The notes under the pieces are model-generated. The model made no database searches. It was not told the DNA's origin and saw nothing but the letters and a program-made list of their open reading frames with translations. This document shows, in pieces, positions 1 to 64,000 of a DNA stretch of 64,000 nt. The translations under genes and the position numbers were made by a program. The stretch spans positions 248,001-312,000 of the forward strand of contig NZ_LVEG02000005.1 of the NCBI RefSeq assembly GCF_001614315.2, read 5' to 3'. Numbering within the stretch: the first letter of the stretch is position 1; every line of letters begins with the position of its first letter. Origin of the DNA: Halofilum ochraceum. Its GTDB lineage: Bacteria; Pseudomonadota; Gammaproteobacteria; XJ16; Halofilaceae.

Positions 1-612
1 ACGATCCCCGGAGGAACCCCGGGCCGTGATATCGAGCAGCGCCCACGCACGGCCATCGATCCGCTCGACGCTTGCATGCAGCCTGAGCTGTCGCGGTCCA
101 TCGCTCACCGTCGTGTCGACGGCGAGTCCCGAGTCCGTATCCTGCACCTGCTGCGCTTCACCGCACTGCCCCGGCAGCAGGTGGTTGCCGTCGGCGGCCA
201 GGATCCAGCAGTCGATCGACCAGCCATCGTGCAGTGGTGTCCATAGACCGCGCGGGTCGACGATCGGATAGTGCGGGCAGTCCGGCAGGCCCACCGCCGT
301 CCAGTTGCGATGCGTCAGATTGACGTGTGAGAACGAGAAGGCCCGCGGGATGAACGAGGCATCGCCGGGATCGAACTGACGCACGACCCAGTACGGCCAT
401 ACCCAGTCCAGGTTGTGCTGGATCGCCTTGGTGTTGACCAGGCCGCGGGCGTGGAAGACCAGTCCGGCACGCAGCAGCTCCAGTGGTTCCGCGACCTCCG
501 ATGGCTGCGAGAACCGGCGCAGGCGAGCCATGACTCGGAGCGGATCGATGACGCCGTACGCGCGCGCCGCCCGGCGCACGATCGCTCGCCATGGCAGCCA
601 GCGCCATGCCAT
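1..612 (-). CDS. conserved hypothetical protein, 3' end cut by window edge
   Basis: This minus-strand frame is open for 204 codons from ATG 612 to the left window edge, so only the N-terminal part is visible. A GGAGGT Shine-Dalgarno lies 4 bases before the ATG, which decides the start. The protein is tryptophan-rich in its middle (a DWVWPYWVVRQFDPGD stretch near residues 70-85) and has no clear signal peptide or membrane segment. Its codon use (G or C in third positions) is like the neighbouring genes and it has no frame-breaking stop, so I judge it real. I do not recognise the family and assign no function. It is divergent from thpR, with about 150 bases between the starts. Confidence 0.75.
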   Translation of the reverse strand, partial: MAWRWLPWRAIVRRAARAYGVIDPLRVMARLRRFSQPSEVAEPLELLRAGLVFHARGLVNTKAIQHNLDWVWPYWVVRQFDPGDASFIPRAFSFSHVNLTHRNWTAVGLPDCPHYPIVDPRGLWTPLHDGWSIDCWILAADGNHLLPGQCGEAQQVQDTDSGLAVDTTVSDGPRQLRLHASVERIDGRAWALLDITARGSSGDR

Positions 613-759
613 ATCCACCTCCGCAGCATCCGGTCGCGACGGTATGTGCCGGGTCCAGCCCGGGCATCTCCGCGTGACGCTCTCCCCGTGTTCGGGCGAG
701 TCGCCCCGTGAGCGTACAGTAGGGGCAGCCGGTCAGGCACACAGTGGAGAAGCACACTC

Positions 760-1314
760 ATGGAGGCAAACTGGTTCATCGCGTTGCCATTCCCGCCTGA
801 ATCCCTGCCCCGGGAAGAACTGCAGGGGCTGCCGGCGGGAACGCGTGCATTCGAGCCGGCGGACCTTCACGTGACCGTCACTTTCCTCGGCGCGGTCGGC
901 GAACGGTGCGCCCGCGAGGCCTGGCGAGCGCTCGACATCCGCGAGGCGCTGCCGCTATCAGCGACCATCGGGCCGCGTGCGCTGTTCGGTTCGCCGCGCC
1001 GGCCGTCGGCGCTGGGGCTGGATCTCGACCCCGATACGGATGACAGCGCACTCACCGGCTTCATCGCGGAGTGGCGCAACGAGCTGCGGACAGCGGCGGG
1101 ACTCGCCCCGGAACAGCGGCCGGTACGCCCGCACGTCACGCTCGGACGACCGCCCCGACGGACCGACGCCGCCTGGCAGCGGGCACTGGCGGCATGGATC
1201 GACCGACCCGCTGCCCACGCCCCGGCCACCTTCGAGAGGATCGCCCTCTACACCCGTGCGGAACCTGGCGACCGCCGACGCTTCCGCGAGGTGTGCTCAT
1301 GTCCCACACCGTGA
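760..1314 (+). CDS. thpR: RNA 2',3'-cyclic phosphodiesterase (2H family)
   Basis: ThpR-type enzymes of the 2H phosphoesterase superfamily open 2',3'-cyclic phosphates on RNA and were first described as 2'-5' RNA ligases. The two hallmark HxT motifs are both present, H37-V-T39 and H125-V-T127, each followed by the expected hydrophobic/glycine context. The length of 184 residues is normal for the family. The ATG at 760 is preceded by a GGAGAAG ribosome site. The gene stands alone, divergent from the hypothetical gene at the left edge and convergent with thiD. The cellular substrate of this family is not well settled. Confidence 0.9.
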   Translation: MEANWFIALPFPPESLPREELQGLPAGTRAFEPADLHVTVTFLGAVGERCAREAWRALDIREALPLSATIGPRALFGSPRRPSALGLDLDPDTDDSALTGFIAEWRNELRTAAGLAPEQRPVRPHVTLGRPPRRTDAAWQRALAAWIDRPAAHAPATFERIALYTRAEPGDRRRFREVCSCPTP

Positions 1315-1351
1315 ACGGACCGCTCAGGCGCAACGGACAGGCACTGAATGG

Positions 1352-2221
1352 TCAATCGGTCGATTGTAGCGGTCGCTCAGCGCCCAGCCAGCGTTGCGCT
1401 GGATCATTCGCCCACAAGTCCGCGAAATGATGCACGGGACCATGTCCGTGGCCGACCGACAGCCGGTCGGCCGCCCTGAGCGTCATCACCAGATAGCGCC
1501 GACCTGCATCGACGGCATCCGCCATGGTGGCCGAAGCGGGTGCCAGCGCCGCGATCGCGGACGAAAGCGTGCAGCCGGTGCCGTGCGTGTTTCTGGTAGG
1601 AACGCGCTCGGATCCGTACGCCCGCGCGCCTGTCGGCTCGCAGAGCATGTCGGTCACCGCATCGCCGGCCAGGTGCCCGCCCTTCACCAGCGCCGCGCGC
1701 GCACCGATTCCAAGCAGCCGCATACCGGCCGCCTCCATCGCCTCGACCGTCGCCGGTACGTCCTCCTCGCCGAGCAGGACCGCGGTTTCCGGCAGATTCG
1801 GGGTGACGAGACTGGCCAGCGGCAGTAACCGATCCCGCAGGGCGGCAACCGCCGCATCATCGATCAGGCGATCGCCGCTCTTGGCGACCATGACGGGATC
1901 CACGATCACGACCCCGGGACGGTGACGCTCCAGGCACTCCGCCACTACCTGTACCGATGCGGCGCTGCCCACCATGCCGATCTTGACCGCATCGACCCGG
2001 ACATCGTCGAAGACGGCGTCGATCTGGTCGCGCAGGAATGCGGGATCCACGCCCGATACGCCGCGAACCCCGGTGGTGTTCTGCGCCGTCAGCGCCGTCA
2101 GGGCACACATGCCGTACGCCCCCAACGCCGAGAACGCCTTCAGATCGGCCTGGACACCAGCGCCGCCGGACGGATCCGAGCCGGCGATCGACAGCGCGTT
2201 CGGAATACGCTCGGGCGCCAT
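1352..2221 (-). CDS. thiD: hydroxymethylpyrimidine/phosphomethylpyrimidine kinase
   Basis: ThiD phosphorylates HMP and then HMP-phosphate to make the pyrimidine pyrophosphate half of thiamine. The N-terminal GSDPSGGAG substrate loop (residues 14-22), the central DPVMVAKSGDRL segment and the C-terminal NTHGTGCT anion-hole motif are all intact. At 289 residues it is slightly longer than the E. coli protein (266). It lies 6 bases downstream of a small lipoprotein gene on the same strand and may be cotranscribed with it. There is no room for a TPP riboswitch directly before this start, so any thiamine control would have to act further upstream. Confidence 0.95.
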   Translation of the reverse strand: MAPERIPNALSIAGSDPSGGAGVQADLKAFSALGAYGMCALTALTAQNTTGVRGVSGVDPAFLRDQIDAVFDDVRVDAVKIGMVGSAASVQVVAECLERHRPGVVIVDPVMVAKSGDRLIDDAAVAALRDRLLPLASLVTPNLPETAVLLGEEDVPATVEAMEAAGMRLLGIGARAALVKGGHLAGDAVTDMLCEPTGARAYGSERVPTRNTHGTGCTLSSAIAALAPASATMADAVDAGRRYLVMTLRAADRLSVGHGHGPVHHFADLWANDPAQRWLGAERPLQSTD

Positions 2222-2227
2222 TCCGGA

Positions 2228-2554
2228 TTACTTCACACAGTCGAAGATGCCGAAGGTCTGCTTGCCATTGCTCACCTCGGTCTCCGGGGTGATCGTGTCG
2301 CCACCCATTTCCGCGGCGCTGTTGCGCGCAAGGACCTCGAGGTTGTCGCTGATCGCGGGCTTGCCACGTTTAATGAACCCGATCTTCGTGGCCACCGACA
2401 CGCGGGTTTGCCCCAGTCGATCACAGTCCTTCGTGCGCGCGGCCTCGAGCACAAGCACGTCCTTCGCGCCGGGGTCGACGGTGACGAAACTGCAGCCGCC
2501 AACCACGGCGGTCATGGCGACGGCGAGAATTGCGTTCCGTTTTGATGCGGTCAT
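2228..2554 (-). CDS. DUF4156-like lipoprotein
   Basis: This is a 108-residue protein with a lipoprotein signal peptide: Lys/Arg near the N-terminus, a hydrophobic stretch, and a VVGGC lipobox putting the lipidated cysteine at residue 21. The mature part contains the charged/Cys pattern typical of small DUF4156-type outer-membrane lipoproteins and ends in a Cys-Val-Lys tail. The start at 2554 is chosen over an upstream in-frame start because AAAGGAG sits just ahead of it and it yields a clean signal peptide. Function is unknown. It immediately precedes thiD. Confidence 0.8.
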   Translation of the reverse strand: MTASKRNAILAVAMTAVVGGCSFVTVDPGAKDVLVLEAARTKDCDRLGQTRVSVATKIGFIKRGKPAISDNLEVLARNSAAEMGGDTITPETEVSNGKQTFGIFDCVK

Positions 2555-2915
2555 GAGAACTCCTTTGAATTCGATTGGATGACATCCGGAGACTGCGGCG
2601 GACCGGGATCGATCGTGCAGCAATCACCCGCGGTAGCCGTGTGCCCGCGGCGGACGATCCGTACACCGGCGCGCCAGTCGAAGGCCCCATGATACCGATG
2701 CGCAACGGATCGTGCGGTTGCGCGTACAGTCTCGTGATTGCCGGCACCGGACCACGCGCACCCCCGGAACCACCACCTGGTCGAGCCCAGCGCAGCACAG
2801 ATGGCCGTAACCGGTGTCGTCATGCGGAATCCCCCGACCGATCGTCGTGTATCGTACCCGATCGCATGCCGCACGCGTATGGCATCGACAAGGTGCCTGT
2901 GCCAAAGTCCCGTCG
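2555..2915. other. intergenic region between divergent lipoprotein gene and rlmM
   Basis: This 361-base stretch separates the lipoprotein gene (minus) from rlmM (plus). Several frames are open by chance because of high GC, but none has gene-like composition together with a ribosome site. I see no tRNA, strong hairpin or repeat. It should contain both divergent promoters, which I could not place with confidence. Confidence 0.4.
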
Positions 2916-3989
2916 ATGTGGCCGATCGACTCCAGTGACGCGGTATGTGCGTGGACCCGCGCGGGCATGGAGTCGGATTGTGCGGCCGAGCTGATCGAAC
3001 GCGCAGCGGTCGCCGGCGTCGCCGGCTGGTGTCGGACTGGAGATGGCCTGGTCGAGTTCCACCCCACGCCTGCCGAACAACTGCCGACACTTGCGCGGAC
3101 CATGGCCTTCCGGGAACTGGTGTTCATACGCCAATGGTTTGCGCGTTTCGCGATCTGCCGTGATTTGCCGCCCGACGACCGGATTGCGCCACTGGCCCGC
3201 GCGGCGGCGGTGATACCGCAACCGGTAAGCGCGATCCGGATGGAATACCCGGACACCGATGCCGGTCGCCCTTTGGCCCGGCTCGCGCGCGTCCTCGCCC
3301 GTCCGTTCGAGACCGCGATCGCACGCGGACCGGGATTCCAGCCCGATCGCGGCGGACCCGTTCTGCATTGCGCGCTGCTGGACGGCAGTACCGCCCTGCT
3401 CGGACTTTCGGACGCCGCCAATTCCGCGCCCTGGCCACTCGGAATCCCCCGATTGCGGGCCCACCGTCAGGCACCCAGCCGGTCCGTGCTCAAACTGGAC
3501 GAGGCCATCGCCCGGTTCCTGAGCGATAACGAGCGCGCAACCTGGCTGCGTCCGGGACGGACCGCGGTCGATCTCGGGGCGGCCCCCGGCGGCTGGACGT
3601 GGCTGCTGCGGCATTACGGGGTAACGGTCAGCGCCGTCGACAACGGCCCCCTCGCGCAGAGCCTGATAGAGGATCCCGGTGTCGACCATCGCGCCGAAGA
3701 CGGGTTTCAGTATCGGCCCCGGCGTCCGGTGGATTGGCTCGTGTGCGACATGGTCGAGCGGCCGCATCGGATCGCACGACTGCTGGCCGAATGGTTGTCC
3801 CGCGGCGACTGCCGGCACGCCATCGTCAATCTCAAACTGCCGATGAAACAACGCTGGCAGACGGTTTCCAGTCAGGTCGATACGATCGCCGCCGCACTGC
3901 CCGGCGACGGGCGCCTGCTGGCGAACCAGCTCTACCACGACCGGGAAGAGGTCACACTCTTTGCGACGCGTTCACCACTGACACGGTGA
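2916..3989 (+). CDS. rlmM: 23S rRNA cytidine-2498 2'-O-methyltransferase RlmM
   Basis: RlmM methylates the ribose of C2498 in the peptidyl-transferase centre of 23S rRNA. The protein has an N-terminal THUMP-like half and a C-terminal Rossmann methyltransferase whose SAM motif reads DLGAAPGGWTWLL (about residues 217-229). The conserved VCDMVERP and NLKLPMKQRW segments (about 300-310) carry the catalytic Asp and Lys. The ATG at 2916 gives 357 residues, close to E. coli RlmM (366). The longer reading from further upstream adds unrelated sequence. It converges on the DUF924 gene with 20 bases between stops. Confidence 0.93.
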   Translation: MWPIDSSDAVCAWTRAGMESDCAAELIERAAVAGVAGWCRTGDGLVEFHPTPAEQLPTLARTMAFRELVFIRQWFARFAICRDLPPDDRIAPLARAAAVIPQPVSAIRMEYPDTDAGRPLARLARVLARPFETAIARGPGFQPDRGGPVLHCALLDGSTALLGLSDAANSAPWPLGIPRLRAHRQAPSRSVLKLDEAIARFLSDNERATWLRPGRTAVDLGAAPGGWTWLLRHYGVTVSAVDNGPLAQSLIEDPGVDHRAEDGFQYRPRRPVDWLVCDMVERPHRIARLLAEWLSRGDCRHAIVNLKLPMKQRWQTVSSQVDTIAAALPGDGRLLANQLYHDREEVTLFATRSPLTR

Positions 3990-4009
3990 CCGCCCATGAC
4001 GGCAAGCGT

Positions 4010-4618
4010 CTACGCCTGCCCCCAGCGCTGCGCCCCGCCGGCGAGCCACTCGCGTTCTTCCGGCGTGCTCTCGCGCCCGAGGACGGCGTTGCGATGCGGA
4101 AACCGCCCGAATCGCTCGATCACCTCCCGGTGCTGTTGCGCATGCCGCAGGAACTCTTCATACCGATCACGCTCGGACGCATCGACCGCTTCGACCAGTC
4201 CGCTGAACAGTTCGACCGAACGGGCCTGGCAATCCCGGTCCTCGGCATGCTCCAGCGGCATCCAGGCGAAGACCCGCTCGATCGGCCAGAGGGCGTCGAG
4301 CCGCTCTGGTGGCAGGGATCGGTCGAGCACCGCCCGGGCGCTCTCGTCGAACAGAAAGGCCCGCGCGGTGCCGCGGTACATGTTGCGGGGGAACTGGTCG
4401 AACAGCAGGATCAGCGCGAGGGCACCGCGCGGCGTGCGCTCCCAGCGCCCGAGACGCCCACCGGCGGCGTTGCGCAGGTCGGCCTCGAAGCGCCCGCGCA
4501 CCTCGGCGTCAAAGCCCTCGTCGGGACTGAACCAGCGCCCGGGCCGATCAGGCTCCGGGCGCCCCGCGGCATCCAGGGCCCCGAACCAGAATTCGTGGAT
4601 ACCTTCCGCCCGGCTCAT
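4010..4618 (-). CDS. DUF924 family protein
   Basis: This 202-residue soluble protein carries the family signature LLFDQFPRNMYRGTARAF (about residues 70-87). The N-terminal HEFWFG segment and the later LEHAEDRDCQ and HRE..ERFGRFPHRN segments are also typical. DUF924 proteins are all-helical with TPR-like repeats, and the histidine/arginine cluster near the end is conserved. Biochemical function is not established. It lies just downstream of fumC on the same strand, 28 bases after the fumC stop, so the two may share a transcript. Confidence 0.85.
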   Translation of the reverse strand: MSRAEGIHEFWFGALDAAGRPEPDRPGRWFSPDEGFDAEVRGRFEADLRNAAGGRLGRWERTPRGALALILLFDQFPRNMYRGTARAFLFDESARAVLDRSLPPERLDALWPIERVFAWMPLEHAEDRDCQARSVELFSGLVEAVDASERDRYEEFLRHAQQHREVIERFGRFPHRNAVLGRESTPEEREWLAGGAQRWGQA

Positions 4619-4646
4619 GAGCCTACCGCGACGGGCCGAACGGCGC

Positions 4647-6035
4647 TCACTTGACGAGCCCTCCCCCCGTCAGCCGCGCCGGATCCAGCAGTGACTTCAG
4701 CTCTTCTTCGGAGAGCTCGGTCATCTCCCGGGCGACCTCGATCAGCGGACGGCCATCCGCATACGCCTTCTTGGCGATCGCCGCGCCCTGTTCGTAACCG
4801 ATCACGGAATTGAGCGCGGTGACGAGGATCGGGTTGCGATCCAGCGCCTCGCGCAGTTTGTCGTCGTTGACGGTGAACCCGGCGATCGCCTTGTCGGCCA
4901 GCACGGCGCTCGCGTTGGTCAGCAGTTCGATGCTCTGCTGCAGGTTGTAGGCGATCACCGGCAGCATGACGTTGAGCTGGAAGTTGCCGGACTGACCCGC
5001 CACCGTGATGGTCGCGTCGTTGCCGGTCACCTGGGCCCCGACCATCGCCACCGACTCCGGAATGACCGGATTGACCTTGCCCGGCATGATGCTGGAGCCC
5101 GGCTGCAGCGGGACCAGCGCGATCTCGCCGAGTCCGGCGAGCGGTCCGCTGTTCATCCAGCGCAGGTCGTTGGCGATCTTCATCAGGCTGGTCGCGTAGG
5201 TCTTGAGCTGGCCGCTCATCTCGACGGCGGCGTCCTGGCTGCTCTGACCCTCGAAGTAGCTGTCCATACTCGTGAACGGCACGCCCGTGATCGAACGCAG
5301 CTCGGCGGCGACGCGCGGTCCGAAGCCCTCGGGCGCGTTGATGCCGGTGCCGACCGCCGTGCCGCCCTGGGTAAGGGTCTCCAGACGCGGCAGCGCCGCC
5401 CGGATCCGGTCGGCACCGTGACGTACCTGCGCGGCCCAGCCCGACAGTTCCTGCCCGATCGTCACCGGCATGGCGTCCATCAGGTGCGTGCGGCCGGTCT
5501 TGACGTAACCGTTCAGTTCCTCGGCCCGGCGCTCGATCGTCTCGGCCAGGTGCTCCATTGCCGGCAGCAGACGCTCATGGATTTCGAGACAGGCGGAGAC
5601 GTGAATCGCGGTCGGGAACACGTCATTGGAACTCTGTCCCATGTTGACGTGATCATTGGGGTGCACCGTCTGCCCGCCGATATCGGTGGCCACATGCGCC
5701 AGCACCTCGTTCACGTTCATGTTGGAACTGGTACCCGATCCCGTCTGAAAGACATCGATCGGGAATTGCCCGGCCATCTGTCCGCCGCACACCCGGTCCG
5801 CCGCCTCGCGGATCGATGCCGCGATATCCGGGTCGAGCAACCCGAACTCGGTGTTCACCTGGGCGCACGCCCGTTTGATCAGGCCGATCGCACGGATCAC
5901 GGGAAACGGCATCGTAATGCCGCTGATCGGGAAATTGTCCACGGCGCGCTGGGTCTGCGCGCCATAAAGGGCATCGGCGGGGACCTTGAGCTCCCCCATG
6001 CTGTCGCGTTCGGTACGGAATCCGCTGGCGCTCAT
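4647..6035 (-). CDS. fumC: class II fumarate hydratase
   Basis: This iron-independent TCA-cycle enzyme interconverts fumarate and malate. It has TGSGTSSNMNVNEV in the N-terminal third, the TGRTHLMDA substrate-binding segment, and the superfamily signature GSSIMPGKVNPV (about residues 313-324) with the catalytic serine loop. The start at 6035 is supported by a GGAGAAG site 8 bases upstream and gives 462 residues, the usual FumC length. Further upstream in-frame starts have no family similarity. It is divergent from purB, which belongs to the same aspartase/fumarase superfamily. Confidence 0.96.
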   Translation of the reverse strand: MSASGFRTERDSMGELKVPADALYGAQTQRAVDNFPISGITMPFPVIRAIGLIKRACAQVNTEFGLLDPDIAASIREAADRVCGGQMAGQFPIDVFQTGSGTSSNMNVNEVLAHVATDIGGQTVHPNDHVNMGQSSNDVFPTAIHVSACLEIHERLLPAMEHLAETIERRAEELNGYVKTGRTHLMDAMPVTIGQELSGWAAQVRHGADRIRAALPRLETLTQGGTAVGTGINAPEGFGPRVAAELRSITGVPFTSMDSYFEGQSSQDAAVEMSGQLKTYATSLMKIANDLRWMNSGPLAGLGEIALVPLQPGSSIMPGKVNPVIPESVAMVGAQVTGNDATITVAGQSGNFQLNVMLPVIAYNLQQSIELLTNASAVLADKAIAGFTVNDDKLREALDRNPILVTALNSVIGYEQGAAIAKKAYADGRPLIEVAREMTELSEEELKSLLDPARLTGGGLVK

Positions 6036-6120
6036 CGCGGGCGCTTCTCCTTGATCGGGGATCGGACGCAACATGATGACCCGACCCCCTCTGCGATACA
6101 ACCACACCCTTTGCCGGGTG

Positions 6121-7526
<1,406 letters not shown>

Positions 7527-7534
7527 ATACCGTC

Positions 7535-8065
7535 ATGAACGAACGCGCCCGTTTCACCGACAGCAACGCCTTCCGGCTGGGCGAGACCGCCGGCGAGCAG
7601 CGACTGGAGGGGGCCGACGATGCGGCCGATGCCGCGCTGGCGCTGGCCACGCAGGCGCGGCGCTCACTGCGCATTTTCACCCACGACTTTGATCCGCGGC
7701 TGTACTCGGATGAGGCCTTTTACTCGGCCGTGAGTGCACTCGCCCGGGCCGGGCGCCGGACATTCGTGCGTATCCTGGTCCAGGACCCCAGCCGCGCCAT
7801 CCGGGACGGACATCGCCTGATCGGCCTGATCCAGCATTTGCCGAGTCATATCGGCGTGCGGCGCGTAGGTGCCGACTGGCAAGACGAGCGCTTCGCCTTC
7901 CAGATCGCGGACGAACAGGGTGTACTCTGGCGTTCCGACGCGGACCTTTATGAAGGCAGCGTCGATTTCCATGCCGGTCCCCGGGCCCGGGAACTGCGCA
8001 AGTGGTTCGACGATGTGTGGGAGAACAGCGAACCGGATCCGGAGTTTCGGCGTCTGCGCCTGTGA
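7535..8065 (+). CDS. conserved hypothetical protein (PLD-like/DUF7931 type)
   Basis: This 176-residue soluble protein follows purB by 8 bases. It has an alternating strand/helix pattern (a SLRIFTHDFDPRLY segment near 50, RTFVRILVQDPSRAIRDGHR near 80-100, DLYEGSVDFHAGPRARELRKWFDDVWE near the end). This resembles half of a phospholipase-D-like fold of the sort found in the DUF7931 family next to purB or acetyltransferase genes. A full HxKxxxxD catalytic motif is not visible, so I would not call it a nuclease. Family placement is from memory and function is unknown. Confidence 0.7.
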   Translation: MNERARFTDSNAFRLGETAGEQRLEGADDAADAALALATQARRSLRIFTHDFDPRLYSDEAFYSAVSALARAGRRTFVRILVQDPSRAIRDGHRLIGLIQHLPSHIGVRRVGADWQDERFAFQIADEQGVLWRSDADLYEGSVDFHAGPRARELRKWFDDVWENSEPDPEFRRLRL

Positions 8066-8098
8066 TCGGTCAGCCGGTCGGGATCAAAAAGTCGGGTT

Positions 8099-8236
8099 CA
8101 CGCAGAGCCGCAGAGTGCGCAAAGAAAAGATCAGGATGATAAAACCGGCAACCACACCGCTTTCGCCGGATCTTCAGGATCCTGACATAATTGACGATCA
8201 GTCTCCTTGACCCGCGTTTCTCTGCGGCTCTGCGTG
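8099..8236. repeat. inverted-repeat element A (17-bp perfect arms)
   Basis: Arms at 8099-8115 and 8220-8236 are perfectly complementary over 17 bases and enclose about 100 bases. The arm is made of CGCAGAG units and is followed inward by GCGCAAAGAAAAG. The core holds a perfect 12-base palindrome, TCAGGATCCTGA, at 8174-8185. It sits between the convergent ends of the purB-linked gene and nudF. It belongs to the same structural family as the elements near 18.8, 29.6 and 30.8 kb. No ORF in it looks real. Confidence 0.8.
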
Positions 8237-8288
8237 ATACCGGTTTTGAGCCCCCGAATCGGCCACGCGGGCAGCGAAGTGACCCCGA

Positions 8289-8894
8289 TCAGTCGGGCCG
8301 CGCCCGCCACTCCGATCGCAGACGTTCGTGATGGCGGGCGAACCAGTTCAGACCAATCAGTCCCATGGCATTGGAGATCCGGCCGTCGTCGGCCATCGCG
8401 ATCGCCTCGGTGGCATCCACGATATGGACCTGGATGTCCTCGTGTTCATCGGCGTTGCCGTGGACGCCGCCGACGCCGTCCAGCGACGCCTGGCCAATGA
8501 ACAGCGCCGTCGTCTCGGTACTGCCGCCCGGACTCACGTGGTAGCGGCAGATCCACTCGAGTCGGCCGATCGTGCAGTCGGCTTCCTCGACAGCCTCGCG
8601 CCGGACGACATCCTCCGGTGTTTCCCCTGCCTCGATGATGCCGGCCACGAACTCCAGCAGCCATGGCCCCGACGCCGCTTCGAGCGCGCCGGGTCGGAAC
8701 TGCTCGATCAGGGCAATGCGGTCCGTGTCCGGGTCATACGGCAGGACCGCCGCAGCGTGGCCGCGCTCGAAGATCTCACGCTGCAGCACCGGGCTCCATG
8801 CGCCATCGAAACGCTCGTGACGCAGGTGGTAGCGCGCGAGCCGGAAGAAACCTTCGTAGAGTATCTCGCGGTCGGTCAGTTCCCAGTCACGCAT
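8289..8894 (-). CDS. nudF: ADP-ribose pyrophosphatase (Nudix hydrolase)
   Basis: NudF hydrolyses ADP-ribose to AMP and ribose-5-phosphate. The Nudix box GX5EX7REUXEE is present (GIIEAGETPEDVV followed by RREAVEEAD), although the usual glycine after the EE pair is Asp here. The N-terminal VLQREIFERGHAAAVLPYDP and RPGALEA segments are typical of ADPR-ases. The start at 8894 (MRDWEL) overlaps the end of kdsB by 8 bases and is favoured over an upstream start lacking similarity. The length is 201 residues. It is the last gene of the minus-strand envelope operon. Confidence 0.9.
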   Translation of the reverse strand: MRDWELTDREILYEGFFRLARYHLRHERFDGAWSPVLQREIFERGHAAAVLPYDPDTDRIALIEQFRPGALEAASGPWLLEFVAGIIEAGETPEDVVRREAVEEADCTIGRLEWICRYHVSPGGSTETTALFIGQASLDGVGGVHGNADEHEDIQVHIVDATEAIAMADDGRISNAMGLIGLNWFARHHERLRSEWRARPD

Positions 8895-9639
8895 CGGGAT
8901 TCGCTTCCTGCAGGGCCGCCTCGACCCGGGCGACATCGCCCGGTGCGTCCACGCCCGCGGCGGGGATGGCGGCGGCCTCGGTCACATGGATGCGGTGACC
9001 GTGCCACAGGGCGCGCAGCTGCTCCAGCTGTTCGGCCTGCTCGATCGGCGCCGGATCAAGCCCGCTGAACTGCCGCAGGAACCCTGCGCGATACGCATAG
9101 ATTCCGAGATGGCGGTGCGCGTCCCCACCTTCGGGGTTGCGTGGGTACGGGATCGGCGCGCGACTGAAATACAGGGCATAACCGAAACGGTCGGTCACCA
9201 CCTTCACGACGTTCGGCTCGTGGCGTTCGTCTGCACCCACGAGCGGAACGGACAGCGTCGACAGCGCGGCATCCGGGAACGCGGCGAGATCTTCGGCCAC
9301 CTGGCGCAACACGACTGGCGGCATCAGGGGCTCATCGCCCTGCAGGTTGACCACGATGGCCTCCTCGGACCAGCCGTGCGCCTGGGCGACTTCGGCGAGG
9401 CGATCGGTTCCGGACGCGTGGTCGGAACGGGTCATGCACACCGTGGCACCGAAGCCCTCGGCCGCCGCCGCGATCCGGTCATCGTCGGTCGCCACGACCA
9501 CCTCTTCGGCACCCGCTTCGCAGGCCCGACGCCAGACATGTTCCAGCATCGTGCGCCCGGCAATCGGAGTGAGCGGCTTGCCGGGAAACCGGGTCGAGGC
9601 GTAGCGCGCGGGGATGGCGACGCGGAACGCGGTGCTCAT
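8887..9639 (-). CDS. kdsB: 3-deoxy-manno-octulosonate cytidylyltransferase
   Basis: KdsB activates Kdo as CMP-Kdo for lipid A/LPS inner-core synthesis. The nucleotide-binding N-terminus IPARYASTRFPGKPL, the VVVATDDDRI strand and the LQGDEPLMPP metal/CTP motif are all present. The start at 9639 (MSTAFRVAIPARY) gives 250 residues, the standard size. The longer frame extends over the end of ycaR with no similarity. It follows ycaR by 10 bases and overlaps nudF. Confidence 0.96.
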   Translation of the reverse strand: MSTAFRVAIPARYASTRFPGKPLTPIAGRTMLEHVWRRACEAGAEEVVVATDDDRIAAAAEGFGATVCMTRSDHASGTDRLAEVAQAHGWSEEAIVVNLQGDEPLMPPVVLRQVAEDLAAFPDAALSTLSVPLVGADERHEPNVVKVVTDRFGYALYFSRAPIPYPRNPEGGDAHRHLGIYAYRAGFLRQFSGLDPAPIEQAEQLEQLRALWHGHRIHVTEAAAIPAAGVDAPGDVARVEAALQEANPDA

Positions 9640-9649
9640 CGATGCGTAC

Positions 9650-9847
9650 TCATCGACTCTTGCGCAGTGCTTCCGCCTCTTCCAGCGAGACGCTCCGGGC
9701 CTCGTCCTCGAGCATGACGGGGATCCCGTCACGAATCGGGAAGGCGAGCCGATCGCCGGTGCAGACGAACTCCTGCTCCTTGCGGCGGTACACCAGCGGT
9801 GCCTTGCACAGCGGACAGACGAGGATATCCAGCAGACGGCGATCCAT
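9650..9847 (-). CDS. ycaR: Trm112-like zinc-ribbon protein YcaR
   Basis: This 65-residue UPF0434/Trm112-family protein has an N-terminal [14 protein letters not shown] zinc knuckle, a third cysteine in FVCTGDRL, and the family ending [11 protein letters not shown]. The ATG at 9847 is preferred over a GTG one codon earlier because GAGAGGT lies 5 bases before it. It sits between lpxK and kdsB, its usual place in Proteobacteria. The lpxK stop is 2 bases upstream of the ATG, so translation is probably coupled. Its role in bacteria is not firmly established. Confidence 0.9.
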
Positions 9848-9849
9848 CA

Positions 9850-10845
9850 CTACCTCTCGGTTGCCGGCAGCGCGTCCAGGCGATCCACGATCGCGGCCGC
9901 CAGGCGGTTGCGGTCATCGACGCGCGCGGCCACGTACCGCAGACGCGTGTCGGAGAACAGGCGACACTTTACCGCATCTTTCTGGGTCATCAGTACCGGT
10001 CGCTCATCGCCGAAGTCGAAATCCTCCGGCCGGTACGCATGGTGATCCGCGAAGGCATGGCGCTCGATCAGGACGCCGGCCCGTTCGAGCTGGCTGAAGA
10101 AACGCTCGGGCACGCCGATACCCGCCACGGCATGGACATACGTATCGCGCCATGCCGCAAGCGGCTCCGGTTCCCCGCTGCCGTCCACCCGGTGAACGGT
10201 GTCCGCGTGGACGTCAATCGGCCACGCCCCCGCACGCTCACCGTCGCGGACCGCGACGAAGTCCACCGACTCGAGGCGAGCGGCCCGTTCGCGCAACGGT
10301 CCCGCGGGCAACGGCCAGCCGTTGCCCAGGCCTTCACGGCCATCGACGACGGCGACCTCGATATCGCGCCCCAGCGCGTAGTGCTGGAGGCCATCGTCGG
10401 CGACGATGACGTCACAGTCCGCCACCAGTTCGCGCGCGGCCCCCGGCCGGTCCGCACCCACAGCGACCGGACAGGCGCAGATCCAGTGGATCAGTACCGG
10501 TTCATCCCCCACGACCTCGGGCCCGGTTTCCGAATCGACGCGCCGGACATCGCCCCCCGCCCCGCCATACCCGCGACTCACGACCCCCGGTGACCAGCCG
10601 GCCGCCTGCAGCGCGGTCACGAGGTGGATCACGAGCGGCGTCTTGCCGCTGCCGCCGACCGTCAGATTACCGACCACGATGACGGGCACCGGCAGACGGT
10701 GGACGTGGAACCAGCCACGGCGGTATGCCTGTCGGCGCAATGCCGCAAGGACACTGAACAGTGCGGCCGGTGGCCACAGAAGCATTCTGCTGAGCAGCGT
10801 CGGCTCACGCCAGCGCCGTACCAGCCAGCGGTTGAATCCGTTCAC
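9850..10845 (-). CDS. lpxK: tetraacyldisaccharide 4'-kinase
   Basis: LpxK phosphorylates the lipid A precursor at the 4' position at the inner membrane. The P-loop lies in [12 protein letters not shown] (residues 59-70 from the chosen start), followed by SRGYGG and the catalytic [12 protein letters not shown] region, and a hydrophobic N-terminal helix (about 16-36). I choose GTG 10845, one base after the msbA stop (TGAGGTG), giving 331 residues as in the family. The ATG-started frame extends into msbA and has no similarity. Confidence 0.92.
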
Positions 10846-10846
10846 C

Positions 10847-12616
10847 TCACTGGCCGTCCACCGCCGCGTTACCGAACTGCATGCGGTAGAGATTGGCGTA
10901 GGCCCCGTCGCGTTCCAGCAGCTCGGCATGCGAGCCCTGCTCACGGACTTGTCCACCGTCCATGACGACGATCCGGTCGGCGCCCTCGATGGTCGAGAGC
11001 CGATGCGCGATCACCAGCGTGGTGCGATTGTGAACCAGGCGTTCGAGACCCGCCTGGACCGCGCGCTCGGACTCGGTATCCAGCGCCGAGGTCGCCTCAT
11101 CGAGGATCAGGACCGGGGCATCCTTGAGCAGTGCCCGGGCGATCGCCAGGCGCTGGCGTTGCCCGCCCGAGAGCATGATCCCGTCTTCTCCGACCTGAGT
11201 GTCGTAGCCCTCCGGCAGCTTCTCGATGAAATCGGCCGCATGGGCATCGCGCGCCGCCTCCTCGATCTGTTCACGCGTCGCCCCGCCGAGGCGCCCATAG
11301 GCGATGTTGTTGGCGATCGTGTCGTTGAACAGCGTCACGGTCTGCCCGACATAGGCGATCTGCGCGCGCAGGCTGTCGAGGGTGAGATCCCGCGTATCGA
11401 TGCCGTCGAGCAGGATCCGGCCGCTGCCGACCTCGTACAGGCGCGGCAACAGGTTCGCCAGCGTGGTCTTGCCGCTGCCGGAACGCCCGACAAGGGCCAC
11501 CGTCTCACCGGCGCGTATATCGAGATTGACGTCGGCGAGCACCGAGCCTTTCTCGGGGTGGTACGCGAAATTGACGTCCTCGTAACGGACATCGCCGCGC
11601 GCCCGGACGATCGTCTGCGTGCCCGTGTCCCGCTCGCCGTCGCGGTCGAGCAGCTCGAACACGCTCTCGCCCGCCGCGATGCCCTTCTGGATCTGGGCAT
11701 TGACGTTGGTCAGTCGCTTCATCGGCGGGAACACCATCATCAGCGCGGTAAAGAACGACACGAACGAGCCGACGCTGTTGGCCTGCACGACCGAGGGCAT
11801 ACTCGCGGCATAGACCACGGCGGCCAGCACGAGCGCGAGCAGAAACTGGATCAACGGAACGCTCGCCGCCTTCGTATACGCCATCTTCATCTGGAAACGC
11901 CGCATGCGCTCGTTCATGCGGCTGAACTGGTCGACCTCGTACTCGCGCCCACCGAAGATCTTGATGACGCGGTTGGCCTCGACCGCCTCCTCGATCACGT
12001 GGGTGACGTCGCCCATCTGGTTCTGGATACGGCGACTCATCTTGCGGAAGCGCTGCGTGATGTACCGGAACACCAGCCCGAGGACCGGTGTGACCACCAG
12101 TGCGCCGACCGTCATCCAGAAATTCAGATATGCCATCCAGCCCAGAAGGAACAGCACCGTGAACGTGTCGCGCACCACGATCGTCACGGCGTTGGTGGCC
12201 GCCTGGGCCACCCGCTGCACGTTGAACGTCAGTTTGGAGATCAATTCCCCGGATGGCGTGGTGTCGAATACGCTCGTGGGCATCTCCAGGATCTTCGTGA
12301 ACATCTGCTGGCGCATCCGGGTGATGATCCGCCAACCGACCCATTCCATGAGGTAGTTGGACATGAACCCGCTCAATCCGCGCAGCGCGAAGACCCCGAT
12401 AACGCCGATCGCGACAAGCCGTATATTGTCCGCATTCTTGTCGACGAAACCGCTGTCGAGCATCGGTTTCATGAGGGCCGCGAATGCGGCATCGGTGCCG
12501 CCATATCCGATCAAACCCACCAGCGCGAGCGCGAACGGCGCCCAGTGCTCGCGCACGTAGACCAGCAGTCGACGATAGGTGTGCAATGCGGATGGGTATT
12601 CGGCCGTTCGGGCCAT
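10847..12616 (-). CDS. msbA: lipid A export ABC transporter MsbA
   Basis: MsbA flips lipid A core across the inner membrane. The 589-residue half-transporter has about six membrane helices in its first 310 residues. The nucleotide-binding domain follows, with Walker A GRSGSGKTT (about 373), signature LSGGQRQRLAIARALL (about 480) and Walker B LILDEATSALD. The ATG has a CAGGAG site. It lies between exbD and lpxK in the lipid A operon, which supports MsbA over other ABC exporters. Confidence 0.95.
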   Translation of the reverse strand: MARTAEYPSALHTYRRLLVYVREHWAPFALALVGLIGYGGTDAAFAALMKPMLDSGFVDKNADNIRLVAIGVIGVFALRGLSGFMSNYLMEWVGWRIITRMRQQMFTKILEMPTSVFDTTPSGELISKLTFNVQRVAQAATNAVTIVVRDTFTVLFLLGWMAYLNFWMTVGALVVTPVLGLVFRYITQRFRKMSRRIQNQMGDVTHVIEEAVEANRVIKIFGGREYEVDQFSRMNERMRRFQMKMAYTKAASVPLIQFLLALVLAAVVYAASMPSVVQANSVGSFVSFFTALMMVFPPMKRLTNVNAQIQKGIAAGESVFELLDRDGERDTGTQTIVRARGDVRYEDVNFAYHPEKGSVLADVNLDIRAGETVALVGRSGSGKTTLANLLPRLYEVGSGRILLDGIDTRDLTLDSLRAQIAYVGQTVTLFNDTIANNIAYGRLGGATREQIEEAARDAHAADFIEKLPEGYDTQVGEDGIMLSGGQRQRLAIARALLKDAPVLILDEATSALDTESERAVQAGLERLVHNRTTLVIAHRLSTIEGADRIVVMDGGQVREQGSHAELLERDGAYANLYRMQFGNAAVDGQ

Positions 12617-12634
12617 ATCCGACTCCTGGTGGCG

Positions 12635-13057
12635 TCAGTCCGCGCCGGTATCGCGCGCGGTGGCAATGGAGAGGCGATCGAGGCCGAGTTTCGATGCCGC
12701 GTCCATGGCTCGTACCACGGCCTGATGGGGCGTACGCGCGTCGGCCCGCACGATCAGCGGCCGGTCCCGATTATCCCCCGCTGCGCTGCCGAGCGCATCG
12801 ATCAGCGTCCCCAGGCTGTTGTCGGAGAGTTTGCGCCCGCCGATCGCATATTGCCCATCCGCGCTGATCACGATCTCGAGCGGATCCGGCGGTTCGCTGG
12901 TGGCCTCCTGCTGCGCTTTGGGCAACTGGATCTCGAGTTCCGACTGCTTCTGGAAGGTGGTCGAGACCATAAAGAAGATGAGCAGCAGGAAGACAATGTC
13001 GATCAGCGGCGTGATGTTGAGTTCCAGTTCTTCGCGCTGGCGGGTGCGGAAGTTCAC
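12635..13057 (-). CDS. exbD: ExbD/TolR family biopolymer transport protein
   Basis: This 140-residue protein has a short cytoplasmic N-terminus, one membrane helix (about 17-36) containing the proton-path aspartate D20 in the PLIDIVFLLL motif, and a periplasmic domain. Together with the neighbouring ExbB it forms an inner-membrane motor powered by the proton gradient. The GTG start overlaps the exbB stop as GTGA. Its place beside comEC, msbA and lpxK is conserved in gammaproteobacteria. The energised partner is not known from sequence. Confidence 0.93.
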   Translation of the reverse strand: MNFRTRQREELELNITPLIDIVFLLLIFFMVSTTFQKQSELEIQLPKAQQEATSEPPDPLEIVISADGQYAIGGRKLSDNSLGTLIDALGSAAGDNRDRPLIVRADARTPHQAVVRAMDAASKLGLDRLSIATARDTGAD

Positions 13058-13692
13058 GCCTGCTCGCTCCCCCGCGATTGGCTGAGGGTGCGGTCGCCAT
13101 GCAGGACTTCGACCAGTTTGATCGCTTCCTGCTCCATCTCCACGGTCAGCGCGTCCACCTTGCCGCGGAAATGCCGATAGAAAATCAGGCTGGGGATGGC
13201 GACTGACAGGCCCGCGGCGGTCGTGATCAATGCCTGCGAGATCCCGCCCGCGAGCTCGGCCGGATTGCCGACCCCGAGGTTCGTGATGGTAGTGAACACG
13301 CTGATCATGCCGATCACCGTGCCGAGCAGTCCGAGCAGGGGCGTGATCGCCGCGATCGTGCCCAGGGCGGTCAGGAACCGCTCAAGCTCGTGGGACACGG
13401 CGCGACCGACCTCCTCGATCGCCTCCTTCATGATCTGGCGGTCGCGATCCCGGTTGAGCAATCCGACGGCGAGAATCCTGCCCAACGGGGAGTGATCGCG
13501 CACGGTCCGGATCTGTTCCTCGGTGACGGGTCCTTTCGACGCCTGACGCCAGACGCGGGCCACCAGGCCCGCCGGCACCACTCGCCGCTGGCGCAGCGAC
13601 CAGGCGCGCTCGACGATGATCGCAAGCGCGACCACGGAACACAGAATGATCGGCGCCATGAGCCAGCCGCCCGCCTGTACGAGTTCGAACAC
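13054..13692 (-). CDS. exbB: MotA/TolQ/ExbB family proton channel
   Basis: This 212-residue ExbB-type protein has three membrane helices (about 12-32, 105-130 and 150-172) and the family's long cytoplasmic loop. The conserved LGLLGTVIGMI and GGISQALITTAAGLSVAIPS segments line the channel. It starts 3 bases after comEC and overlaps exbD by 4 bases, so the comEC-exbB-exbD-msbA-lpxK-ycaR-kdsB-nudF run is probably one transcript. Confidence 0.93.
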   Translation of the reverse strand: MFELVQAGGWLMAPIILCSVVALAIIVERAWSLRQRRVVPAGLVARVWRQASKGPVTEEQIRTVRDHSPLGRILAVGLLNRDRDRQIMKEAIEEVGRAVSHELERFLTALGTIAAITPLLGLLGTVIGMISVFTTITNLGVGNPAELAGGISQALITTAAGLSVAIPSLIFYRHFRGKVDALTVEMEQEAIKLVEVLHGDRTLSQSRGSEQA

Positions 13693-13695
13693 CGT

Positions 13696-16050
13696 CTACC
13701 CTCCTGATTGGGCCGTGGAACCCCCCGGCTCGACCGCGCGCATGGTACCGGATTTGCCGACACGGGCGCACCCGGAGCGCCAGAATCGCGGCCTCGCCTG
13801 ACGCCAGCCCCGCGGCTTACTCACGCCCGCCTCCGGCGTGATGGAGACATGGATCGCACCGGCGCAATCGGTACCGAGACCGGATGCCGGCGACCAGCGG
13901 TCCACCACCTCCGGCCGCGGGAAGTCCCAGCGATTCCGGTAACCGACCGCGTACAGCACGTGATCGGGGTCCACGGCGCGCACGAAGGCGGGCGTCGACG
14001 AGGTCAGACTGCCGTGGTGCGGGGCCACCACGACATCGGCGTCGAGTTCCGTCCCGCGCGCGAGCAGCCGCCACTCGGCGGTGCTCTCGATATCGCCCGG
14101 CAACAACAGCGAACCACCCGGGGCGTCGATCCGCAGCACACACGATGCGTCGTTGCCGGTCAGGGCGTCGTCGGGGTCCGGGTGCAGGAAACGGAAGGCA
14201 ACACCGTCCCAGGTCCAGTTCCAGCGCCGCGCGCACAGCCGTGATTGGGTCTCCAGCCGGTGAGGTGCGCTCGTCCAGACGGTCGCCGGCGCCATATCCC
14301 TGAGCACCGCGTCACGCCCACCCGCATGGTCATTGTCCAGATGGGACAGGACCAATGCGTCGATCCGGTGCACGCCCCGTGCACGCAGGAACGGTACGAC
14401 CACCGCCGAACCGGCGTCGAAGCGGTTCGAGAATCGGGCCCCGGTGTCGTAGACAAGCGTGTGGTCTCTGGTCCGGATCACCGCCGCCAGTCCCTGGCCG
14501 ACATCCAGCAGGTGCAGGCGCACACCGCCATATTCCGGCCGCGCCGGATGCCAGAGCAACAGCGGCAACAACGCCAACACGCCCGCGCCCCGCGCCGGCA
14601 CGCCCCGCGGGGCGATCACCAGTGTCACGCCCGCGAGCGCGAGCAGCAGAATCGGCGGTGTCGGACGCGCGCCGTGCCACTCCGCCAGCGGCCAATCCGC
14701 GCAAGCCTGCAGGAACCGCCACAAGGGCATCAGGGCCATGTCGGCCGCCGCGAACAGCAGTTGCCCGCAATCCGGCCAGATCGTTGCGAGTGCAGTCCCG
14801 GCCAGCGTGAGCGGCACGACGACCAGACTGATCCAGGGGATCGCGACCAGATTCGCGATCGGTGCCACCAGCGAGGCCTGGCCGAAAAACCCCAGCAGCA
14901 GCGGCGTCAACGCGACGGTGATCCCGAGCTGGAGAGCGATCCACCGTTGTGCCCTGCCGATGGGCGCCACGCGCCCCGCCGCCAGATACAGGATCGCCGC
15001 GACCGCCCCGAAAGAGAGCCAGAACGAGGCCCCGAGCGGGGCCAGCGGATCGAACAGGAGCACCGCCACGGCGGCGGTGGCGAGGCCCTCCAGCGGGCGC
15101 GCCCGCCGGCGCAGGACGATGGTCGCCAGCGCGACCGCCAGCATGAGCAGGGCGCGCACCGTTGGCAGGGCGAATCCGGCAAGTGCTGCATAGGCGGCGG
15201 CCGCCGCCAGGCCGATCCAGGCCTGGGCGATCGGGCGCGGTCCGAGTCGGCGCAAGGGACCAGCGAGTCTCCAGACCACGCGCCCGCACTGGAACCCGAT
15301 CAGTGCGACGATCCCGATATGCAGACCCGAGATCGCGACCAGATGGGTGGTGCCGGTTGCCCGCAGGATGTCCCAGTCGGCCGGCGCGATCCCGCTGCGA
15401 TGACCCAGCGCAAGCGCCATGAGGATACCGGCGCCCGTTCCGGTGGGCATCAGGGGCTGCAGGTGCTCGCGCAGCCGCTCGCGGCCGGCAGCGAGCGAAG
15501 GTCCCGCCGCGTCCGCGAGCCGGCGGGCGGTTTCCGGGTCGCGCACATAACCGGTCGCGCCGATCCCTTCGCGGAAGAGCCAGAGGGCGTAATCGAACGT
15601 CCCGGGGTTGGCGAAACCGCGCGCACGCTCCAGCCGGGCCCCGAGACGCCAGCGCATCCCGGGCTCGATCTGGGGACGCTCGGTCCCGTACCAGTTGAGC
15701 CGGACGACCGCCGGAACGATGACCGATTGGCCGTCGCGCTGGGCCGCGTCGACCGCCAGACGAAATCGGGTGCGGCGGCCCCCGTCTTCGGGGATACCCA
15801 CGACCGTACCGGTGAGCGTGATGTCCCGCCCCTCGAGCGCCGGGGCGAGCCCATGGGCCAATCGTGCCTGGGCCGCGCCCAGAGCCACAGCGAGACCGAG
15901 CAGTGCGCCGGCCACCGGCAGCCAGCGCCGCGCCGCGAGCAGAGCCGCACCGCCGACCCCGCACAACGGCGCCCACCACCACGACGGCAGCGTGGCCATC
16001 CACGCGATAGGCAGTACACCGAGCAGCATCCCGGCCGCGAACCGGACCAT
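13696..16050 (-). CDS. comEC: DNA internalization protein ComEC/Rec2
   Basis: ComEC forms the inner-membrane channel for single-stranded DNA uptake in natural transformation. The 784-residue protein has an N-terminal OB-like region, a polytopic competence domain with the HLVAISGLHIGIVALIG motif, and a C-terminal metallo-beta-lactamase-like domain. That domain carries LLDVGQGLAAVI and the metal motif SHLDNDHAGG. The start at 16050 (MVRFAAGML) begins the first membrane helix; an upstream in-frame ATG adds non-conserved sequence. No pilus genes are in the window, so competence itself is not shown. Confidence 0.93.
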   Translation of the reverse strand: MVRFAAGMLLGVLPIAWMATLPSWWWAPLCGVGGAALLAARRWLPVAGALLGLAVALGAAQARLAHGLAPALEGRDITLTGTVVGIPEDGGRRTRFRLAVDAAQRDGQSVIVPAVVRLNWYGTERPQIEPGMRWRLGARLERARGFANPGTFDYALWLFREGIGATGYVRDPETARRLADAAGPSLAAGRERLREHLQPLMPTGTGAGILMALALGHRSGIAPADWDILRATGTTHLVAISGLHIGIVALIGFQCGRVVWRLAGPLRRLGPRPIAQAWIGLAAAAAYAALAGFALPTVRALLMLAVALATIVLRRRARPLEGLATAAVAVLLFDPLAPLGASFWLSFGAVAAILYLAAGRVAPIGRAQRWIALQLGITVALTPLLLGFFGQASLVAPIANLVAIPWISLVVVPLTLAGTALATIWPDCGQLLFAAADMALMPLWRFLQACADWPLAEWHGARPTPPILLLALAGVTLVIAPRGVPARGAGVLALLPLLLWHPARPEYGGVRLHLLDVGQGLAAVIRTRDHTLVYDTGARFSNRFDAGSAVVVPFLRARGVHRIDALVLSHLDNDHAGGRDAVLRDMAPATVWTSAPHRLETQSRLCARRWNWTWDGVAFRFLHPDPDDALTGNDASCVLRIDAPGGSLLLPGDIESTAEWRLLARGTELDADVVVAPHHGSLTSSTPAFVRAVDPDHVLYAVGYRNRWDFPRPEVVDRWSPASGLGTDCAGAIHVSITPEAGVSKPRGWRQARPRFWRSGCARVGKSGTMRAVEPGGSTAQSGG

Positions 16051-16129
16051 GACATTTCCCGCATCCCTGCGATTCGTGGATAATGCGCCCGCAGACGCCG
16101 CCTGGTCCACCCACAAACCGGCAGTGACG

Positions 16130-16663
16130 ATGCCGAAGAAACTGATTCGCCGTTACCTGCCCACGCCCAGGGACCTGCGGGCCTACGCGTCCCTTCGTTA
16201 TGCCCTCGGCGGGCGCCTGCACGACCCCGATGTCTGGCACCTCAACCGCCGTTCCGCGTCCGGCGCGGTCGCGGTCGGGCTGCTGATCGCATGGGTTCCA
16301 CTGCCGGTACAGATGGTCGTCGCCGCGCTGCTGGCGCTGCTGCTTCGCGTAAACCTGCCGCTGTCGGTGATCGCTGTCTGGGTGAGCAATCCGCTGACGA
16401 TGGGGCCGATGTACTGGTTCGCCTGGCGTCTCGGGCGCTGGCTTCTTGATGAGCCGTACGTGCCCATCCAGTTCGAGCCGACATTCGCGTGGCTCACCGC
16501 CGAGATCGGGATGATCTGGCAACCACTGGGGCTGGGTTGCCTGCTGCTCGGGATCGCGAGCGCCGCATTCGGATACGTGGTGACCCGTCTTTTCTGGCGT
16601 TTCCACGTCATCCGGACGCTGCTGCTGCGCCGCCGCCACCGCGCGGCATCACGCAACGGCTGA
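16130..16663 (+). CDS. DUF2062 domain membrane protein
   Basis: This 177-residue protein has a basic N-terminus (MPKKLIRRYLP) and three to four hydrophobic segments, including VGLLIAWVPLPVQMVVAALLAL and a WVSNPLTMGPMYW motif characteristic of DUF2062. Such proteins commonly sit beside comEC in gammaproteobacteria, and this one is divergent from it with 79 bases between the starts. It ends in a basic tail. The function is not established. The ATG at 16130 is the only start that makes the N-terminus match the family. Confidence 0.88.
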   Translation: MPKKLIRRYLPTPRDLRAYASLRYALGGRLHDPDVWHLNRRSASGAVAVGLLIAWVPLPVQMVVAALLALLLRVNLPLSVIAVWVSNPLTMGPMYWFAWRLGRWLLDEPYVPIQFEPTFAWLTAEIGMIWQPLGLGCLLLGIASAAFGYVVTRLFWRFHVIRTLLLRRRHRAASRNG

Positions 16664-16673
16664 GAGGCCGCGC

Positions 16674-17381
16674 TCAGTCCGCCGGGTCGACACGGCCGTC
16701 GGTGAGGGTGAGCACACGATCCATGCGCGCCGCGAGGCCGTGATCGTGGGTCGCGACCAGGAAACTGGTGCCCGATTCCCGGTTGAGTTCGGCGATCAGA
16801 TCCCAGACGCGAGCCGCCGTGCGCTCATCCAGGTTGCCCGTCGGTTCATCCGCGAGCACGCAGGCCGGCCGTGTCACCAGCGCCCGTGCGACCGCCGCGC
16901 GCTGACGCTCGCCGCCCGACATCTCGCCGGGCTTGTGGCGCAGCCGGTGTTCCAGCCCTACCCGCTCCAGCAGCCGCTCCGCCTCTTTTGACGCGACGCG
17001 CGTGGCCTGCCCGCCGATCGTCAGTGGCAGGGCCACGTTCTCCAGGCAGGTCAGTTCCGGCAACAGGTGATGGAACTGGTATACGAAACCGAGCGCGTGA
17101 TTGCGCAGGCGGCCCCGTGCGGCCGGGCCCAGTTTCGACATATCCCGGCCGATAACCGAGACGCGCCCCGAGGTCGGCTCGTCGAGCCCGCCGAGGAGGT
17201 GCAGCAGTGTGCTCTTGCCGGAGCCCGAGACCCCGACAATGGCGACCTGCTCATGCGGCGCGATCGCCACATCGATACCCCTGAGCACGTCGACATCCAG
17301 ATCGCCCTGGCGGTAGCGCTTCGTCAGGGCTTCACAACGGATCGCCGGCGTTGCGGCAGGACTGGTCGCGGTATCACTCAT
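16674..17381 (-). CDS. lolD: lipoprotein-releasing system ATP-binding protein LolD
   Basis: LolD powers the LolCDE complex, which extracts outer-membrane lipoproteins from the inner membrane. The 235-residue ABC ATPase has Walker [19 protein letters not shown] (about 53-70), the Q-loop in [13 protein letters not shown] (the Lol/MacB subfamily mark), signature [15 protein letters not shown] and Walker [10 protein letters not shown]. Its start overlaps the end of lolC by 8 bases, so the two are translationally coupled. Confidence 0.95.
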
Positions 17382-18624
17382 AGCGCAAGGCCTCCGCCGG
17401 CTGCGTGCGTGAGGCCCGGAACGCGGGATACAGCGTCGCCAGGATACTCAGGCCGAACGACAGCAGCGTAATGCTGATCACGTCGTCCACCTGCATGTCC
17501 GATGGCAGATCGCTGATGTAGTACACGTCGGCGGGCAGCAGATCGACCCCGAACAGCCCCTCCAGCGCCGGCATCAGTTCGCCGATGTTGAGCGACAGGC
17601 TCACGCCGCCGGCGACACCGAGAACCGTGCCCACGATACCGATCACGCAGCCCTGCACGAGGAATATGCCCATCACGCCGGCCGGTGTAATCCCGAGGGT
17701 GCGCAGGATGGCGATATCGGCCTGCTTGTCCTGCACCGTCATGACCAGCGTGGAGACGATATTGAAGGCCGCGACCGCCACGATCAGCGTGAGGATCACG
17801 AACATGACCGTCTTTTCGGTCTGCACGGCCCGGAAGAAGTTCGAATGCCGCTGGGTCCAGTCACGGACCCAGAGATCACGGTCGAGACTGGCGGAGAGCG
17901 CCTCGTTCACCGACGGTGCCCGGAACATGTCCTCCAGCCGCAGGCGCACGCCGGTTACGCCCTCGCCCTCGATCCGCATCAGTTTGCGCGCGTCATCGAT
18001 ATGCACGAAAGCAGTCGAGCGATCGTAATCGTACATGCCGATCTCGAAGATACCGGTCACGGTGAATCGTTTGAGGCGCGGCAGCACGCCCGCCGGGGTC
18101 ACATTGGCCTCGGGGGTCACCAGCGTGACGCGATCGCCCCGGCGTGCGCCCAGATAACTGGCCAGCTTGCTGCCGAGGACGATCCCGTACTCGCCGGCCT
18201 GCAGATCGACCAGTTCACCACTGCGCATGTTGGCCGCGACGTCGGATACCTCGGGTTCGCGCTCGGGGAGGACGCCGCGGATCATCGAGCCGGTTACCTG
18301 CGAGCCGCGCACCAGCATGACCTGGCCTTCGATGTACGGCGCGGTACCGATCACTTCTTCGTGTCCGCTGACCTGATCGACGACCGACTGCCAGTCCGTC
18401 AACGGATCGTTGAACGCCGTGACCGTCGCGTGCGAGGCGACGCCGAGGATGCGTTCACGCAGTTCCTTCTCGAAACCGTTCATGACCGACAGCACGGTGA
18501 TCAGCGCGGTCACACCGATCAGGATCCCGATGATCGACGTCAAAGAGATGAACGAGATGAAATGATTACGGCGTTTTGCCGCCGTATAGCGCAGGCCGAG
18601 CCAGAGGGGGAGTGGGCGAAACAT
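17374..18624 (-). CDS. lolC: lipoprotein-releasing system permease LolC/LolE
   Basis: This is the membrane subunit of the lipoprotein-releasing complex. It has a first helix near residues 24-48 with the [21 protein letters not shown] segment, a large periplasmic MacB-like domain, and three C-terminal FtsX-type helices ending in [15 protein letters not shown]-like sequence. At 416 residues it has normal length. Only one permease gene is present, so the complex may use a LolF-like homodimer, or the second permease may lie elsewhere. Upstream is a 404-base gap carrying inverted-repeat element B. Confidence 0.92.
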
Positions 18625-18734
18625 GGCGCGGGATTAAACCACAGGGGCAGCGGCCGTGTCTGCCTTCCTGGCCCGCTCGTTGGCGCGTGTGGTGCGAGTC
18701 ATCGCGTTTTCGGGGTTGGGCATGCCCTGCATTT

Positions 18735-18905
18735 GGGTTCTCGCAAAGGCGCAAAGGACGCAAAGATCCGCCAAGAGTTCGATTGGTTCGAACAGCACGT
18801 CGACACCATGCCAGGTGACTCGGTACGCGCGGCGAGGTTTTGAGAAGTCTGTCTACAAATCATTCTTGGCGGATCTTTGCGTCCTCTGCGCCTTTGCGAG
18901 AACCC
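18735..18905. repeat. inverted-repeat element B (41-bp arms, 1 mismatch)
   Basis: Arms at 18735-18775 and 18865-18905 are complementary at 40 of 41 positions, separated by 89 bases. Each arm begins GGGTTCTCGC and continues as CGCAAAGG units about every 8-9 bases. The core does not resemble the other elements' cores. The element lies in the 404-base gap (18625-19028) between the divergent lolC and the small secreted-protein gene; outside it I see no gene or RNA in that gap. Confidence 0.9.
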
Positions 18906-19028
18906 ATAACGGGCACATCCCCACCCGAAGCATTGGAATTCCGCACCCCCTCAACCTGCGGTCGCGGGACATGCGCGGTTCGCGGTGCTAGGATCGAACC
19001 ACGTTGACCTGATCGGGTTCGATTCATC

Positions 19029-19319
19029 ATGACTGGACGCTTGGCGATCTGCCTGTTGCTGCTGTTGCCGATGTACGTCTCCGCCCAATCGGCGGATGCG
19101 AAGCCCGGCGATATCGACCCGGCCGAGGTGGTCGTCCGGGTGCCCGGGATGCCCGATCGCGGAACCTCCATGAAGGGCGTCCGCGCGCGCCTTGGCGAGC
19201 CGGACCGCCGTATCGGCCCGGTCGGCGAACCCCCGATCACGCGCTGGGTTTATGACCGTTTCACGGTGTACTTCGAGCACAATCGCGTGCTCCACGCCGT
19301 CAAGAATCGCAGTCGCTGA
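19029..19319 (+). CDS. small secreted hypothetical protein
   Basis: This 96-residue protein has a clear Sec signal peptide (MTGRLAICLLLLLPMYVSA, likely cleaved before QS) and a mature domain of about 76 residues. The mature domain has a GMPDRGTSMKGVRARLGEPD turn-rich centre and a WVYDRFTVYFEHNRVLHAV strand-like end. That ending resembles the SmpA/BamE-type fold found in many small periplasmic proteins, but the similarity is only a pattern. It lies 13 bases before aguA and may share its transcript. I cannot assign a function. Confidence 0.75.
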   Translation: MTGRLAICLLLLLPMYVSAQSADAKPGDIDPAEVVVRVPGMPDRGTSMKGVRARLGEPDRRIGPVGEPPITRWVYDRFTVYFEHNRVLHAVKNRSR

Positions 19320-19332
19320 ATACCCGCCACGC

Positions 19333-20388
19333 ATGAGCCGACGCAGTCTGCCCGCCGAGTGGGCGCCCCAGGGCGCCGTCATGCTGATATGGCCGCATGA
19401 CCGCACCGACTGGGCGGGCTCGCTCGATCGCGCCGAGGCCGCGATGGCTGCATTGGCGCTCGCGATCACCCGCTTCGAGTCGCTGGTCGTCGTCTGCCGT
19501 GATGCCGGCGTACGGCGGAACGCGCTGGATCGCCTCGTAGGCGTCGGCTGCAACCGGGCGGCCGTGGCCACCGTAATCGCCGACACCGACGACACCTGGG
19601 CACGCGATATCGCCCCGATCCCGGTCGCGGACGGCGAGCTGCCCCTGCTGGTGCATTGCCGGTTCAACGGCTGGGGCGGCAAATACGACCATGCGAAGGA
19701 CCGTGAATTCGGCCGCACACTGATTGACGCTCCGGGTTTCGCAACCCTGGGTTACGAACGCGCGCCGATCACGCTCGAGGGCGGCGCGCTCGACTCCGAC
19801 GGCGCGGGCAGCCTGCTGGTGAATCTCCCGACGGTCGTGGATCCCGACCGCAATCCGGACCTGGACGCGGCCGCTGCCGAGGCGCGTTTCCGGCAGCATT
19901 TCGGGATCGAGCGTACGCTCTGGATCGACGTGCCCGCCCTGCCGGGCGACCACACCGATGGCCACATCGACACCCTCGCCCGGTTCTGCGATCCGGCGAC
20001 GATCGCCTATACCGCGGCCGGCGCCGCCGAACCCGCGGCCGCTGCCACGACACACGCCGCCCTTGAACAACAGCTGCCAGCGCTGCGCAGTGTCGACGGA
20101 TCACCTTACCGACTGATCCCGTTGCCGGAACCGGCCCCCATTACGGCGGCGGATGGCACGCCACTGGCGGCAAGCTACACCAATTTCCTGCTGGTCAACG
20201 GCGCCGTGCTGGTCCCGGCATACGCCGACCCGGCCGACGCGACCGCCATCGAGCGGCTGCACGCGGCCTTCCCCGAACGCACGGTGGTTCCGGTACCGGC
20301 ACGCACCTTCGTCGAACAGGGCGGCGCCGTGCACTGTCTTACCATGCAACTGCCCGCGGGCATCTTCGAAGACCTCGCACTCAGCTGA
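19333..20388 (+). CDS. aguA: agmatine deiminase
   Basis: AguA converts agmatine to N-carbamoylputrescine. The 351-residue protein has the pentein-fold motifs DTWARDIAPIPV near 85, LEGGALDSDGAGSLLVN near 140-157, GDHTDGHIDTLARF near 205-218, and the catalytic cysteine in GGAVHCLTMQLP close to the C-terminus. The ATG at 19333 begins MSRRSLPAEWAPQGAVMLIWPH, the usual family N-terminus; longer readings overlap the upstream gene. aguB follows 17 bases after its stop, giving a two-step route from agmatine to putrescine. Confidence 0.93.
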   Translation: MSRRSLPAEWAPQGAVMLIWPHDRTDWAGSLDRAEAAMAALALAITRFESLVVVCRDAGVRRNALDRLVGVGCNRAAVATVIADTDDTWARDIAPIPVADGELPLLVHCRFNGWGGKYDHAKDREFGRTLIDAPGFATLGYERAPITLEGGALDSDGAGSLLVNLPTVVDPDRNPDLDAAAAEARFRQHFGIERTLWIDVPALPGDHTDGHIDTLARFCDPATIAYTAAGAAEPAAAATTHAALEQQLPALRSVDGSPYRLIPLPEPAPITAADGTPLAASYTNFLLVNGAVLVPAYADPADATAIERLHAAFPERTVVPVPARTFVEQGGAVHCLTMQLPAGIFEDLALS

Positions 20389-20405
20389 CACACCGGGATA
20401 CCGCA

Positions 20406-21257
20406 GTGAAAATCGCGCTCGTCCAGCACGCCTGCAGCGAAGACCCCGAAACAAACCTTGGCCGTGTGCGTGACGGCATTGCCGAGGCCGCCGGCGGCGG
20501 CGCCAACCTGGTCATGCTGCAGGAGCTGCACAACGGGCCGTATTTCTGCGTGCGGGAGGAGATCCGGGCTTTTGACCGCGCGGAACCGGTACCGGGCCCG
20601 ACGACCGATCGGCTGGCCACCTGGGCGGCCGAGTACGGGGTCGTCGTCGTCGGTTCGATATTCGAGCGCCGGGCCGCGGGCATCTATCACAACACCGCCG
20701 TCGTGCTGGACCGCGACGGCCGATTCGCCGGGCGCTACCGCAAGGCCCATATCCCGGACGATCCGGGCTATTCCGAGAAGTTCTACTTCACCCCCGGCGA
20801 TACTGGTTTTGAACCGATCGACACCAGCGTAGGCCGCCTTGGCCTCTTGGTGTGCTGGGATCAGTGGTTCCCCGAGGCGGCGCGGCTGATGGCGCTGGCC
20901 GGGGCGGAGATCCTGCTCTACCCGACCGCGATCGGGTTCGATCCGGCCGACGACGACGCCGAGCAGGCCCGCCAGCTGGATGCCTGGATCACGGTACAGC
21001 GCGGTCACGCGATCGCGAATGGCCTGCCGCTGGCCGCCTGCAACCGTGTCGGCATCGAGGACGGCAACCATTTCTGGGGCAACAGCTTCATTTGCGGGCC
21101 CCAGGGGGAGATGCTGGCTCGCGCGGGCGACGCGGCGACCGTCCTCAGCGCGGCACCGGAGCCTGGCCGCCCCGAGCAGGTGCGCCGCCTGTGGCCCTTC
21201 CTGCGCGATCGGCGGATCGACGCCTACGACGGCCTGTCACTCCGATTCCGCGACTGA
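20406..21257 (+). CDS. aguB: N-carbamoylputrescine amidase
   Basis: AguB hydrolyses N-carbamoylputrescine to putrescine, CO2 and ammonia. It is a 283-residue nitrilase-superfamily enzyme with the Glu-Lys-Cys triad at E40 (LQELHNGPYF), K113 (YRKAHIPDDPGY) and C150 (LLVCWDQWFPEAARL). The PDDPGYSEKFYFTPGDTGF loop is typical of the carbamoylputrescine branch. GTG at 20406 is the start that makes the N-terminus match. Its pairing with aguA makes the assignment strong. Confidence 0.95.
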   Translation: MKIALVQHACSEDPETNLGRVRDGIAEAAGGGANLVMLQELHNGPYFCVREEIRAFDRAEPVPGPTTDRLATWAAEYGVVVVGSIFERRAAGIYHNTAVVLDRDGRFAGRYRKAHIPDDPGYSEKFYFTPGDTGFEPIDTSVGRLGLLVCWDQWFPEAARLMALAGAEILLYPTAIGFDPADDDAEQARQLDAWITVQRGHAIANGLPLAACNRVGIEDGNHFWGNSFICGPQGEMLARAGDAATVLSAAPEPGRPEQVRRLWPFLRDRRIDAYDGLSLRFRD

Positions 21258-21324
21258 TCCGTTCGCCACCGGCAAGCGAAACTGTGGGAAAATCCCGCTC
21301 CTGCCCGAAACCGACACGAGAACC

Positions 21325-24300
21325 GTGACCGCCGTAGAAGCCCCCGCTCAGCCAGCGACTCGAAACCGGATCCTGCCAAATCCGCCGCGCGGTGCGCGTG
21401 ACTGGGGGCAGGCCTACGGCAGTGCCGCCGCGCTCGCCGTGACCGAGGCGGCCCGCCGCCATGGCGATCTCGTGCTCGCCGTGGCCGCCACCGTCCACGA
21501 TGCCGCCGCCCTGGAAGCGGATATCGGCTTCTTCGCCGGGGATGATCTGCCGGTATTCCATTTCCCCGACTGGGAAACACTCCCCTACGACCTGTTCTCA
21601 CCGCACCAGGACATCATCTCGCAGCGCCTGCGCACGCTCGACTGGCTGCCGCGCGCGCGGGCCGGCGTACTCGTGGTGCCGGTTTCGACCCTGCTGCAGC
21701 GCGTCGTCCCGCCCGAGTATCTCGCGGGCCACGTCCTTGATCTCGAACGCGGCGACCGCCCCGGGATCGAGGGCCTGCGCGAGCGGCTCGCGCGCGGCGG
21801 TTACCGCCATGTGAGTCAGGTCCGTGAACACGGTGAGTATGCCGTCCGCGGCGCCCTGGTGGATCTGTTCCCGATGGGGCGCGAACGGCCGCTGCGCGTC
21901 GATTTCTTCGACGACGAGATCGACACCATCCGCACGTTCGATCCCGAGACCCAGATCAGCGCCGATCACATCGACAGCGTGCATATGCTGCCGGCCCGCG
22001 AGTTTCCGCTGACCGAGGGCGGCATCGAGCAGTTCCGCCGCGCCTTCCGCGAGACCTTCGATTCCGGCTCCCGCAACAGCCCCGTCTACCGCGACGTCAG
22101 CAACGGCGTCGCCCCCGCCGGGATCGAGTACTATCTGCCGTTGTTCTTCGATCGGCTGGCCACCCTCTTCGACTATCTCCCGGAACATACGCGACCGTTC
22201 CTCATGGACGGCTGCGCGGACGCCGCCCGGCAGTTCCGCGAGCAGATCGAGCACCGCTATGAAGACCGCCGGCACGACCTGGAACGCCCGCTCCTGCCCC
22301 CGGACCATCTCTGGCTCGATTCGGATAGCCTGCTGGGGCGTTTGGAGGGCATGCCGCGGGTCAACATCCACGCCTGGGAACAGACCGGCGAGGCGAGCTG
22401 GAATCTGCCGGTGAGCCTGCCGCCGCGTCTGCCCATGCAGGCCCGCGCGGAGAACCCGCTGGCCGAACTCGACCGCTTCCTGGCGGATCATCGAGGGCGG
22501 GTGCTGTTCACCGCCGAGTCCGCCGGCCGGCGCGAATCGCTGTTCGAAACGCTGTGGCATCACGGGCTGCGCTGCAGCCAGGTCGAGGGCTGGAAGGGCT
22601 TTCTCGCCGACGACGCGCCGTACGCGATCGGGGTCGCGCCGCTGTCGGCCGGCCTGGTCATGGACGGCGACGGCCCGAGCATCATCACCGAGCAGCAACT
22701 GCTCGGCGAGCGGGCCCGCCAGACACGCCGGCGCCAGCGCCAGACGCGCGATGCCGACACCGTGGTCTCCAACCTGGCGGAACTCGACATCGGCTCGCCG
22801 GTCGTGCACATCGACCACGGCGTGGGCCGCTACCAGGGCCTGACCACCCTCTCCGTCGGGCCGGTCACGCAGGAATTCCTGACGCTCGAATACGCGGGTA
22901 ACGACAAGCTCTACGTCCCGGTATCGGCGCTCCATCTCATCAGCCGTTACACCGGGGCGGACCCGGAGAACGCGCCCCACCATCGGCTCGGCGGCGAGCA
23001 GTGGCAGAAGGTGCGGCGCAAGGCCGCCCAGAAGGCCTACGACGCGGCCGCGGAGCTACTCGACGTCCAGGCCCGCCGGGCCGCGCGCAAAGGCCACGCC
23101 TTCTCGGTGGACACCGACGATTACGCGCGTTTCGCGGCGGCGTTCCCGTTCGAAGAGACACCCGACCAGCAGCAGGCCATCGACGCCGTGCTGGAGGATC
23201 TGCGGGCGGCGCGGCCCATGGACCGGGTCGTCTGCGGCGATGTCGGCTTCGGCAAGACCGAGGTCGCCATGCGCGCCGCGTTCGCGGCGATCGATGACAA
23301 CCAGCAGGTCGCGATCCTGGTCCCTACCACGCTGCTGGCCCAGCAGCACGAGCAGAACTTCCGCGATCGGTTCGCCGACTGGCCGGTGCGCATCGAGGCC
23401 CTGTCGCGGCTTCGCTCCGCCAACGAACAGAAACAGATCCTCGCGGATGCGAAGGCCGGGAAGGTCGACATCCTGATCGGCACCCACCGGCTGCTGCAGA
23501 AGGACGTCGATTTCGGCCGTCTCGGCCTGGTGATCGTGGACGAAGAGCACCGTTTCGGCGTGCGTGACAAGGAGCGCCTCAAGCGTCTGCGGGCCGAGGT
23601 CGACCTGCTCACGCTCACGGCGACGCCGATCCCGCGGACGCTCAACATGAGCCTGGCGGGCCTGCGCGATCTGTCCATCATCGCGACACCGCCGGCGCAT
23701 CGCCACGCCATCAAGACCCTCGTGAACGAGTGGGATGACACGCTCGTGCGCGAGGCCTGCGAGCGGGAACTCGGGCGCGGCGGCCAGGTGTACTTCATCC
23801 ACAACGAGGTCCGTTCCATCGACCGGATCGGCCGGCTGGTCGCCGATCTGCTGCCCGGGGCAACGGTGCGGGTCGCTCACGGCCAGATGCGCGAGCAGGA
23901 ACTCGAAGAGGTCATGCTCGATTTCTACCACCAGCGCTTCAATATCCTGGTGTGCACGACCATCGTCGAGTCCGGCATCGACGTACCGACCGCCAACACC
24001 ATCGTCATCAACCGCGCCGACCGCATGGGCATGGCCCAGCTCCACCAGCTGCGCGGCCGGGTCGGGCGCTCGCACCACCGCGCCTACGCCTATCTGCTCG
24101 CGCCGCCGAAGAGCGAGATGACCGGCGACGCCGAGAAACGGCTCCAGGCCGTGGAGGCGCTGGAAGACCTCGGGGTCGGCTTCACGCTGGCCTCGCATGA
24201 TCTCGAGATCCGCGGCGCCGGTGAGCTCCTGGGCGAGGGCCAGAGCGGACAGATCCAGGAGGTCGGCTTCTCGCTCTACAGCGAACTCCTCGACCGGGCC

Positions 24301-24813
24301 GTCGAGGCGCTGCGCTCCGGCGAGACGCCGGACCTGGATGCCTCGCCGCATACGGTCGCCGACGTGGATCTGCACCTGGCGGCGCTGTTACCGGCGGACT
24401 ACGTCCCGGATGTGCACGAGCGCCTGATCCTGTACAAACGGATCGCGGGTGCAAAGAATGACGAGGAGATCGAGGAACTGCGGGTCGAGATCGTCGACCG
24501 TTTCGGGAAACTGCCCGAACCCGCACGCAATCTGTTCCGCGTGACCGCGGTGCGACTGGCGTGCGACCAGCTCGGGATCGCCCGCCTCGACGCCGGCCCG
24601 GAGGGCGGTCGATTCACGTTCCGCGAAAACCCCGCGCTCGATACCGGCGCCCTTGTGGGGATCGTCCAGTCGCGTCCCGACGTCTATCGCTTCGATGGCG
24701 CGAATGGGCTACGCTTCGCGACCGATCTGTCCGACGAGGAGACCCGCGTCGAATTCGTGACCGATCTCCTCGGTCGCCTGCGCGGGGCCGCCGACACGAA
24801 CACGACCGAGTAA
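21325..24813 (+). CDS. mfd: transcription-repair coupling factor Mfd
   Basis: Mfd releases RNA polymerase stalled at DNA lesions and recruits UvrA. The 1162-residue protein has the UvrB-like N-terminal module (HFPDWETLPYDLFSPHQDI near 75-95) and the RNA-polymerase-interacting domain starting GSPVVHIDHGVGRYQGL near 490. The SF2 translocase has Walker A GDVGFGKTEVAMRAA near 638, VDEEHRFGV near 738 and QLRGRVGRS near 910. It ends in the C-terminal TRCF domain. GTG 21325 gives a length close to E. coli Mfd (1148); a longer frame overlaps aguB. Confidence 0.96.
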   Translation: MTAVEAPAQPATRNRILPNPPRGARDWGQAYGSAAALAVTEAARRHGDLVLAVAATVHDAAALEADIGFFAGDDLPVFHFPDWETLPYDLFSPHQDIISQRLRTLDWLPRARAGVLVVPVSTLLQRVVPPEYLAGHVLDLERGDRPGIEGLRERLARGGYRHVSQVREHGEYAVRGALVDLFPMGRERPLRVDFFDDEIDTIRTFDPETQISADHIDSVHMLPAREFPLTEGGIEQFRRAFRETFDSGSRNSPVYRDVSNGVAPAGIEYYLPLFFDRLATLFDYLPEHTRPFLMDGCADAARQFREQIEHRYEDRRHDLERPLLPPDHLWLDSDSLLGRLEGMPRVNIHAWEQTGEASWNLPVSLPPRLPMQARAENPLAELDRFLADHRGRVLFTAESAGRRESLFETLWHHGLRCSQVEGWKGFLADDAPYAIGVAPLSAGLVMDGDGPSIITEQQLLGERARQTRRRQRQTRDADTVVSNLAELDIGSPVVHIDHGVGRYQGLTTLSVGPVTQEFLTLEYAGNDKLYVPVSALHLISRYTGADPENAPHHRLGGEQWQKVRRKAAQKAYDAAAELLDVQARRAARKGHAFSVDTDDYARFAAAFPFEETPDQQQAIDAVLEDLRAARPMDRVVCGDVGFGKTEVAMRAAFAAIDDNQQVAILVPTTLLAQQHEQNFRDRFADWPVRIEALSRLRSANEQKQILADAKAGKVDILIGTHRLLQKDVDFGRLGLVIVDEEHRFGVRDKERLKRLRAEVDLLTLTATPIPRTLNMSLAGLRDLSIIATPPAHRHAIKTLVNEWDDTLVREACERELGRGGQVYFIHNEVRSIDRIGRLVADLLPGATVRVAHGQMREQELEEVMLDFYHQRFNILVCTTIVESGIDVPTANTIVINRADRMGMAQLHQLRGRVGRSHHRAYAYLLAPPKSEMTGDAEKRLQAVEALEDLGVGFTLASHDLEIRGAGELLGEGQSGQIQEVGFSLYSELLDRAVEALRSGETPDLDASPHTVADVDLHLAALLPADYVPDVHERLILYKRIAGAKNDEEIEELRVEIVDRFGKLPEPARNLFRVTAVRLACDQLGIARLDAGPEGGRFTFRENPALDTGALVGIVQSRPDVYRFDGANGLRFATDLSDEETRVEFVTDLLGRLRGAADTNTTE

Positions 24814-24824
24814 CGGATACTTCG

Positions 24825-25805
24825 ATGCGCGCATACCGCACCGCCCTGCTCTGCCTGCTGCCACTGCTGGCGACCCCGGCGCTGGCCGAGACCCGCTACG
24901 ATGTCGAAATCCTGGTAATCCAGCAGAACAGCGACCGCGACGTCACCGAGGAACGCTGGCGGCCCGTCGTCGCCGTGCCCGACTTCGAGCGTGCCGGTAC
25001 ATTCGAGGGCGATACGGGTGACGCCCTGCCGGACGACTTCAAGCGCCTGTCCACGAAGGACGGGCGCCTCCGATCCACCCTGAACCGGCTCGAATCCTCA
25101 TCCGGTTATCGCGTCCTGCGCCACCTGCACTGGCGTCAGCCCGCCCTCGAGCCGGGCAAGTCCATCCCCATTCGCGTGCGCTCCGGCGATCCGATCGCGA
25201 TCGAGGCCCCCCGCGAGTTGATCGAACGTCCCGTGCCGGCCGCCGACAACGAATCCATGGACGAGAAACTCGAAGAGGGCGAAGGCGCCGTCTCGGGCGA
25301 GTCCGGCATGGGGGACGAGACCCTGGACGGCGACCCGGGGCTGATGCTCACGGGATCACCGCACGCCCAGGGAACGCAGCGCGTGTCCGTCCATCCATTG
25401 GACGGCACGATCGAACTGGTCGTCAGTCGCTATCTCCACCTCCACGCCGACCTGTACTACACGCGGGCGGTGGACTGGGAGGAGACCGTGATGGCGCGGG
25501 GTAGGCGCGAGCCTCTCGCGGGCAACACGCCCGACGACGCCAGCACGGACGACGAAACAGGCGCCGGTGGAGCACTCGACAACGGCGGAGATACCGTGCC
25601 TGCGGCCACCGAGCTGCTGGCCCCCAGTCCCAGGGTCGCGCGCGGCCCGGACGATGAGGCCATGCTGTCGTTCCCGTTCAGCCAGAGTCGTCGGATGCGC
25701 AGCGGCGAGCTGCATTACCTGGATCATCCGCTGCTCGGCATCCTCGTGCTGGTCACGCCGTACGAGGAAGAGGCGGATTCGGGCAACGGTTCCGGCAGCA
25801 ACTGA
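24825..25805 (+). CDS. CsiV-family periplasmic protein
   Basis: This 326-residue protein has a signal peptide ending in ATPALA and the N-terminal TRYDVEILVIQQ strand typical of the CsiV (DUF4124-adjacent, peptidoglycan-associated) family. The C-terminal SQSRRMRSGELHYLDHPLLGILVLVTPYE segment is also typical. Two long acidic low-complexity inserts, about residues 140-180 and 225-270, interrupt the domain and are rich in Asp, Glu, Gly and Ala. It follows mfd by 11 bases; mfd-csiV adjacency is common in gammaproteobacteria. The start at 24825 is the only one giving a signal peptide. Confidence 0.8.
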   Translation: MRAYRTALLCLLPLLATPALAETRYDVEILVIQQNSDRDVTEERWRPVVAVPDFERAGTFEGDTGDALPDDFKRLSTKDGRLRSTLNRLESSSGYRVLRHLHWRQPALEPGKSIPIRVRSGDPIAIEAPRELIERPVPAADNESMDEKLEEGEGAVSGESGMGDETLDGDPGLMLTGSPHAQGTQRVSVHPLDGTIELVVSRYLHLHADLYYTRAVDWEETVMARGRREPLAGNTPDDASTDDETGAGGALDNGGDTVPAATELLAPSPRVARGPDDEAMLSFPFSQSRRMRSGELHYLDHPLLGILVLVTPYEEEADSGNGSGSN

Positions 25806-25833
25806 TCGGGACCTGATGCCCTGGGCGGGGCGC

Positions 25834-26142
25834 TCAGTCTCCGGCATCCGGATCCGGATCCGTCTCGCGGCGAAGTTCCTCGAGTTCCTCGCGGGTGCGG
25901 TCGAGTTCGTCACGCGTCCGCCCGAGTTCCTCTTCCATCGATCGACGGGTTTCCCGTTCGCGTTCCAGTGCTTCCCGCTCGCGCTCGATCGCCTCGCGCA
26001 GGCGTTCGATCCGGGCATCCGTCGGGACCTTGTCTGCCGACGCTCCATCCGTTTCGGCGCTCAATGGCTGCAGGATCCCTGCGGCGAGCATCGGCACAAG
26101 CGCGAGCAAAACCGGCCACCGCGCCCGGCGCCACGCGCTCAC
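25834..26142 (-). CDS. exported charged-helix hypothetical protein
   Basis: This 102-residue protein starts at GTG 26142, overlapping the pncC stop as GTGA. Residues 5-28 form a hydrophobic signal peptide or anchor (ARWPVLLALVPMLAAGI). Residues 40-95 are almost wholly Glu, Arg, Leu and Asp in a helical pattern (repeats such as EREREALERERE and TRDELDRTREELEELR), predicting a coiled coil or a single charged helix. It is easily missed because a longer frame lies out of register with pncC. The function is unknown; the codon pattern and the 4-base overlap support it. Confidence 0.7.
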   Translation of the reverse strand: MSAWRRARWPVLLALVPMLAAGILQPLSAETDGASADKVPTDARIERLREAIEREREALERERETRRSMEEELGRTRDELDRTREELEELRRETDPDPDAGD

Positions 26143-26639
26143 GGTGTCGCTTCCGCCTCGGCGATCAGTCCCTCGATCGCGGCCCTGACAGCCCCTTCCC
26201 GGACCTCCGCGCGTCCGCCGGGGAAATGGATACACCGCGCCGCGGGCGGGTAGCCGCGGCGCGCCCATGCGAGCCACACCGTCCCGACCGGGCGGCTGGG
26301 TGTTCCGCCATCCGGACCGGCGACGCCGCTGACCGCCACCGCGGCGTCGGCCGTGCCGCGTGTCAGTGCGCCCGTGACCATGGCCTCCACGGTGGCCGAA
26401 CTGACCGCGCCCCAGGTCTCGAGCGTCTCCGTCGGTACACCGAGCTGCGTGTGTTTGGCGGTGTTGCTGTAGGTCACGAAGCCCTGCTCGAACCACGCGG
26501 AACTGCCCGCCACGCGGGTAATGACTTCCGCGATCCCTCCGCCGGTGCAGGATTCCGCGCTCGCCACACGCCAGCCACGCGCCACCAGTGCGGCACCGAG
26601 GCGCCCGGCGAGCGCATCAAGGCTTTCCGATTCGTTCAT
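26139..26639 (-). CDS. pncC: nicotinamide-nucleotide amidase (CinA C-terminal domain)
   Basis: PncC deamidates NMN to nicotinate mononucleotide for NAD recycling. The 166-residue stand-alone domain has [24 protein letters not shown] (about 25-48), the [15 protein letters not shown] segment and [19 protein letters not shown] (about 103-121). All match the CinA C-terminal family. In Pseudomonas this gene leads into recA, but here recA does not follow. It is divergent from mutS. The neighbouring nadK gives a local NAD theme, though not an operon. Confidence 0.93.
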
Positions 26640-26841
26640 GGTCCTTCGTCCTCTGTGCTGCAGGCCGTCGCCGAAACGGCGGTATGGCCACGATACTGCA
26701 GCCGTAACCGCCTGGCCGGCAAGGCATCACGGTCCGCGGCCGGGCCAGCCACGCCCAAGTCGACCGACCCTGCTCTTCGGCCGTGCCGAAAATACGGAAA
26801 GCGGATGCGATGACCGGCGGCGTTCCTTTAGACTCCGCCGG

Positions 26842-29469
26842 ATGACCGAGACCAGCACCGCTACCCGATCGCCGCAGCATACGCCGATGATGCGCCAGTA
26901 CCTGGCCATCAAGGCGGAGCACCCCGAAACCCTCGTCTTCTATCGCATGGGGGATTTCTACGAGCTGTTCTACGATGACGCGCGGCGGTCCGCCCGCCTG
27001 CTCGACATCACGCTCACGAAGCGCGGGCAGTCCGCCGGCGAGGATATCCCCATGGCCGGCGTGCCGGTTCATGCCGTCGAGAATTACCTGGCGCGGCTTG
27101 TTCGCCAGGGGGAATCCGTCGCCATATGCGAGCAGATCGGCGATCCGGCCACCAGCAAGGGCCCGGTCGAGCGGCGCGTCACCCGTATCGTCACCCCCGG
27201 CACGCTGACCGACGACGCGCTGCTGCCCGAACGGGGTGACAATCTGCTGGTGAGCGTTGAACAGCACGGCCAGCGCTTCGCGGTCGCCAGCATCAACCTG
27301 AGCGCTGGTGATTTCAGTGTCTGCGAGTTCGAAGGCGAGGAAGCGCTTGACGCCGAGCTCGGGCGCCTGGCACCGGCCGAACTGCTGGTGAATGAAGAGG
27401 CCCCGATTGCGACGCGCCTGCTGGAACGTACCGGCGCGCGCCGGCGGCCCCCGTGGCACTTCGATCCGGCCGCCGCCACCGAGGCCCTGACCCGCCAGTT
27501 CGGCGTCCGCGATCTGGATGGTTTCGGTTGCGCCCACCTGCCGCTGGCGATCGGCGCCGCCGGCTGCGCGCTCGAATACGTCCGCGAAACGCAGCGCACG
27601 GCCCTGCCGCACCTGCGTGGTCTGCGCACCGAGAACCGCGACGAGGCGGTGGTCCTTGATGCCGCCAGCCGCCGCAATCTGGAGATCGAACGCGGCATCG
27701 ACGGGCGCAGTGACCGGACCCTCGCGGCCGTGGTCGACACCGCGGTCACGGCCATGGGCAGCCGCCTGCTGCGACGCTGGCTCAACCGGCCGCTGCGCGA
27801 CCGCGCGGTGGTCGGCGCGCGCCACGGCGCCATCGAGGCGGTAATCGAGGCCGCGGCAACCGCGCCGCTGCGCGAACGCCTGGCCGGGATCGGCGACATC
27901 GAGCGGATCCTCGCGCGGATCGCGCTGCGCTCGGCCCGTCCGCGCGATCTCTCCGCGCTGCGCACCGCACTCTCGTGTCTGCCCGAACTGGCACCGGCGG
28001 TCCGCGACGTGCGCAGCGACCGTTTCGATGCGCTCAGCACGGACCTGGAAGGCCACGATGCCACCCATGATCTGCTGGAACGCGCCATCGTGGCTGAACC
28101 GCCGGTGCTGCTGCGCGACGGTGGCGTCATCGCGGCCGGTTACGACGACGAATTCGATGAACTGCGCGGGCTGGCCGAGAACGCCGACAGTTTCCTGCGC
28201 GACCTGGAGGTCCGCGAGCGCGAACGCACGGGGATTTCCACGCTCAAGGTCGCCTATAACCGGGTCCATGGTTACTACATCGAGGTCGGCCGCACGCACG
28301 CGGATAACCTCCCGGCCGAATACGCCCGCCGGCAGACGCTCAAGCAGGTCGAGCGCTACATCACGCCCGAACTCAAGGGTTTCGAGGAGCGGGTGCTGTC
28401 CTCGCGCGAACGTGCGCTGGCGCGCGAGAAGGCCCTGTACGACGGCGTCCTCGACCAGCTGCTGGAACGCCTGGAGCCGCTGCGCGCGATGGCCGCGGTG
28501 CTCGCGGAGCTGGACGTACTGACGACGCTCGCGGAGCGCGCCGCCACGCTCGACTGGGTGCGCCCGGTCATGGACGACGAACCCGGACTCACGATCGAGG
28601 CCGGCCGCCACCCGGTTGTCGAGGCGACCATCGACGAGCCCTTCACGGCCAACGACACGACCTTCGACGCCGACCGGCGCATGCTGCTGATCACCGGTCC
28701 GAATATGGGCGGCAAGTCCACTTACATGCGCCAGACCGCGCTGATCGCCCTGCTCGCCTGCGCCGGGAGCTTCGTCCCGGCAGGAATGGCGCGGATCGGC
28801 CCGCTCGACCGGATCTTTACCCGCATCGGCGCCGCCGATGACCTCGCCAGCGGCCGCTCGACCTTCATGGTCGAGATGACCGAGACCGCCAACATCCTCC
28901 ACAACGCGACCGAGCGCTCGCTGGTGCTCGTCGACGAGATCGGCCGGGGGACCTCGACGTTCGACGGCCTGGCCCTCGCCTGGGCGGTCGCCGAGGATCT
29001 GGCCAACCGGATCGGCGCCTTCACCCTGTTCGCGACCCATTACTTCGAACTGACCGTACTGCCGGACCGCCATCCCGGGATCGTCAACGTCCATCTTGAG
29101 GCGGTCGAGCACGGCGAGCGCATCGTCTTCCTGCACCGCGTCAAGGACGGGCCGGCAAGCCAGAGCTACGGCCTCCAGGTCGCCCAGCTGGCCGGCGTAC
29201 CGCGCGGCGTAATCGGCCAGGCCCGGGAGCGCCTTGGCGAACTGGAGCGGCGCGCTACCGAACCCACTGCTGCACAGCCGCAGCTGGGCCTCTTCGACGC
29301 GCCCTCACCGTCGCCGAGGGCCGTAGCGGAGCCACAGGCGTCCACGCCCGCGCCCGATCCGCTCCGCGAGGCGCTGGAGGAACTCGACCCCGACGCAACC
29401 ACGCCGCGAGAGGCGCTGCAGGCGCTATACCGACTGCGCTCGCTCGCTGACGGGGATCAGGAAGCATAA
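26842..29469 (+). CDS. mutS: DNA mismatch repair protein MutS
   Basis: MutS recognises mispairs and starts methyl-directed or nick-directed repair. The 875-residue protein has the N-terminal mismatch-reading motif in [15 protein letters not shown] (about 35-49) and the lever and clamp domains. The ATPase has [15 protein letters not shown] (about 621), [14 protein letters not shown], and [18 protein letters not shown]. The start at 26842 ([20 protein letters not shown]) is the first that matches the family; the longer frame runs into pncC. A variable Ala/Pro-rich linker precedes the C-terminal tetramer domain. Confidence 0.97.
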
Positions 29470-29501
29470 CGCCGGGGTCTTTCCCTGTTCTGTGCAATTG
29501 G

Positions 29502-29700
29502 GGTTCTCGCCAAGGCGCGAAGGGCGCCAAGGGACGCGAAGAAGATCGTGAAGATAATTTCAGTGTGAGTTCTTGCCCGAACCGGGACTTCATCGGTCGC
29601 CGATACCGGGTGGATACGATCCTCAGCCCGTTCGGCTCGCGGATTGCCCGTGTTGGATTTCTTCGCGTCCCTTGGCGGTCTTGGCGCCTTGGCGAGAACC
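29502..29700. repeat. inverted-repeat element C (40-bp arms, 3 mismatches)
   Basis: Arms at 29502-29541 and 29661-29700 are complementary at 37 of 40 positions. Each begins GGTTCTCGCC and is built from CGCCAAGG/CGCGAAGG units. The core of about 119 bases shows no gene. The element fills most of the 338-base gap 29470-29807 between mutS and nadK; I see nothing else there apart from the expected nadK promoter. Confidence 0.9.
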
Positions 29701-29807
29701 GCTTTACGCCAGACGTCATCGGGCGATGCAGCTCAGTTTCCCCCTTCGGTACCGTAGGACGACCGGCCACGGTGACGCGCCCGCGAGCGCGTGCTACCTT
29801 CCCGCGG

Positions 29808-30671
29808 ATGTATCGCTTCCAGTCCATTGGCCTGATCGCCAAGACCGACGACGACGGTCAGGTACGCGCCACCCTGCGCGTGATCCATCGCTTTCTGCTG
29901 GACCGTGGCCTGGAGGTCAGCCTCGACCGCTCCACGGACGAGTTCCTCGAGATCGATGAGACCGTGCCGCGCCGGGAGATCGCCGAGCACTGCGACCTGG
30001 CCATCGTGGTCGGCGGCGACGGCACCCTGTTGACGGCCGCTCGCTCGCTCGCCGACTCCGGCGTCCCCATCGTCGGCGTGAACCTCGGACGGCTCGGCTT
30101 CCTGGTCGATGTCTCCCCCGACACGATGACCGACCGGCTGGAGGAGATCCTCAGCGGTCAGTACACCGAGGAACGGCGTTTCCTCGTCGAAACCGAGATC
30201 ATCCGCGGCGATGCGGTCATCCAGACCGCGGTCGCGCTCAACGATGTCGTGCTGCGGATCAAGAACGTGGTGCGCATGATCGAGTTCGAGACCTGGATCG
30301 ACGGCAATTTCGTCAACATGCAGCGCGCCGATGGCATGGTGGTATCGACCCCCACCGGTTCGACCGCCTATGCGCTCTCGGGTGGCGGTCCGATCCTGCA
30401 TCCCTCGCTCGAGGCCATGCTGGTCCTGCCGATCTGCCCGCACACGCTCTCGAGCCGGCCGATCGTGGTCGACTCGGGCAGCGACATCGAGATCCGGATC
30501 CGTGAGAACATCGCCGAAACGGGACAGGTCGTCAGCGATGGCCAGAACAGTATCGACGTGGCCGCCGGCGACCGGGTGCGCGTACGCCGCAAGGACCGCA
30601 AGATCCGGCTGCTCCACCCGGCCGATTACGACTATTTCTCGATCCTGCGCGAGAAGCTCCACTGGGGATAA
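29808..30671 (+). CDS. nadK: NAD kinase
   Basis: NadK phosphorylates NAD to NADP. The 287-residue protein has the GGDGT motif (VVGGDGTLLTAARSLA, about 66-81), VNLGRLGFL, a LNDVVLR segment, and the TPTGSTAYALSGGGPI substrate motif (about 182-197). The start at 29808 (MYRFQSIGLIAK) matches the family; a longer frame would read through the inverted repeat. It is flanked on both sides by elements C and D of the inverted-repeat family and so stands as a single-gene unit. Confidence 0.96.
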   Translation: MYRFQSIGLIAKTDDDGQVRATLRVIHRFLLDRGLEVSLDRSTDEFLEIDETVPRREIAEHCDLAIVVGGDGTLLTAARSLADSGVPIVGVNLGRLGFLVDVSPDTMTDRLEEILSGQYTEERRFLVETEIIRGDAVIQTAVALNDVVLRIKNVVRMIEFETWIDGNFVNMQRADGMVVSTPTGSTAYALSGGGPILHPSLEAMLVLPICPHTLSSRPIVVDSGSDIEIRIRENIAETGQVVSDGQNSIDVAAGDRVRVRRKDRKIRLLHPADYDYFSILREKLHWG

Positions 30672-30695
30672 GGGGAATCCTGATGTGTGGGATTG

Positions 30696-30887
30696 TTCTC
30701 TCGCCAAGACGCCAAGCGCGCCAAGAAAAGCGAGGTCGTCAAGATCGATGCATAGGATTCAGGTTTTTTATCCGGAAAACGCCATAAGTCTATGATTAAT
30801 TTGAGGTAATACCTCGGTTATCGGAGATATCCTGCTTCCCGGCTTTATTCGTCTTTTCTTGGCGCGCTCCGCGTCTTGGCGAGAGAA
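30696..30887. repeat. inverted-repeat element D (35-bp arms, 2 mismatches)
   Basis: Arms at 30696-30730 and 30853-30887 are complementary at 33 of 35 positions and are built from CGCCAAG units, ending inward in CCAAGAAAAG. The core is markedly AT-rich compared with its surroundings and holds a perfect 13-base palindrome, GAGGTAATACCTC, at 30803-30815. The element lies between nadK and recN and occupies the position where the recN promoter should be. Confidence 0.9.
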
Positions 30888-30933
30888 AAAAATGCACATC
30901 CAAAGTCAAATGCACAGAAAATAGTCGAGCCGT

Positions 30934-32598
30934 ATGCTCAAACACATCCACATCCGCGATTTCGCGATCATCGACGAACTGGAGCTCGAGCTGGGCTCCG
31001 GCATGACCGCGTTGACCGGCGAGACCGGTGCCGGCAAGTCGATCCTGCTCGATGCGCTCGGGCTCGTGTTGGGCGACCGGGCGGACAGCCAGGCCGTCCG
31101 CCCTGGCGCCGAGCGGGCGGAGATCGATGCCGAGTTTGATATCGCGGACCATGCCGCCGTGGCCGACTGGCTCGCGGAGAACGACCTCGATGCCGACGGC
31201 GACTGCAGCCTGCGGCGGGTGATCGGCGCCGATGGCCGCTCGCGTGGTTATATCAATGGTCGCAAGTCACCGCTCACGCTCCTGCGCGAACTCGGCGAAC
31301 AGCTGGTCGATATCCATGGCCAGCACGAGCACCAGTCGCTGCTGCGCCGCGATGCACAGCGGGTGCTGCTGGACGGTTTCGGTCGCTGTGACGAATCGCT
31401 GGCGGCCGTGGAAGAGACCTGGCGCGAATGGCGCGATGCCCGGGCGCGGCTCGAGCGCCTCGGCAGCAGCGGCGAAGACCGCGCCGAACGCCTGGAACTG
31501 CTCCGCTACCAGGTCGAGGAACTCGACCAGCTCGGCCTCTCCAAGGAGGACATCGAGCACACCGATGCCGAACAGCGCCGTCTGGCCAATGCCGGGCAAC
31601 TGATCGAAGGCTGCCAGCAGGCCCTGACGCTGCTCTATGACGACGATCGTTCCGCCCATGGGCTGCTCGCCGGGGCAAACGACGCCATCGAATCCCTGTC
31701 CGAGCACGACGAACGCCTGGGTTCAGCGGTGGAAATGATCGCCAACGCCCTGATCCAGTGCGACGAGGCCGCGACCGCTCTGCGCGGGTACGCCGCCGAT
31801 GCGGAGCTCGATCCCGACCGGCTGGCGGAGGTCGAGCAAAGGCTCTCCGCGATCCATGAACTGGCGCGCAAGCACCGCGTCGAACCGACCGAATTACCCG
31901 AATTGACGGAGCGTCTGCGGGCCGAACTGGATGAACTCGAGCACGCCGATGAGCGTGCGGCCGAGGTCGAACGGGAAGTCGAGACGCTGGAAGCGAGCTG
32001 GCGTGAACGCGCCCAGGCATTGCACGCGGCGCGTGAACGGGCGGGACAGGCGCTGGCGGAGCAGGTGACGGCGGCGATGCAGGAACTCGGCATGGCCGGC
32101 GGCGCGTTCGACTGTGCCATCAGCGCCCGCGATGACGCACGGCCCGGCCCCAACGGGTTCGATGAAGTCGAATTCCGGGTGACGGCGAACCCCGGCCAGC
32201 CCCTTGCGCCTCTGAAACGCGTCGCCTCGGGCGGCGAGCTCTCGCGGATCAGTCTCGCGATCCAGATGATCGATTCCGGTCACGCCGGCATCCCCACGCA
32301 GATCTTCGATGAAGTCGATGCCGGTATCGGTGGCGGCGTCGCGGCCGTGGTCGGCGACCGGCTACGCGGGTTGGGGGCGCAGCGCCAGGTGCTGTGCGTG
32401 ACCCATCTCGCACAGGTCGCGGCGAGCGCCCACCACCATTTGCAGGTGTCGAAATCGGCCGAGGCCGACGAGACACGGGCCCGCCTGCAGGCGCTTGCGG
32501 CCGAGGAACGGATCGAGGAGATCGCACGGATGCTGGGAGGACGCCGGGTCACGGATCAGAGCCGCGCCCACGCGCGGGAGCTGCTGGCGAACGCCTGA
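30934..32598 (+). CDS. recN: DNA repair protein RecN
   Basis: RecN is an SMC-like ATPase acting in double-strand-break repair. The 554-residue protein has Walker A GETGAGKSILLDALGL (about 29-44), the DIHGQHEHQSLL motif (about 126-137) and a long coiled-coil middle. The C-terminal signature KRVASGGELSRISLAI with Walker B IFDEVDAGIGGG completes the ATPase head. The length equals E. coli RecN (553). I looked for a CTGT-N8-ACAG LexA box before the gene and saw none, so SOS control is not evident here. Confidence 0.96.
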   Translation: MLKHIHIRDFAIIDELELELGSGMTALTGETGAGKSILLDALGLVLGDRADSQAVRPGAERAEIDAEFDIADHAAVADWLAENDLDADGDCSLRRVIGADGRSRGYINGRKSPLTLLRELGEQLVDIHGQHEHQSLLRRDAQRVLLDGFGRCDESLAAVEETWREWRDARARLERLGSSGEDRAERLELLRYQVEELDQLGLSKEDIEHTDAEQRRLANAGQLIEGCQQALTLLYDDDRSAHGLLAGANDAIESLSEHDERLGSAVEMIANALIQCDEAATALRGYAADAELDPDRLAEVEQRLSAIHELARKHRVEPTELPELTERLRAELDELEHADERAAEVEREVETLEASWRERAQALHAARERAGQALAEQVTAAMQELGMAGGAFDCAISARDDARPGPNGFDEVEFRVTANPGQPLAPLKRVASGGELSRISLAIQMIDSGHAGIPTQIFDEVDAGIGGGVAAVVGDRLRGLGAQRQVLCVTHLAQVAASAHHHLQVSKSAEADETRARLQALAAEERIEEIARMLGGRRVTDQSRAHARELLANA

Positions 32599-32630
32599 GC
32601 AGCGGCTCAGGCTACGCCCGGCGAACCGTC

Positions 32631-33071
32631 TCAGCGGTCCTCGCCGTCCTCGTGGTCGCAGCTCAGGCAGTTCGCGTACAGGACGAGGCTGTGTTTCTGC
32701 AGGTCGAATTCGCGCTGACGCGCGATATTCTTCTGGCGCCGCTCGATCACGTCGTCCACGAATTCCTCGACCTTGCCACACTGGACACAGACGATATGAT
32801 CATGATGTCGGCCGCGTGCAAGTTCGAACCGGGCCTGCCCGCCCTCGAAATGATGCCGCTGTACGAGCCCCGCGGTCTCGAACTGGGAGAGCACGCGGTA
32901 CACTGTCGCCAGGCCGATCTCGGAGCCCGATTCGATCAGGCGCCGATAGACGTCCTCGGCGGTCAGGTGGTGGGCATCTCCGGCTTCCTGCACCTGCTCG
33001 AGGATCTCGAGTACCTTGACCCTGGGCAGGGTGACCTTGAGGCCGGCCTTTTTGAGCTGCTCGTTTTCCAC
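32631..33071 (-). CDS. fur: ferric uptake regulator Fur
   Basis: Fur is the Fe(II)-responsive dimeric repressor of iron uptake. The 146-residue protein has the winged helix (LTAEDVYRRLIESGSEIGLATVYRVLSQFETAGL, about 38-71) and the His-rich metal site (HHFEGGQARFELARGRHHDHIVC). The zinc CxxC in CVQCGKVEEF and a second CxxC in CLSCDHED near the end are also intact. The start codon is GTG 33071. It is divergent from bamE, an arrangement conserved in many gammaproteobacteria. Confidence 0.96.
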   Translation of the reverse strand: MENEQLKKAGLKVTLPRVKVLEILEQVQEAGDAHHLTAEDVYRRLIESGSEIGLATVYRVLSQFETAGLVQRHHFEGGQARFELARGRHHDHIVCVQCGKVEEFVDDVIERRQKNIARQREFDLQKHSLVLYANCLSCDHEDGEDR

Positions 33072-33147
33072 TGGATCCGCCCCATCGCGTAGTCTGCGGA
33101 CGCGCTATGATTTAGACTCATTCTACCTTATCCGACCGGTCCTGACG

Positions 33148-33591
33148 ATGCCATTGATCCGATTCTGCTTCCCCGCTCTCGCCGCCGTTATCCTGGGCGG
33201 CTGCGCCGCCCTCGTCCCGGATGCCGAACGGGTCGAGATCCAGCAGGGCAACCTGCTGTCCAGGGAAGACATCGCCGCCGTAGAGAAGGGCCTGACGCGC
33301 GCCCGGGTCCGCGAGCTTCTCGGCGACCCGGTCCTCGGCACCCCGTTCCGCCGGGATCGCTGGGATTATGTGTACTACCGAGCGAAGGCGGGCCGTGACG
33401 TGGAAAACCCACAGCGGTTGACGCTGTACTTCGATGAGCGGGATCGGGTCGCCAGCATCCAGAATCGCTACCAGGCGCCGGATGAGCCGGTGCCGGAGGG
33501 CGATGTCCAACCGCTTCCGGACGTGGACACGCACGGACCCGCGGTCGACCCCGATGGCGGCGGGCCGGGCCAGGACTATCCCGGCACCTGA
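33148..33591 (+). CDS. bamE: outer membrane assembly lipoprotein BamE
   Basis: BamE is an accessory lipoprotein of the BAM complex, which inserts beta-barrel proteins. A lipobox (ILGGC) places the lipidated cysteine at residue 19. The SmpA/OmlA fold follows with QGNLLSREDIAAVEKGLTRARVRELLGDP and FRRDRWDYVYY. At 147 residues it carries a Pro/Asp-rich C-terminal tail of about 35 residues beyond the core fold. A TATGAT -10-like box lies at 33106-33111. The start at 33148 gives a clean signal peptide. Confidence 0.94.
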   Translation: MPLIRFCFPALAAVILGGCAALVPDAERVEIQQGNLLSREDIAAVEKGLTRARVRELLGDPVLGTPFRRDRWDYVYYRAKAGRDVENPQRLTLYFDERDRVASIQNRYQAPDEPVPEGDVQPLPDVDTHGPAVDPDGGGPGQDYPGT

Positions 33592-33608
33592 ACCGCCCCG
33601 GGCGTACC

Positions 33609-33878
33609 TTACCGTCCGCTGGCGCGTTTACGGCGCGCCTCTTTCGGGTCGATCTGCAAAGGCCGGTAGATCTCCACGCGGTCGCCCGCACGCAGCACGG
33701 TTTCCCCGCTACAGGCGCGTCCAAAGACCCCCAGCGGGGCCTGCTCGATATCGATTTCGGGGAATTCCTCCTCCAGCCGCGATGCGCGTACAGCGTCCCG
33801 CGCGGTCGCGCCGGCGGCCAGCTCGACCCGCACCAGCCGCTGGCGGTCCGGTCGGGCATACGCGACCTCCACGCGCAT
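33609..33878 (-). CDS. rnfH: RnfH family ubiquitin-like protein
   Basis: This 89-residue protein of the RnfH/UPF0125 family has a predicted beta-grasp fold. It begins MRVEVAYARPDRQRLVRVEL and contains VFGRACSGETVLRAGDRVEIYRPLQIDPKEARRKRA, the family's most conserved stretch. It follows ratA by one base, the conserved ratA-rnfH pair. It converges with bamE. The role of RnfH proteins is not settled; a toxin-antitoxin reading of the pair has been questioned. Confidence 0.92.
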   Translation of the reverse strand: MRVEVAYARPDRQRLVRVELAAGATARDAVRASRLEEEFPEIDIEQAPLGVFGRACSGETVLRAGDRVEIYRPLQIDPKEARRKRASGR

Positions 33879-33879
33879 C

Positions 33880-34314
33880 TCAGCGCCCGTACAGGGAGTC
33901 GGCCCGGCGGACGAAGGAGTCGACCATTGTCTGCGCGATCTGATTGAAGACCGGGCCGATCACGGCACTGAGCACGCGTCCGGCGAACTGGTATTCCATG
34001 TCGAGGGAGACCCGGCAGCCGCCCTGCTCATCGGGATCGAAATGCCAGTCCCCTTCGAGCCGACTGAACGGACCGTCTTCCAGCCGGACCCGAATCCGGC
34101 GACCGCGCTCCAGCTCGTTGCGGGTGGTAAACGAACGGTGCAGCGCGCCCTTGGCCATTTCGAGGCGCGCCCGGACCTCGCGTTCGCTGCTCGACAGTAC
34201 CCGGGCGCTCCGGCACCAGGGAAGGAAACGCGGATACGACTCGACGTCATTCACCAGATCAAACATCTGTTCGGGCGAATGCGGCACCGTTGCGGAGCGC
34301 TGGATTCGGGGCAC
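33880..34314 (-). CDS. ratA: RatA/ubiquinone-binding START-like protein
   Basis: This 144-residue protein of the polyketide cyclase/COQ10 START family has VPHSPEQMFDLVNDVESYPRFLPWCRSARVL (about 10-40) and a C-terminal helix (SAVIGPVFNQIAQTMVDSFVRRA). Members bind hydrophobic ligands such as ubiquinone. The E. coli homologue was described as a toxin that blocks ribosome subunit joining. The start is GTG 34314. It is divergent from smpB, as in E. coli. Confidence 0.92.
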   Translation of the reverse strand: MPRIQRSATVPHSPEQMFDLVNDVESYPRFLPWCRSARVLSSSEREVRARLEMAKGALHRSFTTRNELERGRRIRVRLEDGPFSRLEGDWHFDPDEQGGCRVSLDMEYQFAGRVLSAVIGPVFNQIAQTMVDSFVRRADSLYGR

Positions 34315-34495
34315 AATGGGTCCGGGGCTTTGAATGGGCCGGCGGGACAGGCTGCAGCCGGGTGGCGCGAATTGTCGCCAAACCGCTCGTCCGACTCAAG
34401 TATCGCCGTTCCCCTGGCGCCATCGATGTATATCCCGTACAGACCTGCGCCCCGCAGCGGACCGTTGAGTGTGGCTTTACCGGCATCCGGGTCAG

Positions 34496-34501
34496 TACAA
34501 T
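34496..34501 (+). promoter_or_regulatory. smpB -10 box 6 bases before the start codon
   Basis: TACAAT (5 of 6 matches to TATAAT) ends 6 bases before the smpB ATG at 34508, placing the likely transcript start on or next to the ATG. No Shine-Dalgarno is visible between them. The -35 is weak (a CTTTAC about 15 bases upstream). This may mean a leaderless transcript. Confidence 0.4.
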
Positions 34502-34507
34502 GGCGCG

Positions 34508-34990
34508 ATGGCCAAAGCGAAGAAAAACAAGGCGCCCACCGGCAACGTGATCGCGGTCAATCGTCGCGCCCGTCACGATTTTTCCATTGAGGATCGGCTC
34601 GAGGCGGGTCTGGAGCTCCAGGGCTGGGAGGTCCGGAGTCTGCGCGCCGGTCGCGCCCAGATCGCCGAGGCGTATGTCGTCCTCAAGCGTGGCGAGTGCT
34701 GGCTGCTCGGGGCCCACATCCCGCCCCTGCCCTCCGCGTCCACGCACGTGGTCGCCGATCCGACTCGTACGCGCCGACTGCTGCTGCACCGCCACGAGAT
34801 CGACCGCCTGGTCGGTGCTACCGAGCGCCGGGGCTACACGCTGGTGCCGCTGCAGCTGTACTGGAAACGGGGCCGGGCGAAGCTGGAAATCGGGCTCGCC
34901 AAGGGCAAACGCAAGCACGACAAACGCGAAGACGAGAAAGAAAAGGACTGGGAACGCCAGCGCCAGCGCCTGATGCGCCACGCGGTCTGA
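34508..34990 (+). CDS. smpB: SsrA-binding protein SmpB
   Basis: SmpB binds tmRNA and delivers it to stalled ribosomes for trans-translation. The 160-residue protein has an OB fold with [40 protein letters not shown] (about 18-57) and [32 protein letters not shown]. Its basic C-terminal tail enters the mRNA channel. The tmRNA gene itself is not in the adjacent sequence. The ATG lacks a ribosome site; an upstream in-frame GTG at 34469 would add non-conserved residues. Confidence 0.95.
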
Positions 34991-35010
34991 CCGCTGCCCG
35001 TGACGCCCGT

Positions 35011-35730
35011 TCAGGCGTCGCCGCCCTCCTCTTCGCTCCACAGGCAGCCGCCACTGGCCGCCACGATGTCGGCGACGCGCGCCTCGTGCGCCGCGCGCTC
35101 CTCGGCATCGGCCCGCACGACCGGTATCTCGCCGCGCCGGCGAGCGCGCCCGTGCCGTACGCCGAGCCCCGATTCACCATTGCTGCCCGCATCGAGGTGC
35201 AGGGCCGTCTGTCCGCCCGTCATGACCCGATAGACGTCGGCCAGCAGTTCGGCGTCCAGCAGGGCGCCGTGGAGCTCGCGGCCCGAGTTGTCGATCTCGT
35301 AACGCTTGCACAGCGCATCCAGACCGTTGCGCTGGCCGGGATGGCGCTCGCGGGCCATCACCAGGGTGTCCACCACGCGCGGGCAGTGATCCTCGATGCG
35401 GCCCCACTCCGCGCCGAGCCGCTCGAATTCGGCGTTCAGGAAGGCCACATCGAACGGGGCGTTGTGAATGATCAGCTCGGCATCGCGCAGGAACGCCAGC
35501 AGGGACTCGGCGATATCGGCGTAGAGCGGTTTATCCGCCAGATACTCATTCGAGATCCCATGGACCTCGACGGCCCCCTCCTCGATCTCACGCTCCGGAT
35601 TGATGTAGTGGTGGAAGCGGTTGCCGGTGTGGCGCCGATCGAACAGCTCGACACAACCGATTTCGATGATCCGATGCCCCTGCTGCGGTTCGAGTCCGGT
35701 GGTTTCCGTATCCAGTACGACCTGTCGCAT
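35011..35730 (-). CDS. dnaQ: DNA polymerase III epsilon subunit (proofreading exonuclease)
   Basis: DnaQ is the 3'-5' proofreading exonuclease of the replicase. The 239-residue protein has ExoI DTETTGL (D7 and E9), ExoII NAPFDVAFLNAEF, and the ExoIII-epsilon HGALLDAELLADVY motif, so the catalytic acids and histidine are all present. The C-terminal tail, which binds the polymerase alpha subunit, is charged. Its ATG overlaps the rnhA stop by one base (TGATG), so the methyltransferase-rnhA-dnaQ set is tightly coupled. Confidence 0.96.
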   Translation of the reverse strand: MRQVVLDTETTGLEPQQGHRIIEIGCVELFDRRHTGNRFHHYINPEREIEEGAVEVHGISNEYLADKPLYADIAESLLAFLRDAELIIHNAPFDVAFLNAEFERLGAEWGRIEDHCPRVVDTLVMARERHPGQRNGLDALCKRYEIDNSGRELHGALLDAELLADVYRVMTGGQTALHLDAGSNGESGLGVRHGRARRRGEIPVVRADAEERAAHEARVADIVAASGGCLWSEEEGGDA

Positions 35731-36176
35731 CAGCGCTTGCCTCCGGCCTCGTCGATGCCACGGTTGGCCAGCTGATCGGCACGTTCATTGCCCGCGTGAC
35801 CGGTATGACCCCGTACCCATTCCCACTCGATTTCATGTCGCTGCATGGCGGCGTCGAGACGTTCCCAGAGGTCACGGTTGGCCACCGGCTTGCGCGCCGC
35901 GGTTCGCCAGCCCCGCTTCTTCCAGCCCGCCATCCACTCCGTCACGCCCTTCATCACGTACTGGGAGTCCGTGATGGCCCGAACCCTGCATGGACGTTTC
36001 AGGGCTTCCAGCGCCTGGATGATCGCCATCAGTTCCATGCGGTTGTTCGTGGTCTCGGGCTCGTAGCCGTACAGCTCCCGTTCGCGGCTCTGGTGCTCGA
36101 GAATGGCGCCCCAGCCCCCCGGACCCGGGTTGCCGCGGCAGGCGCCATCGGTGTGGATTACGACCGGCGAATTCAT
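35730..36176 (-). CDS. rnhA: ribonuclease HI
   Basis: RnhA degrades the RNA strand of RNA-DNA hybrids. The 148-residue protein has the DEDD active site: [16 protein letters not shown] (first Asp), [10 protein letters not shown] (Glu), [10 protein letters not shown] (Asp), and [16 protein letters not shown] (His and last Asp). The ATG at 36176 overlaps the upstream methyltransferase stop by one base; a TTG one codon earlier is less likely. Confidence 0.97.
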
Positions 36177-36931
36177 CAATGCATCTCCGTGTACCGCGTC
36201 GGGCGGACGACGCCGCCGACCACGGGTCGACGCTCCGCGCGCAGGCGCCGGGCCGGCACGGGCGTAAAAGGAATCGAATGCTTGCGACCGAGCAGTACAT
36301 GAATACCACCCTGCACGGGCAGCCAGCGCTGGATCCGCTCCAGCGTCATCAACCGCCGACGGACGCGCTCGCTGTGGACGGGCGGGCAGAGAGCGAACGT
36401 CTCGCGGCGCTGTACACGCCAGCCGAGCAGCGCGAACCAGTCACCGATGCGCCCGGGACCATAGAAATGACCGCACCAGGGCACGCTCCGCCCCCACAGA
36501 CCCCGCAGCCCCAGCAGGCTCCACGGATTGAAGCCGACGCAAAGCACGAGCCCATCGAGGGTCAGCACCCGATCCACCTCGCGCAGGATCGCGTGCGGGT
36601 CGGCGCTGAACTCGAGCGCGTGACACAGCAGGACGAAATCGATCGATCCGGTCGCCAGCGGCAGTGCCGCCGGATGCGCCCGCATGCTGCCGGCGCCGTC
36701 GCCGGTAACGTGAATCCGGTGGATCAGCGCGCGTCCGGCCAGCAGATCGACCCCGTAACGGGTCCCGCCGATCTGCAGACAGTGCAGCGCATAGCGGTCG
36801 CGCAACAGCGTTTCGATGCGACCCGCGATGCGCCCATGCAGTTCGGCGCCCGGTGCGGTCGCATACCATGCCCGCAGCGCCGTCTGCGCGTCGTCCCAGC
36901 CGATGGGAGCGGCCTTTCTGTCAAGGTTCAT
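36176..36931 (-). CDS. class I SAM-dependent methyltransferase
   Basis: This 251-residue protein belongs to the Methyltransf_11-like group found upstream of rnhA-dnaQ in gammaproteobacteria. [38 protein letters not shown] (about 95-132) is the recognisable C-terminal half of the Rossmann core. Motif I is unusual (LQIGGTRYG instead of a GxGxG loop). The substrate is unknown. The start at 36931 ([12 protein letters not shown]) is favoured because a good TATAAT box lies about 38 bases upstream; an in-frame ATG at 37009 would precede that promoter. Confidence 0.82.
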
Positions 36932-36968
36932 TGGAACCGTTTGCACCTCCGCCCCGGCCGATACCGGG

Positions 36969-36976
36969 ATTATACT
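36969..36976. promoter_or_regulatory. bidirectional -10 element
   Basis: The 8 bases ATTATACT read as TATACT on the plus strand (36971-36976) and as a perfect TATAAT on the minus strand (36974-36969). The minus reading suits the methyltransferase-rnhA-dnaQ operon with a leader of about 30 bases. The plus reading suits the cyclic-nucleotide-binding gene with a leader of about 120 bases. No good -35 is visible for either direction. Confidence 0.45.
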
Positions 36977-37103
36977 GATCTTCGAGGCGCCGGTGGGCAT
37001 CGCGGCCAACGGTCAGAACGCTCCAGGACGCCGGTTGCTTTCGCCACGACCAGCCGGTACTTTCGGCCCCGCCTACCCACCGACTGGACCTGTTACTCAA
37101 GCC

Positions 37104-38177
37104 ATGGCCGATAACGTCAACACACAGGACCTGGCGCGCTTCTCGCCACTGAGCTCACTGAGTCCGGACAATCTCAAGGAACTCAGCCGGAAAGCGCGGT
37201 ACGTGTCGGTTGCGGCCGGCCGTTACCTGTTCCGCGATGGCGAGCGCAGCGATGCCCAGCTGTTTCTCGTCAAGGGCACGGTCGAACTCCATGGCGAAAA
37301 CGGCATCGAACAGACCGTCGAGGGCGGTTCCGAACCGACGCGCAATGCCCTTGATGTGATCGGGCCCAAGGCTCGCGCCGCGCGCGCCAGCACGGATACC
37401 GTGGCACTGGCGGTCGACCGGGATCTGCTGGATCTGATGCTCACCTGGGATCAGACGGGGAGCTACCGGGTCGAGGAACTCGCGGATGCCGGGGAGGAAG
37501 ACGACGGCGACTGGATGACGCGGCTGCTGCAGACGGAATGTTTTCGCCGCATTCCTCCAGCCAACATCCAGGCGATCTTCATGCGCATGGAACCAGTCGG
37601 CTACAACGCCGGTGACGTCGTGATCCGTCAGGGCGAGTCCGGCGATTACTTCTATATCATCCGCGAGGGACGCTGCCTGGTCACCCGGGCGACGAAGGCG
37701 AAACCGGACGGTATACGCCTCGCGGAACTCGGCCAGGGTGACAGCTTCGGTGAAGAAGCACTGATCTCTGACAAGGAGCGCAACGCGACCGTCACGATGC
37801 TGACATCGGGCACGCTCATGCGTATGTCCAAGGAAGATTTCAATTCGCTGTTGACGGAGCCGTTGATCGAACGCCTCGATTTCGAATCCGCCTCCGATGT
37901 GGTCGCACACGGGGCGGGCTGGATCGACGTCCGTCTGCCGGCCGAATTCGAGAACGGCCACATCCAGTCCGCGACAAATGTGCCCCTGTTCGTACTGCGG
38001 ATGAAGGCGCAGAAGCTCGATCCGGCGCGCACCTGGGTCCTGTACTGCGATACCGGACGGCGAAGTTCCGCTGCCGCGTTTATCCTGAGCGAACGGGGAT
38101 TCGACGTGCGGGTCCTGAACAACGGACTTGCGGGTGTTCCGCCCGAGGCCATTGCGACGGAAACCTCCGCGCAGTAG
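37104..38177 (+). CDS. dual cyclic-nucleotide-binding domain and rhodanese protein
   Basis: This 357-residue soluble protein has three parts. Residues about 10-125 form a degenerate cyclic-nucleotide-binding (CNB) domain that lacks the phosphate cassette. Residues about 140-255 form a full CNB domain with GDVVIRQGESGDYFYIIREG and the phosphate-binding cassette FGEEALISDKERNATV, whose arginine is kept. Residues about 265-350 form a rhodanese domain with active-site cysteine C315 in YCDTGRRSS. There is no DNA-binding helix, so it is not a CRP-type regulator. It may couple cAMP to sulfur transfer or use the rhodanese fold for signalling. The first gene of the signalling island. Confidence 0.88.
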   Translation: MADNVNTQDLARFSPLSSLSPDNLKELSRKARYVSVAAGRYLFRDGERSDAQLFLVKGTVELHGENGIEQTVEGGSEPTRNALDVIGPKARAARASTDTVALAVDRDLLDLMLTWDQTGSYRVEELADAGEEDDGDWMTRLLQTECFRRIPPANIQAIFMRMEPVGYNAGDVVIRQGESGDYFYIIREGRCLVTRATKAKPDGIRLAELGQGDSFGEEALISDKERNATVTMLTSGTLMRMSKEDFNSLLTEPLIERLDFESASDVVAHGAGWIDVRLPAEFENGHIQSATNVPLFVLRMKAQKLDPARTWVLYCDTGRRSSAAAFILSERGFDVRVLNNGLAGVPPEAIATETSAQ

Positions 38178-38197
38178 CCGTCCCGGCCCGCTGAAAG

Positions 38198-39802
38198 TCA
38201 CTGCGCGCGCAGCAACGCGTGCGCGTCCACCTCGTCCAGTTGCTCCGGATTCAGATATTCGCGGGCATACCGCCAGTACACGCCCTCGCGGATAAACACC
38301 TCGAACAGATCCGGATCGACATGGCCATCGTCGCGCATGGTGCGCATGATCCGCAGGCATTCCGACAGCGGCTTCCCCGGCTTATACGGGCGGTCCGCCG
38401 CACTCAAGGCCTCGAATACATCCGCGATCGCCATCGCCCTTGCCGGGACCGACATCTCATCCCGCGTCAATCCGTTCGGGTAGCCCCGCCCGTCGACGCG
38501 TTCGTGATGGCCGGCTGCATATTCGGTCACGTTGCGCAGGTGATTCGGAAACGGCAACGCTTCCAGCATGTTGATGGTCGCGACGACGTGGTGCTCGATG
38601 ATCCGCCGTTCTTCGGCATTCAGCGTGCCGCGCTCGATCAGAAGGTTATTGGTTTCATCATCGTTCAACAGGGGTCTTGAGGCGCCGTCGGCATCGGTCC
38701 ACTGGCGCGCGGCGATGCGCCGGACCCGGGCGCGATCCGCGTCGCTGATCCGTTCGCCGCCTTCGTTCACTGCGCGCAGGAATGCCAGATCCGCGGCCAG
38801 TTCCGCGAGTTCACGGTCGCGCTCGGCCGCCAATGCACGCGCGTTCGAGTGGTCGTCGCGCGCCTCGGCCGCCGCGATCGGGCCCGCGGCGGTCGCCCGT
38901 ATTTCCTGCCGCAGGGCGGCGCAGCGCGCCGCGACGGTCTCGATCCGGTCGTGTACGGTTTCGAGCCGCGTCGACTTGTCCATCACATGCTCGGGGGTCG
39001 TGATCTTGCCGCAATCATGGAGCCAGCCGGCGAGCCAGAGCGCGTAGCGATCGTTCCCCGTCATCGAGAAATCGCCCAGCGGCCCTTCGGGCGTTTCGGC
39101 GGCGGCATCGGCGAGCATCATGGTCAACTCGGGAACACGCCGACAATGCGCGCCGATGTAGGGGGACTTTTCATCGATCGCCTGCGCGATGAGGCGCACG
39201 AAGGCCTCGAACAGTGCGCGCTGCTGATCCAGCAGGCGTTTGTTCGACAAGGCAATCGCCGCCTGCGAGGCAAGCGATTCGACCAGTCGCTGATCGGCGG
39301 GCTCGAACGGGACGACGCGCTCCCCGTCCATCGCGTTGATCAACTGCAGGACGCCGATCACGCTGTTTTCATGGTCACACATCGGCACCGTCAGGAGCGA
39401 CTGCGTGCGATAGCCCATGCGCCGGTCGAAGGCCCGGGTTCCGCTGAAATCGAAACCGCGTGCGTCATACGCGTCCGGGATGCTGATGGTTTCGCGGCGC
39501 AGTACCGCGTGCGTCACGACCATGCTCTCGTTGGGCTCGCCGTCGACCTCGAGCTCAAGCGCCGGAAACGGAATCGGTTCGCCGGTATTGCCGCCGAGCG
39601 CGATCCCTAGCGACCCCGTGCGCACGATCTCGAACGTGACCGTACGGTCGTCATGGACAAGATACAGCGTGCCGCCATCCGCGGCGGTGAGTTCCCGCGC
39701 GCGCTCGACAATGGTCTCGAGGAGGCGTGTATGGTCCGGCTCGCCCGACAGGGCTACCCCGATCTCATTCAGACGCTCGATTCGGTGTAGGAGGTCCCGC
39801 AC
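38198..39802 (-). CDS. GAF domain HD-GYP-type phosphodiesterase
   Basis: This 534-residue cytoplasmic protein has a GAF sensor domain (about 20-195) and an HD-GYP output domain. The HD motif HDCGK lies near residue 264 and HHERVDGRGYPNGL near 425-438. Between them lies an insert of about 100 residues that is mostly helical (starting DKSTRLETVHDRIETVAARC), known in one GAF-linked subgroup. The metal ligands look complete, so c-di-GMP hydrolysis is likely though not certain for this subgroup. The GTG start has GGGAG ahead. It converges with the rhodanese gene and is divergent from the kinase. Confidence 0.88.
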   Translation of the reverse strand: MRDLLHRIERLNEIGVALSGEPDHTRLLETIVERARELTAADGGTLYLVHDDRTVTFEIVRTGSLGIALGGNTGEPIPFPALELEVDGEPNESMVVTHAVLRRETISIPDAYDARGFDFSGTRAFDRRMGYRTQSLLTVPMCDHENSVIGVLQLINAMDGERVVPFEPADQRLVESLASQAAIALSNKRLLDQQRALFEAFVRLIAQAIDEKSPYIGAHCRRVPELTMMLADAAAETPEGPLGDFSMTGNDRYALWLAGWLHDCGKITTPEHVMDKSTRLETVHDRIETVAARCAALRQEIRATAAGPIAAAEARDDHSNARALAAERDRELAELAADLAFLRAVNEGGERISDADRARVRRIAARQWTDADGASRPLLNDDETNNLLIERGTLNAEERRIIEHHVVATINMLEALPFPNHLRNVTEYAAGHHERVDGRGYPNGLTRDEMSVPARAMAIADVFEALSAADRPYKPGKPLSECLRIMRTMRDDGHVDPDLFEVFIREGVYWRYAREYLNPEQLDEVDAHALLRAQ

Positions 39803-39965
39803 AGAATGCTCCCGGGTCGCACGACTGCACGGCGATTACGTGCTCGCGGCAGCAAGATACCACACGCCACCCCGCCCCCCCGTGTGAACGGGGTCACGCC
39901 GGGTTCTTCCGCCGCAACGCTCTTGTAGTATGATCGACCGAATTATGGCCTTGGGGGAGGCACGG

Positions 39966-42542
39966 ATGAAGGCCGGTTTCCTGAAATCCGACTGGTTCGT
40001 CGGTGTAGTGGTGAGTCTCGTGTTCGTCGCCGCATCCGGGACCGCACTTCTCCAGAGTCTGGAACGCAGCCTCTACGACTGGGGCGTCACCGGCGCGGAC
40101 GCGGAACCCAGCGATCGCATCGCGGTCATCGCGATCGACGACGAAAGTATCGCCAACCTGGGACGCTGGCCCTGGTCGCGCGACCTGCATGGCCGGATGA
40201 TCGGCAAGCTGGCCGAGGGTGGCGCGGATGCGATCGGATACACCGTCTTCTTCCTCGAGCCCCAGATCGACCCTGGACTGACCCGGATCCGCGAGCTGCT
40301 CGAGTATTATGATCAGCGCTCGATCGGGCAACTCCCGGCGATCATCGAAGATCCGGATGTCTCCCAGCAGGCGCGTGAGCGGCTGGACGGACTGCACGAA
40401 CGCCTGGCGAGCGCCGCCACGGACCTCGATACCGACCAGAAGCTCGCCCAGGCGATGGAGGCCGCCGACAACGTCGTCCTCGGCATGCCCTTCCGTCTCG
40501 GATCGCCGGTGGGCAAACCCGACAATCCGCTGCCGGAGTACGTACGCGCCAACACGATCACCAATGTCGCGGCGGCCGCGGGCCCGTTGCCCCGTTATCT
40601 CGGCCTGCCGGCCCAGCGGGCACTGTCCCCGATCGAACCGGTCGGCCCCGCCGCGGATGCGATCGGCCACCTGAACTTCAACCCCGACATCGACGGCGGG
40701 GTCCGTTCGCAGCCGCTGGTGATCGATTATTTCGACGACTATTACCCGTCACTGTCGCTGATGGTGGCGGCCCGCGGGCTGAACCTGAACGCGGAAGACA
40801 TCACGATCCGCCCCGGCCGCGGCGTGCAGCTCGGTGGGCTGGATATCGCCACGGACTCGGCCCTGCAGATGAACATGTTCTTCTATGACGACGAGGAAGG
40901 CGCCGGCACGCAATCGGCCTTCCCGGTCGACTCCTTCTACGATGTCCTGTCCGGGCGTATACCGGCAGAGAAGTACGAGAATCGCATCGTACTGGTCGGC
41001 GCCACCGCCACCGGCGTGGGCGATGCTCAGGTGACCCCGATCAGCGCCACGACCGCCCCCGTCATCACGCTGGCACATGCCGTCTCGAGCATCCTTGAAC
41101 AGGATTTCTTCCTCCGCCCGGATTGGGCCCACTGGGCCCGGATGGGGGCATTCGCGCTGATCGCCCTCTATCTCATTGTTCTGGTCCCCAGGCTGCGCGG
41201 CGGCACCGCCGCCGTGATCGGCATCATTCTCGTCGGCGGCGCGGCGGGCACCGGGTATGGACTGTTGGTCACCCAGCAGATGTGGATCCCGCTTGCGACA
41301 CCGGCCGCTCTGCTCGTGGTCGGCTACACGCTGATGATGACCAAGCGTTTCCTGGCCACCGAGCGGGGCAAGCTCCGCTCCGACGCCGAGTCCGCCGAGA
41401 GCAACCGCATGCTCGGACTCTCGTTCCAGAGTCAGGGACAGCTCGATACCGCGTTCGAGAAGTACCGCAAGTGCCCGCTCGACGACTCGATGATGGAGGT
41501 GCTCTACAACCTGGCACTGGACTACGAGCGCAAACGCCAGTTCAACAAGGCGAGCAACGTCTACGACTACATGGCGAAGCATGACGGGGACTTCCGCGAT
41601 ATCGCGACCCGTCGCAAGCGTGCGAAGAAGATGGAAGAGACCGTTGTCCTCGGTGGCGGTGGTGGTGGCGGCGACGGCACGATGGTGCTCGGCGGCGATG
41701 ACATCGAGAATCCGAAACTGGGCCGCTACGACGTCGAGAAAGAGATCGGCAAGGGCGCGATGGGCACCGTCTATCAGGGGCGGGACCCGAAGATCAATCG
41801 CGTCGTCGCCATCAAGACACTCGCGCTGTCGCAGGAATTCGAAGCGGATGAGCTCGAGGACGTTAAGGAACGTTTCTTCCGCGAAGCGGAAACGGCGGGC
41901 CGCCTGAATCACCCCAACATCGTTACGATCTACGATGCCGGCGAAGAGCACGACCTCGCCTACATATCGATGGAATACCTCAAGGGCAAGGATCTCACGC
42001 CGTGGATCAAGGCGGGCAACCTCCTGCCCCTGCGCCGCGTGCTGGAAATGGTCGCCGACTGCGCAGAGGCGCTCGCCTATGCGCATGACCACAATGTCGT
42101 GCACCGTGACGTGAAGCCGGGCAACATCATGTACGACCCCGACAGCCAGACGCTGAAAATCACCGACTTCGGAATTGCCCGTATCACCGACTCCAGCCGG
42201 ACCAAGACCGGCATGGTTCTCGGTACGCCGTCGTACATGTCTCCCGAACAGCTTGCTGGCAACAAGGTGGACGGACGCTCGGACCTCTTTTCGCTGGGCG
42301 TGATGCTGTATCAGATGGTGACCGGGAAACTCCCGTTCACGGCAGACAGCATGGCCACCCTGATGTACCGGATCGCGAACGAACCGCACACCCCGATACA
42401 CGATATCGACGACCAGCTCCCGGATTGTGTCGGTGAGATCGTTGACCGCGCAATGGAGAAGGACCCTGACACGCGTTATGCGGATGGCCGGTCGATGGCG
42501 GCCGAACTCCGCGCCTGCGCCGAGCGGATCGACAAGGGTTGA
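39966..42542 (+). CDS. CHASE2 sensor Ser/Thr protein kinase with TPR-like linker
   Basis: This 858-residue membrane kinase has one N-terminal helix, a periplasmic CHASE2 domain (about 30-385, with AVIAIDDESIANLGRWPWSRD), and three membrane helices (about 388-465). TPR-like helices follow (about 475-550), then a Gly-rich linker and a Hanks-type kinase (about 585-855). GKGAMGTVYQG, the ATP lysine in VAIKTL, HRDVKPGN, TDFGIAR and GTPSYMSPEQL are all intact, so it should be active. The linker repeats a TVVLGG/TMVLGG motif (T559 and T572), a likely autophosphorylation and FHA-docking site. ATG 39966 has GGGGGAGG ahead; an upstream ATG overlaps a TATGAT -10 box. Confidence 0.92.
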   Translation: MKAGFLKSDWFVGVVVSLVFVAASGTALLQSLERSLYDWGVTGADAEPSDRIAVIAIDDESIANLGRWPWSRDLHGRMIGKLAEGGADAIGYTVFFLEPQIDPGLTRIRELLEYYDQRSIGQLPAIIEDPDVSQQARERLDGLHERLASAATDLDTDQKLAQAMEAADNVVLGMPFRLGSPVGKPDNPLPEYVRANTITNVAAAAGPLPRYLGLPAQRALSPIEPVGPAADAIGHLNFNPDIDGGVRSQPLVIDYFDDYYPSLSLMVAARGLNLNAEDITIRPGRGVQLGGLDIATDSALQMNMFFYDDEEGAGTQSAFPVDSFYDVLSGRIPAEKYENRIVLVGATATGVGDAQVTPISATTAPVITLAHAVSSILEQDFFLRPDWAHWARMGAFALIALYLIVLVPRLRGGTAAVIGIILVGGAAGTGYGLLVTQQMWIPLATPAALLVVGYTLMMTKRFLATERGKLRSDAESAESNRMLGLSFQSQGQLDTAFEKYRKCPLDDSMMEVLYNLALDYERKRQFNKASNVYDYMAKHDGDFRDIATRRKRAKKMEETVVLGGGGGGGDGTMVLGGDDIENPKLGRYDVEKEIGKGAMGTVYQGRDPKINRVVAIKTLALSQEFEADELEDVKERFFREAETAGRLNHPNIVTIYDAGEEHDLAYISMEYLKGKDLTPWIKAGNLLPLRRVLEMVADCAEALAYAHDHNVVHRDVKPGNIMYDPDSQTLKITDFGIARITDSSRTKTGMVLGTPSYMSPEQLAGNKVDGRSDLFSLGVMLYQMVTGKLPFTADSMATLMYRIANEPHTPIHDIDDQLPDCVGEIVDRAMEKDPDTRYADGRSMAAELRACAERIDKG

Positions 42543-42547
42543 TCGGC

Positions 42548-43384
42548 ATGCCTGGCCGGCGTGTGGATCTCAGCCCGATGCTCGCGTTTGCCGAGCGCAG
42601 CGATACCGGGCGCAAGCGTCCGCACAACGAGGATCGTGTCGCTGCCGATCCACCCCGAGGCATCGCGGTGCTGGCGGACGGCATGGGCGGGCACAAAGGC
42701 GGCGAGATTGCGAGCGCGCTCGCCGTGGAAACGGTGACGCGCGAACTGGCGAACCGCCTGCCGGCGGTTGGCACCGAATCGCCCGACGACGAGGCCTACG
42801 CCCCGGAAAGCCTGCTCGCCCGCGACGTGGTCAACGAAGCGAACACGATCGTCTACGAGACCGCGCGCACGCAGCCGCAGTACGAAGGCATGGGGACGAC
42901 GCTGGTCGTTGCTCTCTTCTACGACGACCGGCTGACTCTCGCCCACGTCGGCGATTCCCGTGCCTACCGGTTGCGTAACGGCAGGCTCGAACAGCTGACA
43001 CGCGACCACACGCTGATGCAGGAACTGATTGATCGCGGCTTCTACACGCCGGAAGAGGCCCGCGCATCACTCAACCGCAACATCGTCACGCGGGCCCTCG
43101 GGATCGAGGAATCGGTCAATGCGGATCTGCAGGAGGAAATCGCGCTCCCCGGCGACCTCTACCTGCTCTGCTCCGATGGCCTCAACGACATGGTTGACGA
43201 CGAGACCATTCGCTTAACCCTTGATAAGTTTGGTGATAATCTCGAAGCTGCCGCTGACGGTCTTATCGAGGAAGCAAATGGAAATGGCGGCCAGGACAAC
43301 GTATCGGTCGTACTTGCACGCGTTCTGCAGCCGTTTCCAGGTCGCCGCAGCTGGTTCCGGCGTTTTGTCGACTGGTTCCAGTGA
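42548..43384 (+). CDS. PP2C-family Ser/Thr phosphatase
   Basis: This 278-residue soluble PP2C (Stp1-like) phosphatase is the likely opponent of the upstream kinase. Metal ligands are in TGRKRPHNEDRVA, LADGMGGHKGGEIAS, LCSDGLNDMVDD and GGQDNVSVVL, with HVGDSRAYRLR in the middle; the set is complete. The ATG at 42548 lies 5 bases after the kinase stop. A short basic, aromatic C-terminal tail (RRSWFRRFVDWFQ) could associate with the membrane. Operon context with the kinase and FHA gene supports the role. Confidence 0.93.
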   Translation: MPGRRVDLSPMLAFAERSDTGRKRPHNEDRVAADPPRGIAVLADGMGGHKGGEIASALAVETVTRELANRLPAVGTESPDDEAYAPESLLARDVVNEANTIVYETARTQPQYEGMGTTLVVALFYDDRLTLAHVGDSRAYRLRNGRLEQLTRDHTLMQELIDRGFYTPEEARASLNRNIVTRALGIEESVNADLQEEIALPGDLYLLCSDGLNDMVDDETIRLTLDKFGDNLEAAADGLIEEANGNGGQDNVSVVLARVLQPFPGRRSWFRRFVDWFQ

Positions 43385-43459
43385 GGAACGCGCCATGCCC
43401 CGAGAAGAAACGCGCCCCCCAGTCACACCGCTAAACAGTCGCCCCCGGACGCATACACC

Positions 43460-44176
43460 ATGGCCAAGCTGACGCTCTCGTTCAATGATCAGGTCGTTGC
43501 CGAGTATGAACTCGACAAGGAACAGATGACGATCGGTCGCAAGGCGGACAATGACATCCAGATCGACAATCTGGCCGTCAGTGGCCACCACGCCCGGATT
43601 CTGACGATCCTCAATGATTCATTCCTCGAGGATCAGAACAGCACGAACGGTACGTACGTCAACGGGTCGCAGATCCGCAAGCATGCGCTCCAGGATGGCG
43701 ACGCGATCATGATCGGCAAACACCTGTTGACCTACTCCAACGAGGCGGCGTCCCGGGGTGGCGAAAACGATTTCGAGCGCACGATGGTGATCCGTCCGGA
43801 CACCAAGGGCATGCCGGAAAACACGGGCAGCGCATCGGTCGATCGATCGGTAGAGGCGCTTGGACAGCAGATCGCCGCCGAATCCGACCGATCCGTCGAA
43901 GAGGCGGCGGGCCGGGCCCACGTCCGCGTCATCAGCGGCGCCAATGCGGGCCGAGAACTCGAACTCAAGAAAGCCCTGACGACACTCGGCAAGCCGGGCG
44001 TACAGGTTGCCGCGATCACGCGGCGCGCCCAGGGCTACTTCCTGATCGAAATCGAAGCGAAGGACGGTGGACATCCAACCGTCGATGGACAGCAGGTGGG
44101 CAGCGAAGCCATTCGCCTCGAAAACGAATCCGTGATCGAAGTCGCCGGGGTCAAGATGGAGTTCCTCGTCTCCTGA
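43460..44176 (+). CDS. FHA domain protein
   Basis: This 238-residue protein has an N-terminal FHA domain (about 1-95) with IGRKADNDIQIDNLAVSGHHARI and EDQNSTNGTYVNG, the residues that bind phosphothreonine. A linker carries ERTMVIRP with T108. The C-terminal half (about 150-238) has an FHA-like strand pattern (GRELELKKALTTLGKPGVQVAAI, HPTVDGQQV) without the canonical Ser/His motif, perhaps a degenerate second FHA domain. T108-M-V-I echoes the TMVL motif of the upstream kinase. It is probably the effector of the kinase/phosphatase pair. Confidence 0.9.
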   Translation: MAKLTLSFNDQVVAEYELDKEQMTIGRKADNDIQIDNLAVSGHHARILTILNDSFLEDQNSTNGTYVNGSQIRKHALQDGDAIMIGKHLLTYSNEAASRGGENDFERTMVIRPDTKGMPENTGSASVDRSVEALGQQIAAESDRSVEEAAGRAHVRVISGANAGRELELKKALTTLGKPGVQVAAITRRAQGYFLIEIEAKDGGHPTVDGQQVGSEAIRLENESVIEVAGVKMEFLVS

Positions 44177-44301
44177 ACCCGGGAGCCTGGCCGAGAAACC
44201 CGTAGCCTGGTGCGCGCGGCGCACGCACGGCGTTTCCGGCCATGTCAGAGCCCGAGTCACATCTTCGAGCGCAGCGAACCTGATCCGCGGACGGCGCAAT
44301 C

Positions 44302-47061
44302 ATGAAGAACTGGAGTATCCAGCGCCGCGTCCTCCTGATCGCGCTGCTGCCCGCCGCGCTGCTGGCAGTCGTACTCTCCGTCTACAATGCGTATCAGCAG
44401 ATTCAGGTCGCGGAGCGCCACGCACTGGAGCACGCGCGCGCGGTCGCGGCCAAGATCGGACCGGTTGCCGCGCATGTCGTTATGGCGGCGGACGACGGTG
44501 CGCTCCTCGAGGGGCTGACGAATTCGCTCATCACCGGACGCACGTCGATCGCGGGGATCACCATCCGGGATCAAGGCGGCAACGTCCTCCTGCATGCGCC
44601 GCCCGATGAAACCGTCGAAGCGAATACCGGCGACGACGCCGTACGTATCACCCACCCCATCGGCAGTCCATCGTCCGCCTCATCCCCGCCAGGCATCGCT
44701 GGGAATTCCGACGCCCCGCTTGGCTCCGTCGATATTACGGTCGACCTCGCCCAAGCCCGACAGGAACAGATCGGGCCGTTGCTCGAGGGGCTTGCCCTGG
44801 CGGTGATTGCACTCGGTATCACGGCCCTCGTAGCCGTACGGATCGGCCGCAGCGTGACCGATCCGGTCCACGAACTCGTACGCGGTATCGAGAGGATACG
44901 TGAGGGTGACTACGACTATCGGCCGCGTGTCGCGTCGGGCGGTGAGCTCGGGCAGCTCGAACGTGGCGTGCGGGAACTTACCGTAGGTATCGAGGGCACG
45001 AAACGCTCGCTCAATGAACGCATTGAGGAGGCCACCTCCGAGTTACAGGCCACACTGGCGAAACTCGAGGAGCGCAACGCCGAGCTCGAGTCGGCGCGGC
45101 GGGAAGCCGAAGCCGCAAGTGAATTCAAGTCACGCTTCCTCGCGAACATCAGTCACGAAATCCGTACGCCGATGAATTCCATTCTCGGGTTCACGGAACT
45201 GCTCGGTCGCGCTGACCTCGATCCGGTGTATGCCGATTACCTGGTGACGATCCAGAGTTCCGCCCAGAGCCTGCTCAGCCTGCTCAACGGCATACTCGAT
45301 CTGTCGAAGATCGAGTCGGGGCACATGGAACTGGAATACGCGGACACGGATGTCAACGAACTCCTGTTCGAGACATTCAACCTGCTCGCCCCTCAGGCTT
45401 TCGCCAAAGGCGTTGAATTCGTCGTAAAACCCGCCCCGCGCCGGCACTCGGCGGTACGGGTCGATGCCGTCCGCCTCAATCAGGTCCTGATCAATCTGGC
45501 CAGCAACGCTGTGAAATTCACGGATCAGGGGCTTGTCCAGATCGGTGCCCATGCGGTGTCACGTGCGGACGGTGGCGTCGCGCTGACGTTCTCCTTCCGC
45601 GATACCGGACGCGGCATCCCGCATGAGGCGCAGGCCCGCCTTTTCCAGGCGTTTGCGCAGGGGGAAGACGTGTGCGGTGAACAGCGTCCACGTGCCACGG
45701 GAACCGGCCTCGGTCTCCATATCGCGAGTGAAATCGTGTTCCTGATGGACGGTCTGATCGAATTCCGCAGTGAACCCGGTGCCGGCTCGGAATTCTGGTT
45801 TACGCTCGAGCTGGAGCAGGCACATACCGCATTGGGCCGCAACGAGCGTGGACCGCGGCGGCGGGTCGCGCTGGTCATCGATGGCGATCCGGATTTCATC
45901 GCCACACACGTCGACATCCTGGCCATGGCCGGCATCGACGCCGATCCGGTTGCGACCGACCGTCCGACTTCCGACTGGCCGGACATGGCTGCCCTGGACG
46001 CGACCCTCGTCCACATTCCGGCCAGGGACATACACGACGGGAAAATGACCTTACCCGCATCCATCCCGAGCAGCGACATCCCCGTATTCGCGTATATCTA
46101 CGCGGAAGACCCCGAGATCCATCGGCGGCTGCTCGACGAGGGATTCGGACATGTTGTGCAGAAAACGCCCGACCCGCGGGTCCTGCGGGATGCGCTCGAA
46201 CGCGCCCTGGACCAACCCGGCCACGAGGGGGCCCGTCCCCCATGGTCGGACCACGCAGGCCTGGGGTCCAACGGCAGTCCGCCCGCGAAGGTCCTGGTGG
46301 TCGACGATCAGCCGGTCAACCTGAAGCTCCTCGAATCATTCCTCGAGGGCACGGGCTGGGAAACGGTGGCCGCGACCGGCAGCGACGAAGCCCTCTATCA
46401 TGCCCGGCTGACGCGGTTCGACGCGATCCTCATGGACATTCATCTGCCGGAGCGCGACGGCATCGAGACGAGCGCAATGTTGCGGACGCCCGGCGAACTC
46501 AATGCTCACACGCCGATCCTCGCGATCACGGCGGACGCATTCGCCGATCAGGCGCACGCGGCGATGGCCGCCGGCATGAACGATGTACTGGTCAAGCCGG
46601 TCAGCCGCGCGACGCTTCTGGAACGTCTTTCGCAGTGGTGCCACGCAGGGGAGCACGAAAGCGGTGCGACGGAATTTGACGAGAAAGACGGTGCACGCGC
46701 GGCGACCCCGCCACCGTATTACGATCCGGAAGATGCCCGGACCCGGGCCGGTGGGCGCAGCGGCGTCGCCGATGAGTTGTTCACGATGCTCTGCCAGCAT
46801 CTCCCGTCGAGTCGCGCGGCACTGCGCTCGGCCCTGGACCGGGGCGACCCACAGGCCCTGCTCACCGCTGCCCATCGACTCAAAGGCGCAGCCGCATACT
46901 GCGGGGTGCCGCGGCTGCGTCACGACATCGCCAATCTCGAGGACCGTGTACGTAATGGGGATGACCCCACACAGGCCGTGAATACCGTCTGCGATACGAT
47001 CGACGTGCTGCAGAAGATGGGCGAGAACGGTGCCACGGAGCCCCATTCGAGCAATCCCTGA
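44302..47061 (+). CDS. hybrid sensor histidine kinase (GacS/BarA type) with pseudo-receiver
   Basis: This 919-residue hybrid kinase has two membrane helices (about 8-28 and 161-182) flanking a periplasmic domain of about 130 residues. HAMP (about 180-235), HisKA with H285 (ANISHEIRTPMNS), and HATPase (NLASNAVKFTD, DTGRGI, GTGLGLHI) follow. A receiver-like domain near 515-650 lacks an obvious phosphoacceptor at the usual strand end. A true receiver has D712 (AILMDIHLPERDG), and a C-terminal HPt has H858 (AAHRLKGAAAYCG). The architecture matches BarA/GacS. The cognate response regulator is not in the window. Confidence 0.9.
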   Translation: MKNWSIQRRVLLIALLPAALLAVVLSVYNAYQQIQVAERHALEHARAVAAKIGPVAAHVVMAADDGALLEGLTNSLITGRTSIAGITIRDQGGNVLLHAPPDETVEANTGDDAVRITHPIGSPSSASSPPGIAGNSDAPLGSVDITVDLAQARQEQIGPLLEGLALAVIALGITALVAVRIGRSVTDPVHELVRGIERIREGDYDYRPRVASGGELGQLERGVRELTVGIEGTKRSLNERIEEATSELQATLAKLEERNAELESARREAEAASEFKSRFLANISHEIRTPMNSILGFTELLGRADLDPVYADYLVTIQSSAQSLLSLLNGILDLSKIESGHMELEYADTDVNELLFETFNLLAPQAFAKGVEFVVKPAPRRHSAVRVDAVRLNQVLINLASNAVKFTDQGLVQIGAHAVSRADGGVALTFSFRDTGRGIPHEAQARLFQAFAQGEDVCGEQRPRATGTGLGLHIASEIVFLMDGLIEFRSEPGAGSEFWFTLELEQAHTALGRNERGPRRRVALVIDGDPDFIATHVDILAMAGIDADPVATDRPTSDWPDMAALDATLVHIPARDIHDGKMTLPASIPSSDIPVFAYIYAEDPEIHRRLLDEGFGHVVQKTPDPRVLRDALERALDQPGHEGARPPWSDHAGLGSNGSPPAKVLVVDDQPVNLKLLESFLEGTGWETVAATGSDEALYHARLTRFDAILMDIHLPERDGIETSAMLRTPGELNAHTPILAITADAFADQAHAAMAAGMNDVLVKPVSRATLLERLSQWCHAGEHESGATEFDEKDGARAATPPPYYDPEDARTRAGGRSGVADELFTMLCQHLPSSRAALRSALDRGDPQALLTAAHRLKGAAAYCGVPRLRHDIANLEDRVRNGDDPTQAVNTVCDTIDVLQKMGENGATEPHSSNP

Positions 47062-47236
47062 GCCCGTATGGCGGACGATCGAGGGCCTGCAGTCACCGAT
47101 CCGGGCATCCGTGGGAGGTCACCGCTGATCCCCGAGAAGCGCGTTCAGTGGCGCGTATTCCCGGTCTCACGGGGACTGCACGACACGCTGTGACAACACC
47201 CGCCCCGCTGCGCGCCGCGCGCGCGGCTGAATGCGC

Positions 47237-47974
47237 TTATGGCCGTGCGTGGCGCATGAGGGTCTTCATCGCGCCGACCGCGTCGGGGAGACCGACGCTG
47301 AGCGCACGGGCTACGATCGCGTGGCCGATATTGAGTTCACGCACGCCGGGCAGCGCCGCGACCGCTTCCACGTTACCGTAATGGAGGCCATGTCCCGCAT
47401 GCACGTACAGACCGGCATCGACACCATACTGTACCGCCCGCGCGAGACTCTCCAGCTCGTGTCGACGCGCCGCATCGCCGGCGGCATCCGCATAACGGCC
47501 CGTATGAATCTCGACCGCATGCGCGCCCACTTCAGCCGCGGCATCGATCTGCGCCGGATCCGGATCGATGAAGAGTGAAACCTGGATGCCGGCCGCTGCG
47601 AGACGCGGGCATATCTCACCCAGCCGTGACCCGGCCGCGCTCACGTCGAGTCCGCCCTCGGTGGTCAACTCCTCGCGCCGCTCCGGCACGATGCAACAGT
47701 CGTGCGGTTGCAGGTCTTCGGCGATCGAGACCATCTCATCCGTGGCCGCCATCTCCAGGTTAAGACGGCAGTCGACATGTTCGCGCACCCGGTATACATC
47801 GCGGTCCTGGATATGCCGACGGTCTTCACGCAGATGCATGGTAATCCCGTCCGCACCCGCCTCGGCCGCCTGAAACGCCGCGAACAGAGGATCCGGATAC
47901 CGCGTCCCGCGGGCCTGTCGAACGGTCGCGATATGATCGATATTCACGCCAAGTCTGATCGTGCCATTGCCCAC
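47237..47974 (-). CDS. pdxJ: pyridoxine 5'-phosphate synthase
   Basis: PdxJ condenses 1-deoxyxylulose-5-phosphate with 3-amino-2-oxopropyl phosphate to form pyridoxine phosphate. It has [17 protein letters not shown] (about 8-24), [35 protein letters not shown]-type segments and [10 protein letters not shown], all family hallmarks. I place the start at GTG 47974 because AGGGGAG lies 6 bases before it and it gives the short N-terminus of E. coli PdxJ; an ATG 7 codons upstream lies beyond that site. The length is 245 residues. It converges with the hybrid kinase. Confidence 0.95.
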
Positions 47975-48131
47975 GCGAGTCTCCCCTGATTCCATACCCG
48001 ATCCGGTCTGCGGACACTACCAGCAAGCCCGTGCCCCGGCCACACAGTAGTGGTGATCGGTCGCTTCTGCTATGGTCGGCGCCATTCCCTGCAGTGCATC
48101 CAGTCCAGAGACCAGATGAAACCCACCTGAC

Positions 48132-50354
48132 GTGTCCACTCAACGCTACATCCGGATCGGCATCAGCCTGCTTCTGATCGTGCCCTTCCTGCTGCACGCG
48201 ACCGGGGTATTGCGACTGGGTTTTCTCGAACAACTCGAAAACATGGCCTATGACGCGCGGCTTCAGCTTACGCTGCCGGGCACGGTCGATGAGCGCGTGG
48301 TCATCGTAGCGATCGACGAAGCCAGCCTCAACGAAGTCGGCCGCTGGCCATGGTCACGCGACGTTCTGGCGCGGATGGTCGACCGGCTATACGACCACTA
48401 CAACGCGGACACCGTGGGCTTTGATGTCGTGTTCGCCGAACGCGATGAGAGTTCCGGTCTCCAGATCCTTCAGCGGCTCGCCGACGGATCCTTGTCCGAC
48501 AACCCGGACTTTCTTGAGGCCTATCGTCGACTGGCACCGAAGCTTGATCGCGACCGCACGTTCGCGCGCGCCCTGCAGGACCGGAATACCGTGCTCGGGT
48601 TCTTCTTCCGCAACAGTGTCGACCCGGAGTCCGACGAATCCGTCGGCATGCTGCCCCCGGCGCTCGATGCCTCCGGGGCCGATGGACTCGAACAGCTGCC
48701 GATCCTCACGCCCCAGGGTTACGGGGCCAACCTGCCGGTCCTGCAGGAAGCGGCCGCGAGCGGCGGATTCTTTGACAATCCCCTCGTCGGCCGTGACGGC
48801 GTCTTTCGCCGCGTACCTCTGATCCAGGCGTACGAGGGCGATCTGTACGGCCTTCTGGCCTTTGAAACCGCGCGCGCCGCCCTCGACTGGCCCGAGGTCG
48901 AACTCGAAGTGGCACGCGAGGGCAACGGTTATCAGGCGGTAGAGTCGGTACGCATGGGTTCCCGTGAAATCCCGGTCGACGAACAGGGTGCGGTGCTCGT
49001 GCCCTACCGGGGGCCACAACACAGTTTCCCCTATGTCTCGGCCGCGGATATCCTGAACGGTACCGCCGACCCCGCCGTGCTCGAGGATCGCATCGTTCTC
49101 GTCGGCGCGACCGCGGCGGGCCTGCTCGATCTGCGCTCCACGCCCGTCCAGAACGTCTATCCCGGAGTCGAGGTCCACGCGAATATCGTCTCCGGCATCC
49201 TCGATGAACGCATCAAGCGGCGGCCGGCCTACCTGCTCGGCTATGAATTCATTATCCTGGCCCTTGTGGGGATCGGCCTGACCGCGCTGCTGCCGCTGCT
49301 GCCTCCACTCTGGCTTTCAGCGGCGATCACGGGTATCACCGCCCTGCTCCTGGCGACCAACGTCATGGCCTGGAACGGCGCCAACCTGGTCCTGCCGCTT
49401 GCGTCCCCTCTGGTCCTGGTGGCGCTGCTGTTCATTTTCCATGTAGCCTGGGGCTTTTTCGTTGAAACGCGCGGCAAACGCCAGCTCGCGAAACTGTTCG
49501 GCCAGTACATACCCCCTGAACTGGTCGAAGAGATGGACAAGGCGCCGGAAGAGGTTTCACTCGCCGGCGAAAGCCGGGAGATGACGGTCCTGTTCTCCGA
49601 CGTGCGCGGATTCACGGGTATCTCCGAGAATCTCGAACCCTCGGAGCTGACTCGCCTGATGAATGCCTTCCTGACACCAATGACACGGGTCATCCATCAG
49701 CATCGGGGTACCATCGACAAGTACATGGGTGATGCAATCATGGCGTTCTGGGGCGCACCGCTCGCGGATCCGGATCACGCGCGGCATGCCCTGTACGCCG
49801 CATGGGAAATGCAGCAGACGATGAAGGATCTGCAGCCGCAGTTCGAGCGCGAAGGCTGGCCCGCGCTCGAGGTGGGAATCGGCCTCAACAGCGGCGTAAT
49901 GAACGTCGGCAACATGGGCTCCGAGTTCCGCATGGCCTACACCGCACTGGGCGATGCAGTGAACCTGGGCTCACGCCTGGAGGGGCTCACGCGGACGTAC
50001 GGTGTCGACATGATCGTCAGCGAAACGACCCGCCACGCCGTACCGGAATTCGAATTCCGCGAACTGGACGTCGTTCGGGTCAAGGGCAAGGACCGCCCGG
50101 TCGCGATCTATGAACCGATCGGCCCGATCGACGAAGTGGAACGGGAAACGCGCAAGGCCATCAAGCGCTACCACGCCGCCCTGGAGAAGTATCGCCAGCG
50201 TGACTGGGATGACGCCGAACGCGAGATATTCTCGCTGTCCCGTGAATATCCTGATGACACCGTATACGCCATGTATCTCGACCGGATCATGCACTTCCGT
50301 AACCATCCGCCGCCGGATGACTGGGATGGCGTGTTCACCCATCAGACCAAATAG
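48132..50354 (+). CDS. CHASE2 sensor adenylate/guanylate cyclase
   Basis: This 740-residue membrane protein has an N-terminal helix (about 9-26), a periplasmic CHASE2 domain (about 35-360, with VVIVAIDEASLNEVGRWPWSRD), and three helices (about 365-445). The class III cyclase domain spans about 480-660. Metal aspartates are in VLFSDVRGFTGIS and GTIDKYMGDAIMAFWG; the lysine before YMGD and the LGDAVNLGSR segment favour ATP over GTP. A C-terminal helical extension has TPR-like spacing. The CHASE2 part resembles that of the kinase at 40-42.5 kb. The start is GTG. Confidence 0.92.
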   Translation: MSTQRYIRIGISLLLIVPFLLHATGVLRLGFLEQLENMAYDARLQLTLPGTVDERVVIVAIDEASLNEVGRWPWSRDVLARMVDRLYDHYNADTVGFDVVFAERDESSGLQILQRLADGSLSDNPDFLEAYRRLAPKLDRDRTFARALQDRNTVLGFFFRNSVDPESDESVGMLPPALDASGADGLEQLPILTPQGYGANLPVLQEAAASGGFFDNPLVGRDGVFRRVPLIQAYEGDLYGLLAFETARAALDWPEVELEVAREGNGYQAVESVRMGSREIPVDEQGAVLVPYRGPQHSFPYVSAADILNGTADPAVLEDRIVLVGATAAGLLDLRSTPVQNVYPGVEVHANIVSGILDERIKRRPAYLLGYEFIILALVGIGLTALLPLLPPLWLSAAITGITALLLATNVMAWNGANLVLPLASPLVLVALLFIFHVAWGFFVETRGKRQLAKLFGQYIPPELVEEMDKAPEEVSLAGESREMTVLFSDVRGFTGISENLEPSELTRLMNAFLTPMTRVIHQHRGTIDKYMGDAIMAFWGAPLADPDHARHALYAAWEMQQTMKDLQPQFEREGWPALEVGIGLNSGVMNVGNMGSEFRMAYTALGDAVNLGSRLEGLTRTYGVDMIVSETTRHAVPEFEFRELDVVRVKGKDRPVAIYEPIGPIDEVERETRKAIKRYHAALEKYRQRDWDDAEREIFSLSREYPDDTVYAMYLDRIMHFRNHPPPDDWDGVFTHQTK

Positions 50355-50434
50355 CGGGCGGCACGCACCGGGCAACCCCCTGGCGACCACACAGGGCGGA
50401 TCACGGGCATCGCTGGGGAGAGGCGAGGCGCCGT

Positions 50435-50464
50435 TTGTCGTAATGGGCATCGCTGGACTATTAT
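50435..50464 (+). promoter_or_regulatory. fabI promoter with 12-bp direct repeats
   Basis: TTGTCG (50435-50440), an 18-base spacer and TATTAT (50459-50464) form a plausible sigma70 promoter about 30 bases before fabI. GGGCATCGCTGG occurs at 50405-50416 and again at 50445-50456, exactly 40 bases apart; the second copy lies within the promoter spacer. These could be sites for a regulator. Confidence 0.55.
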
Positions 50465-50495
50465 TCGCCCCTCTCTATCAATGACGGAAGGACAA

Positions 50496-51275
50496 ATGGG
50501 CTTTCTCAACGGCAAGCGCGCACTGATCACGGGTGTTGCGAGCAAGCGCTCGATCGCATGGGGCATCGCCGAGGCGATGCATGCACAGGGCGCCGAACTG
50601 GCCTTTACGTATCAGAATGAACGGCTGGAATCCCGCGTCCGCGATCTTGCCGGACAGCTCGACAGCGACTTTCTGATGCCCCTCGACGTGGCCGATGACG
50701 CGCAGATCGACGCGCTCCCGGACGCCATCCAGTCGCGCTGGGATGGTCTCGATATTATCGTGCATGCGGTCGCGCACGCACCGCGGGACCATCTCGATGG
50801 CGATTACCTCGAGAATCTCACGCGCGAAGGCTTCAGCCAGGCGCACGACATCAGTTCCTACAGCCTCGCCGCCATGGGCAAGGCGCTCCGTCCGTTGCTC
50901 ACCGACCAGAGCGCGATTCTGACCCTGACCTACCTTGGCGCCGAACGCGCGATGCCGAACTACAACGTGATGGGTGTCGCGAAGGCGAGCCTGGAGGCGA
51001 ACGTTCGCTATATGGCCTACGCCATGGGCCCGTCGGGCGTTCGGGTCAACGCCGTCTCGGCCGGGGCCATCCGTACGCTCGCGGCGTCGGGGATCGGGGA
51101 TTTCCGCAAACTGCTCGATCAGGCCGAAAAGATGTCGCCGCTGCGCAAGAACGTCACGACCGAGGAAGTCGGCAACACGGCCGCATTCCTGTGCTCCGAT
51201 CTCGCGTCGGGGATTACCGGCGAAATCGTCTACGTGGACGCGGGCGCGAACTTCACCGTTGCAGTCGACGTCTGA
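50496..51275 (+). CDS. fabI: enoyl-[acyl-carrier-protein] reductase (NADH)
   Basis: FabI performs the last reduction in each round of fatty acid elongation. The 259-residue short-chain dehydrogenase has [16 protein letters not shown] (NADH loop), VHAVAHAP, and the catalytic Tyr/Lys in [20 protein letters not shown], followed by [16 protein letters not shown] (triclosan-binding loop region in the family). The ATG at 50496 has GGAAGG just ahead; an ATG five codons earlier is possible. It is monocistronic and converges with ppiD. Confidence 0.95.
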
Positions 51276-51292
51276 AGCCGTTCCGCAATGAC

Positions 51293-51314
51293 GGCCGGCT
51301 CCGCCGGACCTTTT
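51293..51314 (+). terminator. possible fabI terminator
   Basis: A 5-bp GC stem (CCGGC/GCCGG, loop TCC) at 51295-51307 is followed by ACCTTTT. The stem is short and the T-run brief, so this is a weak call. Confidence 0.35.
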
Positions 51315-51442
51315 GCATAGACGGCCACAGCGGCCTCGCGGGCCTTACACAGGCCTTATAAACGGGAAGGGAAAGGGGGAGGCTGGCACCATTCGGTACC
51401 GCGCCGGCGGTCCCCCGGCCCGCCCGGCTTCATCCAGCCGGG

Positions 51443-53365
51443 TCAGCCTCCGGAGCCTGACCCGCCGCCATCGCGCCGGGTGATATCGGCCTCGGCGCGT
51501 AACGCCTCCATCCACGCCCGGAACTCCGCCTCGGACTGTATGCGCGCCCGCCGCTGGTTGGTCTGTGCAAGCGTGTCCTCCACCACCTCGGGGTAGCGGA
51601 TTTCCCGCACGGCGACCACGGCCCGCGTGCCACCGCTCAGCGTGAGATCCGCGTAAGACGCGTCCGACCCCGGCGGCGCCAGCCCAAAAGCGGTTTCGAG
51701 CAGATTACGGCTTACGTCACTCGCACCGCGACGGACCCAGCCATGCTCAACCAGGTCCACGCCGTCACCCTCCGCAGCGATCTCCTCGAAGCTCGCACCG
51801 TTATTGAGGCGCTCGATCACCGACTGCGACCACTCGCGCATCCGGGTCTCAATCCGTTCGGACTCAACCCGTTCCCGCACTTGCGCACGGACCTCATCCA
51901 GCGGTCTGGGCTGCGGCTCCCGGTGGTCGGTCACGCGGATCACGGCGATGCGGCGCTCACCCAGTTCGATCACATCGCTGTTGCGGCGCTCATCCAGCAC
52001 AGTGGGGCTGAACGCCGCCTCGCGAACCGCTTCGTTCGAACCGATGCCTTCACCAGAATCACGCGAGATCCACTCGCTGCGCTGAACGGGAACCCCCGTC
52101 GCTTCGGCGACCACCTCCAGGCTGTCCGGGTTCTCATAGGCCGTATTCTGAAGGACGTCGACACGCTCGTAGAAACGATCCTGTGCACGGCGTGTCCGCA
52201 GGTCATCGCGGATCTCGTCCTTCACCTCCTCGAACGGTTCCTGTTCCCGCTCGCGGACATCCAGCAACTTGATCAGATGATAACCATAGGTCGTGCGCAC
52301 GGGCTCGCTGACGCTGCCTTCCCCCGAGAGCGCGAACAGCGCCTCTTCGAAGGGCTCGACCATCATCCCGCGTTTGACGGCCCCAAGATCGCCACCTTGG
52401 CGCGCCGAGCCGCTGTCGTCCGAGTATTCCCGGGCGAGCTCTGCAAAATCCGCACCGTCCTCAAGGCGTTCCCGCAGGGAACGGATTTCGTCCAGGGCCT
52501 GCTGCTCGGTGTCCTCGGTGGCGTCTTCGGGCACCTCGATCAGGATATGAGCCGCTTCGCGTTCCGAGGCACTGCGATATCGTTGGCCCGCCGATTCGTA
52601 TTCGCGGCGGAGATCCTCCTCCGACACCTCGACCTGTTCCTTGAGCGCCTCGATATCCAGTTCCACCCATGCGACGCGAACCTGCTCCGGCGTCCGGAAT
52701 CGTTCCCGGTTCTCCTGGTAATACGTCTCGACGGCCTCCTCTTCGACCTCGACCGCCGCACTGGCGGCATCCCGCCCGTAGCGCAGAGACACCACCCGGC
52801 GTTCCTGGCCGGCCAGGCGGGCGAGCCGACGCGCCTCGGGCTCGAGCACGAACGACGAGCCGACGATAGCCTGCCGGAGTTGCTCAACCCGCGCACTGTC
52901 GCGAACGCGCGTCTCGTACTGGCTCGGAGTCAATCCCGATTGTCCCAGGATCTGGCGGTAGAGATCGCGGTCAAAACCACCATCCCGCTGGAACATGGAT
53001 TGCCCGCGGATGCGCTCCGCAAGTGCTTGTTCGCCGAGCTGCAGATTCGCATCGGCGGCGGTCTGTTCCAGCAGTTCACGGGAAATCAGTTGCTCGAGAA
53101 CACGCTCGCGCAGCATCTGATCGGAAAAGGCTTCCGGAAGGCTGCCACCGAACCGTTCGCTCAATGTCTGGCGCTGCTGCGCGACCAGACGCTCGACCTG
53201 GCGGCTCGGGATCTCTTCACCGTTCACCGTTACGGCAGCGGTCTGGGCGCCACCGCCCATATAGGCCTGGATACCCCAGAGGGCGAAAGGTACGGAGATG
53301 ATTCCAACGATGGTGTAACCGAGCCACCGGGAACCGCGGATACGATCCTTGAACGACTGGAGCAT
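51443..53365 (-). CDS. ppiD: peptidyl-prolyl isomerase/periplasmic chaperone PpiD
   Basis: PpiD is an inner-membrane-anchored periplasmic chaperone near the Sec translocon. The 640-residue protein has one membrane helix (about 14-36), a SurA/PpiD N-terminal chaperone domain (VTVNGEEIPSRQVERLV onward) and a parvulin domain (about 265-365, with AAHILIEVP and GGDLGAVKRGMMVEPFEEALF). A C-terminal extension ends in a Gly/Ser-rich tail. Position downstream of lon-hupB-tRNAs is the classic arrangement. A strong terminator at 53415-53446 separates it from the tRNAs, so it needs its own promoter. Confidence 0.95.
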   Translation of the reverse strand: MLQSFKDRIRGSRWLGYTIVGIISVPFALWGIQAYMGGGAQTAAVTVNGEEIPSRQVERLVAQQRQTLSERFGGSLPEAFSDQMLRERVLEQLISRELLEQTAADANLQLGEQALAERIRGQSMFQRDGGFDRDLYRQILGQSGLTPSQYETRVRDSARVEQLRQAIVGSSFVLEPEARRLARLAGQERRVVSLRYGRDAASAAVEVEEEAVETYYQENRERFRTPEQVRVAWVELDIEALKEQVEVSEEDLRREYESAGQRYRSASEREAAHILIEVPEDATEDTEQQALDEIRSLRERLEDGADFAELAREYSDDSGSARQGGDLGAVKRGMMVEPFEEALFALSGEGSVSEPVRTTYGYHLIKLLDVREREQEPFEEVKDEIRDDLRTRRAQDRFYERVDVLQNTAYENPDSLEVVAEATGVPVQRSEWISRDSGEGIGSNEAVREAAFSPTVLDERRNSDVIELGERRIAVIRVTDHREPQPRPLDEVRAQVRERVESERIETRMREWSQSVIERLNNGASFEEIAAEGDGVDLVEHGWVRRGASDVSRNLLETAFGLAPPGSDASYADLTLSGGTRAVVAVREIRYPEVVEDTLAQTNQRRARIQSEAEFRAWMEALRAEADITRRDGGGSGSGG

Positions 53366-53414
53366 GGGCGAAGTTCGATCGAGGCCGGGATGAGGTATGT
53401 GTGAAGCGGACCAG

Positions 53415-53446
53415 AAAATTTCGGGGCGCCCGATGGCGCCCCGAAA
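53415..53446 (-). terminator. strong intrinsic terminator after tRNA-Asp
   Basis: On the minus strand a 12-bp perfect stem (TTTCGGGGCGCC with its complement, at 53435-53446 and 53419-53430) and a 4-base loop are followed by a T-run. It closes the hupB-tRNA-Val-tRNA-Asp transcript before ppiD. Confidence 0.9.
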
Positions 53447-53460
53447 CAGCTTCCTGAAAA

Positions 53461-53537
53461 TGGCGGAGCGGACGGGACTCGAACCCGCGACCCCCGGCGT
53501 GACAGGCCGGTACTCTAACCGACTGAGCTACCGCTCC
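53461..53537 (-). tRNA. tRNA-Asp (GTC)
   Basis: The 77 bases include an encoded CCA. The acceptor GGAGCGG pairs with CCGCTCC, the anticodon loop reads CTGTCAC (GTC), and the T-arm is GCGGGTTCGAGTCCCGT. It is nearly identical in layout to E. coli tRNA-Asp. Confidence 0.97.
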
Positions 53538-53543
53538 GGAACC

Positions 53544-53619
53544 TGGTGGGTGCTGAGGGATTTGAACCCCCGACATTCGCCTTGTAAGGGCGACGCTCTC
53601 CCAGCTGAGCTAAGCACCC
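53544..53619 (-). tRNA. tRNA-Val (TAC)
   Basis: The 76 bases include an encoded CCA. The acceptor GGGTGCT pairs with AGCACCC, the anticodon loop contains TAC, and the T-arm is GGGGGTTCAAATCCCTC. It lies 16 bases after hupB and 6 before tRNA-Asp in transcription order. Confidence 0.97.
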
Positions 53620-53635
53620 GGCGCGCTGAAGCGCG

Positions 53636-53908
53636 CTAGTTTACGGTATCTTTAAGCGCTTTGCCAGCCTTGAAGCTCGGCACGCGCGATGCCGCGATAT
53701 TGATCGTTTCACCGGTGCGCGGGTTGCGGCCCTGACGGGCCTCACGCTTGCGCGTCAGGAATGTACCGAAACCGACCAGTGATACCTGGTCGCCCTGCTT
53801 GAGCGTGCCGCCGATCACGTCAACCATCGCATCGACCGCCTTCTGCGCCGTCGATTTCGGGATATCAGCGTTCTCAGCGACGGCCTCAACGAATTCAGAC
53901 TTGTTCAT
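53636..53908 (-). CDS. hupB: DNA-binding protein HU-beta
   Basis: HU is a small nucleoid protein that bends DNA. The 90-residue protein shows [47 protein letters not shown] (the DNA-grasping arm) and [11 protein letters not shown]. The start at 53908 is the only one matching the family. It lies downstream of lon, with tRNA-Val and tRNA-Asp following. A strong promoter about 210 bases upstream implies a long leader. Confidence 0.97.
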
Positions 53909-54046
53909 CGATTCATCCCTCTGCAGTTGTTCTGATAGCAAGCACCGCGACCGGGCTCCATACGGGCGTCTTTACCCCGGCGCCGCATACTCGAAAGCCT
54001 CTACCATCGCGCCCCGTATCGGCGCCAGTGTGGGTAGCAAGTTGTT

Positions 54047-54109
54047 CTGCCTGTCCGATCCGGAAGTATCGGTCTTGGGGCCACTTGCGCGGGGCAGGCT
54101 GCCTGTCCG
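54047..54109. repeat. two 11-bp direct repeats in the hupB leader
   Basis: CTGCCTGTCCG occurs at 54047-54057 and 54099-54109, 52 bases apart, in the long leader between the hupB promoter and its start codon. The rest of the 324-base gap 53909-54232 shows no gene. Confidence 0.6.
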
Positions 54110-54119
54110 GACCGCGAAG

Positions 54120-54149
54120 TTTATAGCAAGCGCCAATCCGGGGTGTCAA
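54120..54149 (-). promoter_or_regulatory. strong sigma70 promoter for hupB
   Basis: On the minus strand a perfect TTGACA (54149-54144), an 18-base spacer and TATAAA (54125-54120) form a near-consensus promoter between lon and hupB. The transcript would start near 54113, giving a leader of about 205 bases. Confidence 0.8.
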
Positions 54150-54232
54150 ACGTGCCGATGGCCCATCAACACGCTTACCGGGCCCCGCCGGTCGACGAGT
54201 ATACGTGACCATCGGGGCCGGGCAAACCTCAA

Positions 54233-56710
54233 TCAATGGTGCCGCAGGGGACCGGACGTATCCGGCTCATCACCGTCCTCGCGGGGGCTCACCGCCGGCA
54301 TCCGCGCGGCTTCCTTTTCGGCCTCGGCGATTTCCTCTTCGGTCAATGGAACGGGCATCTTCTGCAGTGCGAGTTCCAGCGCCTCATCGATCCAGCGAAC
54401 CGGTCGTATGTCGAGGCCAGCGCGGATATTTTCCGGAATCTCGCTGAGATCCTTGCGGTTCTCCTGCGGGATGATCACCGTCTTCAGACCACCTCTGTGA
54501 GCGGCCAGCAGTTTCTCTTTCAGACCGCCGATCGGCAGCACTTCACCGCGAAGCGTTATCTCGCCCGTCATACCGACATCCGCCCGCACGGGAATGCCCG
54601 TGAGTGTCGATACCAGGGCCGTGCACATTGCCACGCCCGCACTCGGCCCATCCTTCGGCGTCGCGCCCTCGGGCACGTGGATATGGATATCCCGTTTTTC
54701 ATGGAAACCGGGTCGCAGCCCAAGCGTGGGTGCACGGCTGCGCACGACAGTCAGTGCGGCCTGCACCGACTCCTGCATGACTTCACCGAGATGGCCGGTA
54801 TGGCTCAGACGGCCCTTGCCGTACGGCATCACGGCCGCTTCTACATTGAGCAGCTCTCCACCGACCTCGGTCCAGGCGAGGCCCGTGACCTGGCCGATCT
54901 GATCCTGCTCTTCCGCAAGACCGTAACGATACCGGCGGACACCGAGGTAGGTTTCGAGATCATCCGGCCCCACTGACACCGTGCCCTCACGGTCACCCTT
55001 CTGGACTTCCTTGACCACCTTGCGGCAGACCTTCGCGATCTCGCGTTCCAGGTTGCGAACGCCCGCTTCGCGGGTATACACCCGCACGATTTCACGGACC
55101 GCATCCTCGGAGAGATCGAGCTCACCTTCACGCAGACCGTTGTTCTTCATCTGCTTCGGCACGAGGTACCGTTGGGCGATCGCCACCTTTTCGTCCTCGG
55201 TGTAACCCGGGATCCGAATGACTTCGAGGCGATCCAGCAGCGCCGGCGGGATGTTCAGCGTGTTCGACGTTGCAACGAACATCACCTCCGAGAGGTCGAA
55301 ATCCACCTCGAGGTAATGATCCTGGAACTTGTTGTTCTGTTCCGGATCGAGCACTTCAAGCAGAGCGGACGCCGGATCACCGCGGAAGTCCATCGACATC
55401 TTGTCGATTTCATCCAGCAGGAACAGCGGGTTTTTCTTCTCGACGCGACTCAGGGTCTGAATGATCTTGCCGGGCATCGAGCCGATATACGTGCGGCGAT
55501 GGCCACGGATCTCCGCCTCGTCACGAATCCCGCCCAGCGACATACGCCCGAATTTGCGATTCGTCGCACGGGCGATCGACTGCCCGATCGACGTCTTGCC
55601 AACACCGGGCGGCCCGACCAGGCACAGAATCGGCCCCTTGAGACGTTTCACGCGCTGCTGGACGGCGAGGTATTCGAGGATGCGTTCCTTGACTTTCTCA
55701 AGTCCGTAGTGATCTTCCTCGAGAATCTCTCCGGCACGCTGCAGATCATGCTTGACCCGGGAACGCTTGTTCCACGGAACGGCGACCATCGTCTCGATGT
55801 AGTTCCGCACGACGGACGCTTCGGCCGACATCGGTGACATCATGCGCAGCTTGCCGAGTTCCGTCTCGGTCTTTTCCCGCGCCTCCTTCGGCATTTTGGC
55901 CTTGCGGATTTTCTCCGCGAGTTCTTCGGCCTCGTTGCCCGCCTCGTCGAGCTCACCCATCTCCTTCTGGATGGCCTTCATCTGCTCGTTGAGGTAGTAC
56001 TCGCGCTGGCTCTTCTCCATCTGCTGCTTGACGCGCCCACGAAGCCGTTTCTCGATCTGGAGCAGATCGATCTCACCCTCGATGAGCGCCATCAGACGTT
56101 CAAGGCGCTCGTGCACATCCGGCATCTCGAGAAGATTCTGTTTCTCCTCGAGCTTGAGCGACATGTGCGCCGCGATGGTATCCGCGAGCCGCGATGCATC
56201 CTCGATTCCGGAGAGTGAATTGAGGACCTCTTCCGGCACCTTCTTGTTGAGTTTCACGTACTGCTCGAAAACGTTCATCACCGAACGCAGGAGGACCTGT
56301 TCCTCACGGTCCTCTCCGGGCGCCGTCTCTTCCAGCGTCTCCGGGACCGCGGTGAAGAACTCTTCGTCAGTCGGCGTGATCTGCGTCAGGCGCGCACGCT
56401 GGCCGCCCTCGACAAGCACCTTGATGGTCCCGTCCGGCAGCTTCAGCAACTGGAGGATGGTGGCGCGCGTGCCGATGTCGTAGAGATCCGCGATTCCGGG
56501 TTCGTCCACGTCCGCGCTGCGCTGGGCCACCAGCATGATCTCCCGGGACCCGCTCATGGCCGCATCGAGGGCCCGGATGGATTTCTCCCGGCCCACGAAC
56601 AGCGGGATCACCATGTGCGGATAGACCACCACATCGCGCAACGGCAGGACCGCCACACTGTGGCCCGTCTCGGGGACGGTATTCGGCGTATTCTGTTCGT
56701 CGTGTTCCAC
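54233..56710 (-). CDS. lon: ATP-dependent protease Lon
   Basis: Lon is the cytoplasmic AAA+ protease that degrades misfolded and regulatory proteins. The 825-residue protein has the N-terminal LON domain ([27 protein letters not shown]), a coiled coil, and the AAA+ module with [15 protein letters not shown]. The Ser-Lys protease has the catalytic serine in [11 protein letters not shown] and the lysine in [15 protein letters not shown] 56710 has AGGAG 7 bases ahead. A sigma32-like promoter lies about 60-90 bases upstream. The C-terminus is Pro/Asp-rich. Confidence 0.97.
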
Positions 56711-56770
56711 CGGGAACTCCTGAAAATTCTGGAAAACTGGATTGGACGCCGCGGGCGTCCCTCGGTGCTA

Positions 56771-56798
56771 CTTGGGGGAATGGGCTGGCGCTTTCAAG
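56771..56798 (-). promoter_or_regulatory. sigma32-like heat-shock promoter for lon
   Basis: On the minus strand CTTGAAA (56798-56792), a 13-base spacer and CCCCCAAG (56778-56771) resemble the sigma32 consensus CTTGAAA-N13/14-CCCCATNT, with a perfect -35 and an imperfect -10. It lies 61 bases before the lon start, between clpX and lon. Confidence 0.65.
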
Positions 56799-56900
56799 GG
56801 GCGCGCGGGCCTGTGAGAGGGACACTGGACCGGCCGCCGCGCGCGTGCCGACGGCAACCGGGTCGTCGGGGCGTACGCAGCGCGGCGGGAAAAAACCGGA

Positions 56901-58208
56901 TCACTCGTCCGACGCGGCCCGCTTGTAGGGCGTATCCTCGAGCCGGGCGGGTTCCTCCTCATGCCCCTCGAAGACGAGGTACGGGCTCGCTTCGCCCCGC
57001 ACCACCGCCTCATCGATCACCACGCGGCTGACGTTCTCGAGTGACGGGAGGTCGTACATCGTGTCCAGCAGCACCCCCTCGATAATGGTGCGCAGGCCCC
57101 GCGCGCCCGTATTGCGCTCCATGGCCCGTTGGGCCACGGCGTACAGGGCGGATTCGCGCATCTCGAGTTCGCAGCCCTCCATCTCGAAGAGCTTGGCGTA
57201 CTGTTTGATGATCGCGTTCTTCGGCTCCGTCAGAATCCGGACCAGCGCGTCCGCGTCGAGTTCCTCGAGTGTCGCGACAACCGGGAGCCGGCCCACGAAT
57301 TCTGGGATCAGGCCATAGGAAATCAGGTCTTCGGGTTCGACGCCCTGCAGAACCTCACCCACATTGGCCCGCTCGTCGCGTGTTTTTACCTCGGCCGAGA
57401 AGCCGACCCCGCCCTGTTCGGAGCGGTCCCGGATGACCTTCTCCAGGCCCGCGAACGCGCCCCCGACGATGAACAGCATGTTCGAGGTATCGACCTGCAG
57501 GAACTCCTGCTGCGGGTGCTTGCGCCCGCCCTGCGGCGGCACGGAGGCTACCGTGCCCTCCATGAGCTTCAGCAGCGCCTGCTGCACGCCCTCCCCGGAT
57601 ACGTCACGCGTGATCGAGGGGTTGTCCGACTTGCGCGAGATCTTGTCGATCTCATCGATATAGACGATGCCGTTCTGCGCCTTCTCGACGTCGTAGTCGC
57701 ACTTCTGCAGGAGCTTCTGGATGATGTTCTCGACATCCTCGCCCACGTAACCGGCCTCGGTGAGCGTCGTCGCATCGGCGATCGTGAACGGGACGTTCAG
57801 CATCCGCGCCAGGGTCTCGGCCAGCAGCGTCTTCCCCGACCCGGTTGGGCCGATCATCAGGATATTGCTCTTGGCGAGCTCGATCTCATCCCGGGTCTGG
57901 CGGAATTCCAGTCGCTTGTAGTGGTTGTACACCGCTACCGACAGGATTTTCTTCGCCCGTCCCTGACCGATGACGTATTCATCAAGGGTCGTGTTGATCT
58001 CGGTGGGCCTGGGCAGCCGCGTCGTGGACGCGCGATTGGCGTCCTGCATCTCCTCGCGGATGATGTCGTTGCAGAGATCGACGCACTCGTCGCAGATGAA
58101 CACCGAGGGTCCGGCGATCAGTTTGCGCACTTCGTGCTGGCTTTTGCCGCAGAAAGAGCAATACAGCAGCTTGCCGGATTCCTGCTTGTCGTCGTGCTGG
58201 TCGGTCAT
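56901..58208 (-). CDS. clpX: ClpXP ATPase subunit ClpX
   Basis: ClpX unfolds tagged substrates and feeds them to ClpP. The 435-residue protein has the four-cysteine zinc domain ([10 protein letters not shown] and CDECVDLC, about 16-46), Walker [16 protein letters not shown] (about 120), Walker [10 protein letters not shown], sensor regions and the [16 protein letters not shown]-terminal segment. It follows clpP with a 130-base gap containing a hairpin. It is a member of the tig-clpP-clpX-lon-hupB-ppiD block. Confidence 0.97.
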
Positions 58209-58330
58209 GGGAAATCGCGCCCCGCGGGCTCGCGTGGAGACGGATTCACAATGCCGATTTCAGGGGGGTTTTGCAAGCTCGGCAGAGGGCTCCAGACGCC
58301 GTTGCGGCCCGTGTGAAGAGGGTTTGGACG

Positions 58331-58348
58331 GGGCCCGATCAGGCCCCG
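58331..58348 (-). terminator. GC hairpin overlapping the clpP stop codon
   Basis: On the minus strand GGGGCC and GGCCCC form a 6-bp stem around a TGATCG loop that contains the clpP TGA stop. No T-run follows, so it may be a partial terminator, an mRNA-end stabiliser or a barrier between clpP and clpX rather than a full terminator. Confidence 0.4.
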
Positions 58349-58959
58349 CCTTCCTGGTCGCGGTTGGCCACGACCCGATCGACGAGGCCGTATTCCACGG
58401 CCGCGTCGGCACTCATGAAGTAATCCCGCTCGGTATCCTCGCGGACCTTTTCCAGCGGCTGGCCGGTATGGTGCGCGAGGATCCCGTTCAGCCGATCCCG
58501 GGTATTGAGGATCTCGCGGGCGTGGATATCGATATCCGTCGCCTGGCCCTGGTAACCCCCGAGCGGCTGGTGAATCATCACCCGGGAGTGCGGCAGGATA
58601 TGCCGTTTCCCGGCGGTCCCGGCAGCGAGCAGGAGCGCCCCCATACTCGCGGCCTGGCCCACGCACAGGGTATTCACGTGCGGCTTGATGAACTGGATCG
58701 TGTCGTAAATCGACAGCCCCGCCGTGACCGCGCCACCGGGCGAGTTGATATACAGCGAGATATCCTTGTCCGGATTCTCCGATTCCAGATACAGCAGCTG
58801 CGCGACCACGAGGTTCGCGACCTGGTCCTCGACCGGGCCGACCAGGAACACGACCCGTTCCTTCAACAGGCGCGAAAAGATGTCGTACGAGCGCTCGCCC
58901 CGTGGCGTCTGCTCGACAACCATCGGCACCAGATTCATCGCGTACTCGTTATCGCTCAA
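58339..58959 (-). CDS. clpP: ATP-dependent Clp protease proteolytic subunit ClpP
   Basis: ClpP is the barrel-shaped serine protease that works with ClpX and ClpA. The 206-residue protein has [27 protein letters not shown], the nucleophile serine in [14 protein letters not shown], and the histidine in [11 protein letters not shown]. The TTG at 58959 has GGAG 7 bases ahead, giving an N-terminal propeptide-like stretch. An ATG seven codons later begins [10 protein letters not shown] and lacks a ribosome site. It follows tig by 17 bases. Confidence 0.96.
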
Positions 58960-58976
58960 CGGATTGCTCCTAAAGC

Positions 58977-60281
58977 CTACTGGCCATTCTGTTGCTGCAT
59001 GACTTCGTCGAAGTTCGTCTGCTTCTCGGTAACGTTCGCCCGTTCGAGAATCCAGTCGACCACGCGGTCCTCGACCACCATGGCCTGGACGCCCTGCAGC
59101 ATCTGCTGATTTTCATAGTAATGCTGCACAACCTGCTGCGGGTCATCGTAGGCGGAGGCCATCTCCTCGACCTTCTCGCGCACGGCTTCGTCGTCCGCCT
59201 GGATACCGTTGTTCTGGACCAGCTCCGAGAGCAGGAGCCCAAGCCGGACCCGGCGCAGCGCCTCTTCCCGGAACAGATCGTCGGGCAGCTGCTCATCGCC
59301 CATCTGACCGCCCAGGCGCTGCTTCATCTGCTCGCGCAGGCGACCGATCTCCTCGCTCACCAGCGCATCGGGCACGTCGATCGGATGACGCTGAACCAGC
59401 GCGTCCATCACCTGACGCTTCACCTGGGCCTCGAGCGCCTGTTTCAGCTCGCGCTCCATGTTCCGCCGCAGTCCGTCGCGCAGCTCATCGACCGAGCCGC
59501 TCTCGATCCCGAACTGGCGGGCGAACTCTTCGTCCACTTCCGGCAGCCGTCCGGCCTGGACCGACTTGCAGGTCACGGAGAACGTCGCATCGCGCCCGGC
59601 GAGTTCGCTGGAACCGTATTCTTCCGGGAACTTGACCTCGAGTTCGCGTTCTTCGCTCGGGCGGATTCCCTCGAGCTGGTCCTCGAAGCCATCGATCATG
59701 CGCCCGGCGCCGAGATCGACCGGCGTATCCTCGCCGGAGCCGCCCTCGAACGCCTCGCCGTCGATCCGGCCGACGAAATCGATCACGACCCGATCACCCT
59801 GCTCGGCGGGCCGGTCGACCTCCTCGAACTCCTGGCGCTGCTTCTGCAGCGTCTCGATCATGCCGTCGACGTCGGCCTCCGTGACCTCCGCCACCGGCTT
59901 CTCGACCGCGAGATCCGAGATCTCCCCGAGCTCGATCTCCGGGTAGACCTCGAACGTGGCCGTGTAGGCCATCCCGCCCTCGTCGGGCTGCTCATCGGCC
60001 GAGTCGATCCGGGGGGAACCGGCCGGCTGCATCTCGACCTGCGTGACCGCCTCCTGGAGCGTCGACTGAATGAGCTCGCCGACCACTTCCTGACGCACCT
60101 GCCCCCCATAGCGGGTACGGACCACGCGCATCGGCACCTTGCCGGGGCGGAACCCGTCCAGCCGCACCTGCTTCTGCAGCCGGTTGAGCCGCTCTTCAAC
60201 GGCGCCTTCAATCCGATCACTCGGGATTTCGACCTTGAGCGTGCGCTCCAGGCCTTCCTGACGTTCGACCGACACCTGCAT
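58977..60281 (-). CDS. tig: trigger factor
   Basis: Trigger factor is the ribosome-associated chaperone and prolyl isomerase. The 434-residue protein has the ribosome-docking motif in [19 protein letters not shown] (about 41-59), an FKBP-like isomerase domain ([20 protein letters not shown], about 160-180) and a helical C-terminal domain. The length matches E. coli (432). The ATG has GGAG 9 bases ahead. It is the first protein gene after the tRNA-Leu terminator. Confidence 0.96.
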
Positions 60282-60325
60282 TCGGGATTACTCCGGACTG
60301 ATCCGGCCGGGACACCGGCCGCTCA

Positions 60326-60360
60326 AACAGCAAAGCCCGCCGGCAACATGAGCCGCGGGC
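60326..60360 (-). terminator. intrinsic terminator after the tRNA cluster
   Basis: On the minus strand a GCCCGC/GCGGGC stem extended by GGC/GCC with a one-base bulge is followed by TTTGCTGTTT. It lies just after tRNA-Leu and before tig, closing the five-tRNA transcript. Confidence 0.7.
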
Positions 60361-60369
60361 TCCTTGTCA

Positions 60370-60459
60370 TGGTGCGAAAGGAGAGACTCGAACTCTCACG
60401 GGGGGTTGGCCCCCACTGGGACCTAAACCCAGCGCGTCTACCGGTTCCGCCACTTTCGC
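60370..60459 (-). tRNA. tRNA-Leu (TAG)
   Basis: The 90 bases include an encoded CCA. The acceptor GCGAAAG pairs with CTTTCGC, the anticodon loop TTTAGGT gives TAG, and a long variable arm typical of class II tRNAs is present. It is the last of five tRNA genes in this cluster. Confidence 0.96.
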
Positions 60460-60549
60460 GCGGTCGCCGTGGCGACCACCATATTGTACCGCACCTGCTC
60501 CTGGATGCGGATCGGCACCCGCGCGGATCACGTGGATCCCCGCGATGGA

Positions 60550-60625
<76 letters not shown>

Positions 60626-60631
60626 GTATTT

Positions 60632-60900
60632 TCGTCGGTGACCGGGCGTCCTGCCCGGCACCTCCACGCTCACGCGGGACGCGGTCCCGCATTCGCTCCG
60701 CGCTGATGCGCGGCGGGCCTCCTGGCCCGCGGTCTCGTCGGTGACCGGGGCGTCCTGCCCGGCACCTCCACGCTCACGCGGGACGCGGTCCCGCATTCGC
60801 TCCGCGCTGATGCGCGGCGGGCCTCCTGGCCCGCGGTTTCGTCGGTGATCGGGCGTCCTGCCCGGCACCGCCACGCTCACGCGCGACGCGGCCCCGTATG
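60632..60900. repeat. 103/104-bp tandem repeat with three hairpins per unit
   Basis: Unit starts at 60633, 60736 and 60840 give two complete copies and a partial third copy of about 60 bases. Copies one and two are almost identical; copy three has several substitutions. On the minus (transcribed) strand each full unit contains three GC stems: GCGGGCC-AGGA-GGCCCGC, GCGGGAC-CGC-GTCCCGC, and CCGGGC with GCCCGG. It lies inside the tRNA cluster between tRNA-His and tRNA-Lys and would be part of the primary transcript. No real ORF is seen. Confidence 0.9.
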
Positions 60901-60913
60901 GGCGTACTGAAAC

Positions 60914-60990
60914 TGGGGTGACCGATGGGACTCGAACCCACGACAACCGGAATCACAATCCGGGGCTCTACCTACTGAGCTACGGTCACC
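60914..60990 (-). tRNA. tRNA-His (GTG)
   Basis: The 77 bases include the extra 5' G that pairs with C73 and an encoded CCA. The anticodon loop contains GTG, and the T-arm is GTGGGTTCGAGTCCCAT. This is the normal bacterial tRNA-His form. Confidence 0.97.
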
Positions 60991-61004
60991 ATCGCTTGCT
61001 GAAC

Positions 61005-61081
61005 TGGCGCGCCCGGCAGGACTCGAACCTGCTACCCTCGGCTTAGAAGGCCGATGCTCTATCCACATGAGCTACGGGCGC
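61005..61081 (-). tRNA. tRNA-Arg (TCT)
   Basis: The 77 bases include an encoded CCA. The acceptor GCGCCCG pairs with CGGGCGC, the anticodon loop CTTCTAA gives TCT, and the T-arm is GCAGGTTCGAGTCCTGC. Confidence 0.96.
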
Positions 61082-61129
61082 GGAACGCTCGGGCGCACCC
61101 GCCGTCCGTTTGCGCGGGTGACCGTCATG

Positions 61130-61206
61130 TGGTCGGGGCAGAGGGATTTGAACCCCCGACCCTCGGCTCCCAAAGCCGATGCGCTACCAGACTGCGCTAT
61201 GCCCCG
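61130..61206 (-). tRNA. tRNA-Pro (TGG)
   Basis: The 77 bases include an encoded CCA. The acceptor CGGGGCA pairs with TGCCCCG, the anticodon is TGG, and the T-arm is GGGGGTTCAAATCCCTC. It is the first tRNA of the cluster, downstream of gltX. Confidence 0.96.
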
Positions 61207-61289
61207 ACGCCGAAACGTATCAGTGATCGCGTTCGGGCGCAGGCGCGGAAGTTTAGGGGAAGCCCCGGGGAGCGTCAATCGCCGATCGG

Positions 61290-62714
61290 TCAATCGGCGG
61301 CGCAGGCCCGCAGGCGTGCGGCCACCAGCTCTGGCGGCATCAACGGGACCACCGCGCCCAGTTCCGGCCCTTCCACCGCGTTGGTGAGCGCGGCGCGCAG
61401 CGGCCGGTACAGCCCACGGCCCTTGGCGCCGGCCGCCCTCCCCGTGGCTTTCGCCCAGGCACCGAAGTCCTCCGTCGGCGCAGGATCCTGCACGGCCAGG
61501 GCGGCGCGGAACAGTCCCGGGCCCGCGGCCGCGATCTCGGCGCGCGCGTCGCTGTCGGGCTCCGCCTCGGGGTCGAACAGGCGCCGCGCCCAGGCCCAGC
61601 CATCCTCCGGGAACAGGATGTTCGGGCGGACCGCCGCCGCGAACACGGGGCCATCAACCGGCAGTGCGACCGCGTCCTCCGGCGCACCGGCAGCCATCCA
61701 TTCCCAGAGCGCATCCGCATCCAGGCGATCCAGGGCCTGGCGCTGCCAGCCGTCCAGAGCGGCTCCATCGTGGCGGGCGCCACCATGGGCAACCCGCGCC
61801 GGGTCGAAGGCCGCCGCCAGCGCATCGAGGTCCATGATGCCGTCGGCGGGCGGCGCAAATCCGATCCGCACGAGATGGTTGATCAGCGCTTCCGGGCGAT
61901 AGCCGCGCGCGCGCAGTTCATCGAGCATCGCGCCGCCCCGGCGCTTCGACAACGGGCGGCCATCCATGTCCAGGATGAGGCCAAAGTGGCCATAGCGCGG
62001 TTGCTGCCCGTAGCCCAACGCGTTCAGCAGCAGCAGCTGACGCGGGGTGTTGGTGAGATGGTCCTCGCCACGCAAAACGTGCGTGACCGCCATCTCGGCA
62101 TCGTCGACGGCGTTGGCGAGGAAAAAAGCCGGGGAGCCGTCCGAACGCGCGATGATGAAATCACCGATTTCGCGCAGGCGGGCCGTCTGGGAGCCCAGCA
62201 CCAGATCACTGAACGTGATGGAACCCTCATCCGGGACCCGGAAGCGGATCGTCGGTACGCGCCCGGCGGCCTCGCGCTCGGCACGCTCTTCCGCGCTCAG
62301 ATCCCGGCAGGTGCCCGGATAGCGCGGCGGTCGGCCCGCCGCGAGCTGACGCCGTCGCGCCTCCGCGAGTTCTTCCCGCGTGCAGTAGCAGCGATAGGCG
62401 TGCCCACTGTCCTGCAGGCGGGCGAGTGCGTCGTCATACAGGCGGGAACGCTCCGACTGCCGGTACGGCCCATGCGGACCGCCCTCCTCCGGGCCTTCGT
62501 CTACCGTCAGTCCAAGCCACCCGAGGGCATCGGTCAGCGCGGTAAGCGAGGCGTCCGCGCTGCGCTCGGCGTCGGTGTCCTCGCTGCGCAGAATAAACCG
62601 GCCACCGTGACCGCGCGCATACAGCCAGTTGAACAACGCCGTGCGGACGTTGCCCAGGTGGAGTGCCCCGGTCGGGCTCGGCGCGAAACGTGTTCGGATC
62701 GGGTCATCGGACAT
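61290..62714 (-). CDS. gltX: glutamyl-tRNA synthetase
   Basis: GltX charges tRNA-Glu. The 474-residue class I enzyme has the HIGH-type motif in FAPSPTGALHLGNVRTALFNW (HLGN variant), YRCYCTREELAEARR in the zinc-region position, and the KMSKS-type motif in DGRPLSKRRGG (P-L-S-K-R, with the first lysine replaced by Pro). The ATG at 62714 is the only good start. It precedes the tRNA-Pro-Arg-His-Lys-Leu cluster, which may be cotranscribed or have its own promoter. Confidence 0.96.
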   Translation of the reverse strand: MSDDPIRTRFAPSPTGALHLGNVRTALFNWLYARGHGGRFILRSEDTDAERSADASLTALTDALGWLGLTVDEGPEEGGPHGPYRQSERSRLYDDALARLQDSGHAYRCYCTREELAEARRRQLAAGRPPRYPGTCRDLSAEERAEREAAGRVPTIRFRVPDEGSITFSDLVLGSQTARLREIGDFIIARSDGSPAFFLANAVDDAEMAVTHVLRGEDHLTNTPRQLLLLNALGYGQQPRYGHFGLILDMDGRPLSKRRGGAMLDELRARGYRPEALINHLVRIGFAPPADGIMDLDALAAAFDPARVAHGGARHDGAALDGWQRQALDRLDADALWEWMAAGAPEDAVALPVDGPVFAAAVRPNILFPEDGWAWARRLFDPEAEPDSDARAEIAAAGPGLFRAALAVQDPAPTEDFGAWAKATGRAAGAKGRGLYRPLRAALTNAVEGPELGAVVPLMPPELVAARLRACAAD

Positions 62715-62783
62715 GGCGCGCGATGGTAGCAGAGCGTGACCGCCGATTCGTCATCCGACATCCGATTGACGCAGCTTTCGGTC

Positions 62784-62874
62784 GCCCTTCGCCCTTCGCC
62801 CTTCGCCCTTCGCCCTTCGCCCTTCGCCCTTCGCCCTTCGCCTGCCGCCTGCCGCCTGCCGCCTGCCGCCTGCC
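62784..62874. repeat. heptamer tandem array (8 x GCCCTTC + 5 x GCCTGCC)
   Basis: Thirteen consecutive 7-base units span 91 bases: eight GCCCTTC followed by five GCCTGCC, with no interruption. They lie in the 262-base gap between the divergent gltX and lpxH starts. Such arrays change copy number by slippage, so strains may differ in length. The frames that read through it give simple repeat peptides and are not genes. Confidence 0.95.
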
Positions 62875-62976
62875 ATCGACCCCACGCTCATCCACGATCC
62901 GGCCCTCCATGTCCAGCCGGTAGCTGACAGCCACCGCCACACAGTATGATCCGGACTCGACGAAAGGACCCGAACC

Positions 62977-63735
62977 ATGGCCGACGCACCCGGGGCACAG
63001 TGGTCGGATGCCGCGACCGTATTGTTCATCGCGGATCTCCACCTCGATCCGGCCCGCCCACTGATGATCGACGCGTTCCGCGCCTTCTGCGAGGGGCCTG
63101 CACGCACGGCGAGGGCCGTCTACATCCTGGGCGATCTGTTCGAGGTGTGGATCGGTGACGATGACGACGACCCGGTCTGGGACCGGGTCATCGATGCGAT
63201 CGGCAGGCTCTCCGCACACGGCGTGGCGGTCCACTTCATGCCCGGAAACCGTGATTTTCTCGTCGGCGACCGGCTGCTCGCGCGCACCGGCATGGTGCGG
63301 CTGGACGACATCGAGGTGATCACGCTTGGCGATCGCCGTACCCTGCTCTGTCATGGCGATACGCTGTGTACCGATGACACCGCCTACCAGACGTTCCGGC
63401 GCCAGGTCCGCAGCCCGGATTGGCAACGGGATTTCCTTGCCCGTCCCCTGGCCGAACGACGCCAGATCGCGGCGGGTCTGCGCGACGACAGCGGCGATGC
63501 GATGTCCGGCAAAAGTTCCGTCGAGATGGACGTCAATGCCGAAGCCCTGCGTGCGGTCTGCCGCGAGCAGTCGGTCGAGCGCGTGATCCACGGCCACACC
63601 CATCGACCGACTCGCGACCAATGGAGGGTTGACGGCACGACGGTCGAGCGCTGGGTGCTGGCCGACTGGTTCACGGCCGGATCGATGCTGCGCGCGCGGG
63701 AGGGCGAAATCGAGGCCGTCGACCTGTCTGACTGA
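62977..63735 (+). CDS. lpxH: UDP-2,3-diacylglucosamine diphosphatase
   Basis: LpxH hydrolyses UDP-2,3-diacylglucosamine to lipid X in lipid A synthesis. The 252-residue calcineurin-like phosphoesterase has FIADLHLD (about 17-24), ILGDLFEVWIGDDDDD, MPGNRDFLVGDRLL, LCHGDTLCTDD and IHGHTHRP, giving all metal ligands. The ATG at 62977 has AAGGA ahead. With lpxK, msbA and kdsB it is the fourth lipid A gene of the window. It is divergent from gltX across the heptamer array. Confidence 0.96.
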   Translation: MADAPGAQWSDAATVLFIADLHLDPARPLMIDAFRAFCEGPARTARAVYILGDLFEVWIGDDDDDPVWDRVIDAIGRLSAHGVAVHFMPGNRDFLVGDRLLARTGMVRLDDIEVITLGDRRTLLCHGDTLCTDDTAYQTFRRQVRSPDWQRDFLARPLAERRQIAAGLRDDSGDAMSGKSSVEMDVNAEALRAVCREQSVERVIHGHTHRPTRDQWRVDGTTVERWVLADWFTAGSMLRAREGEIEAVDLSD

Positions 63736-63762
63736 AACCCGGCTTGCCAGGGCTCATGGTGC

Positions 63763-63894
63763 GTAGGCCGGCCTTGTGCGGTCCATGGATTTCGATACCG
63801 GCCGGGGGCATTCGACCGCGCAATGCCGGCATTCCCCGGCGGTTGCGGGTAGTGCATATGCCGATAGCGGGGGCGCCGGGAAAGGCCGGCCTAC
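63763..63894. repeat. short inverted repeat pair near the right edge
   Basis: GTAGGCCGGCCTT at 63763-63775 and its exact complement at 63882-63894 bound about 132 bases downstream of lpxH. Each arm contains the self-complementary GGCCGGCC. No ORF inside looks real. It could be a small palindromic mobile repeat or a terminator-like structure. The rest of the sequence to 64000 shows no gene I can support. Confidence 0.6.
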
Positions 63895-64000
63895 AGGCTC
63901 GCGGAAATGTTTCCATGGAGGTGCAGGTTCGAATTCCCGTACGCAGCCCGGATCGGCTCCATCGGATGCGGACCTGTCAGCGCTTGATTCGGACCCGATA

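Follow-up and report, generated by a model that had tools for sequence, protein, structure and literature searches.

The spacers of tRNA operons are usually regarded as waste. The closest described systems to the one presented here are the 22 tRNA-linked repeats (TLRs) of E. coli, all of which are said, in the portion of PMC8144298 that was available, to terminate in 18–19 bp that repeat the 3' end of the tRNA or rRNA lying upstream. According to the same portion, TLRs lie inside tRNA or rRNA operons with one to five per locus, one of them within the tyrT-tyrV transcript; three from rRNA operons (RrA, RrB and RrF) yield small RNAs, of which RrB binds CsrA in vitro, while those from tRNA operons are given no known function as of 2021 (PMC8144298). 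That text also describes 3'ETS-leuZ of E. coli, a spacer of a tRNA transcript that sponges small RNAs (PMC8144298). The repeated CsrA-binding motif of CsrB is given as CAGGA(U/A/C)G in the available portions of PMC5027483 and PMC7652899.

The present locus lies in the window, i.e., the whole stretch of 64,000 nt that was analysed, and consists of a tandem array between the tRNA-His and tRNA-Lys genes of a five-gene cluster (Table 1). E. coli TLRs are its nearest known kind. Like them, the array is situated in a tRNA cluster, is presumably co-transcribed with it, and has a copy number (2.6) within the range of one to five. However, it lacks the defining 18–19 bp copy of a tRNA 3' end. Its longest same-strand identity with any of the five tRNAs was 8 nt (tRNA-His, CGGTCACC; tRNA-Arg, TGCCGGGC), which was within the range of shuffled sequences (means of 6.9 and 7.8, maxima of 11 and 12, respectively), and the presence of tRNA fragments within the unit, beyond chance, was therefore rejected. 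It also differs in that its shared hairpin (hairpin B) abuts the 5' side of the downstream tRNA, rather than the 3' end of the upstream tRNA. When compared by description, RrA, RrB and RrF resemble the array as RNA from a stable-RNA operon with GGA in hairpin loops (PMC8144298, in the portion available), release of the RNA being proposed in the window's case; they differ in their location behind 5S rRNA and between terminators. The hairpins in the window have CAGGA(U/A/C)G-like loops, as do CsrB/CsrC and RsmY/Z, but the array is not an independent gene, and its genome yielded no CsrB match at E 10 and RsmZ matches only below the cut-off. In 3'ETS-leuZ a pre-tRNA spacer is put to regulatory use, which is only proposed for the spacer in the window, and 3'ETS-leuZ differs in being a 3' external spacer that acts on small RNAs. 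To our knowledge, it contains no tandem repeat. REP and BIME elements are GC-rich palindromes that are dispersed through genomes; the hairpins in the window are likewise GC-rich palindromes, but the unit occupies one genomic place. Intergenic TAACTGA repeats in Beggiatoaceae are reportedly the subject of a published paper.

Table 1. Positions of features at the tRNA-His to tRNA-Lys locus of the window, and of the corresponding broken spacer in G123.
Feature	Position	Strand	Method, score or locus
tRNA-Pro(TGG)	61130..61206	-	tRNA search
tRNA-Arg(TCT)	61005..61081	-	tRNA search
tRNA-His(GTG), upstream neighbour of array	60914..60989	-	ARAGORN
tRNA-Lys(CTT), downstream neighbour of array	60550..60625	-	ARAGORN
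tRNA-Leu(TAG), last tRNA of cluster, ahead of ORF read as trigger factor	60370..60459	-	
Putative sigma-70-like promoter, TTGACG-17-TAAACT, ahead of tRNA-Pro	61250..61278	-	consensus scan
ORF read as trigger factor, after tRNA-Leu	58977-60281		
Whole His-Lys spacer, 288 nt, containing array	60626..60913	-	
Tandem array, period 103/104, 2.6 copies	60632..60896	-	Tandem Repeats Finder
Hairpin B region, tRNA-Lys-proximal copy (loop AGGAC, motif CAGGACG); leader hairpin common to other genomes	60627..60667	-	64.2 bits
Hairpin B region, middle copy, extra C in 3' arm	60731..60771	-	57.8 bits
Hairpin B region, tRNA-His-proximal copy, C-A mismatch	60835..60874	-	58.3 bits
Hairpin C, loop AGGA (CAGGAGG)	60713..60730	-	
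Hairpin C, loop AGGA (CAGGAGG)	60817..60834	-	
Hairpin A, loop CGC on transcribed strand	60674..60690	-	
Hairpin A, loop CGC on transcribed strand	60778..60794	-	
Hairpin D, loop AUCA	60699..60712	-	
Hairpin D, loop AUCA	60803..60816	-	
G123, contig-end loci of broken spacer	C23:1-153 and C36:17218-17404		L257, L260

The order along the transcript is Pro-Arg-His-array-Lys-Leu, all on the minus strand, and the ORFs that follow tRNA-Leu we take, from the look of their translations, to be trigger factor, clpP, clpX and lon. A consensus scan of 60280–61330 identified one promoter-like site, ahead of tRNA-Pro, where 0.1 were expected in shuffles, while the same interval contained no terminator-like site (a hairpin with a T tract). 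With a single promoter-like site ahead of tRNA-Pro and no terminator-like site, the five tRNA genes would most simply form one transcript. A separate promoter for tRNA-Lys, which had been named in the initial annotation as an objection to its own reading, was not seen in this interval. The absence of sites combining a hairpin with a T tract there also led to the rejection of an array of intrinsic terminators. A protein-coding origin was rejected too; a 207-aa ORF (60323–60946, minus strand) spans the interior of tRNA-His, the array, tRNA-Lys and tRNA-Leu, and the 103/104 unit breaks the frame. Among known RNA families, only tRNAs reached the gathering score in the region.

Tandem Repeats Finder gave a period of 104, 2.6 copies, 95% matches and a score of 486 for 60632–60896, the second-ranked tandem repeat in the window scoring only 122. 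With the tRNA genes placed by ARAGORN, this confirmed the earlier claim that a 103/104-base unit occurs about 2.6 times between tRNA-His and tRNA-Lys. On the transcribed strand, a single 104-nt unit was predicted to fold at -62.9 kcal/mol (z = -3.8), which none of 200 shuffles equalled, and the 288-nt spacer folded better than 200 of 200 dinucleotide shuffles (z = -6.3), for part of which the duplication accounts. The predicted fold contained four hairpins per unit, rather than the three that had been noted before. With folding limited to short-range pairs, these were, in transcript order, C (loop AGGA, stem GCGGGCC/GGCCCGC), D (loop AUCA, stem CGCGC/GCGCG), A (loop CGC, stem GCGGGAC/GUCCCGC) and B (loop AGGAC, stem GGUGCCGGGC/GCCCGGUCACC with a U bulge). 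Hairpin A is self-complementary and its copies can therefore pair with each other, as they did in the unrestricted fold. The symmetry ascribed to the stems was found in both C hairpins and in two of the three A hairpins; it was lost in the tRNA-His-proximal copy, where the A stem was broken and B had a C-A mismatch, and in the B hairpin of the middle copy, which had an extra C. The most damaged copy of the unit was the one adjoining tRNA-His.

The array was found once in its own 3.64-Mb genome. A genome search for further copies returned the full unit at a single place, showing that it is not a genome-wide repeat, and this, together with the shorter and different spacer of a sister species, supported the suggestion of a local expansion. 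The second match to the unit in the genome (L002) had 85% identity over 34 nt, at a locus without tRNA genes; it was treated as chance, along with L003 and L004, all three being matches of 28–47 nt at loci without tRNA genes. When up to three mismatches were allowed, hairpin B was found at two places in the genome, both within the array, the middle copy escaping the pattern owing to its insertion. Hairpin C with 0–1 mismatches occurred solely within the array, while at up to three mismatches there were 36 matches, compared with 42 for the reversed control. A dispersed palindrome of the REP/BIME type was rejected on these grounds, i.e., one genomic place for the unit, and hairpins B and C (0–1 mismatches) only in the array. 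There was no phage match at E 1e-5 that might indicate a phage origin, no match to the exact pattern among viral contigs, and no plasmid match to a 59-nt query at E 0.01; the first exact pattern had no match in the genome contigs.

Hairpin B next to tRNA-Lys was matched in 3 of 368 other genomes of the class, two of them in one genus of another family and at the same spacer. Including the genome of the window, the pattern (up to three mismatches) was found in 4 of 369 class genomes, i.e., the window's own, G123, G223 and G195; the reversed control had one match in the 369, in G063. The match in G195 had three mismatches and lay at a locus without tRNA, and is probably due to chance. G123 and G223 are species of one genus, and in both hairpin B stands before tRNA-Lys, which upheld the proposed link to the tRNA operon. 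In G223 the His-Lys spacer is 164 nt long and the hairpin region ends right at tRNA-Lys. The spacer in G123 contains two units with starts 120 nt apart and a hairpin B in each, one of these being at a contig end beside tRNA-His. It is split over the ends of two contigs, which share an overlap of 33 nt, the assembly having broken inside the duplicated spacer; the true copy number may be above two, and with such breaks the copy numbers given may be minima. Several other loci also stop at contig ends, where the spacer may be cut or missing. The arrangement in G123 and G223 resembles that of the window, with AGGA loops in the first and last hairpins and two hairpins between, and their third hairpin also contains GGA, in the stem or an inner loop. 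The 60 kb examined of the G223 contig had no match to trigger factor, and the neighbourhood therefore differs there. The other two of the four genomes compared in this family had spacers of 41 nt.

Within the genus of the window, G001 had a trigger factor ORF with 90% identity (1173/1302), identical tRNA-His and tRNA-Lys genes, and other tRNA spacers that were nearly the same (47/48, 13/14 and 82/90). Its His-Lys spacer was 112 nt long and local alignment with the window covered only the last 37 nt, corresponding to the hairpin B region. A global alignment of the two spacers (87 of 111) carries no weight here, as free gaps in the longer spacer inflate it. The three stem changes observed there all preserved pairing (C-G to U-G once, and to G-U twice), with one pair falling on an alignment gap, while the loop was AAAA as against AGGAC; retention of the stem with a different loop is the pattern to be expected were the stem the conserved feature. 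A second congener, G002, had a His-Lys spacer of 35 nt without the hairpin. Given this spacer and the two 41-nt spacers in the family of G223, the element is dispensable. Its patchy presence in two families suggests either exchange of spacers, or old age with many losses.

Over GTGGAG..GACGAAAA, G123 and the window were identical at 36 of 38 bases; both differences concerned a single base pair (G-C to C-G), making a compensatory change. At this pair (7-31) the window has G-C, G123 and G223 have C-G, and G001 has G-U. Alignment scores for hairpin B were 70 for G123, 54 for G223 and 32 for G001, where the maxima among shuffles, which do not keep the palindrome, were 30 (2000 shuffles), 32 and 26, respectively. 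Among the aligned hairpins 98.6% of cells pair, compared with 19–55% when the partner was slid. In the column-shuffle control, the covariation score and the percentage paired were each equalled in 13 of 500 shuffles, but a double change was present at one pair only and 463 of 500 shuffles reached that count. Beyond hairpin B, there was no significant similarity between the units of the two genera, since the scores of G123, G223 and G001 were reached by 55, 381 and 136 of 500 shuffles, respectively. A covariance model (R1) scored the seven known copies (nine rows, two of them duplicates) at 45–70 bits and every other match listed from 170 sources at 16.2 bits or below; the model was trained on these same seven copies, such that only the score gap and the absence of new members are informative, and it identified no further hairpin B members in the 170 sources.

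Judging by the aligned sequences, one hairpin (B) is under visible constraint, and it most likely represents a tRNA-Lys leader element acting in cis. The element looks like more than a random repeat, as hairpin B is found again ahead of the same tRNA in a genus from a different family, one species of which also has the spacer duplicated. We regard it as evenly balanced whether the array represents tandem amplification of a spacer element that is structured and co-transcribed within the Pro-Arg-His-Lys-Leu cluster, anchored by hairpin B as the tRNA-Lys leader; the role in cis belongs to this interpretation. The cluster would be read as one precursor, in which hairpin B may function as a folded insulator and processing landmark that prevents a long spacer from interfering with the tRNA folds, and may present short, A/U-richer flanks to RNase E and RNase P, i.e., GUUUCAGUA after tRNA-His and CGACGAAAAUAC before tRNA-Lys. 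Unequal recombination or slippage between the palindromic units could have added the further copies, which might be tolerated because each folds on itself. Once excised, the spacer RNA (up to ~290 nt) would be structured. The array may also, as proposed initially, slow or process the tRNA precursor. A somewhat improbable alternative is that the duplication is neutral, in which case slippage would have copied a palindromic spacer whose RNA is made and then degraded and has no role other than to avoid interfering. The copies are near-identical, indicating that the duplication is recent or has been homogenised; the differences between them mostly harm stems, which fits relaxed selection on the extra copies; the array is absent or different in close relatives, and unrelated long tandem repeats were present in tRNA spacers at 2 of 160 other loci (L116 and L154). 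Neutrality is harder to reconcile with the presence of hairpin B in another genus, where it occupies the same site and carries a compensatory change, with its near-absence from the rest of the 369 genomes, or with duplication of the same site in one species of that genus. The recurrence of hairpin B in two genera of different families, the compensatory change and the tandem copies in one species of each suggest that something in the His-Lys spacer is under selection, and the element offers a compact system for testing a function of repeats in tRNA operons. It is highly improbable that the hairpins modulate transcription, with pausing or partial termination between tRNA-His and tRNA-Lys lowering tRNA-Lys and tRNA-Leu relative to tRNA-Pro, tRNA-Arg and tRNA-His. 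There are indeed strong hairpins between genes on the transcribed strand, but 60280–61330 contains nothing resembling a terminator, and a drop in tRNA-Lys and tRNA-Leu would presumably be costly.

In the initial annotation it was also suggested that the copies may bind a protein; the local expansion and the link to the tRNA operon stood, while for protein binding it is only the AGGA loops that suggest it. The specific form of this idea, that the excised spacer RNA titrates CsrA/RsmA with five AGGA hairpins in the manner of a small CsrB, is improbable. Each unit would then contribute a GUGGAG linker and two hairpins whose apical loops contain AGGA, and copying of the unit would raise the dose, coupling the output of the tRNA operon, and with it growth rate, to CsrA activity. 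The CsrB-type motif CAGGA(U/A/C)G is present as CAGGACG in the loops of hairpin B (three times), while the CAGGAGG of hairpin C (twice) is only approximate; neither occurs on the opposite strand. AGGA was observed five times in the spacer, compared with 1.3 in mononucleotide shuffles (p = 0.007), and twice in a single unit, compared with 0.4 (p = 0.06); the chance of AGGA in two of four loops is 9e-5 at this composition, or 0.05 for any 4-mer in two loops. The other genus retains AGGA in its first and last hairpins despite having a different first stem (GCAC/GUGC). On the transcribed strand, hairpins with AGGA or AGGGA loops were found in 5 of 13 other His-Lys spacers of at least 100 nt (two of the five from one genus), against 0 of 13 on the opposite strand and a shuffle expectation of 0.4 on average and 2 at most (stem 5). 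Ranked by the number of loci, AGGA (6) also shared second place among the loop 4-mers of 179 spacer hairpins excluding the window, where TTTT had 10. The genome has a csrA gene, and the binding of RrB, a TLR from an E. coli rRNA operon, to CsrA in vitro provides a precedent (PMC8144298, in the portion available). Against this, the sister species G001 keeps the stem with a loop of AAAA and no AGGA, GGA by itself shows no excess (11 occurrences in the spacer against 7.7 in shuffles, p = 0.12), and CA-N-GGA-N-G is absent from the spacer of the window, occurring in other spacers 11 times in sense and 15 times on the wrong strand. CAGGA-N-G was tied seventh to tenth by loci among 60 letter permutations in other spacers (10, where the best had 17), and the contrast was weaker with stem 4 across all 49 His-Lys spacers of at least 25 nt (5 in sense and 2 in antisense; shuffles averaged 1.05 and reached at most 4). 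Loops of 4–5 nt on stems of 6–7 G-C pairs depart from the SELEX optimum of six-nt loops with at most four contiguous pairs (PMC7652899, in part), and 19 E. coli repeats from tRNA operons have a CsrA-binder score below 0.01 in the available portion of PMC8144298. Hairpins B and C may moreover be old copies of each other. If the loops do bind CsrA, growth-rate-controlled tRNA synthesis would be tied to a global post-transcriptional regulator. A fuller version, decidedly improbable, holds that a mobile or repeatedly exchanged tRNA-spacer element with paired AGGA-loop hairpins was amplified in place independently in two genera, producing a CsrA-titrating RNA from the tRNA precursor, such that transcription of the tRNA operon sets the free CsrA pool.

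A general enrichment of CsrA-type hairpins in tRNA spacers was rejected, being weak and with CA-N-GGA-N-G running in the opposite direction. Excluding the window, AGGA-type spacer hairpins in sense and antisense numbered 12 and 4 with stem 5, 18 and 9 with stem 4, and 8 and 2 with stem 6; three of the four antisense examples at stem 5 came from one genus. Counts made with different stem rules (G-U allowed or not, stem 4–6) are not interchangeable, and one early count included the window twice (L001 and L005), where later counts omit it. At stem 5, spacers had 0.40 such hairpins per kb in sense and 0.13 in antisense, compared with 0.034 in general sequence, a rough yardstick of 400 kb on both strands (800,000 nt) with genic parts included. 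Searches with Csr/Rsm family models returned no row for the spacer among matches to E 5; in the three genomes searched, the CsrB model had no match at E 10 and the RsmZ model only matches below its cut-off, and UvrY-like response regulators likewise matched only below the cut-off of their model. Within the open-licence literature, arrays of CsrA-type hairpins in tRNA spacers were not encountered beyond the neighbouring case in the available portion of PMC8144298.

The survey of tRNA spacers covered 161 loci with tRNA-His and 415 distinct spacers, of which the 214 of at least 40 nt were scanned. The tRNA-His pattern matched 182 of 276 class genomes and not the other 94, and the loci taken from that search were 30 among the matches listed plus 80 further stretches; many further loci without tRNA-His nearby were dropped. 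The 161 loci do not equate to 161 independent genomes, as some genomes are represented twice and merging was confined to identical spacers. Tandem repeats with a unit longer than 50 nt were present in only three of the 161, i.e., the window, L116 (179-nt unit) and L154 (59-nt unit). By eye, the arrays of L116 and L154 carry pieces of tRNA 3' ends, as TLRs do, unlike the array in the window. Arrays like that of the window are therefore rare in tRNA operons, but not unheard of.

Other structures were seen by eye in these spacers. In L154 (from G221) the His-Leu spacer had a 59-nt unit in 2.8 copies with an apparent tRNA 3' fragment, resembling a TLR. The spacers of L116 (Arg-His and Pro-Arg), L231 (Arg-His) and L232 (Pro-Arg) contained the 3' part of the upstream tRNA a second time, its T loop (GTTCGA / TC..) interrupted by ~70–85 nt of hairpins, as though tRNA T loops were insertion sites for a small hairpin element. 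The Pro-Arg spacers of L116 and L232 share GTAGAGAGATTTGAAC..TCTCTCTACCCCGACCA around different hairpin inserts, which suggests that the same insertion site in tRNA-Pro may have been used twice. In the His-Lys spacers of L034, L183 and L014, and the Pro-Arg spacers of L034, L203 and L204, a second copy of the downstream tRNA begins and then stops in the D loop (..TAGCTCAGTTGG); these truncated copies lead into hairpins, of which several have AGGA or AGGGATGG loops, and the intact tRNA comes after them. Elsewhere in the window, 62782–62874 consists of perfect heptamer repeats, TCGCCCT in 8.7 copies followed by CGCCTGC in 5.1 copies, between ORFs that are presumably gltX (61290–62714, minus strand) and a divergent lpxH-like gene (62977–63735, plus strand); a change in heptamer copy number there could alter expression.
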